From positions 1 through 27,756 of the IMG/VR virus record IMGVR_UViG_3300036715_000794: a stretch of DNA of 27,756 bases. The stretch is one strand, 5' to 3'. Origin of the DNA: a virus. Position 1 is the stretch's first letter, and every line of letters begins with the position of its first letter. The notes under the pieces were generated by a model. That model was not told the DNA's origin. It did not search any database and saw only the letters and a program-made list of their open reading frames with translations. Below, in pieces: positions 1 through 27,756 of the stretch. The position numbers were made by a program, and so were the translations under genes.

Positions 1-1
1 T

Positions 2-430
2 GCCAATGACATCATCGACAACCAAGTGCGGCGCCAGCTCGACGAGCAGCCCAACTACAAGGAAGTTGACCTTAGCTTGATCGACCGTAGCAAGCTGACT
101 TGGGAGTACATCGCCAATATGTCGCGCTCGGAGCGTGTGAGCAACACCATTTCCGACGAGACTTGGGAAGAGTTCAAGAAGGACTATGTCAAGGTGATGA
201 CTGCCGTCACTGGCAAACCCGAGCAAGTTGTCAACAACGCTGCCAAGATCATCGCTGCCGAGTTCAAGCCGGTCCGCGACAACAAGGACAAATTGGCAGT
301 GCTGGAAACCTATTTGGACACTTGGTTCGCATCGACCGAGCGTGCTGCCGACTTTGCCAGCTTGTACGAGCGCCTGTCCAAGAAGGTGAAGGACTACCAA
401 GCCAAGGGCTTGGCATCGCTGGAAATCTAA
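2..430 (+). CDS. Hypothetical protein, 5' end outside window
   Basis: The reading frame is open to the left edge, so this is the C-terminal part (about 142 residues) of a longer protein. A GTG at position 26 is in frame, but the upstream codons are also open and no ribosome binding site precedes it, so a start outside the window is more likely. The visible part is rich in Lys, Glu, Asp and Ala, has no membrane segment and looks mostly helical. It ends in LASLEI. No family is recognised. It is followed directly by a strong intrinsic terminator, so it ends a transcription unit. Its position at the head of a replication operon fits an early or middle phage protein, but no function can be given. 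Confidence 0.75.
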   Translation, partial: ANDIIDNQVRRQLDEQPNYKEVDLSLIDRSKLTWEYIANMSRSERVSNTISDETWEEFKKDYVKVMTAVTGKPEQVVNNAAKIIAAEFKPVRDNKDKLAVLETYLDTWFASTERAADFASLYERLSKKVKDYQAKGLASLEI

Positions 431-437
431 CTTCCCA

Positions 438-462
438 AGGCGGGTTAATTCCCGCCTCTTTT
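438..462 (+). terminator. Rho-independent terminator after first gene
   Basis: A perfect 7-bp stem (AGGCGGG with CCCGCCT) encloses the 6-nt loop TTAATT and runs into a TCTTTT tract. It starts 8 nt after the TAA stop of the first gene. It should stop or attenuate rightward transcription before the gene at 518. Confidence 0.8.
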
Positions 463-465
463 CGC

Positions 466-498
466 AAGCATCTAGTGATTACCGACTGCTAGATGCTT
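466..498 (+). promoter_or_regulatory. Second hairpin directly upstream of an RBS
   Basis: A perfect 10-bp inverted repeat (AAGCATCTAG with CTAGATGCTT) has a 13-nt loop. It ends 2 nt before the AAAGGAG ribosome binding site of the gene at 518. It has no T tract, so it is probably not a terminator. It could be an RNA-processing site, a 5' stabiliser or a translation-control hairpin; which is unknown. Confidence 0.5.
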
Positions 499-517
499 AC
501 CAAAGGAGATCAAACAA

Positions 518-841
518 ATGGCAAAGAAAGCAGTTTATGGCGGCCAAGCCGACGATCTAATCCAAGCGTACATGGCTCTCGACGAAAGCAAGTCACCGAA
601 GGAAGCAGCCCAACCGCTGCTACCCGATTACGCGCCAGAGTCCATCGTTAAGGCAATGGTGCAAACCCTGCGTATGTACATCAGGCGGCACTATCCCGAG
701 TTTGCCAAGGAAGGCAACCGACTAGCTATTCGCTACGAGTTGCGCCCGGACGATGGCTGGTACTTCTGGGTAGAGCCAGCGCCAGTCAGCAAGATCGCCC
801 AAGCATTACAAGGAGTTACCACCGATGCCCAGACTCTATGA
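518..841 (+). CDS. Hypothetical protein (107 aa)
   Basis: This is a small soluble protein of unknown function. The start is well supported by AAAGGAG at 500-506 with good spacing. The N-terminal half looks helical (acidic and Ala/Leu-rich around residues 10-40). A YIRRHYPEF segment and a Trp-rich C-terminal stretch (DDGWYFWVEP, about residues 80-89) follow. There is no signal peptide, membrane segment or recognisable catalytic motif. Its end overlaps the next gene by 17 nt, so the two are probably translationally coupled. It lies just downstream of a terminator and a second hairpin, so its expression may differ from that of the gene to its left. Confidence 0.75.
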   Translation: MAKKAVYGGQADDLIQAYMALDESKSPKEAAQPLLPDYAPESIVKAMVQTLRMYIRRHYPEFAKEGNRLAIRYELRPDDGWYFWVEPAPVSKIAQALQGVTTDAQTL

Positions 842-1067
842 GGACACCTGGAAAGCTCTACGTGATACTGGCTACATCAAATTGAAGTTGCTAGACCCGT
901 TAGAGCAGCACCGGATTATCAGAGGAATCAGCAAGGAGAAAAATGCTGATCCCTTGAAACCACGTTTCCATCGTATCTTCCCGACAGTCGTTAAGGAAGG
1001 TAGCAATACCTACCTAATCCTCGAACTTCGGGAAGTTACGAAAACCCGGTACAATGTACCAATCTAA
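825..1067 (+). CDS. Hypothetical protein (80 aa)
   Basis: This is a small basic protein of unknown function, overlapping the previous gene by 17 nt. The ATG at 825 has AAGGAG at 810-815. The sequence alternates charged and hydrophobic residues (TGYIKLKLLD, then NTYLILELREVTKTRY), which suggests a small beta-containing domain that could bind nucleic acid; that is inference only. No motif is recognised. The compact overlap with its neighbour and position ahead of the recombination genes suggest an early/middle accessory role. Confidence 0.72.
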   Translation: MPRLYEDTWKALRDTGYIKLKLLDPLEQHRIIRGISKEKNADPLKPRFHRIFPTVVKEGSNTYLILELREVTKTRYNVPI

Positions 1068-1081
1068 CCAAGGAGTAAGCA

Positions 1082-1348
1082 ATGGCAACCCCACTCACCG
1101 ACGCGCAAGAAATCCATCAACGCATTTCCGAACTCCAAGATGAGCTGGACAAAGCCAGCCCCAACATCGCAACTCACCTACTCAAAATCCACAAGGATTT
1201 GGGAAATAGCCCCGAGCTTCTGCACATCCTGTCCGAAGATGAAATCGCAGTCATCGCCAAGGGCTTGCAAGTGCAGAGCCAGGTGCAGATCGTAGCATCT
1301 AAGCCGAAAGCTCCCAAGCGCGAGAAGCTCGCCGACCTGGAAATCTGA
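1082..1348 (+). CDS. Hypothetical helical protein (88 aa)
   Basis: This is a small protein of unknown function with AAGGAG 6 nt before its ATG. It looks almost entirely helical. The first 40 residues have heptad-like spacing (QEIHQRISELQDELDKA), so a short coiled coil or dimerisation is plausible. The C-terminal tail is Lys-rich (KPKAPKREK) and ends LADLEI. That ending resembles the LASLEI end of the first gene in the window, possibly by chance. It has no enzyme motif. It sits in the same rightward operon, 14 nt after the previous stop. Confidence 0.75.
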   Translation: MATPLTDAQEIHQRISELQDELDKASPNIATHLLKIHKDLGNSPELLHILSEDEIAVIAKGLQVQSQVQIVASKPKAPKREKLADLEI

Positions 1349-1358
1349 GGAGACAAAA

Positions 1359-1586
1359 ATGCTAGACTGGAATCGTGCTAAATGGGCGGCGCTATCCCGG
1401 CTGCCAGCCGACAACGGCGAATCGCATCTGCCATTCATGGACAATCCGCCGGAAGCAGCTTCCTTCATCCAGCGCCAGAGCCAGGAATGGCAGATGTTGC
1501 AGCGCAATGCAAGCTGCCAGCCGTCGGACACCGACGCCATAGCCAGCAAGGATGGCTGCGATGCTTCCCAGGATAGCGGGTGTTAG
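1359..1586 (+). CDS. Hypothetical small protein (75 aa)
   Basis: This is a predicted small gene with a GAGGAG ribosome binding site just before its ATG, 10 nt after the previous stop. The first half (MLDWNRAKWAALSRLP, then a Gln/Met-rich helix) looks like normal coding sequence. The C-terminal 25 residues are Ser/Asp/Cys-rich with no obvious structure, and they overlap the start of the next gene in another frame. It has no recognised family. The gene is probably real given its RBS and placement. The out-of-frame overlap makes the exact gene structure here less certain than elsewhere in the operon. Confidence 0.55.
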   Translation: MLDWNRAKWAALSRLPADNGESHLPFMDNPPEAASFIQRQSQEWQMLQRNASCQPSDTDAIASKDGCDASQDSGC

Positions 1587-1923
1587 GACAGTAGGCGATG
1601 GCAACCCGCCAGCTACCAGCCTAGCCCTTCACCTAGCAGCCCGCCTGTTAGTTTCCGATAGAGCTGACTGGTGGTCGTTTGACAAATGGCTAGATACTGC
1701 GCATGGCTACAACTATGCGCTGCTGCCTGAACTCGCATCGTTTCTTGCCCTTCGCTGTACCACCATTGACCAATTGGAATCTAAACTCCAGCGCCTTCGC
1801 CACTACGTTCTGTCTGAGCAACTCCAACTTCTCTCCATCTTGGAAACATATTATGCACCCCAAACTCAAGCTCCTGAGTCACTCCTCGCTGATAACACTT
1901 CATGCTTGCCCGAGGAAGTTTGA
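1561..1923 (+). CDS. Hypothetical protein (about 120 aa)
   Basis: This is a protein of unknown function. Two ATGs lie close together, at 1552 and 1561. The second is preferred because AAGGA at 1548-1552 is at proper spacing for it. The central part (WWSFDKWLDTAHGYNYALLPELASF) and the helical, Leu-rich C-terminal half (QLESKLQRLRHYVLSEQLQLLSILETYY) look like a folded helical protein. It overlaps the previous gene by about 26 nt and the next gene by about 71 nt. That is more overlap than usual in this operon. Either the genes are truly nested or one annotated start is wrong. Confidence 0.55.
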   Translation: MLPRIAGVRTVGDGNPPATSLALHLAARLLVSDRADWWSFDKWLDTAHGYNYALLPELASFLALRCTTIDQLESKLQRLRHYVLSEQLQLLSILETYYAPQTQAPESLLADNTSCLPEEV

Positions 1924-2767
1924 ACTCTACCGCCTCAATGCCGGCCCAGCTCCTACGCCCTCGGTAGATACCGCCTTTGGCTCTGCCTTCGGTGCTGGCA
2001 TCCAAACCCTGATTGCCACCGAAGGAAATCTTACCAAAGCCTTGGTCGATGCTTTCCTGGCGTGGGATGTTTCCCTGCTGGAAGAAAACGCCAAGAGCAA
2101 CAAGAGCATCTGGGAAGTGGTGATGGCATTGGAATCCTTTGCCAAAATCCACTTGCCTACCATCCTCAAGGACTGGAAAATCGCCACGCTCAAAGATGGC
2201 AAGCCAGCCGTCGAGCTATCATTCAAAATCAACTTGCCCGATGGCTTTGCTTATCGCGGCTTTGTTGACCTGGTGCTGCAACATCGTACCGAACATCGCT
2301 TCAAAATCTGGGAACTCAAGACAACTGGCAGCTACGTTGTACACGAAGCCCAGTACAAAAACAGCTTCCAAGGTGTTGGCTACGGCGTTGTGTTGGATCA
2401 ATTGGCCGCAGCTATCGGCGCAGAATCCGACTACTTTGTGGACTACTTTGTCTACAAAACTAAGAGCCGGGAATTTGAGATTATGCCATTTCTCAAGAGC
2501 AACCTGGAACGGATGCGTTGGCTTAGCCAGCTCCTACTGGAAGTTGAGAAGATGCAGCTCTATGACCGCCTTGGCATGTTCCCGCAGCATGGTGAAAGTT
2601 GCTACGCCTTCTTCCGGCCCTGCGAGTATTTCGGTATTTGCCAGATGAGCAACAGCAGCCTTGTGGACGAGGAGAAAGCTAGTCTCCCGCCAGAAGAAGC
2701 ACCAGTTGATTTTGAACTGGATTTTCGTACTTTACTAGCGCAACAGACGGAGAACCTAAATGAATGA
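1853..2767 (+). CDS. Cas4-like PD-(D/E)XK exonuclease with 4Fe-4S cysteines
   Basis: This is a probable recombination or replication exonuclease of the Cas4/RecB/AddB type. The nuclease core shows GFVDLVL (Asp139) and IWELKTTG (Glu154, Lys156), the D-(E)XK motif, followed by a Q-x3-Y motif (Gln173, Tyr177). Cys19 (LHACPRKFE) and Cys250, Cys257 and Cys263 near the C-terminus match the one-plus-three cysteine pattern that holds a 4Fe-4S cluster in Cas4 and AddB. The frame is open further upstream. The ATG at 1853 is chosen because it puts the conserved first cysteine region near the N-terminus and has a GGAA element before it. In phages such nucleases make 3' single strands for an annealing protein; the Sak4-like ATPase and SSB genes lie just downstream. 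Confidence 0.85.
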   Translation: MHPKLKLLSHSSLITLHACPRKFELYRLNAGPAPTPSVDTAFGSAFGAGIQTLIATEGNLTKALVDAFLAWDVSLLEENAKSNKSIWEVVMALESFAKIHLPTILKDWKIATLKDGKPAVELSFKINLPDGFAYRGFVDLVLQHRTEHRFKIWELKTTGSYVVHEAQYKNSFQGVGYGVVLDQLAAAIGAESDYFVDYFVYKTKSREFEIMPFLKSNLERMRWLSQLLLEVEKMQLYDRLGMFPQHGESCYAFFRPCEYFGICQMSNSSLVDEEKASLPPEEAPVDFELDFRTLLAQQTENLNE

Positions 2768-3032
2768 CCCTTTGGCAGCAGCACGCAAGCACCTTGGCCC
2801 GGTATCTCGGCGAACCATTGTGATGGTGCCTGAAGGATGCCATCTGATGATCCCAGCTTCCATGACCAACATCGTGCAGGAAGTTCGTTTCGTCAAGCTG
2901 ACAAGTGACGGCGGCATCCAACCCCTGCCGCTACAGAACGTAGCAACTACTACCATTCCCGTGGCAGATCAAGTACTGGATTCGCTGGATACTGCCTACT
3001 TCCAACAACTGCAACAAGGAGCAAACAAATGA
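2760..3032 (+). CDS. Hypothetical protein (90 aa)
   Basis: This is a small protein of unknown function. Its ATG overlaps the end of the exonuclease gene by 8 nt and has a GGAG element upstream. The middle is beta-like (RRTIVMVPEGCHLMIPA, then QEVRFVKLTSDGG), with a polar Gln-rich C-terminus (FQQLQQGANK). No catalytic or binding motif is recognised. Its place between the exonuclease and the Sak4-like ATPase suggests it is co-expressed with the recombination module and might be an accessory factor, but the sequence does not show this. Confidence 0.7.
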   Translation: MNDPLAAARKHLGPVSRRTIVMVPEGCHLMIPASMTNIVQEVRFVKLTSDGGIQPLPLQNVATTTIPVADQVLDSLDTAYFQQLQQGANK

Positions 3033-3259
3033 GCGACAATGAACAATTCTTCCCTGTGGGCTTTGACGATGACCTCGACAGCTTGCACCGACTTGTCAAC
3101 CTCATCATGGAGCGTAAAGTAGGGCGAATCAGTGACATAGTCGTAGACGCTGAACTTGAGAAAGCGGCCGTGGCGCTGGCCCAGTTGGTAGCTGCAAAAG
3201 CTGTGCTGCACAAGCGATACGTTGAGGACATGATTCATAGCACCGAAAGCAACATCTAA
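3029..3259 (+). CDS. Hypothetical helical protein (76 aa)
   Basis: This is a small acidic protein of unknown function, overlapping the previous gene by the 4-nt ATGA arrangement, with AAGGAG upstream. After an acidic N-terminus (FDDDLDSLHRL) the sequence is helical and Ala/Leu-rich (ELEKAAVALAQLVAAKAVLHKRY), consistent with a small helical bundle. It has no membrane segment or known motif. It lies 9 nt upstream of the Sak4-like ATPase gene and is probably translated from the same message. Confidence 0.72.
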   Translation: MSDNEQFFPVGFDDDLDSLHRLVNLIMERKVGRISDIVVDAELEKAAVALAQLVAAKAVLHKRYVEDMIHSTESNI

Positions 3260-3268
3260 GGAGCAGCC

Positions 3269-4093
3269 ATGAAACTCTCCGAATACAAAGTAAAACCAGT
3301 GCACAGAGTCCTAATCTTCGGGCCGCCCAAATCTGGTAAGACAGCAGTCGTTGGCAAGTTGGCAGAGCACTACAACCTGCTCTGGTTCGACCTGGAGGAT
3401 GGAGTCAAAACGCTGCTAAACCCGGAGTTGAAAATCCCGCAGTCTGCGCTTGAGCATGTAACTCTAGTGCAGCTACCCGACACCAAGGACTATCCCATCG
3501 CTGCCGAAACTCTGTACAAGGTAGTGGAGTGGAAGCCAATTGCCATCTGCGAGGAACACGGCAAGGTGAACTGCGCCATGTGCAAGCAGAAGTCTGCGCC
3601 TTTCGTAGAGCTGGACTTTTCCAAGATGGATGATAGCTGGATCATCGTAGTTGACAGCTTGACCCAATTGTCAAACTCGGTAATGAACATGATTCTGCGA
3701 GCACGCGGCATGACTTCCTATGACGCCAAGCCCGAGTGGGATGACTACGCGAAGCAAGGAGCTTGGCTGGATCGCTGGCTATCTATCATCCAGAATTGCC
3801 CATTCAACGTGGTTGTCATTTCTCACGAAATGGGCATCGAGATGGAAGATGGCAAGGAGAAGTTAACAGCAGTCGGCGGCACCCGCAACTTCTCACGGAA
3901 CCTGCCGCGCTACTTCGACCATGTTGCTTACGCCGAAATGAAAGCTAAGAAGCATGTCCTCGGTTCCTCTACTACCTACGGTGTCAACGTGCTGACTGGC
4001 AGCAGAACCGGGGCTAAGACCGAAGTCAACGTGGATGGCAACCCGCTGCTGGAAATCTTCACCAGCTACCGCAACTACAAGAAGGTGAACTGA
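3269..4093 (+). CDS. Sak4-like RecA-fold ATPase (phage recombinase)
   Basis: This protein (274 aa) has the RecA-like ATPase layout of the AAA_24/Sak4 family. The Walker A is GPPKSGKT (residues 18-25), followed by WFDLEDG (39-45), and the Walker B is WIIVVDS (124-130). The C-terminal part has a SHEMG segment and a Gly-Arg-rich strand region typical of the core. Sak4 proteins are phage single-strand annealing or RecA-like recombinases acting on DNA together with SSB. An unusual insert at residues 94-105 has the spacing C-x2-H-x4-C-x2-C and could bind zinc. The ATG at 3269 has AAGGAG in front. The nearby Cas4-like exonuclease and SSB genes support a recombination module. A general DNA-repair ATPase is an alternative. 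Confidence 0.85.
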   Translation: MKLSEYKVKPVHRVLIFGPPKSGKTAVVGKLAEHYNLLWFDLEDGVKTLLNPELKIPQSALEHVTLVQLPDTKDYPIAAETLYKVVEWKPIAICEEHGKVNCAMCKQKSAPFVELDFSKMDDSWIIVVDSLTQLSNSVMNMILRARGMTSYDAKPEWDDYAKQGAWLDRWLSIIQNCPFNVVVISHEMGIEMEDGKEKLTAVGGTRNFSRNLPRYFDHVAYAEMKAKKHVLGSSTTYGVNVLTGSRTGAKTEVNVDGNPLLEIFTSYRNYKKVN

Positions 4094-4317
4094 TGGCTAC
4101 TACCTCCCCGGTTATGAAAGGCTCCAACCTGCGCCGCATCAAGAAGCTGGAGCAGGAAGTTGCTATGCTTCGCTCCCACATCTGGTGGCTCGTAGGTGGT
4201 GGCGAGTTCGCAGCTTGGGCACAAAACAAGCCCATGCCCTTGGCAGCGCGCAAAGAATTCGACGAAGCTCGCGCTCTTTTCCCCGACGATAGTTGGGAAG
4301 AGGCCGAAGCTAAGTGA
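4093..4317 (+). CDS. Hypothetical protein with coiled-coil N-terminus (74 aa)
   Basis: This is a small protein of unknown function whose ATG shares one base with the stop codon of the Sak4-like gene (TGATG), so translation is probably coupled. Residues 12-30 (LRRIKKLEQEVAMLRSHIW) show heptad spacing and suggest a short coiled coil. A WWLVGGGEFAAW stretch and an acidic C-terminus follow. It has no recognised domain. A hairpin with terminator character follows the stop, so this gene appears to close the recombination subset before the SSB gene. Confidence 0.7.
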   Translation: MATTSPVMKGSNLRRIKKLEQEVAMLRSHIWWLVGGGEFAAWAQNKPMPLAARKEFDEARALFPDDSWEEAEAK

Positions 4318-4326
4318 ATAGCAGCC

Positions 4327-4360
4327 GGCCAGTCTGCTTAATTACTGGCCACCTTTGTTC
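4327..4360 (+). terminator. Possible weak terminator upstream of SSB gene
   Basis: A perfect 7-bp stem (GGCCAGT at 4327-4333 with ACTGGCC at 4344-4350) encloses a 10-nt loop. It is followed by a broken T-rich stretch (ACCTTTGTTC). It begins 9 nt after the preceding stop codon. The T tract is poor, so it may attenuate rather than fully terminate, or act as an RNA-processing site in the SSB leader. Confidence 0.5.
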
Positions 4361-4392
4361 TCAACTCTCTTTTGTTCTTGAAAGGAACTATC

Positions 4393-4833
4393 ATGGCTGA
4401 CCTCAACAACCTTCCCGACATTTCCCTGGATTCCATCGACGACCTCCCGGGTTTTGAAATCCCGCCGCAAGGCCGCTACCTCTGCCTACTCACAATTTCC
4501 CCCAAGGAAATCAACGGCAAAGGTAACCTGGAGTTCGAGTACACCGTGCAGGAAACCATCGAGTTGGCATCGCCTACCGACACGGAACCCAAGCAAGGTG
4601 CTACCTTCACCGAACTCTTTAGCTACGACAAGGGCTTGCCGATGGCGAAGGACAAGCTGAAGAAGCTCTGCGAAGGACTTGGCATCCCGACCAGCTCCTC
4701 GCTGGCTGACATTGTGGAATCTGTGCAAGGTGTTGGCGTGGAAGTCACGCTCAAGCATCGCAAGAACCCCAAGGGGCCTGATCCCGAGCGCGTCTATGCC
4801 AACGTCCCGGCTGCTACCTTCAAGGTAGTGTAA
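4393..4833 (+). CDS. Single-stranded DNA-binding protein, DUF669-like
   Basis: This 146-aa protein is the probable phage single-strand DNA-binding protein. The ATG at 4393 with AAAGGAA in front is chosen over an in-frame TTG at 4372 that lacks a ribosome binding site. The protein begins with an acidic segment, then GFEIPPQGRYLCLLTISPKEIN. The beta-strand pattern that follows (LEFEYTVQETIEL, FTELFSYDKG, VEVTLKHRKNP) and its length fit the DUF669-type OB-fold proteins of phage recombination modules. These coat single strands and work with Sak4/Erf-type recombinases. The assignment rests on pattern and context, without a strict motif. The gene is isolated between two terminator-like hairpins, as expected for a gene made in a different amount from its neighbours. 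Confidence 0.7.
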   Translation: MADLNNLPDISLDSIDDLPGFEIPPQGRYLCLLTISPKEINGKGNLEFEYTVQETIELASPTDTEPKQGATFTELFSYDKGLPMAKDKLKKLCEGLGIPTSSSLADIVESVQGVGVEVTLKHRKNPKGPDPERVYANVPAATFKVV

Positions 4834-4840
4834 CCTTAAA

Positions 4841-4876
4841 GCCCCACTCATGTAGCAAGTGAGTGGGGCATTTTTC
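4841..4876 (+). terminator. Strong rho-independent terminator after SSB gene
   Basis: A perfect 10-bp GC-rich stem (GCCCCACTCA with TGAGTGGGGC) with a 9-nt loop is followed by ATTTTTCC. It begins 7 nt after the SSB stop. This is the best intrinsic terminator on the + strand in the window. The next gene starts only 22 nt beyond it, with no room for a promoter in between, so partial read-through or antitermination is implied. Confidence 0.88.
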
Positions 4877-4898
4877 CTTCAACCAACGAAAGGCCGCT

Positions 4899-5252
4899 AT
4901 GACCAGAGCTAGAAAGCAACAAGAACCCAAGTCCATGCTGCAACAAGCACACGAGCTAATCAACGGACAACGCCAGCAGGACTACGGCGACAAGCTCCAG
5001 AACTTTTCACAAATCGCAATGGGCTTCCAGATGGTACTGGCAACCAAGCTGCAACCCGACCAGTACATCACGCCCGAGGACGTGGCACTGATGATGATGC
5101 AAGTGAAGATCGCGCGACTTGCCAAGTCCCCGGACCACGCCGATTCGATCCTTGACATTGCAGGCTATGCTGGCTGCTACTCGATGCTCCAACAAGAGCG
5201 AGCAGAAGGGGCGGAGCTGGCAGGTGCGATCTTCGACGCGCGCGCAGAGTAA
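4899..5252 (+). CDS. DUF6378 family phage protein
   Basis: This 117-aa protein matches the pattern of DUF6378 proteins, which are common in phage replication regions. It carries AHELINGQRQQDYGD near residue 30, ITPEDVALMMMQVKIARL in the middle, and SPDHADSILDIAGYAGC near the end. The biochemical role of the family is not established. Some resemblance to all-alpha nucleotide pyrophosphohydrolases makes a nucleotide-related role conceivable, but that is inference. An in-frame GTG at 4863 lies inside the terminator stem. The ATG at 4899 with GAAAGG upstream is therefore the likely start. Confidence 0.82.
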   Translation: MTRARKQQEPKSMLQQAHELINGQRQQDYGDKLQNFSQIAMGFQMVLATKLQPDQYITPEDVALMMMQVKIARLAKSPDHADSILDIAGYAGCYSMLQQERAEGAELAGAIFDARAE

Positions 5253-5261
5253 CAACTAACG

Positions 5262-5279
5262 GGTGGCCTATGAGCCACC
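5262..5279 (+). promoter_or_regulatory. Small hairpin in intergenic leader
   Basis: A 6-bp stem (GGTGGC with GCCACC) has a 6-nt loop and no T tract. It lies between the DUF6378 stop and the AAGGAGA ribosome binding site (5284-5290) of the small gene at 5296. It is the same kind of RBS-proximal hairpin as that at 466-498. Its function is unknown. Confidence 0.35.
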
Positions 5280-5295
5280 TACCAAGGAGACCAAC

Positions 5296-5373
5296 ATGAT
5301 TGCCAAAGAAATCAAAGAGAAGGTGCTAAGAACTGCTGCTGCCTACTTCGGCCTGAAGGAATCACGGAAATGA
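5296..5373 (+). CDS. Micro-protein of 25 aa
   Basis: This is a very short frame with a strong ribosome binding site (AAGGAGA) 5 nt before its ATG. The product has a basic amphipathic first half (IAKEIKEKVLRTAAAYFG) and ends in ESRK. Its TGA overlaps the ATG of the next small gene in an ATGA arrangement. The good RBS and coupling are the only evidence that it is translated. It could be a genuine micro-protein or a leader that sets translation of the following gene. No function can be assigned. Confidence 0.45.
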   Translation: MIAKEIKEKVLRTAAAYFGLKESRK

Positions 5374-5498
5374 CCTGTGAGATTCTACTGGCTGCCATCG
5401 GATTCATAGTTGGCCCACTTCTGATTATGGCTATCTTCTCTTGCAACCAACCCCGCGATACAAAAGATGAGACTACTGATCTGCGCGACAAAGGATGA
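5370..5498 (+). CDS. Small membrane protein (42 aa)
   Basis: This short frame is coupled to the preceding 25-aa frame by an ATGA overlap, with GAAGGAA about 10 nt upstream. It encodes a single hydrophobic segment (ILLAAIGFIVGPLLIMAIF, residues 5-23), then Ser-Cys-Asn and a charged tail (PRDTKDETTDLRDKG). The layout fits a one-pass inner-membrane micro-protein. The Cys after the hydrophobic stretch faintly resembles a lipobox, but no basic N-terminus precedes it. Its last 32 nt overlap the polymerase gene in another frame. It could be a host-membrane effector; that is inference. Confidence 0.5.
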   Translation: MTCEILLAAIGFIVGPLLIMAIFSCNQPRDTKDETTDLRDKG

Positions 5499-7704
5499 CC
5501 GGTCGTATCTGCATCGCTTTAGCCAGCTCATCCCGAAAGGTGCTGGGCATGTAATTACCTTCGATGACTTCTTCCTACAGTCTGAACTGGAAAGCAAGGC
5601 CGAAGGGTTCGATGCTATTGTAACTACCAACTGGAAGGTGGCCTCTGTCGCTTTTGGCATCAAGTTCAAGGCGCCAGATACCAACGGCCAGGGCGCAACC
5701 CTTGACGACTATGCTGGCTCTATTACCAAGCTACCGCGGTCGGGCAAGGAAGTGCTGGTGCTTAACCCCATGCAGCACCTGGTGAGCACCGACACTGGCA
5801 TGTTTCTTTTCCAACGCTATCTTAGCAAGTTGCTCGACAAGGATCGCTGGTTCAAACAGACGGCCTTTACTTGGCAGGTAGTTGACAAGTCAGCCGACTA
5901 TGCCCTGGCGCTGGACTACCTAAAAGCATCCAAGTACATCGCAGTTGACATTGAGACTGGCGACGGCCACAAGATCAATTGCATTGGCTTCTGCGGCTTC
6001 CAGCTAAAGGATAGCTCATGGGAAAGTAGAGCCTTTGTCCTGCCATTGACTGACCATCTAGCTATTTCCTGGATGCGGGAATTGTGCATGTTGCCGGTTC
6101 CCAAGGTGTTCCAAAATGGCATGTTCGACGTTACCCATCTGCTAACCTGGCGCACCCCTGTTAGCCATTGGTACTGGGATACTCTCGGTCTGTTCCATAG
6201 CTGGTATTCCGAGCTGCCCCGCCGCCTTGACTTCATTACCAGCTTCCTGCTGCGTGACGTAGCATTTTGGAAAGATGAAGGCAAGACTGGCAACCTTGAG
6301 GACTACTACCGCTACAATGCGAGGGACTGCTGGGCCACTGGCAACGCCTTCCTAGCTTGGTTTGCTGAAGCACCAGACTGGGCACTTAGGAACTACAAGA
6401 TAAAGTTTCCTGAAGTTTTCCCTTGCGTGCAGTGCGGCCTTGAAGGGATAGCAGTTGACACCACTGCCAGGGAAGCAATGCGCAAAGAGCAGGAAGCTAT
6501 CTTGGACAAGGAGCTAGCCAGCCTTCGGAAGATGCTTGCCCAGCCTAACTTCAACCCCAACTCGCCGAAGCAAGTGCTGGCACTGCTCCACATGCTAGGA
6601 GCTAAGGCTGCTACCAATGCGGACTCCAAAGCCATTGCCAAGGCAGCAGCCATGCACCCACTCAACGCATTTCTGCTTGACAAGGTGTTGGCTTACCGGG
6701 AAGCTAGCAAACTGCTTGGCACCTACGTTAACGCACCACTCTACAAAGGCAGGTTGCTATACTCCATCAACCCATTCGGGACGGAGACTGGCCGGATGGC
6801 TAGTAAGAAAAGCCACCTATACTTCATGAAGGGTTCGGTGTTCACCAGCTACGGTACGCAAATCCAGAACATGCCACCGTATGCGAAGAAGATGCTGAAG
6901 GCTGATCCCGGATGGCTACTCTGCGAGATCGACAAAAAGAGTAGCGAATCCTACTGCACGGCGGCTCTTAGCAGGGATGAGAAGTTGTGGGATGTTGTCC
7001 ACAATGCTCCCGACTTCCACCGAGCCAATGCCAGCTTGTTCTTCGGGTTGCCCCCGGAAGAAGTTAGCAAAGAGCTACGGCAGCTTAGTAAGCGAGTCAA
7101 CCACGGCGCCAACTACAACATGGGCGAAGCCGTCCTAGTTGAAACAATGGGAGAAGCGAATGTCTGGAAAGCAAAAGCTCTGCTACTTGCTACGTACTCC
7201 AAGCGGACAGACCCAGAAGCCAAAGAACTATTGGCCAAATTGGCAGTATGTACCACGCCAAAAAGTATTGCGGGATTCTTGCTCGACCGCTTCAACGCAG
7301 CCTACCCAAGAATCAAAGGGCGCTGGTACGGCGAGATTGTTGCAGAAGTCACCAGCACCCACATGCTTACCAACCCAAGCGGATGGACTCGGTACTGTTT
7401 CGGCGATCCCAAAAACGACAAGCGTGCGTTGAACGCCTACGTAGCGCATGGGCCGCAGCACCTTTCCGTACAGCTACTAAACATTGGCTTCAGGAAAATC
7501 TTTGAGGAGTTGCAAGATGCTAGCTGCTTCCGCCTCAAAGCCCAGATTCATGACTCGGTATTCTTCCAATACAAAGAAGGCCGGGAGGATTTGGTATGGG
7601 AAGCAGAGAAAAGGTTGCGAACCCCGATCACTATCCACGGCAAAGAGTTAGTAATCCCCAACGACGCCAGCTTTGGCAAATCTTTTTGGAGTGAACTAAA
7701 ATGA
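5467..7704 (+). CDS. DNA polymerase, family A, with 3'-5' exonuclease
   Basis: This is the replicative phage DNA polymerase of the Pol I/T7 type (745 aa). The proofreading domain has Exo I VDIETG (Asp161, Glu163), Exo II QNGMFD (Asn217, Asp221) and Exo III YRYNARD (Tyr283, Asp287). The polymerase domain has TETGRMAS (440-446), motif A EIDKKSSES (Asp489, Glu494), motif B RQLSKRVNHGANY (Arg538 to Tyr550) and motif C QIHDSVFF (His695, Asp696). Two things are odd. The usual HDE of motif C is HDS, and about 150 residues of unassigned sequence precede the exonuclease domain. The ATG at 5467 has only a weak ribosome binding site and overlaps the small membrane-protein gene, so translation may be coupled. 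It acts with the SSB and helicase of this operon. Confidence 0.93.
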   Translation: MRLLICATKDDRSYLHRFSQLIPKGAGHVITFDDFFLQSELESKAEGFDAIVTTNWKVASVAFGIKFKAPDTNGQGATLDDYAGSITKLPRSGKEVLVLNPMQHLVSTDTGMFLFQRYLSKLLDKDRWFKQTAFTWQVVDKSADYALALDYLKASKYIAVDIETGDGHKINCIGFCGFQLKDSSWESRAFVLPLTDHLAISWMRELCMLPVPKVFQNGMFDVTHLLTWRTPVSHWYWDTLGLFHSWYSELPRRLDFITSFLLRDVAFWKDEGKTGNLEDYYRYNARDCWATGNAFLAWFAEAPDWALRNYKIKFPEVFPCVQCGLEGIAVDTTAREAMRKEQEAILDKELASLRKMLAQPNFNPNSPKQVLALLHMLGAKAATNADSKAIAKAAAMHPLNAFLLDKVLAYREASKLLGTYVNAPLYKGRLLYSINPFGTETGRMASKKSHLYFMKGSVFTSYGTQIQNMPPYAKKMLKADPGWLLCEIDKKSSESYCTAALSRDEKLWDVVHNAPDFHRANASLFFGLPPEEVSKELRQLSKRVNHGANYNMGEAVLVETMGEANVWKAKALLLATYSKRTDPEAKELLAKLAVCTTPKSIAGFLLDRFNAAYPRIKGRWYGEIVAEVTSTHMLTNPSGWTRYCFGDPKNDKRALNAYVAHGPQHLSVQLLNIGFRKIFEELQDASCFRLKAQIHDSVFFQYKEGREDLVWEAEKRLRTPITIHGKELVIPNDASFGKSFWSELK

Positions 7705-8267
7705 AACCAATTGTTCTGGTAGGCAACCAGCTCAAAGAAATAGCACCAGGGCAGCGGCTCGCCCCAGAGTTTGCACCGCCATATGCCCTGGCTGCTAAAT
7801 TGACAGCTACTGTAACTGTAGCTAATACCAACACCAGCGTATTGTCGCTGTCTATCCCAGCCAACACTTTGCAAGTAGGGGATGTTATCGAAGTGTACGG
7901 CTACGGGCGCTTCAACTCCAACGCCACCGCTAGTACCGATAAGCTGTCGGTTACTCTTGGCACTGGCTCCGGTGTTTCTAATCCGATAGTGACCACCACT
8001 AGCTACGGCAATGCTGCTACTGCCAGAACAAACCTGCCAGTGATGTTATCTGGTATGTTGGTTGTGCGAGCTGTTGGCACCAATGCTTCCATCATGGGTG
8101 AGATAATGCAGCAGCGGCCTATCAATGCCACCAACGTACCAGGCGCCACTGCCGCAACCATGTCCTTCAATTCGACGGTAGACAACCTGGTCAGCTTGAA
8201 TTACTTGTCGGGTGTCTCGTCTGCTTCCATATCATTTGAGACTGCTGTTATTAAACTCTGGAGATAG
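7701..8267 (+). CDS. Beta-rich, virion-like protein of unknown role
   Basis: This 188-aa protein starts in a 4-nt ATGA overlap with the polymerase stop, so it is translationally coupled to it. It is rich in Thr, Ser, Asn, Ala, Val and Gly with short alternating strands (LTATVTVANTNTSVLSLSIP, then GDVIEVYGYGRFN, later LPVMLSGMLVVRAVGTNASI). The IPANTLQVGDVIEV segment resembles beta-sandwich or jelly-roll domains seen in phage decoration, spike and fibre proteins. It has no enzyme motif, signal peptide or membrane segment. A structural-type protein inside a replication operon is unexpected: it may be a transferred gene, a decoration protein made early, or a non-virion beta protein. Confidence 0.7.
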   Translation: MKPIVLVGNQLKEIAPGQRLAPEFAPPYALAAKLTATVTVANTNTSVLSLSIPANTLQVGDVIEVYGYGRFNSNATASTDKLSVTLGTGSGVSNPIVTTTSYGNAATARTNLPVMLSGMLVVRAVGTNASIMGEIMQQRPINATNVPGATAATMSFNSTVDNLVSLNYLSGVSSASISFETAVIKLWR

Positions 8268-8270
8268 GTC

Positions 8271-8846
8271 ATGGATGAAATTACCTTCAACCACATGATG
8301 GTTGACATAGAAACTCTTGGTACCGCAATGGATGCTACGGTTATCGCCATTGGTGTAGCCCTGTTCAACCCAGAAGCAGTAGCAATCGGTCCTCAATTTT
8401 GCTATCTTCCAGCTTTGGAATGTCAGGGAGGTACAGTTAGCCCTGATACCCTACACTGGTGGTTAAAAACCAATCAAGGACTGTTGGGTAAATACATAGA
8501 GCAATCTCCAGAGGTAGGAACTCCGTTTGATTGGAGAGATATCAGCGTGAATTTGGCCAACTTGATTTATGGCTACGAAGTTGATACAATATGGGCCAAT
8601 GGCATTGACTTCGACATTCCCATCTTGTCAGCAGCTTTCGAGCGTACAAAGGTTGACAACCCGCTAGAGACTTTCAACTACAAGCAGCGCAGGGATATGC
8701 GCCAGTGGAAATTGGCAGCATCGCTTGCTGGGTGGCTAGAGCCGGAGCGCCCGAAGGAACTTGTAGCACATGACGCCCTGGCGGATGCTGTCTGGCAATG
8801 CCGTGTAGTTTGTAACTTGTGGCAATTCTTAGCAAATAGGAGGTGA
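8271..8846 (+). CDS. DEDD 3'-5' exonuclease (Rv2179c / Exo VIII type)
   Basis: This 191-aa exonuclease is of the RNase H-fold DEDD superfamily. Visible motifs are VDIETLG (Asp12, Glu14), WANGIDFDI (Asp115) and AHDALADA (His167, Asp172), the DEDDh pattern. The HWWL segment (62-65) is typical of the Rv2179c-like/phage Exo VIII-like group. Family members degrade RNA or DNA ends. Here it could process recombination or replication intermediates or degrade RNA; the substrate cannot be read from sequence. It starts 4 nt after the previous stop with GGAGATAGG upstream. The polymerase already has its own proofreading domain, so this is a second, separate exonuclease. Confidence 0.88.
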   Translation: MDEITFNHMMVDIETLGTAMDATVIAIGVALFNPEAVAIGPQFCYLPALECQGGTVSPDTLHWWLKTNQGLLGKYIEQSPEVGTPFDWRDISVNLANLIYGYEVDTIWANGIDFDIPILSAAFERTKVDNPLETFNYKQRRDMRQWKLAASLAGWLEPERPKELVAHDALADAVWQCRVVCNLWQFLANRR

Positions 8847-8847
8847 T
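8838..8847 (+). promoter_or_regulatory. Full-length Shine-Dalgarno site
   Basis: AGGAGGTGAT, the complete 10-nt complement of the usual 16S rRNA 3' end, directly precedes the ATG at 8848 and overlaps the exonuclease stop codon. It is the strongest ribosome binding site seen in the window and fixes the start of the gene at 8848. Confidence 0.8.
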
Positions 8848-9066
8848 ATGGCGCAACTTGAAGTGCGAAGATACAACGGCTCGACTTTCTACAAGCTGGA
8901 AGGTGACGATTACCAACTAGCACTCAAGTGGAAAGCAATTGATTGTGGATGTGCAGCTTATGCCAGTGCCAGAACAGCCCTGCGGCCAGCGATACTGGAA
9001 ATGGTTGGCAGGCTAACACCCACTCAACCAAACCCAACCGAGGAGAGAATTAGGTTCATAGCATGA
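8848..9066 (+). CDS. Hypothetical protein (72 aa)
   Basis: This is a small protein of unknown function preceded by a perfect Shine-Dalgarno site, so it is probably well translated. It begins with a strand-rich segment (AQLEVRRYNGSTFYKLEGDDY) and has two close cysteines (DCGCAAYASA). A helical part and a Pro/Thr-rich tail (RLTPTQPNPTEER) follow. No family is recognised. It overlaps the next gene by 4 nt. The strong RBS suggests a protein needed in quantity, perhaps a small regulator or inhibitor; that is a guess from expression signals only. Confidence 0.72.
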   Translation: MAQLEVRRYNGSTFYKLEGDDYQLALKWKAIDCGCAAYASARTALRPAILEMVGRLTPTQPNPTEERIRFIA

Positions 9067-9257
9067 AAGTGTACATCATCGCCGGCCTAGATAAAGACGG
9101 CCACATTGACACCGCTGGCGGTTTTGCCAGCAAAAGCGACGCCTGGCATTTCTTCCTAGAAAATGATCTTGCAAGGAAGATGCCAGAGGCAGTCATACTT
9201 CCCGTTGAAATAAAGGAACCAAGCAATGAAACTCCCGAAGCAAATCGACAAATGTGA
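9063..9257 (+). CDS. Hypothetical protein (64 aa)
   Basis: This is a small protein of unknown function in a 4-nt overlap with the previous gene. The sequence (KVYIIAGLDKDGHIDTAGGFASKSDAWHFF) suggests a strand, turn, strand, helix fold. The C-terminus is Glu/Pro-rich and overlaps the next gene by 32 nt in another frame. It has no membrane segment and no catalytic motif. The nearest Shine-Dalgarno-like element (GAGGAG) is about 17 nt upstream, so translation probably depends on coupling. Confidence 0.65.
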   Translation: MKVYIIAGLDKDGHIDTAGGFASKSDAWHFFLENDLARKMPEAVILPVEIKEPSNETPEANRQM

Positions 9258-9495
9258 CCACCCGGAGAGCCGCTGGCTGCGGCTGTACAACCTGCTAGCC
9301 ATCGACTTGAAGGAAGGAGTTGATACCTGCCAGTGCTGCGTGTTTTGGCGGGGCTTTGCCTTTGCAGTAGCTTTCTTCGCTGCACCGACCATTGCCTTGC
9401 TACTAGGTTATCCCCTGGCAGGCCTCACCATCTTCACCTTGCTTACTACAGTCTGCGCTGTGGTAACAACCTACTACGGAGACCCACTCAAATGA
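9226..9495 (+). CDS. Two-TM membrane protein with Cys cluster (89 aa)
   Basis: This is a predicted inner-membrane protein of unknown function with AAGGA upstream. The cytosolic-looking N-terminal part carries Cys10-Asp-His12 and Cys35-Gln-Cys37-Cys38, a possible metal site. Two hydrophobic segments follow (about residues 43-61 and 62-82), then a short tail. The size and two helices would fit a holin, but it sits in the replication operon and a separate holin-like gene is in the late operon. A membrane-remodelling, superinfection-exclusion or host-takeover role is equally possible. It overlaps both neighbours, by 32 nt on the left and 4 nt on the right. Confidence 0.7.
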   Translation: MKLPKQIDKCDHPESRWLRLYNLLAIDLKEGVDTCQCCVFWRGFAFAVAFFAAPTIALLLGYPLAGLTIFTLLTTVCAVVTTYYGDPLK

Positions 9496-9962
9496 AGTTC
9501 ACTGATGTTTTCCAGTACACCACTGAAGATGAAGCCCAGGTAACATTCATGCTGGCAGCTGGCCAAACAGTTAACTGCTTCAACTGGGCACAAGCCAAGC
9601 TCTATGCCAGCTTGGTAGATGAGGAGTATGGTGAGTTCAAGCGAGCAGCCAGTCGGGTTGACAAGCAACAAGGAGCTATCGACCCGCAGGAACTCACCGA
9701 AATGATCGACGCTGCCTTCGACTTGGTAGTAGTGGCTAAGGGCTTCCTGCTATCCCTGGGGTTGACGGTCGAAGATGTGTTTGAGCATGGCTGGGAAAGT
9801 AATCTCAACAAGATTGATCCCAGCACTTTGTCGGTTAAGAAACGAGCTGATGGCAAAGTGTTGAAGCCTGAAGGCTGGCAGCCGCCCAACTTCGCGCAGT
9901 TTAACCCGGTGCTATTCAACTACGACCCAGCTACTGGACGAGTAACCGGCCCCAACGAGTAA
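9492..9962 (+). CDS. MazG/PRA-PH-like NTP pyrophosphohydrolase
   Basis: This 156-aa protein resembles phage phosphoribosyl-ATP pyrophosphohydrolase-like (all-alpha NTP-PPase) proteins. Residues 32-50 hold the acidic helix (NWAQAKLYASLVDEEYGEF, with Glu44/45/48). Residues 70-83 hold the second acidic helix (EMIDAAFDLVVVAK, Asp73 and Asp77). Together these form the usual Mg2+ site. The C-terminal part (VEDVFEHGWESNLNKID, later DGKVLKPEGWQPPNF) is typical of the phage branch. Such enzymes hydrolyse (d)NTPs to monophosphates and may tune nucleotide or alarmone pools during infection. The ATG at 9492 overlaps the previous stop by 4 nt and has GGAG upstream. The frame is open further left, but no start there has an RBS. 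Confidence 0.8.
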   Translation: MKFTDVFQYTTEDEAQVTFMLAAGQTVNCFNWAQAKLYASLVDEEYGEFKRAASRVDKQQGAIDPQELTEMIDAAFDLVVVAKGFLLSLGLTVEDVFEHGWESNLNKIDPSTLSVKKRADGKVLKPEGWQPPNFAQFNPVLFNYDPATGRVTGPNE

Positions 9963-9981
9963 GACCCATTGAGCACGCACA

Positions 9982-11244
9982 ATGACACCTTTCCTGCGAG
10001 ACTATACCCAGCTGGCAGCAAACAACGAAGCGCCAGAAATTCTGTATCTTTGGTCGATAGTAAGTGGCATTGCTGCGTTGCTCTCCCGTAAAGTCTACTT
10101 GCCATTTGGGAATGGCCGGATCAATCCCAACCTTTACGTGATGATAGTAGGCGATCCAGGTACTCGCAAGAGTTCTGCTATCAAGGAAATGAAAAGAAGG
10201 TTGAAGGCGGCAGGATTTGGAAATTTCTGCGGGGACAAAGTAACCATGCAGAAGTTCCTCTGCGACCTGGCAGGTGTAGATGAGAACGGGGAGAGCAGCC
10301 AGCAAAAAGACTTCGACTTGGATACCACCTTGATTGATAACCTAGGACTGCGCCAAGCCTTCACTGATTCCGAATGGGTAGAAAGCTACATTGCACAAGA
10401 TGAGTTCAGCGACTTCATTGGTATCAACAACTACCCATTCATATCGCTTCTAGGCAACTTCTGGGACATTGACGAACCATATGAGTATAGGCTAAAGAAC
10501 AGCAAATCCTTGTGGATACCACGTCCCGTCATCAACATCCTTGGAGGCACAACCCCAGAACAATTCAACACCATCTTCCCAGCTGCCATTGCCGGCCAAG
10601 GCTTTCTATCTCGGCTCATCATCGTCAACGCAGTTCGCACGGGGAAACAGGTAAGCTGGCCCGTAGCCAACTCCCCAGAGCACCTTGCTAGAATCGACCA
10701 ACAGCTTGTCGGCATTAGGAAGCTAGAAGGTGTGGTAGAAGTGGGCACGGATGTTCGTGATCTTCTGGATAAGATTTACAAAAACTGGCAGGGAGTTCCC
10801 GATCCCAGGTTTGTTACCTACTCCACGCGCCGCCACACCCACTTGCTTAAACTAGTGATGGTGATGGCAGCTAGCCGATTAACCACTGTAATCACCAAGG
10901 AGGATGTGATTATGGCTAACACACTGCTAACCTACACCGAACGTCACATGCCAACTGCGCTTGGTGCCTTTGGTAAGCACGAGGATAGTGATGTTGCCAA
11001 CACCATCGTAGAAACCCTGAAGTACGCTAAGAGGCCCATGACTGTTGCTGAACTTTACAAAGGCGTGTCGCAGCATATCCTGTTCAAAGACTTCCGAGAT
11101 TTAATGGGAAGCCTGCTAGTAGCCGAGAAAGTTCAACAAGTAGAGGGCAAATTCTTGCCAATAAAAAAGCCAGTCCAGCAAGCATCAGATGCTTACGTGG
11201 ACTGGCAAATGCTCAAGGGGATAGCCCCCGACCTACTTTTCTAG
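9982..11244 (+). CDS. DUF3987-like P-loop ATPase, probable replicative helicase
   Basis: This 420-aa ATPase is probably the replication helicase or helicase-primase partner. It has Walker A GDPGTRKSS (residues 57-65), a Walker B-like YIAQDEF (Asp140, Glu141), a sensor-like VINILGGTTPEQF (184-196, Asn185) and a GFLSRLIIV segment whose Arg211 could be an arginine finger. This layout matches the DUF3987 group found in phage and plasmid replication modules. The C-terminal part looks like a winged helix. The Shine-Dalgarno signal is weak, and the start lies 19 nt after the previous stop. Its 3' end contains the late operon's terminator on the opposite strand, and its stop is 4 nt from the stop of the convergent gene. 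No separate primase was seen. Confidence 0.82.
   Translation: MTPFLRDYTQLAANNEAPEILYLWSIVSGIAALLSRKVYLPFGNGRINPNLYVMIVGDPGTRKSSAIKEMKRRLKAAGFGNFCGDKVTMQKFLCDLAGVDENGESSQQKDFDLDTTLIDNLGLRQAFTDSEWVESYIAQDEFSDFIGINNYPFISLLGNFWDIDEPYEYRLKNSKSLWIPRPVINILGGTTPEQFNTIFPAAIAGQGFLSRLIIVNAVRTGKQVSWPVANSPEHLARIDQQLVGIRKLEGVVEVGTDVRDLLDKIYKNWQGVPDPRFVTYSTRRHTHLLKLVMVMAASRLTTVITKEDVIMANTLLTYTERHMPTALGAFGKHEDSDVANTIVETLKYAKRPMTVAELYKGVSQHILFKDFRDLMGSLLVAEKVQQVEGKFLPIKKPVQQASDAYVDWQMLKGIAPDLLF
11160..11206 (-). terminator. Terminator of the late operon, inside the helicase gene
   Basis: Read leftward, a 9-bp stem (GCCAGTCCA with TGGACTGGC) is topped by a second 6-bp stem (AAGCAT with ATGCTT, 3-nt loop). It is followed immediately by TTTTTTATT. 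It lies 43 nt past the stop codon of the 1506-aa gene and within the last 30 codons of the convergent helicase gene. In the rightward direction the hairpin is followed by AAATG, so it should act on leftward transcripts only. Confidence 0.85.
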
Positions 11245-11248
11245 CTAG

Positions 11249-14200
11249 CTATTCGCTAGTGGGCGGAGTAGGACTCCCAAGTGCGGGGAAACTATCAGGT
11301 TGGAGCAGTTCCTGATAGTTCCTCGCCCAAGGACTATTCCTTGTGGCATTGGCAAACACCAGAGCGCGCGGGGTCGTAGCAGCCCGCATCTGGTTAAGAT
11401 AGAATTGACGGAACGCAGCAGGATTGCCACCTGCATCCGAGTACCGTTTGAAGAAGTCATCAACTGCTACGTCCTCACCTCCAGTTTCTTGAGATAGGAA
11501 CTGCGACCTCAAAGCCGAACCAATCTCGTTCAACTTCTCTTGGTCAGCAGCCTTGAGCTTGTTGAAGCGTTGGAAGGTTTCCATCTTAATAGCTTCATCC
11601 ATTGGCTTGGCTCCTAGGAATCGGATGGCCGTGCTAATCGAAAGCAGGTCTTGGTCAATAGGAATGTCCAACTTCCCGCCTTCGGAAGTCCTGGCGCCCA
11701 ACGCCCATTCGGCAACACCTGCCAGCGGACGGTTCACACCAGCATGAGCTACAGCTTCCAGGGCACTTACCTTTAGGCTGCCACCATTCAGCACTGACTG
11801 CGCAAAGTCTTTTAGCGCTCCAATGCCTTTCTCGAAGTAGGACACCACTGCTAGGTCCGATGGAGTTACTGGCAGGACAGTGATGTTGCGCGGGTTGGAA
11901 TCGCCACGGCTCCAAAGGTTAGCTCCGAGCAGGTTGCTACCAAGGCCATACAGGACATAGTTACCAACATCTTCACCAACCAACTCTCGCAGGTTGCTGT
12001 AGATATCGGAGTGTTCCTTGTTGTGCTTCTCCAGCAGGTGGTAGTTGGCGATGGAGAACCCCGGCAGGGACTGCGCACCAAAGATAGTTCCTTGGAGCGC
12101 CTGCATCATAGCCAGGTTCTTGGCATTGCCTTCCTCCAGATGCCTGAAAGCCTGTTGCATATAGTTGAACTGGTAGCTCTGGAATAAGCCAACAGCACTA
12201 CCCAAGATGCCTTGGAACACCTGCGGGCGCTGGCCAGCCGTGAAGTTGCCAGACACTTTGTTGGCAAAATTGGCTGCAAACGCATCAACGTCTGCCCCAG
12301 TAAGCCCACGCATTTCAGCAATCTGCCTGCCAACGTCAGCTCCTAGATAGCGCGTGAATCGCTCCGACCAGTTGCTAGGCGTTGACATTTTGTCAATGAA
12401 AGCGGCAATCTTGCCGTTAGCAATGCCAGCTTGCTGCAGGGCTTGCTGCGCAGTCTTGGCGCCAGACAACATGCTAACTGCATCAACCAACTCCCGGTGA
12501 GCAGACAAGCTCTTATCAACAATCCCCAACTTGTCATAGCGATCAAGCAGTGCCGGATTGGTGAAGTAGTTTTGGATGGCATTTCCAATCAGCTTGAAGT
12601 AGGGCACACTCTTGCCAGCCGCCATAGCAGCACGCATTTCCGGCAGCAACAGGATTGGTGTACCAAAGGCATTGACTACTGCGTTCCAGTAGTCCAGCCC
12701 AAGGATAGCAACCCGCTGTAAGGTGTTAAGTTGCTTGACGGTAGCCTGCGCAGAGCCAGTCCAGCTCTTCATTCCTGCTGCTTCCCAGAGCGCCTCATTC
12801 TCGAAGGCGTTGACACCATAGGCGCTGGCTATCTTATTAGCTTCGTCCCAGGTGATCTTTCCTTTCCTAGCAGCTTGAATCTTACCCCAAGTTTCTTCCA
12901 TCACCTTGTCACCAACGCCGCTAAGCCATTGATTGATCTTGGCCCAGGCAGTGTTCTGGTCAGTGAGGCCGAGAACAGTATTGATTACCTTGGTGAAGGC
13001 ATTGGCATCCCCAGCAGGGTTAAGTGCTTTGGCTGCGAGTGCAGCTTCGGCAAATTGCTGGCCGTAGTACAACTCGGTAGCATCAGCTGCTATGGCATAT
13101 TCCTTACGAGCATACCATTTGTTAATCTCATCCAGCACCTGGAAGGAGTTGGTGAGTTGGTCCGGGCGCATAGTGCCTTTACGCAGCATGGCGTTATCCA
13201 GCCGAGTGGCACCATAAGCTGCTTGGGCATTGTACTCTCCAGCGGCTTTGAACCACGCATCAGTATCTTCCCTTTGGAGAATGGTAACTCCAGGAAAGTC
13301 TTTACGCGCACGGTTGATGGCAGCAGACAACTCTTCGGCTGTTTTGCCAAAGAGCATACCCTTCTCGCCATTGGAGTCGATGACGATGGCAGCAAACTTG
13401 CGAGACTCCAGCGGTGGCGGGGGAATGTAGAAAGTATCTGCGCCGCCAAGGGTGCTTTTACCCATGGCAGTTCGCAGCTCATTCTGCTTGTTCAAGTAGT
13501 AGGTATCCTGGCCGATGTGGGATGTTATCCATTGGTCAATGGCTGTAACTTCCTCGTCGGTAATACCTGCTACCTTTAGCGGAATGACATGCTCTGCGGG
13601 ATCGAGGGCGCTAGTATTACCAGCCTGTAACGCCTTTATCCATTCTGTAGATTGCAGCTCCGCATTAACGAGTTTGTATTTCAACCCAGTGCCGCGCACC
13701 CGGTTGGCAATGGCAGCAAGGGCTACTGCTACCTTACTCTTTTCCCCAAAGTTGCGCAGCGTCTGCTCGGCATTAACCATCGAAGCGGCCCGTTGCACTG
13801 CCATATCTTCGATAACTGCCTGGCGAATAGCTCCAGCTGCCTGAGCTTTTTCCAGCACTGAGTTGTAGGCGGCATTGCTGCTAGAGAACCAGCCAGCAAA
13901 CCGATGCTCTAGTGCGTTCAACTCGCTAACAGCGAAGTCTGGGAGTTGCCGCCCGAGGACAGATGTAGCTACGATCTGTTGCTGTTGTCTGGCAGCGGCA
14001 ATCTTGTCATCGAGAACGGCAGCACCACGCAACGCCCATACACTTGGAGCGTTAGCCGTTTGATACTTTATAGCCATCCACCTACGCTGGGTAGGATCAA
14101 TGGCATTGATGAACGAACTCTCCGGTGCGTTGGGATTAGTAAAGAAGTCCTGCTTGACGTTAAGCCGAGCAGCCATCTCCTCCATTGGAATCTTCAGCTT

Positions 14201-15769
14201 AACCATTTCCTGCATGGCAGACTGCTTAAGCTGGCGTAGTGCATCGACAGCATTTTGCCCGGAATAGCGAAGGACAGTTCCGTTATTATCCGTTACTGCA
14301 ATTTCCCCGAACGTCCGAAGGTCAGCTTCCAGCGCAGGCAGGGCATCGGCAGTAACTGCTTTGGCGGCTGATTGCCCTGCCAACTGGGCTTCCTCGGCCG
14401 CTTTGGCAGCAGCCCAATAGGCAGCATTGACCTTGCTAACATCCCCATTTAGCAATCCAACACCGTTGATTTCTTTGGTAAGGTCCCACACTTTACCATC
14501 AACAGTCATGGCGCTATCTTTCCAGGCAACTTTACCCAAGTCGCCTGCCAGAAGCACTGCCTTATTAGCAGTAGCGCCATTTGCCAAATCTAGGAAAAAC
14601 GTCTTAGAAGTGGGGATGGTAGTCTCGGATGCTCTGGTAATTTTCTCGGCACCAGTAAGTAGCCGAGCGGTAGCCTGAGGCCCGAGCTTCTCCATTGCAG
14701 CCTTGACCGTCAGGGCATCATCCCCAGCCAAATCGGCGTACAACTTGTTGGTGAGCGTATCAAGCGCCTGGTCGCGGTTGGCTGTGGTGATAGCCAGCTT
14801 GGTATCCAGCACTGCATCCCCGGTAGGCAGTAGTGCCTGGGGCGGCTGTGATCTAGCCAAGTCAGCAATGACATCTCCGGTAGTGATGTTAACACCTTTG
14901 GCAACCGGAGCTCCTGCTAGGTTACCAGCTTTTTGCTCCACGTAGGAAGCCTGCGTCAGCTTCTCACCTGCAGCATCACGCACCTTGCCAATGGTGGTAA
15001 TATTGCCGGCTTCATCGAGGAACTTCGTAGATGCCCAGCCTGCATATTTCAGCAACCCGCCAGCAGCACCAAAGATCATGCCAGTAGAGGCTAGGTGGCT
15101 GGCGAAATCTTCCCAGTCATTGATGCTATCGTAGATAGGATGCTGGTTGAGGGCGGCATAACTTCCCATCTCGAAGGCCAGGCCTTCCAAGCCAGCCTGT
15201 GCAGCGCCAGCAGCCGATGCCAGCCACCGAGCTTTGGTAGCACTTTCCCCTGCGGAAATCAGGGATGCACCACGCTGAAGCCAGTAGCGTTCCGCGGTGT
15301 TGGATAGGATGCCAGTGGCCGAGGCCGCCCCTTGGGAAACAGCCCGCCCTGCTTGGTACTCCCGTAGCAGTTTAACCGACATCCCGCCAGGGATGATACT
15401 ACCAAGGAGGAAACCACCAAGTTCCACGCCTTGTTGATGAGCATCTGCGAATCGTGCAGCCCCATCGGACATGTCACCGCCTTCAATAAACCTATGCACA
15501 TCCTCATCGGTAATTTGGTTAAGGTCGGGTGCGATGAACTTTGGCAATGGATTGTCATTGCCCGTGATGGCATCTGCTGCCGACTGCACCAATTGGCCTG
15601 CCTTGAAGATAGTGTAGTCAACACCATTCCAAGTAGAAGAAATGGCATTATCCAACATTGCTGGAACGCCATGAGTTACCCAATCAAGGGCAGGGTTAGG
15701 ATTGCCAACATCACTGTTAGCAAGCCCTTGTGCTACGAAGTCGGCGTAGACTGGATTGTCGATAGCCAT
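11249..15769 (-). CDS. Large internal virion (ejection) protein
   Basis: This very large late protein (1506 aa) lies at the end of the leftward operon. Size, Ala/Gln/Asn-rich helical composition and order after a 192-aa and a 669-aa virion protein match the internal-core/ejection proteins of podoviruses (T7 gp16 and phiKMV gp37 positions). These travel with the DNA into the host envelope. Gly-rich hydrophobic stretches near residues 114-130 and 226-246 could insert in a membrane. A proline run (YIPPPPLESRKF) marks a likely domain border near the middle. It has no lysozyme motif; that is in the upstream gene. The ATG at 15769 has GGAG upstream. The family assignment is by context and size, as sequence similarity in this group is low. 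Confidence 0.8.
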   Translation of the reverse strand: MAIDNPVYADFVAQGLANSDVGNPNPALDWVTHGVPAMLDNAISSTWNGVDYTIFKAGQLVQSAADAITGNDNPLPKFIAPDLNQITDEDVHRFIEGGDMSDGAARFADAHQQGVELGGFLLGSIIPGGMSVKLLREYQAGRAVSQGAASATGILSNTAERYWLQRGASLISAGESATKARWLASAAGAAQAGLEGLAFEMGSYAALNQHPIYDSINDWEDFASHLASTGMIFGAAGGLLKYAGWASTKFLDEAGNITTIGKVRDAAGEKLTQASYVEQKAGNLAGAPVAKGVNITTGDVIADLARSQPPQALLPTGDAVLDTKLAITTANRDQALDTLTNKLYADLAGDDALTVKAAMEKLGPQATARLLTGAEKITRASETTIPTSKTFFLDLANGATANKAVLLAGDLGKVAWKDSAMTVDGKVWDLTKEINGVGLLNGDVSKVNAAYWAAAKAAEEAQLAGQSAAKAVTADALPALEADLRTFGEIAVTDNNGTVLRYSGQNAVDALRQLKQSAMQEMVKLKIPMEEMAARLNVKQDFFTNPNAPESSFINAIDPTQRRWMAIKYQTANAPSVWALRGAAVLDDKIAAARQQQQIVATSVLGRQLPDFAVSELNALEHRFAGWFSSSNAAYNSVLEKAQAAGAIRQAVIEDMAVQRAASMVNAEQTLRNFGEKSKVAVALAAIANRVRGTGLKYKLVNAELQSTEWIKALQAGNTSALDPAEHVIPLKVAGITDEEVTAIDQWITSHIGQDTYYLNKQNELRTAMGKSTLGGADTFYIPPPPLESRKFAAIVIDSNGEKGMLFGKTAEELSAAINRARKDFPGVTILQREDTDAWFKAAGEYNAQAAYGATRLDNAMLRKGTMRPDQLTNSFQVLDEINKWYARKEYAIAADATELYYGQQFAEAALAAKALNPAGDANAFTKVINTVLGLTDQNTAWAKINQWLSGVGDKVMEETWGKIQAARKGKITWDEANKIASAYGVNAFENEALWEAAGMKSWTGSAQATVKQLNTLQRVAILGLDYWNAVVNAFGTPILLLPEMRAAMAAGKSVPYFKLIGNAIQNYFTNPALLDRYDKLGIVDKSLSAHRELVDAVSMLSGAKTAQQALQQAGIANGKIAAFIDKMSTPSNWSERFTRYLGADVGRQIAEMRGLTGADVDAFAANFANKVSGNFTAGQRPQVFQGILGSAVGLFQSYQFNYMQQAFRHLEEGNAKNLAMMQALQGTIFGAQSLPGFSIANYHLLEKHNKEHSDIYSNLRELVGEDVGNYVLYGLGSNLLGANLWSRGDSNPRNITVLPVTPSDLAVVSYFEKGIGALKDFAQSVLNGGSLKVSALEAVAHAGVNRPLAGVAEWALGARTSEGGKLDIPIDQDLLSISTAIRFLGAKPMDEAIKMETFQRFNKLKAADQEKLNEIGSALRSQFLSQETGGEDVAVDDFFKRYSDAGGNPAAFRQFYLNQMRAATTPRALVFANATRNSPWARNYQELLQPDSFPALGSPTPPTSE
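11283..11325 (+). promoter_or_regulatory. Long imperfect inverted repeat at the convergence point
   Basis: AACTATCAGG (11290-11299) and CCTGATAGTT (11311-11320) form a perfect 10-bp stem with an 11-nt loop. The pairing can be extended outward with one bulge and one wobble (GCGGGG with CCTCGC). It lies 40-80 nt past the helicase stop, inside the 3' end of the opposing gene. No T tract follows in either direction. It may protect or end the rightward transcript, or be coincidental. Confidence 0.4.
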
Positions 15770-15794
15770 TTGTTGTTACTCCATGAGGGCTAAC

Positions 15795-17804
15795 TTACCA
15801 ACTTCCAGTGGGTCCACCAGAAGGTGTACCAGAAACGGGCGGTGGATTGGAGCTAGGTTTGCTTCCAAAGATTTCGGCTAATTTGGCAAACACGCCTGGG
15901 CTTTCCTGGGCTGTCTTGTTAACGGCTTGCACTGCCCCAACTGCTTTTACAACGTCTGCTGGATTGGTCAAGTCGAAAGCGTTAGCTCCAAACCTAACGA
16001 CGTAACCCTTCTGCTGCGGTGCCCCAATCAAGTCAAAGCGGCGCATCTTATTGTTAGCATCTACCAAGCTCTTGTAGTAGTTACTAATGTCGATTGCCGG
16101 TTGCTTACTGGAATTAGCAAGGGCAGAAATGATGTTGGCATCAGTTAGGGATGCTGTTGGCAAGTTTGCAATAGCCGGAGGCACCGCTCCAGGGTTCTGC
16201 TTGTTAATCAAGTCGATGGCTCCAGGCGTAAGAGCGTATGGGTTGGTGATCCCTTGCGGCGCCTTGCCAAGTGCCATCTCACTGTACTTCTGCGCAACAT
16301 AGTTGCCAAAGAATCGCTGCTCCTCGATAGCCCGTTGCTTGGGATCGAGTGAGAACTTCTGTTTGGCTGCTGCTGTACGATAGTCGTTGCTCTGGCGCAA
16401 TTGATTGATGACAGCAACGTTGGGTGCCAAGGCTTCTCGGGTAGCTTGAGGCAGCGCTGGGTTGTTAGCAGTAGCCATAGCATCCACAGGGTTAGCCCCA
16501 AGGGAACCACCAGCTGCTACTGCCTGCAACATTCCAAGCGTATCTTTGTCAATTACCTTGGCCCACTCGGAAGGCTTGATGCCTTGTGGAATGGTCATCC
16601 CCAACTTTGTAGCAGCATCTTGCAGCAGATTGTCAGCGCCTGCGTTGGCCTCTACTACTTGCTGGAATTGCTGAAGCCTACGCTGCACATCCTGTTGCTG
16701 CAAATCTATGTGCTGCTGTTGCAGCAGTTGGCGCAATTGCTGCAACTGCAATTCCTGCTGCTTGTAGGCATTGTTGACATCTACGCTCTGTGCCAGTGCC
16801 GCCACATGAGCGAGCTGGGCCAGGCCAGGGTTAGCAGCGTCATTGAGTGTTTGTTGGTTCTGCGCCAGCTTCTGGTTTCCGCCCACCGCAGTCTGCATGG
16901 CTTGTATTTGGCCCATGATGCGATCGTAGTCCATCTTGTCACGAGCGCCGCCAAACAAGCCACTAACCAAGCGTTCCATCGGACTCTGGGCTTCCCAGGT
17001 GGGGCCGGAGAACCTAGCATTGTTGCGGTTGAAGATATCTACCAGCGCCTTGATATTGTCAGCCGTGTTGTTGCCGCCAGCCACCACGGCAGAGTTGGGA
17101 TCATTGTCGTTCATCCCAAAGGTACCCATAGACTTGCTGTTGGCTGCTGCCAGAGCTTTGATGCCATCCAGGGCACTTTGCAGCAAACTTGGTACATCAA
17201 ATTTGCTACTTGGAGTTGCAGGCTGTCCAGCAACAGCAGTGGCACCCGTGGGAGCAGGCGCGGTAGCTGATTGGTTAGCTGCTTGCAGAACATCAGTAGG
17301 CATCCCGCCATTCTCGCCGGGAAGGATGCCGTTAATCATCGGCGGGTTGACAAAGCCTCTGCCAGCCCCGGCACTAGCACTGTTAACTTGCGTCAGTGCA
17401 TTTTTGAACTGCCGAAGATAGTTAGCTGCAGTAGTGATGCCATCAGTTGCATTGGGATTGGGCTTAGGCGATCCTGTGAAGTAGGCATTTACACCATCTT
17501 CCAGGCCGTTGTTCTTTACCAAATCAGCAAACATCTTAATCCCTGCCACCGCAGAGTGGACAGGGTTAAGCGGGTCGGTCATGCCAGGCTCGGCATACTG
17601 CTCGAAGTTGCCGTACTTAGCACCCAGTTGCTTGCTAAGAATCTGCATGGGGCCGATGGCTCCCACCGAATTTGGTGTGTAAGCCTTCGAGTCATTACCT
17701 AGGTTGCTCTCGATTTTAGCAATCGCTAACACCGCGTTTTCAAGCCCAGGGGCGTACTGTTGAGCTAATGCTCGCAGCTCGTCTTCACCAAGTTGTTGTG
17801 CCAT
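15795..17804 (-). CDS. Internal virion protein with lytic transglycosylase domain
   Basis: This late virion protein (669 aa) opens with a soluble lytic transglycosylase (SLT/Goose-lysozyme-like) domain. The catalytic Glu is in AIAKIESNLGND (Glu32), followed by GAIGPMQI (48-55) and NAYFTG (106-111), the three classic SLT motifs. The enzyme cleaves murein glycan strands locally so the injected proteins and DNA can cross the peptidoglycan. A Pro/Ala/Thr linker follows near residues 170-200. A Gln-rich coiled coil spans about 346-384, and a Ser/Pro/Gly tail ends the protein. In phiKMV-type phages the lytic domain is likewise in the middle ejection protein, whereas T7 has it in the largest. The ATG has GGAG upstream. 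Confidence 0.88.
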   Translation of the reverse strand: MAQQLGEDELRALAQQYAPGLENAVLAIAKIESNLGNDSKAYTPNSVGAIGPMQILSKQLGAKYGNFEQYAEPGMTDPLNPVHSAVAGIKMFADLVKNNGLEDGVNAYFTGSPKPNPNATDGITTAANYLRQFKNALTQVNSASAGAGRGFVNPPMINGILPGENGGMPTDVLQAANQSATAPAPTGATAVAGQPATPSSKFDVPSLLQSALDGIKALAAANSKSMGTFGMNDNDPNSAVVAGGNNTADNIKALVDIFNRNNARFSGPTWEAQSPMERLVSGLFGGARDKMDYDRIMGQIQAMQTAVGGNQKLAQNQQTLNDAANPGLAQLAHVAALAQSVDVNNAYKQQELQLQQLRQLLQQQHIDLQQQDVQRRLQQFQQVVEANAGADNLLQDAATKLGMTIPQGIKPSEWAKVIDKDTLGMLQAVAAGGSLGANPVDAMATANNPALPQATREALAPNVAVINQLRQSNDYRTAAAKQKFSLDPKQRAIEEQRFFGNYVAQKYSEMALGKAPQGITNPYALTPGAIDLINKQNPGAVPPAIANLPTASLTDANIISALANSSKQPAIDISNYYKSLVDANNKMRRFDLIGAPQQKGYVVRFGANAFDLTNPADVVKAVGAVQAVNKTAQESPGVFAKLAEIFGSKPSSNPPPVSGTPSGGPTGSW

Positions 17805-17815
17805 TGTTTATTCTC

Positions 17816-18394
17816 CTACGATCCAAAGATACCGCCGATAACACCAGCAACCGGCCCCAACAAGCCGCCCAATATGCCTCCCATGCTACCTGCACCAGAA
17901 CCCCCGATAGAGTTAACAGTGTAGCTACCCCGGGTGGCAGAATACAGCTGGGAAAGCGCCTGAATATCACCTTGCCGGATATTAGCATACTTAGACACAT
18001 TGTCCAAGGTGTCCTTAGCTGCCTTGGCAGATGCTCTGGCGTATGCATCATTGGCAAGCAGTTGGGCAGTCGTAGAGTTGTATCCACCGCTGCCGTTCAT
18101 TGCTTGGTAAATCTGCGGTAGATCAGTTTCCCTGTAATCGCGGAATGTGGAGTCAACAAGGTCACGGGCATCGGAAATACCAAGTGTCTTGTTGTACTCT
18201 GTAGGAGTGGTGACAAGGATGGGTGTGAGAGTCGTTAATGCTTGGCAAGTTGGAGGATACCAGCATTCGTCGCTGTTCTTCTCCCGGTAGATGTACTTAC
18301 TTTTATCTTCCCCCGTGATATGATCGACGAGGTTGCCAATAGCTCCACCGTACTTATCAAGAAAGCTCTCAATTGCGCCGGAAGAAACATCCAT
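17816..18394 (-). CDS. Small internal virion protein (T7 gp14-like position)
   Basis: This 192-aa late protein directly precedes the SLT ejection protein. It has a helical, Ala-rich middle (ANDAYARASAKAAKDTLDNVSKYANI) and a very Gly-rich hydrophobic C-terminus (GSMGGILGGLLGPVAGVIGGIFG) that could insert into a membrane. Size, composition and position match the smallest of the three podoviral ejection proteins (T7 gp14), which forms an outer-membrane channel. Sequence identity to a named family cannot be claimed. The ATG is preceded by TAAGGAG. Two cysteines (DECWYPPTC, residues 43-50) could form a disulphide. Confidence 0.65.
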   Translation of the reverse strand: MDVSSGAIESFLDKYGGAIGNLVDHITGEDKSKYIYREKNSDECWYPPTCQALTTLTPILVTTPTEYNKTLGISDARDLVDSTFRDYRETDLPQIYQAMNGSGGYNSTTAQLLANDAYARASAKAAKDTLDNVSKYANIRQGDIQALSQLYSATRGSYTVNSIGGSGAGSMGGILGGLLGPVAGVIGGIFGS

Positions 18395-18406
18395 TGCATC
18401 TACTCC

Positions 18407-18913
18407 TTACTTCTTCGCCATCGGCCGCACGCCAAACCACCACATCGTGGTAGAAGTTGCGAGGTAGATAGCTGCATCCACCAGGGAGGCGGCTTGGGCA
18501 TCTGCTAGCGCCTTCACGCCAATAGCGCCCACCGCGATTGTCACCAGCCAGGCAAACAGCACACCATAGCCAATAGTGGTGCCGGGGCGGATGAAGCCCC
18601 GGAGGAAGTCCACAATGCCAAGTAGGTACTGTATAGCAATAGGCGCAGTGGAAGCTGCCGACACATAGGTAGCCTTGTCACTTTCATAACTGGCAGTCAC
18701 AGCTGCATTGTCACCTTGGGCTACAGCCACCTGCACGTTACTAGCTGCCAAGACTTGTGCCTTCTGCAATTCTAGTTCTGCAATTTCTTTGTTGGCTTGA
18801 GCTTCCTGGGCTTTAGCTTCTGCCTCTTGCTTGGCCTTGAAGTAGTCCATAGCGTAGGTCATGCCGGTGCCAAGCAGCCCAGTAAGTCCGCCGAAAAGTG
18901 CTGAAAGTTCCAT
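18407..18913 (-). CDS. Holin-like protein with three hydrophobic segments
   Basis: This 168-aa membrane protein probably belongs to the lysis set. A short hydrophobic N-terminus (residues 5-20) precedes a long Ala/Glu/Lys helix (residues 23-60). Two clear membrane segments follow (about 112-134 and 145-162), and the ending YWFG-like TTMWWFGVRPMAKK resembles the 3-TM holin family of phages and gene-transfer agents. Holins form the inner-membrane lesion that triggers lysis. The frame is open upstream, but the ATG at 18913 with AAGGAG in front is clearly the start. It could instead be a structural membrane protein, as it directly precedes the ejection proteins. Confidence 0.6.
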   Translation of the reverse strand: MELSALFGGLTGLLGTGMTYAMDYFKAKQEAEAKAQEAQANKEIAELELQKAQVLAASNVQVAVAQGDNAAVTASYESDKATYVSAASTAPIAIQYLLGIVDFLRGFIRPGTTIGYGVLFAWLVTIAVGAIGVKALADAQAASLVDAAIYLATSTTMWWFGVRPMAKK

Positions 18914-18923
18914 GAGTGTCTCC

Positions 18924-19163
18924 TTACAAGAAAAGCATCGCAAGTTGCGCAAGTGAGGACAATGAGTTAATGTCCAGTCCGGGGGTACCATCAGTACTAT
19001 CAGGCGCGGCTACTGTAGGTGTTGCCTGTGTCGTGGGTGCATCTGCTAGCGGAGCCTGCACCTGCTTCTGCTGCTGGGTGTTTTCGGTATCATCTTCCTT
19101 CTGCATTTGCAGGAGTTTACTGAAGTCAAATCCGCCCAGCAGTGCAAGCATACTAGCGTCCAT
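18924..19163 (-). CDS. Hypothetical protein with low-complexity linker (79 aa)
   Basis: This is a small late protein of unknown function. It has a hydrophobic start (MLALLGGFDFSKLLQM), a long Gln/Thr/Pro/Ala-rich linker (residues 24-62) and a second hydrophobic patch at the end (LSSLAQLAMLFL). The layout of two short hydrophobic ends joined by a flexible linker suggests a protein tethering two partners or a membrane. It overlaps the upstream coiled-coil membrane-protein gene by 11 nt and lies 10 nt before the holin-like gene, so it may belong to the same lysis or assembly group. The start has GGGGAA upstream. Confidence 0.65.
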   Translation of the reverse strand: MDASMLALLGGFDFSKLLQMQKEDDTENTQQQKQVQAPLADAPTTQATPTVAAPDSTDGTPGLDINSLSSLAQLAMLFL

Positions 19164-19428
19164 AGGAAGTTCCCCGCTGCTGTTGCAACTCGACGATGGC
19201 CTGCGTATTGTTGGCCTGCTGCGCTTTGAGCACTGCTACATCAGTAATTACCTGAGCCAGCAAAACTTGGGAACTCTTTAGTTCCGAAAGCTGAGCTCGT
19301 ACATGCTCCAATTGATCCAGCGTCTTTTGGTTTTGCTGCGCAAAGTAGTAAATACTACCAAGCCCTTGGAAGAAGAAAGCAGCAATTGCTATGTAGCTTT
19401 TGATGGCATCAGGGGATTGTGGCGCCAT
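19153..19428 (-). CDS. TM plus coiled-coil protein, spanin- or holin-like
   Basis: This 91-aa late protein has one N-terminal membrane helix (about residues 11-30, SYIAIAAFFFQGLGSIYYFA), then an almost continuous coiled coil (34-85) rich in Gln, Leu and Ala. This is the shape of an inner-membrane spanin, or of small phage membrane proteins next to holins. The frame continues upstream without a stop. The ATG at 19428 is chosen because TGGAGA lies 7 nt ahead. It overlaps the DUF5675 gene by 20 nt. Its neighbours support a lysis role. No outer-membrane spanin partner with a lipobox was found, so the spanin label is tentative. Confidence 0.6.
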   Translation of the reverse strand: MAPQSPDAIKSYIAIAAFFFQGLGSIYYFAQQNQKTLDQLEHVRAQLSELKSSQVLLAQVITDVAVLKAQQANNTQAIVELQQQRGTSYGR

Positions 19429-19849
19429 TCTCGATCTCCAGTAGAAAAGGTTTTCGCGCGAGTGCGTTGTGGAATTTAGCAATAGCAAGCCGGGAGTTAA
19501 GTAACATGCGGCCATGCCCCATTGTTCCAACTGCCAAGCCAAGGGCTATACATCCCGCCAACTCCTGCTTATAGCCTTCACTAGCTAACCCACAGAAGTT
19601 GGCTACATGGATTCTGATCCCAGCCCGGCCGGGAACGTTGAGTAGGCTGTAGCCCCAACCGAGATGCTTGCTAAATGTCCATACGCACTTGTATGTACCA
19701 ATCGGAATGCAGCTATTTCCTCGGACGTTGTTCCTCCAAGGTAGCTCACCGGACCAGAGCTTTAACAACTGACTTCCAATTGGCAACACGAAGTTGCCAA
19801 AAGTACCGTCAGCGCCGGAGATAAGGCGTGTCAGATGGACGGTAAACAT
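19409..19849 (-). CDS. DUF5675 family protein
   Basis: This 146-aa protein matches DUF5675, a family common in phages and bacteria. It contains GTFGNFVLPIG near the start, GELPWRNNVRGNSCIPIGTY, then LLNVPGRAGIRIHVANF and a GCIALG segment. Conserved Cys, His and Arg residues in these blocks suggest an enzyme. In sequence shape the family resembles L,D-transpeptidase-type folds, but the function is not established here. Position beside membrane and holin-like genes makes a cell-wall role during lysis plausible. The only other wall-active domain visible is the virion SLT, so this is a candidate for the missing lysis enzyme. The start has AAAGGGTG upstream. Confidence 0.75.
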   Translation of the reverse strand: MFTVHLTRLISGADGTFGNFVLPIGSQLLKLWSGELPWRNNVRGNSCIPIGTYKCVWTFSKHLGWGYSLLNVPGRAGIRIHVANFCGLASEGYKQELAGCIALGLAVGTMGHGRMLLNSRLAIAKFHNALARKPFLLEIENGATIP

Positions 19850-19859
19850 CTAACACCCT

Positions 19860-20210
19860 TTACTTAGCCGGTGCTTGCGCAGCAGGTTGTGTAGCAGCTT
19901 TTGCGGCAGCCTGCGCAGCGGCCTTCAGTTCAGCAGCCTTGGCAGTAGTTTCGACGGCAGCTTTGTTTGCCGCAACCGCAGCAGCTCGGGCGCGGGCAGC
20001 CGCAGCTTCAGCCAACGCAGCCTTTTCAGCAACCGACAGCTCCACGACTTTGCCATCCCCCTCATACTTGTAATCGCGGCAGTTGTCTGCCGTGAAACCG
20101 TTGGGAATGTCAGTCACTTGGTGCAGCGAGTAGCCAGGTTCGGTAACGACCAAAGGCTTGTCACTTGCGCGGACGATGTTTCCGCTTTTGCTTCCAGAAA
20201 TAATCCACAT
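19860..20210 (-). CDS. Protein with Ala/Lys-rich C-terminal tail (116 aa)
   Basis: This late protein has two halves. Residues 1-55 (MWIISGSKSGNIVRASDKPLVVT and onward to NCRDYKYEGDG) look like a small beta-rich fold. Residues 60-116 are a long Ala-rich helix with Lys, Glu and Thr, ending in PAAQAPAK, reminiscent of histone-H1-like tails or extended virion linkers. The frame is open further upstream, but the ATG at 20210 with GAGAGG in front is the likely start. It could be a virion assembly or tail protein, or a DNA-binding protein. It follows a hairpin-containing gap after the oxygenase gene. Confidence 0.65.
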   Translation of the reverse strand: MWIISGSKSGNIVRASDKPLVVTEPGYSLHQVTDIPNGFTADNCRDYKYEGDGKVVELSVAEKAALAEAAAARARAAAVAANKAAVETTAKAAELKAAAQAAAKAATQPAAQAPAK

Positions 20211-20234
20211 GGGGAACCTCTCAATTGAAAGAAC

Positions 20235-20288
20235 GTTGGTACAAGCTACCAACAAGCTATTCTCCTATGGCTTCTATAGGCAGAAGCC
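20235..20288 (-). promoter_or_regulatory. Hairpins in the gap between oxygenase and Ala-rich genes
   Basis: The 98-nt gap 20211-20308 is the longest non-coding stretch in this part of the late operon. It holds a 7-bp stem with a 5-nt loop (GTTGGTA with TACCAAC, 20235-20253). It also holds two mutually exclusive stems: CCTAT with ATAGG (20264-20280) and GGCTTC with GAAGCC (20269-20288). Leftward of the first stem is GTTCTTTCAATT, too broken for a good terminator. No convincing promoter was seen. Confidence 0.4.
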
Positions 20289-20308
20289 TAGTAGAATCCG
20301 TTACTTTG

Positions 20309-20983
20309 CTATACGGCTTCATAGAAGTTAACAAGGCCGTAGCGAATCCCGCTGGTAATCTGCTTCACTTCATGCGTCCAGCTGTAGGTAGACGGGAACA
20401 GTACCAGTTCACCAGCTTTGGGCACGTATGTGAAGGGCTTGCCATCTTCACCGATGATGTTCGCAAACTCCAACTGGCCGCCCTCGAAATCGGTGCCGCA
20501 GTTGTTGAGATAGATGCACCCGGTATACCGGCGGCTGGAATTGACTTTGATCTTCCCATCGTGGATAGTGCAATTATCCGCGTGCGGAACAAAGAAGTCT
20601 CCAGGGCCGTTAGCAGTTACCAACCATTGCCGCCATTGCTTAACAGGCCGGGTATCCTTGTAGGTAGCTACGATAGCTGCCAACACAATGGAATCCAGCA
20701 TCTTGTCCAGCTCTTTGGCGGTATCAGGCACCAGGGCAGACAGTTCGATTATCTTACCTTGGCGCTTGTCCGAATCTTGGACCCATTTATCCCCGTTATA
20801 GTAGTTGACCGGGCGGAACTCCGCGCGGGCTGCGGCTTCGCATAAGTGTTTGCACAGTGTAGCATCCAGCACTTGCGAAATCCCCACCGGGGTTTCCGTG
20901 CCTGGCGCTAGTAGTTGCTTCGCTGGCTGCGCATCATTGGCTGCCAGAAAGTCAATGGCTGCTTGTGAAATTTGGTATTTCAT
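20309..20983 (-). CDS. 2OG-Fe(II) oxygenase, prolyl-4-hydroxylase-like
   Basis: This 224-aa enzyme is of the 2-oxoglutarate/Fe(II) dioxygenase superfamily. The iron triad is visible as HAD (His134, Asp136) and His204 in STYSWTHEV. Arg214 in SGIRYGLVNFY should bind 2-oxoglutarate. The block YTGCIYLNNCGTDFEGGQLEF (residues 153-173) is typical of the P4H alpha-subunit/PKHD group. Family members hydroxylate proline, other residues or nucleobases using O2 and 2-oxoglutarate; the substrate is not evident. The start has GAGGAA upstream. It lies 14 nt after the asparagine-synthase-like gene and appears to be the last enzyme of a co-expressed cassette. Virion proteins encoded upstream (Pro-rich or Gly/Asn/Asp-rich) are possible substrates; that is inference. 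Confidence 0.88.
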   Translation of the reverse strand: MKYQISQAAIDFLAANDAQPAKQLLAPGTETPVGISQVLDATLCKHLCEAAARAEFRPVNYYNGDKWVQDSDKRQGKIIELSALVPDTAKELDKMLDSIVLAAIVATYKDTRPVKQWRQWLVTANGPGDFFVPHADNCTIHDGKIKVNSSRRYTGCIYLNNCGTDFEGGQLEFANIIGEDGKPFTYVPKAGELVLFPSTYSWTHEVKQITSGIRYGLVNFYEAV

Positions 20984-20997
20984 TTCCAGTTCCTCGG

Positions 20998-21951
20998 TTA
21001 GTACACAAATCCATCTTTAGTAATCCAGCGCTTCCAGCCATAGTAGAGTTTACCCTGGCTGTAAACTTTTGGCTTGTTCTCTACGTAATTGGCATCCTTG
21101 GTAAAGGCAAAGATGTAATCACGTAGCTCTTGCTTGCTTTCCCTGTAGGTTGAGAATTTGTTGGAGAGTTGCCGCTGCATTGCCCACGCTGTCCAACTTG
21201 GGTGCGAAAACCAGGCAGTCTGCTTGTTGGCTTCAATCCGAACTAGAGTGTCCGCGCCCCGGTTGCTGCCATTGTAGTATGGACGCAGATTAGCATCTTG
21301 GAAAGCTAAGCAAAACTCCAACCACCATAGCCGCTGAAAAAGTGTGGTGGATGGAAAGGCAGCTTCCAAAGGTGCAGCTTCCTCTAGGAATCGGCGAACA
21401 GCTACTCCCCAACCTTGCTCTTCCCAACTGCCCTGATATTTCTCCGCCTGATAGTTGCCAAAGAGTTCGTCGGCCCACATCCCATCCACATGCAAGGTAT
21501 CAGGCTGCATGTATAGAGCTAGGTCACTCTTTACCTGCGGTTTACCTACGATGTATTTGTGGTAAAATTCCGGGTACTCATCAATGGAGTTTTGGTCAAG
21601 TACCCAAATCACATCGAGCTTAGGTGCTTCAGCTAGAATTGCGCAGGCGATAGCTGTACTATCCAAGCCACCACTCCACCAAAGGTAAACTGGCTTTCCC
21701 AAAGCAGCAATGGCAGTAGCTCTAGCAGCCATCAATTCAGGCAGCTTAGGTGCCGACACTCGCAACTCATCGCCGGCAATGTTGCACTCGGGGAAGATGT
21801 TTACTGCTAGGGGATTTAGGTGAAAGGCTGCTGGGTGCCTAGGAACTATGAAAGGCGTTTCTCCATCATACTTCTGCTTGATCTGGTGGTAGCCCGTTTG
21901 CACTACTGACGTATGTGCAGCGTAACCATTATGCCAGATGTACTTGCTCAT
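20998..21951 (-). CDS. Asparagine-synthase-like PP-loop ATPase, no glutaminase domain
   Basis: This 317-aa protein carries the synthetase half of asparagine synthases. It has the PP-loop YLWWSGGLDSTA (SGGLDS at 93-98) and DGMWADELFGNY (157-168), matching the (A/S)DE-(L/I)FGGY motif of AsnB and beta-lactam synthetases. The enzyme would activate a carboxylate as acyl-AMP and pass it to a nitrogen nucleophile. The N-terminal 85 residues are too short for, and lack the Cys2 of, the glutamine-hydrolysing domain. It must therefore use ammonia or another amine, or an amine on a partner molecule. It overlaps the upstream gene by ATGA and has AAGGGG before its start. It is one of two PP-loop proteins in this cassette. 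An amide-forming role on a protein or small molecule is inferred. Confidence 0.85.
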   Translation of the reverse strand: MSKYIWHNGYAAHTSVVQTGYHQIKQKYDGETPFIVPRHPAAFHLNPLAVNIFPECNIAGDELRVSAPKLPELMAARATAIAALGKPVYLWWSGGLDSTAIACAILAEAPKLDVIWVLDQNSIDEYPEFYHKYIVGKPQVKSDLALYMQPDTLHVDGMWADELFGNYQAEKYQGSWEEQGWGVAVRRFLEEAAPLEAAFPSTTLFQRLWWLEFCLAFQDANLRPYYNGSNRGADTLVRIEANKQTAWFSHPSWTAWAMQRQLSNKFSTYRESKQELRDYIFAFTKDANYVENKPKVYSQGKLYYGWKRWITKDGFVY

Positions 21952-22493
21952 AATGGATTCCCCTTAGCCATGAACTCCAGCAGAGTTTCATCTAACAGCT
22001 CGACTCTGGCGACAGTTTCCTTCGCTAGAAATTCTACTGGCACATTGTCATAGCAAGATGCTGCAATCCTGGAAAGCAACTGCTGCTCGGTATCGGTGGC
22101 GCCGCCAGATAGATACTTACGGGACAACCTGCCAAGGGCTTGCAGCTTTGCAATGCCGATGGACGTTGTAGGCAGCCCGAGTGCCGCCAAATCGAACAAC
22201 TGCTGCTTATACGCCACGATCTTATCATGCGCAGCCTTCCGCATAACCCTGGATTGATTTGCCTCTGCTGCGGAAGTTTTGTAAGTCTTTACGAGCTTAC
22301 CTTCTACGTAGCGATAGGAGCTAAAGGTGGCAGCAAAATTATCGGGCAGCTGACCATGGTAAGTCACCCTACGAAGTTGCTTGGGCTTAAGCTCTGGTAC
22401 TTGCGAAAGGATCGCAAAGTAGTCAGCATAGGTAGTCGCGTGCATCCAGCTGATTACTCTGCCGTCCCTATTGAGGAATAGAGTGTAACTCAT
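21948..22493 (-). CDS. Hypothetical protein within the enzyme cassette (181 aa)
   Basis: This is a protein of unknown function between the GNAT and asparagine-synthase-like genes, joined to both by 4-nt ATGA overlaps. The upstream frame is open, but the ATG at 22493 with GGAGCAACT in front is the clear start. Residues 1-75 look beta-rich (SYTLFLNRDGRVISWMH, then FSSYRYVEGKLVKTY). The rest is helical and Lys/Ala/Leu-rich. That architecture, a small beta head and helical body, resembles phage fibre-assembly or substrate-carrier proteins, but no family is recognised. Its tight coupling suggests it works with the flanking enzymes, perhaps as a scaffold, chaperone or substrate. Confidence 0.7.
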   Translation of the reverse strand: MSYTLFLNRDGRVISWMHATTYADYFAILSQVPELKPKQLRRVTYHGQLPDNFAATFSSYRYVEGKLVKTYKTSAAEANQSRVMRKAAHDKIVAYKQQLFDLAALGLPTTSIGIAKLQALGRLSRKYLSGGATDTEQQLLSRIAASCYDNVPVEFLAKETVARVELLDETLLEFMAKGNPL

Positions 22494-22918
22494 AGTTGCT
22501 CCTGCCCTCTGTACCATTTGGCTGCCCGTCTTGCGAAAGTAACCCTGCCAGTTTTATCGAACACCTTGTGGATTTTGCCATTGTCATCTACCGCGGAAGT
22601 GTAGACTACGATCACACCCCGGGATAGCAGGCGCTTCTCCACTTCATTGAACACTTGGGTAGCTATGCCTTTGCCTCTGTATGCAGGATCGGTATAAGCG
22701 AACTTGGTAAATGCACGACCCAACTCGTCAACACTGAATAGTTGGGCGCATACAATCTTGCCAGTTTCGCTATCCTTGGCATATACCACTTCGCTATGGT
22801 TGCCCCAATCCAGGCAGGGATGCGTGAGCTTTTCTTTGAGCATCTCGGCATAGCCGCAAAAGACGAAGGTGTAGGCAGGGGAGAACGCCAGTTGCTTTTC
22901 GTAGTGGTATGTAATCAT
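22490..22918 (-). CDS. GNAT-family N-acetyltransferase
   Basis: This 142-aa protein has the GNAT fold pattern: a beta region (HSEVVYAKDSETGKIVCAQLFSV), then FAYTDPAYRGKGIATQVFNEVEKRLL, with the acetyl-CoA pyrophosphate loop RGKGIA at residues 81-86, then VIVVYTSAVDDNG and a terminal strand/helix. It would transfer an acetyl (or other acyl) group from CoA to an amine; the acceptor is unknown. It starts 4 nt after the stop of the PP-loop gene with a poor ribosome binding site, so translation is probably coupled. It overlaps the next gene by ATGA. In this cassette it could cap an amine made or exposed by the PP-loop enzymes, an inference from order alone. Confidence 0.85.
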   Translation of the reverse strand: MITYHYEKQLAFSPAYTFVFCGYAEMLKEKLTHPCLDWGNHSEVVYAKDSETGKIVCAQLFSVDELGRAFTKFAYTDPAYRGKGIATQVFNEVEKRLLSRGVIVVYTSAVDDNGKIHKVFDKTGRVTFARRAAKWYRGQEQL

Positions 22919-22922
22919 GTTG

Positions 22923-23915
22923 TCAACTTGATTTCTGCAAGGGTTGCAATGGCACCGATGCTACACGACGCAGGGTTTGTTTTGAGGCAGCAGCAGCCCG
23001 AAGTTCCGGTAAGGTGAACCTAGCCTTACTGGCAACCAACCCGCGGCCAAGATCGCCTAGCACATTGCGGCCACCCATACCGCGCACGATTGCAGACTTC
23101 TCAACTACCTCGAAGCCAGTGTACTTAGGCGCTTGCACCAAAGCATCGCCCCAGGCATCGGTGTAGATAAGCGGTTTGGTGACATGCGTATACAAGCTGG
23201 TATTGTATCCCTGAGGGCTAGCTGCTGCAATGGCATTGACAGCCATTTCAGTCAGCTTTAGCAGCGGATGGTTCAACTGTGCCACAAGCAATTCCGGGCT
23301 GTACATATAGAAGCGCGTCACTGCTTCTTGCTGTCGGTTGATCTGGTATTGGACTACCGGGGTAGCACCAATGTTGAAGAACAGTTGGTTGGTGTCGGGG
23401 TCGAGCGCCGGCTTCATATCCCCAGCAGCCATGATGTAGCAGTGATCCGGGAAAAAATCTCCAAGAGTAGCTTGAAGCAACTGCCGCGGGCTGCCTACGC
23501 CTATCTCCCCGCACAGTGCTACAGATTTTTCTTGGTAAAATTTCTCCACATCGGTATGAACCTCTAACAGCTCGATACCATGCTTCTTGGCAAACTGCTT
23601 GGCTACCACGTAATCATGCTGGTTCTTGCCAACTACGTAGTGGCAGAACATCGCTTTGACCGGGATTCCAGCTTCCTTAAAGGACAGCCAAGCTGCCTGA
23701 CTATCCAGCCCACCAGAAAAGCCTAGGAGCAGCGGCTTATTGGTGGAACTGGCTATGTCGCGGGCAGCTTGGATGCACTCGTCTCGCCAACTACCAACCA
23801 CGCCTAACTTGCTGAAATCTAGCTGCGCAAAGAAACGCTGGCCGATTCCATACTTGGAGAAGGGAGTTTCCCCCCAACCCCAAGTGAAGTAGTTATGTTT
23901 GGTGTAAGCGAACAT
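22923..23915 (-). CDS. PP-loop ATPase (N-type pyrophosphatase family)
   Basis: This 330-aa protein has the PP-loop PLLLGFSGGLDSQAAW (SGGLDS at 67-72) and a following strand/helix pattern typical of N-type ATP pyrophosphatases such as asparagine synthase, GMP synthase, QueC and tRNA-modifying enzymes. The segment IMAAGDMKPALDP after the core may shape the substrate pocket. Roughly 60 residues precede the P-loop; no glutaminase domain is present. Such enzymes adenylate a carbonyl or carboxyl group for amidation or thiolation. It starts 2 nt after the stop of the Gly-rich repeat protein with a weak ribosome binding site. It differs clearly from the other PP-loop protein in this cassette, so the two probably catalyse distinct steps or act on different substrates. 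Confidence 0.82.
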   Translation of the reverse strand: MFAYTKHNYFTWGWGETPFSKYGIGQRFFAQLDFSKLGVVGSWRDECIQAARDIASSTNKPLLLGFSGGLDSQAAWLSFKEAGIPVKAMFCHYVVGKNQHDYVVAKQFAKKHGIELLEVHTDVEKFYQEKSVALCGEIGVGSPRQLLQATLGDFFPDHCYIMAAGDMKPALDPDTNQLFFNIGATPVVQYQINRQQEAVTRFYMYSPELLVAQLNHPLLKLTEMAVNAIAAASPQGYNTSLYTHVTKPLIYTDAWGDALVQAPKYTGFEVVEKSAIVRGMGGRNVLGDLGRGLVASKARFTLPELRAAAASKQTLRRVASVPLQPLQKSS

Positions 23916-23917
23916 GA

Positions 23918-24676
23918 TTAGTCAGAATCCCCATCGTCACCGGGATCGTCACCGGGATCATCCGAGTTATCGGTATCATCGGTGTCGTCGGTATTATTGG
24001 ACGGCGAGCCTCCAGTACCATCACCACCCCCAGTAGTATTGCTACCATTGTTGGTACCAGTACCGTTGTTGGTACCAGTACCCGGATTGGTGCCAGTACC
24101 ACCGCCGGTATGACCGCCAGTGCCATTGTTGCCACCGGTGCCATTGTTGCCAGTGTTACCGCCAGTATTGCCACCGGTGTTACCGCCAGTACCGCCAGTG
24201 TGGCCACCAGTGCCGGTGTTGCCCCCAGTACCACCAGTAGTGCCACCCGTGTTTGTACCACCGGTTCCTCCGGTACCACCGGTATTGGTTCCACCAGTTC
24301 CACCAGTGCCACCTGTCCCGGTGCCCCCAGAAGTGTTACCACCGGTGCCACCATCGGTAGTACCACCAGTGCCAGTACCGCCATTGGTACCACCACTGGT
24401 GCCATTGCCACCAGTACCAGTGCCACCCGTGCCAGTGCCTCCAGTAGTACCACCCGTGTTGGTACCTCCATTGCCCCCGGTAGAACCTCCGGTGTTGGTG
24501 CCACCATTGCCATTGTTGCCACCTTGAGAGTAGCTACCAGTGGTGAGAGGAACCCATTGGACACCCGTCCAATACCAAAGCACTCGGGCTGCTAGATCGA
24601 CGTAGAACGGTTGGCCGGTAACGCCCGGCGGCGTAGTAGGAGTACCGACCCCACTACAAGGATTGCAACAAGCCAT
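23918..24676 (-). CDS. Gly/Thr/Asn-rich repeat protein with Asp-rich tail
   Basis: This 252-aa late protein has three parts. Residues 1-46 hold three cysteines (MACCNPC) and a small domain (GQPFYVDLAARVLWYWTGVQWVPL) shared with the C-terminus of the next upstream gene product. Residues 51-217 are low-complexity repeats built from GGTGG, NTGG and TGTGG units with occasional His. Residues 227-252 are Asp-rich with Asn, Thr and Pro. The repeat suggests a flexible or polyproline-II-like stalk. The acidic tail could bind Ca2+. It is probably a virion surface or fibre component. It is not a canonical collagen (strict Gly-X-Y is absent). The ATG is preceded by AAAGGAAAAA. It lies directly upstream of the modification-enzyme cassette. 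Confidence 0.75.
   Translation of the reverse strand: MACCNPCSGVGTPTTPPGVTGQPFYVDLAARVLWYWTGVQWVPLTTGSYSQGGNNGNGGTNTGGSTGGNGGTNTGGTTGGTGTGGTGTGGNGTSGGTNGGTGTGGTTDGGTGGNTSGGTGTGGTGGTGGTNTGGTGGTGGTNTGGTTGGTGGNTGTGGHTGGTGGNTGGNTGGNTGNNGTGGNNGTGGHTGGGTGTNPGTGTNNGTGTNNGSNTTGGGDGTGGSPSNNTDDTDDTDNSDDPGDDPGDDGDSD
24026..24526 (-). repeat. Low-complexity repeat region in the Gly-rich gene
   Basis: About 500 nt of short, imperfect repeats, built on the + strand from CCACC, GCCAG and GGT-type units, encode the Gly/Thr/Asn-rich stalk. All frames on the + strand stay largely open here because of the biased composition. Such arrays change length easily by slippage or recombination. Confidence 0.85.
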
Positions 24677-24691
24677 GATCTTTTTCCTTTG

Positions 24692-25045
24692 TTAGAGTTG
24701 AACCCACTCACCGCCTGCGTAAACCCACAGCTTCTTGGCTGCGCGGTCTAGGTAGAACGGGAGGTATCCTTGGGAAGGCTCACCAGTTGGAGCACCAACA
24801 TCTGATGCTACCTTGAAACAAGGCAGAAGCGGACGCAAGTCCAGCAATGCATCATTTACGCGCAGAAGCAGCTCGCACTCGTCAAGCTGCAAGATGGTAG
24901 GCGGAAGGAAGCACGGATCAATGTGATAGCCCTGTGGCATATCTTGAACCATGCCATCAATCCGCACTAGCGGGCGAATGAAGCGCGGCTGAGGTGTTCC
25001 ATACTGGATGTCCTTCCACACTGGCACACATTTTGCATTCAGCAT
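24692..25045 (-). CDS. Small modular virion-like protein (117 aa)
   Basis: This late protein combines two modules seen in its neighbours. Residues 20-48 (TPQPRFIRPLVRIDGMVQDMP, then GYHIDPCFLPP) resemble the start of the protein encoded at 27000-27407. The last 25 residues (GYLPFYLDRAAKKLWVYAG, then GEWVQL) resemble residues 20-44 of the Gly-rich repeat protein encoded just downstream. The middle is helical and Leu-rich. No catalytic motif is seen. Module sharing and location suggest a tail, fibre or baseplate adaptor in which the N-terminal part docks to the virion. The start has AAGGAG upstream. Confidence 0.7.
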   Translation of the reverse strand: MLNAKCVPVWKDIQYGTPQPRFIRPLVRIDGMVQDMPQGYHIDPCFLPPTILQLDECELLLRVNDALLDLRPLLPCFKVASDVGAPTGEPSQGYLPFYLDRAAKKLWVYAGGEWVQL

Positions 25046-25069
25046 GGAAGTATCTCCTTAGCTAGGTAG

Positions 25070-25687
25070 TTAGTCCCAATACGGGATGCGTTTGGAAACA
25101 CCACCGATGGTGATGATAGCCCACCCAGCTGGGTCCCCCAATAGCATTGTGGCTTGGCCACCGGTGTTGGTAACGATCGCATTGGGGATTGTTTCATTGG
25201 TGATCGCAGCTGGGCCTGGATTGGTAGGCAGGTCAAGCGGCGGAGGCGGTGGTACGAAAAGTCCAGAGGCGCGTGCGACGAGTTGGTTGTCGGTATCACC
25301 AGCAACGAAAACATCGACTTTGAGTGGATCATCGGGAGTGCCCATACCAGAGAGGCCAGCGGTGTTACTGCTAACAACCTTAGTAGGTGCTATATCCCAA
25401 AGCGACACATCTCTCGTGCTACCATCTGTCATGGTGAAGCGCAGCACATAGTTGGCGCTGTTGTATTCGATGTTGACAATACCAGGACCGCCAACGAGGG
25501 AACTGAGGTTGACAGTAGAGACGTTGCCATCAACAAAAGTGACCGACAAATTACCGGTGGTGGGATCAAAAGATACACTGCCACCTGCAAGGTCTAGGAT
25601 ACTTTTGTCTAGCTTCGCGCCTTCAGCAAGTACAGTGTGTTTAGTGCCAGATTCATCAAGCACCACGATGTGAGTTTGAGTTGTCAT
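25070..25687 (-). CDS. Beta-rich virion-like protein, paralogue A (205 aa)
   Basis: This late protein is clearly paralogous to the 206-aa protein encoded just upstream. Both begin with an IV(V/I)-x-D strand, then H-x-(V/I)-LAEG, KLD(K/R)SILDLA and (S/Y)(F/Y)DP-TGNLS(V/L)TF-DG. Both end with LLGDPAGWA(I/T)I and an IPYW motif. The repeated FDPTTGNLSVTFVDG-type strands resemble fibre or adhesin beta repeats. A proline run (VPPPPPLDLP, about residues 143-152) joins the two halves and would be a natural hinge, or a hydroxylation site for the downstream 2OG oxygenase (speculative). It has AAGGAG upstream of its ATG. It probably forms part of the tail or fibre complex. Confidence 0.75.
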   Translation of the reverse strand: MTTQTHIVVLDESGTKHTVLAEGAKLDKSILDLAGGSVSFDPTTGNLSVTFVDGNVSTVNLSSLVGGPGIVNIEYNSANYVLRFTMTDGSTRDVSLWDIAPTKVVSSNTAGLSGMGTPDDPLKVDVFVAGDTDNQLVARASGLFVPPPPPLDLPTNPGPAAITNETIPNAIVTNTGGQATMLLGDPAGWAIITIGGVSKRIPYWD

Positions 25688-25724
25688 TTGTTGAAAACTC
25701 CTTCAATGAAGGGTGTAGTCTCAT

Positions 25725-25752
25725 ATACGGGCAGTGTAGGAACTGCCCGTAT
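25725..25752. promoter_or_regulatory. Strong intergenic hairpin between two paralogues
   Basis: A perfect 11-bp stem (ATACGGGCAGT with ACTGCCCGTAT) has a 6-nt loop and sits between the two tandem paralogues. On the + strand it runs into TTTTC. On the transcribed - strand it is followed by ATGAGAC, without a T tract. It would therefore terminate antisense rather than late mRNA, or serve as an mRNA processing/stability element. Confidence 0.6.
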
Positions 25753-25773
25753 TTTCTGTCAACCTGCTTCTAT

Positions 25774-26394
25774 TTAGGAAGCCGGATGAGTCCAGTACGG
25801 AATCACCACTTGGTTGCCTTCCACATAGATGGTGGCCCAGCCAGCCGGGTCACCAAGCAGCACGTCAGCGGGGCCACCAGAGTTGGAGATGCTCCGGGTG
25901 GTAACGGAGCCGTTGTCGGCAGCGATAAGCGGCTGAGTTTGTGCCAGGTCGAGAGGCGGCACAAAGAGGCCATCATCCGACGCAGAAAGCTGGTTGCCAC
26001 CACTGGCGGAAACCTTGACGTCAACCTTGATCGGGCTGCCAACGGTGCCATCGCCCGAGGTAGTGGCGGTAGCAGTGTTGGCAACCTGAACAGGGATCAG
26101 GTCAGAAAGCGGCACCGTGTAAGTGCTGCCATCCGACATGGTGAGCGTCAGAATGTGCGAAGCCGGATCGTAGCTGCTGCCAGCGAGGAACTTGTCAGCT
26201 GCCAACGTGCCTAGGTTGACAACCACACTTGCGCCATCCGAGAAGGTCAGCGACAGGTTGCCAGTGCCGGGGTCATAGGAAGCATTGCCGACTGCGAGGT
26301 CGAGGATGCTCCGATCGAGCTTGTCGCCCTCTGCGAGAATGACATGCTTGTGGTTTGCTGCGTCAAAGATGACGATTTGGGACTTGGTTGCCAT
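25774..26394 (-). CDS. Beta-rich virion-like protein, paralogue B (206 aa)
   Basis: This is the tandem paralogue of the 205-aa protein downstream, with the same order of modules: N-terminal strand and AEGDKLDRSILDLA helix, a YDPGTGNLSLTFSDG strand pair, a second strand pair (YDPASHILTLTMSDGSTYTVPLSDL), a Pro-containing hinge (VPPLDLAQ) and the C-terminal LLGDPAGWATIYVEGNQ with IPYW. It extends four to five residues past the shared ending. The two copies are diverged enough at protein level to be an old duplication. It has AAAGGAG before its ATG. Likely a tail or fibre protein; the receptor or partner is unknown. Confidence 0.75.
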   Translation of the reverse strand: MATKSQIVIFDAANHKHVILAEGDKLDRSILDLAVGNASYDPGTGNLSLTFSDGASVVVNLGTLAADKFLAGSSYDPASHILTLTMSDGSTYTVPLSDLIPVQVANTATATTSGDGTVGSPIKVDVKVSASGGNQLSASDDGLFVPPLDLAQTQPLIAADNGSVTTRSISNSGGPADVLLGDPAGWATIYVEGNQVVIPYWTHPAS

Positions 26395-26417
26395 TTTGGC
26401 TCTCCTTTCGGTGGGTG

Positions 26418-26467
26418 AAAAAACGATGGAATGATGCGCTAATTGGAAGTTGTCATTAGAACATCAT
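26418..26467 (-). terminator. Possible attenuator or terminator in late operon gap
   Basis: The 120-nt gap 26395-26514 holds a 13-position stem with one mismatch (ATGATGCGCTAAT at 26431-26443 with ATTAGAACATCAT at 26455-26467) and an 11-nt loop. Read leftward, a run of six T begins 7 nt beyond the stem. The spacing is long for an efficient terminator, so partial attenuation is more likely. No promoter was recognised in the gap. Confidence 0.5.
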
Positions 26468-26514
26468 CTGCAATGGAAGTCAGGGCAGACTTAGAAGCTT
26501 TGGAAGGACGGTTC

Positions 26515-26988
26515 TTAGGTGGCGGAAATCTCCTGTCTGATATAAGAGACAGACCCAACAACATGATACTCTCCAGGTGTAGCACTAACGAGCTGGATAG
26601 GCTGATCGAAGTGGGCATAATACGGAAGAGGCACTGCCGGCTGGTTTGGATCGCCGGAGGCAGTCAAATTGACATCAGCCAGATCATACCATCTACCCTG
26701 GTCATCCTGAATCGCTGACGGCACAGTAAGATACAAGCCATTGCTTGTTACCGTGTAGTACATCCAGTAGTAAAAGACGATCTGGCAATTGCCGATAACA
26801 GGCCGAGTGTTCTCGTAGTTATCTGAACTTACCCAAGAAACCGCAGGTGCTAACTGGGGAATCAACTCCGGGGCGAGGGAGATGTAATTTGAGGCAGCCG
26901 CCGGCAAGAACTGCGGGTCGATGATATCCCCTGGTTCTAGCTCCATGTGTTCGTTGTTGACATGCTTGACAGGTACCACGAATGCCAT
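26515..26988 (-). CDS. Beta-rich virion-like protein (157 aa)
   Basis: This is a late protein of unknown function. The ATG at 26988 is favoured because GAGGGG lies just ahead; a GTG at 27003 overlapping the upstream stop is the alternative. The N-terminus (MELEPGDIIDPQFLPAAASNYI) loosely resembles the IDPCFLPP docking-type segment of the 117-aa protein encoded downstream. The remainder is Tyr/Pro/Val-rich with short strands (QIVFYYWMYYTVTSNGLYLTVPS, then GEYHVVGSVSYI), as in tail-tip or fibre proteins. No enzyme motif is visible. It is probably a member of the same set of small tail or fibre components. Confidence 0.68.
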   Translation of the reverse strand: MAFVVPVKHVNNEHMELEPGDIIDPQFLPAAASNYISLAPELIPQLAPAVSWVSSDNYENTRPVIGNCQIVFYYWMYYTVTSNGLYLTVPSAIQDDQGRWYDLADVNLTASGDPNQPAVPLPYYAHFDQPIQLVSATPGEYHVVGSVSYIRQEISAT

Positions 26989-26999
26989 TTGGTTACCCC

Positions 27000-27407
27000 T
27001 CACTTGTACAACGGAATGTTGTAAGCAACTCCGCCTACCATGACCTTACCCCAAGCATCGGGCTTGGCCAGCAAGTAGTCATCAGTACCAACTGCTGCGG
27101 TGGGGATAGCAGCGTCGGTTATGACTGCCGGTTCATTGCCAGCTGTCACTTGGGAGATGTCAACAGTGTTGCCACCAGAGATTGACAGGTTGTTAGTACT
27201 CTGGTCAAAGCTGAGAGTTTGATACCCAGAGCTATTCACAGCTCTGGCAATTGCATCCATATCAAGGTAGCAATTATCCAGCTTCCAGTTGAATGGAGCA
27301 TCTTGAGTTTGTGCGTTGATACGCACCAGGGGTTTGAAGTACCGTGGGTTAGGAACCCCGCGCATGGGCGGGTCTACAAGCACGAACTTCGCATCGCAGG
27401 CAGCCAT
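27000..27407 (-). CDS. Small modular virion-like protein (135 aa)
   Basis: This late protein joins modules found in other neighbours. Its N-terminal part (NPRYFKPLVRINAQTQD, then WKLDNCYLD) matches the start of the 117-aa protein encoded at 24692-25045. Its middle (LSFDQSTNNLSISGGNTVDIS) resembles the FDPTTGNLS strand repeats. Its ending (DAWGKVMVGGVAYNIPLYK) matches the DPAGWA and IPYW endings of the two roughly 205-residue paralogues. This suggests assembly of short virion proteins by module shuffling. AAGGAG precedes its ATG. No catalytic motif is seen; a tail or fibre adaptor role is inferred. Confidence 0.7.
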   Translation of the reverse strand: MAACDAKFVLVDPPMRGVPNPRYFKPLVRINAQTQDAPFNWKLDNCYLDMDAIARAVNSSGYQTLSFDQSTNNLSISGGNTVDISQVTAGNEPAVITDAAIPTAAVGTDDYLLAKPDAWGKVMVGGVAYNIPLYK

Positions 27408-27447
27408 GTGAAATTCTCCTTAAAGAGTGGATGATTGGTCGGCGCAG

Positions 27448-27467
27448 TTCCTAATTTAGCATAGGAA
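27448..27467 (-). promoter_or_regulatory. Small hairpin in late operon gap
   Basis: The 83-nt gap 27408-27490 holds a perfect 6-bp stem (TTCCTA with TAGGAA) with an 8-nt loop. It has no T tract in the direction of transcription. It lies about 30 nt upstream of the AAGGAG site of the next gene. Its function is unknown, and it is short enough to be chance. Confidence 0.3.
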
Positions 27468-27490
27468 AGAATCGAATCCCCGCGCGGCGA

Positions 27491-27756
27491 TTACTGCTTG
27501 GCCTTAATACCTAGGCTGGTGGTAGATGGGCTAAGGTTGCTTACTACACTACCTTGGCAAGTAGCAGTTAGTTGGCCTGCTGGGATGGTAATGGTTGCGG
27601 TCAAGTCAGTGGTGCTATTCACCATGAATTGCTTGGTGTAGGTGTACTCTTGGCCCGCGTCCAATGGCACTCCCGCGAATGAAATGTTGCCCGGCGAGAG
27701 CGCAGCCGGGGGAGCAATGGCTGCCAATGACAGGTTGGTAATGCCAGCTTCCCCAA
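27491..27756 (-). CDS. Beta-rich virion-like protein, 5' end outside window
   Basis: Only the C-terminal 87 residues or so are visible; the frame stays open to the right edge. An in-frame TTG at 27727 is an unlikely start because the codons upstream continue (GEAGITNLS) and no ribosome binding site is present. The sequence is Thr/Ala/Ser-rich with alternating strands (EYTYTKQFMVNSTTDLTATITIP, then LTATCQGSVVSNLSPSTTSLGIKAKQ), typical of immunoglobulin-like or fibre-tip domains of phage tail proteins. It is the most upstream late gene seen here and precedes the set of small modular proteins, consistent with a tail or fibre gene. No specific family can be named. Confidence 0.65.
   Translation of the reverse strand, partial: GEAGITNLSLAAIAPPAALSPGNISFAGVPLDAGQEYTYTKQFMVNSTTDLTATITIPAGQLTATCQGSVVSNLSPSTTSLGIKAKQ

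Follow-up and report, generated by a model that had tools for sequence, protein, structure and literature searches.

A candidate ATP-driven tailoring cassette with an AsnB-like synthetase in the late operon of a podovirus-related phage

Five tightly packed genes in the late operon of an uncultured bacterial virus probably build or attach a chemical decoration. The window analyzed, 27,756 nucleotides of IMG/VR virus record IMGVR_UViG_3300036715_000794, encodes a polymerase related to those of PaP2/PaMx-type podoviruses (Fredfastierviridae, Jamesmcgillvirus) as well as of Polaromonas phage Tiera, Aeromonas phage P5, EBPR podovirus 3, and more than 400 environmental contigs. The best explanation, to which we give slightly less than even confidence, is an accessory, ATP-driven tailoring cassette that combines amide formation with GNAT and oxygenase steps, the decoration being made or attached, most tentatively on a tail fibre. 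The genes of the cassette and their neighbors are as follows.

22923–23915, minus strand: PP-loop ATPase of a viral family termed PPB, 330 aa, with SGGLDS and no QueC-type Cys cluster (phmmer 1.5e-11 to L256:1228-2166 and 5e-9 to L188)
22490–22918, minus strand: GNAT acyltransferase, 142 aa (PF00583, E 1.3e-7)
21948–22493, minus strand: gene 3, 181 aa (longer start at 22517), ATGA on both sides and an AGGAG site; occupies the "partner" slot
20998–21951, minus strand: AsnB-like synthetase without glutaminase, 317 aa (family HMM 1.9e-49; AF2 model Z 12 to ASNS/AsnB/TsnB9)
20309–20983, minus strand: 2OG-Fe(II) oxygenase, 224 aa, H134-A-D136...H204...R (PF13640 E 8.5e-13 and motif)
23918–24676, minus strand: Gly/Thr/Asn-rich fibre-like protein by composition, 252 aa, 2 nt from the cassette; possible substrate
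19860–20255, minus strand: Ala-rich neighbor, 131 aa, 53 nt downstream of the cassette (no Pfam match above cut-off, no PHROG match)
19409–19849, minus strand: DUF5675 protein, at which the insertion slot ends (PF18925 E 4.5e-21; tblastn to L097)

ORF calls, which are mechanical, place all five cassette genes on the minus strand between 20309 and 23915, and together with the junctions they bear out the preliminary description of five coupled genes. In the direction of transcription, the order runs PP-loop (23915–22923), GNAT (22918–22490), gene 3 (22517/22493–21948), AsnB-like synthetase (21951–20998), and 2OG oxygenase (20983–20309). The first two genes are separated by a 4 nt gap. The GNAT/gene 3 junction is an ATGA if gene 3 begins at the inner ATG 22493, just upstream of which lies an AGGAG ribosome site; gene 3 and the synthetase overlap in an ATGA, and 14 nt separate the synthetase from the oxygenase. 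The location described earlier, between fibre-like and lysis/ejection genes, was upheld: fibre-like paralogues and a Gly/Thr-rich protein lie on one flank, a DUF5675 gene and genes of ejection type on the opposite one. The assigned gene identities also stood, for the GNAT and 2OG proteins by Pfam—whose cut-offs both pass, and neither PP-loop protein does—and for the AsnB fold by structure comparison. DNA modification was rejected, as the preliminary description had proposed: among the scanned proteins, which comprise part of the window genes, no thymidylate hydroxymethylase, DNA methyltransferase, or hypermodification gene was recognized. A search of open PMC papers likewise turned up no described pathway with such a gene set, as had been supposed.

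By its structural model and motifs, the protein encoded by 20998–21951 is a synthetase domain of the AsnB class lacking the glutaminase. It carries SGGLDS at position 93 and ADELFGNY at position 160, and the invariant columns in an alignment of 19 diverse homologues include S93, G94, G95, D97, S98, D161, and K273. Profile matches fall below their thresholds (PF00733, E 0.027 and 14.6 bits against a cut-off of 21; TIGR01536, 11.9 bits against 267). The AF2 model (pLDDT 71, pTM 0.74) was compared with AsnB and beta-lactam synthetase, as suggested earlier, and showed the AsnB-class fold: synthetase domains of this class head its VIA-align match list at Z 10.3–12.0, the next class reaching 9.1. 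The structures matched include human and E. coli asparagine synthetase, TsnB9, beta-lactam synthetase, and carbapenam synthetase; Z is 11–12 for 9b6c, 8sue, and 1ct9, and 10.9 and 10.8 for beta-lactam and carbapenam synthetase, so that the class fold is present. The N-terminal Cys glutaminase domain is missing, since the ORF starts MSK and the alignment to AsnB begins past that domain. Fold and motifs thus support the earlier proposal of carboxyl activation without a glutaminase as the predicted function of this protein.

Sequence comparison places this synthetase in a widespread viral family with no model in Pfam or PHROGs. Scanning for the motif WWSGGxDST brought up 84 viral contigs, and all 80 of those inspected encode homologues of 20998–21951 (best E 7e-17). 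The window synthetase matches family profiles built without the window at E 2.2e-39, for the profile drawn from these contigs, and 1.9e-49. A broader scan found relatives on at least 447 viral contigs, alongside 16 loci in bacterial genomes, and none of 30 family members scanned had a good Pfam or PHROG match. Scans of viral sequences with 8-residue patterns from single proteins gave no matches, and searches of cultured phages yielded no significant relatives, either at the DNA level or by tblastn with the two window PP-loop proteins. Only with a family member as query was a cultured example reached, Pseudomonas phage Cygsa01. Its two tandem synthetases (XAI71054.1 and XAI71056.1; profile E 1e-37 and 9e-32) lie directly after a Gly-rich tail-type protein and are annotated MnmA. 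They belong to the same synthetase family as the window protein, but no GNAT, 2OG, or gene 3 is recognized beside them. The polymerase of the window matched none of 11 synthetase-bearing contigs, all of which are fragments; this is consistent with their origin in other phage lineages.

The second PP-loop protein, 22923–23915, is superfamily kin of the synthetase and not a close duplicate. A single family for both was rejected: the match of 22923–23915 to the synthetase profile is confined to the PP-loop region, and the protein was therefore set in a family of its own, PPB, with 112 viral relatives. Its closest relatives, at the phmmer values listed above, are the second PP-loop genes of other phages. 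A QueC identity was also rejected. The Pfam scan matched PF06508 over residues 64–128 only (E 1.7e-4; 21.6 bits, cut-off 22), a separate profile search scored it at 22.9 bits, and a Cys cluster is lacking, the only four Cys residues being scattered at 47, 91, 135, and 159. Elsewhere, the PPB gene is followed directly by the synthetase gene in L268, L312, L318, and L352 and comes after it in L213 and L266. The genes just 3′ of the PPB gene in L256, L279, and L280 look GNAT-like by eye and were not accepted as such, having no PF00583 match.

The window GNAT itself is well above threshold (32.4 bits, cut-off 20.7), and GNAT homologues adjoin the synthetase in L256, L259, L253, and L282, immediately preceding it in the last. 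Gene 3 has no Pfam or PHROG match. In 36 of 46 cases from other phages, the gene directly upstream of the synthetase is a partner gene of about 220 aa; gene 3 shares this slot and the ATGA coupling, but neither HMM nor HHalign detected sequence homology with the partner family. The AF2 model of the partner (pLDDT 88) matches generic helical bundles in the PDB, with no RiPP leader-binding or lasso protein among the matches; in a viral structure library, it matches unnamed phage proteins and, weakly, DUF4376.

Partner, cupin, GNAT, desaturase, and PPB genes are significantly linked to the synthetase. Linkage was assessed by within-locus permutation in 103 non-redundant loci, counting genes within two of the synthetase. 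The partner was found in 26 loci against 9.0 expected and PPB in 6 against 2.4; cupins (14 against 6.0), GNATs (4 against 0.8), and desaturases (6 against 1.8) also exceed expectation. All these linkage figures lean upward, since some profile seeds (cupins, one GNAT, and the desaturases) were first noticed beside a synthetase. Gly-rich genes near the synthetase show no enrichment in the same permutation. The 2OG gene, which had been counted as part of the set, is not supported as tied to it: its adjacency to the synthetase is at chance (2 observed, 2.1 expected), and the two are neighbors once in unrelated phages. In L225, the order is Gly-rich fibre, partner, synthetase, 2OG (PF13640, 6.5e-8), and Gly-rich protein. 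The best parallel to the window is L256, which reads carrier protein, PPB, a desaturase-like gene further on, and then GNAT, partner, and synthetase, this final trio with overlaps like those of the window genes. The same trio occurs in L259; in both loci, it reproduces the window order GNAT–[181 aa]–synthetase with overlapping junctions. L201 and a Polynucleobacter prophage (L200) likewise carry a synthetase with tail-type genes on one side and lysis-type genes on the other. Family members in T4-like contigs are instead flanked by neck and terminase genes, a site that may be no more than an insertion hot spot.

Known systems share parts of this arrangement. Asparagine synthetase B and ASNS (PF00733) have the fold, the SGGLDS PP-loop, and the DELFG loop in common with the window synthetase, which differs in lacking the N-terminal glutaminase, in scoring below the Pfam cut-off, and in gene context. 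Beta-lactam and carbapenam synthetases have the same AsnB-derived fold. They form amides in an ATP-dependent manner without using glutamine and retain a remnant N-terminal domain. In contrast to their setting, no beta-lactam pathway genes are recognized here. The window GNAT and oxygenase share their superfamilies with phage GNATs and viral 2OG-Fe(II) oxygenases (PHROG 61, 1249, and 3810), but differ from these in their coupling, within a late operon, to a synthetase of AsnB type.

Within the tailoring cassette that we favor, the synthetase would adenylate a carboxylate, which an amine would then attack to yield an amide or peptide-type bond; to judge from fold and motifs, the PPB enzyme probably performs an equal carboxylate activation. 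Because the synthetase has no glutaminase, the amine would have to be supplied by the substrate itself or as free ammonia. The GNAT may transfer an acyl group onto an amine, the 2OG oxygenase (49.5 bits against a PF13640 cut-off of 27, with H134, D136, and H204 in place) may hydroxylate the product, and gene 3 possibly serves as a substrate adaptor. Most tentatively, the product would be loaded onto a tail-fibre protein from the same operon. The fold, the size of the family, the linkages, the shared gene order in L256 and L259, and the fibre-side positions of the synthetase in L201, L200, L225, and Cygsa01 favor this reading; the chance-level 2OG adjacency, the unenriched Gly-rich neighbors, the neck–terminase position in T4-like contigs, the carrier-protein and desaturase neighbors of relatives, the lack of homology between gene 3 and the partner, and the missing cassette in close kin count against it. 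A virion tail protein is a plausible target by its location, and from its position we infer 23918–24676 as the candidate. The N-terminal region of this protein aligns with 24692–25045, and its composition (96 Gly, 61 Thr, 29 Asn, 16 Asp, 0 Lys, 0 Glu, with an Asp-rich end) leaves acetylation on lysines, one form of the acetylation envisaged for it in the preliminary description, unsupported. As it has neither Lys nor Glu, Asp carboxylates or hydroxyl/amide side chains would be modified if it is the target. The broader proposal, of a general viral system in which an AsnB-like synthetase and its upstream partner equip the proteins of tail fibres or tips with amide-linked, acylated, and hydroxylated adducts and so tune host recognition in many phage lineages, appears rather doubtful at present.

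Rather less probable than the tailoring of a virion protein is the synthesis of a diffusible small molecule, or of a lipid-like acyl amide, that acts on the host or on competitors. Acyl carrier proteins (PF00550) stand beside the synthetase or PPB gene in L253, L256, and L280, radical SAM proteins adjoin some synthetase and PPB relatives, and Patescibacterial homologues (L185) adjoin a YcaO cyclodehydratase and a nitroreductase. Together with the enriched desaturases, these neighbors leave room for a product derived from peptide or acyl units, and carrier proteins and desaturases suit a diffusible or lipid-like one. Lasso-peptide cyclase and RiPP clusters, too, pair an AsnB-like enzyme with a small partner, and the YcaO, nitroreductase, and radical SAM neighbors of the relatives extend the likeness. 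Unlike in those clusters, neither a precursor peptide nor a leader peptidase or leader-binding domain was recognized in the window, where short genes may escape recognition. Against a diffusible product, a search of the window for acyl carrier proteins was negative, no ligase or exporter was recognized, and a late fibre-lysis operon would act late to affect host metabolism.

That unrelated accessory genes have simply collected at a permissive fibre/lysis site is an improbable account. The preliminary description had looked to related phages, where singly scattered genes would speak against a cassette, and on this point the outcome is mixed. Close relatives of the window virus have either no cassette or a reduced one, which marks it as an accessory insertion: in L097, the DUF5675 gene follows almost directly after the fibre paralogues (tblastn), and the cousin podovirus L089 has a lone 2OG gene (8581–9282) at the equivalent operon position. 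Further QueC or 2OG profile matches were not found in 37 related records. These observations, and the chance-level 2OG adjacency, agree with a fortuitous gathering; against it stand the tight translational coupling of the window genes and the recurrence in unrelated phages of synthetase with partner, with GNAT, with PPB, and of GNAT–partner–synthetase, the GNAT, PPB, and partner linkages being above chance. The lone 2OG gene of L089 adjoins a protein with VGSPP repeats.

Two further possibilities fare worse than the tailoring cassette. AsnB-class enzymes of bacteria amidate envelope precursors, and a late operon beside fibre genes would suit receptor alteration; amidation of peptidoglycan or of uronic-acid sugars in the host envelope, blocking superinfection or receptor recapture, is nevertheless quite unlikely, as the cassette has no glycosyltransferase or sugar-nucleotide enzyme and no glutaminase domain. 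Modification of tRNA or nucleotides by QueC/MnmA/TilS-like PP-loop chemistry, to which weak QueC- and MnmA-type profile matches and the MnmA annotation in Cygsa01 might point, is very improbable given the missing QueC-type Cys cluster, the AsnB-class synthetase fold, MnmA profiles far under their cut-offs, and the late structural location.

A synthetase family present on at least 447 viral contigs has thus gone without a Pfam or PHROGs model, and the one cultured example that the searches reached carries an MnmA label. If virions are decorated by such cassettes, phage tail chemistry would add a new level to the control of host range; if the product is diffusible, a common phage biosynthetic module would have been missed by current auxiliary-gene surveys.

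The left part of the window is overlapped by a 12-kb contig from metagenome 3300035182 (L006), whose proteins are identical to those encoded there and which reaches ~2.2 kb past the window's left end. A group of short fibre-like proteins is encoded at 24692-27407, some of them clear paralogues (the pair 25070-25687 and 25774-26394 shares 48% identity), and such proteins are likewise multiplied in the related L097. In L089, also kin of the window, a VGSPP-repeat protein is directly followed by a lone 2OG oxygenase (L089:7488-9282), the two constituting a candidate proline-hydroxylation pair.

The AsnB-like synthetase family includes two genes of the cultured Pseudomonas phage Cygsa01 (L358:4688-6837) annotated as tRNA 2-thiouridylase MnmA, a label that is probably wrong for both. 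Among virus contigs, five synthetase genes form a tandem array adjoining T4-type structural genes (L131:1038-6912), and others adjoin transporter-type genes of substrate-binding and permease appearance (L158:4429-7290 and L213:11217-12122). Phage-encoded acyl carrier proteins (PF00550; L253:9265-9501, L256:1013-1234, and L280:6749-6961) adjoin genes of the synthetase, GNAT, or PP-loop type, and genes for fatty-acid desaturases lie close by. In one Patescibacterial locus (L185:1899-8864), a YcaO cyclodehydratase and a nitroreductase accompany the synthetase and its partner, a member of the ~220-aa family that usually lies directly upstream of the synthetase; another locus, apparently similar in sequence (L188:2706-9761), additionally carries a second PP-loop gene. 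Both Patescibacterial loci may represent unrecorded peptide-modifying clusters.
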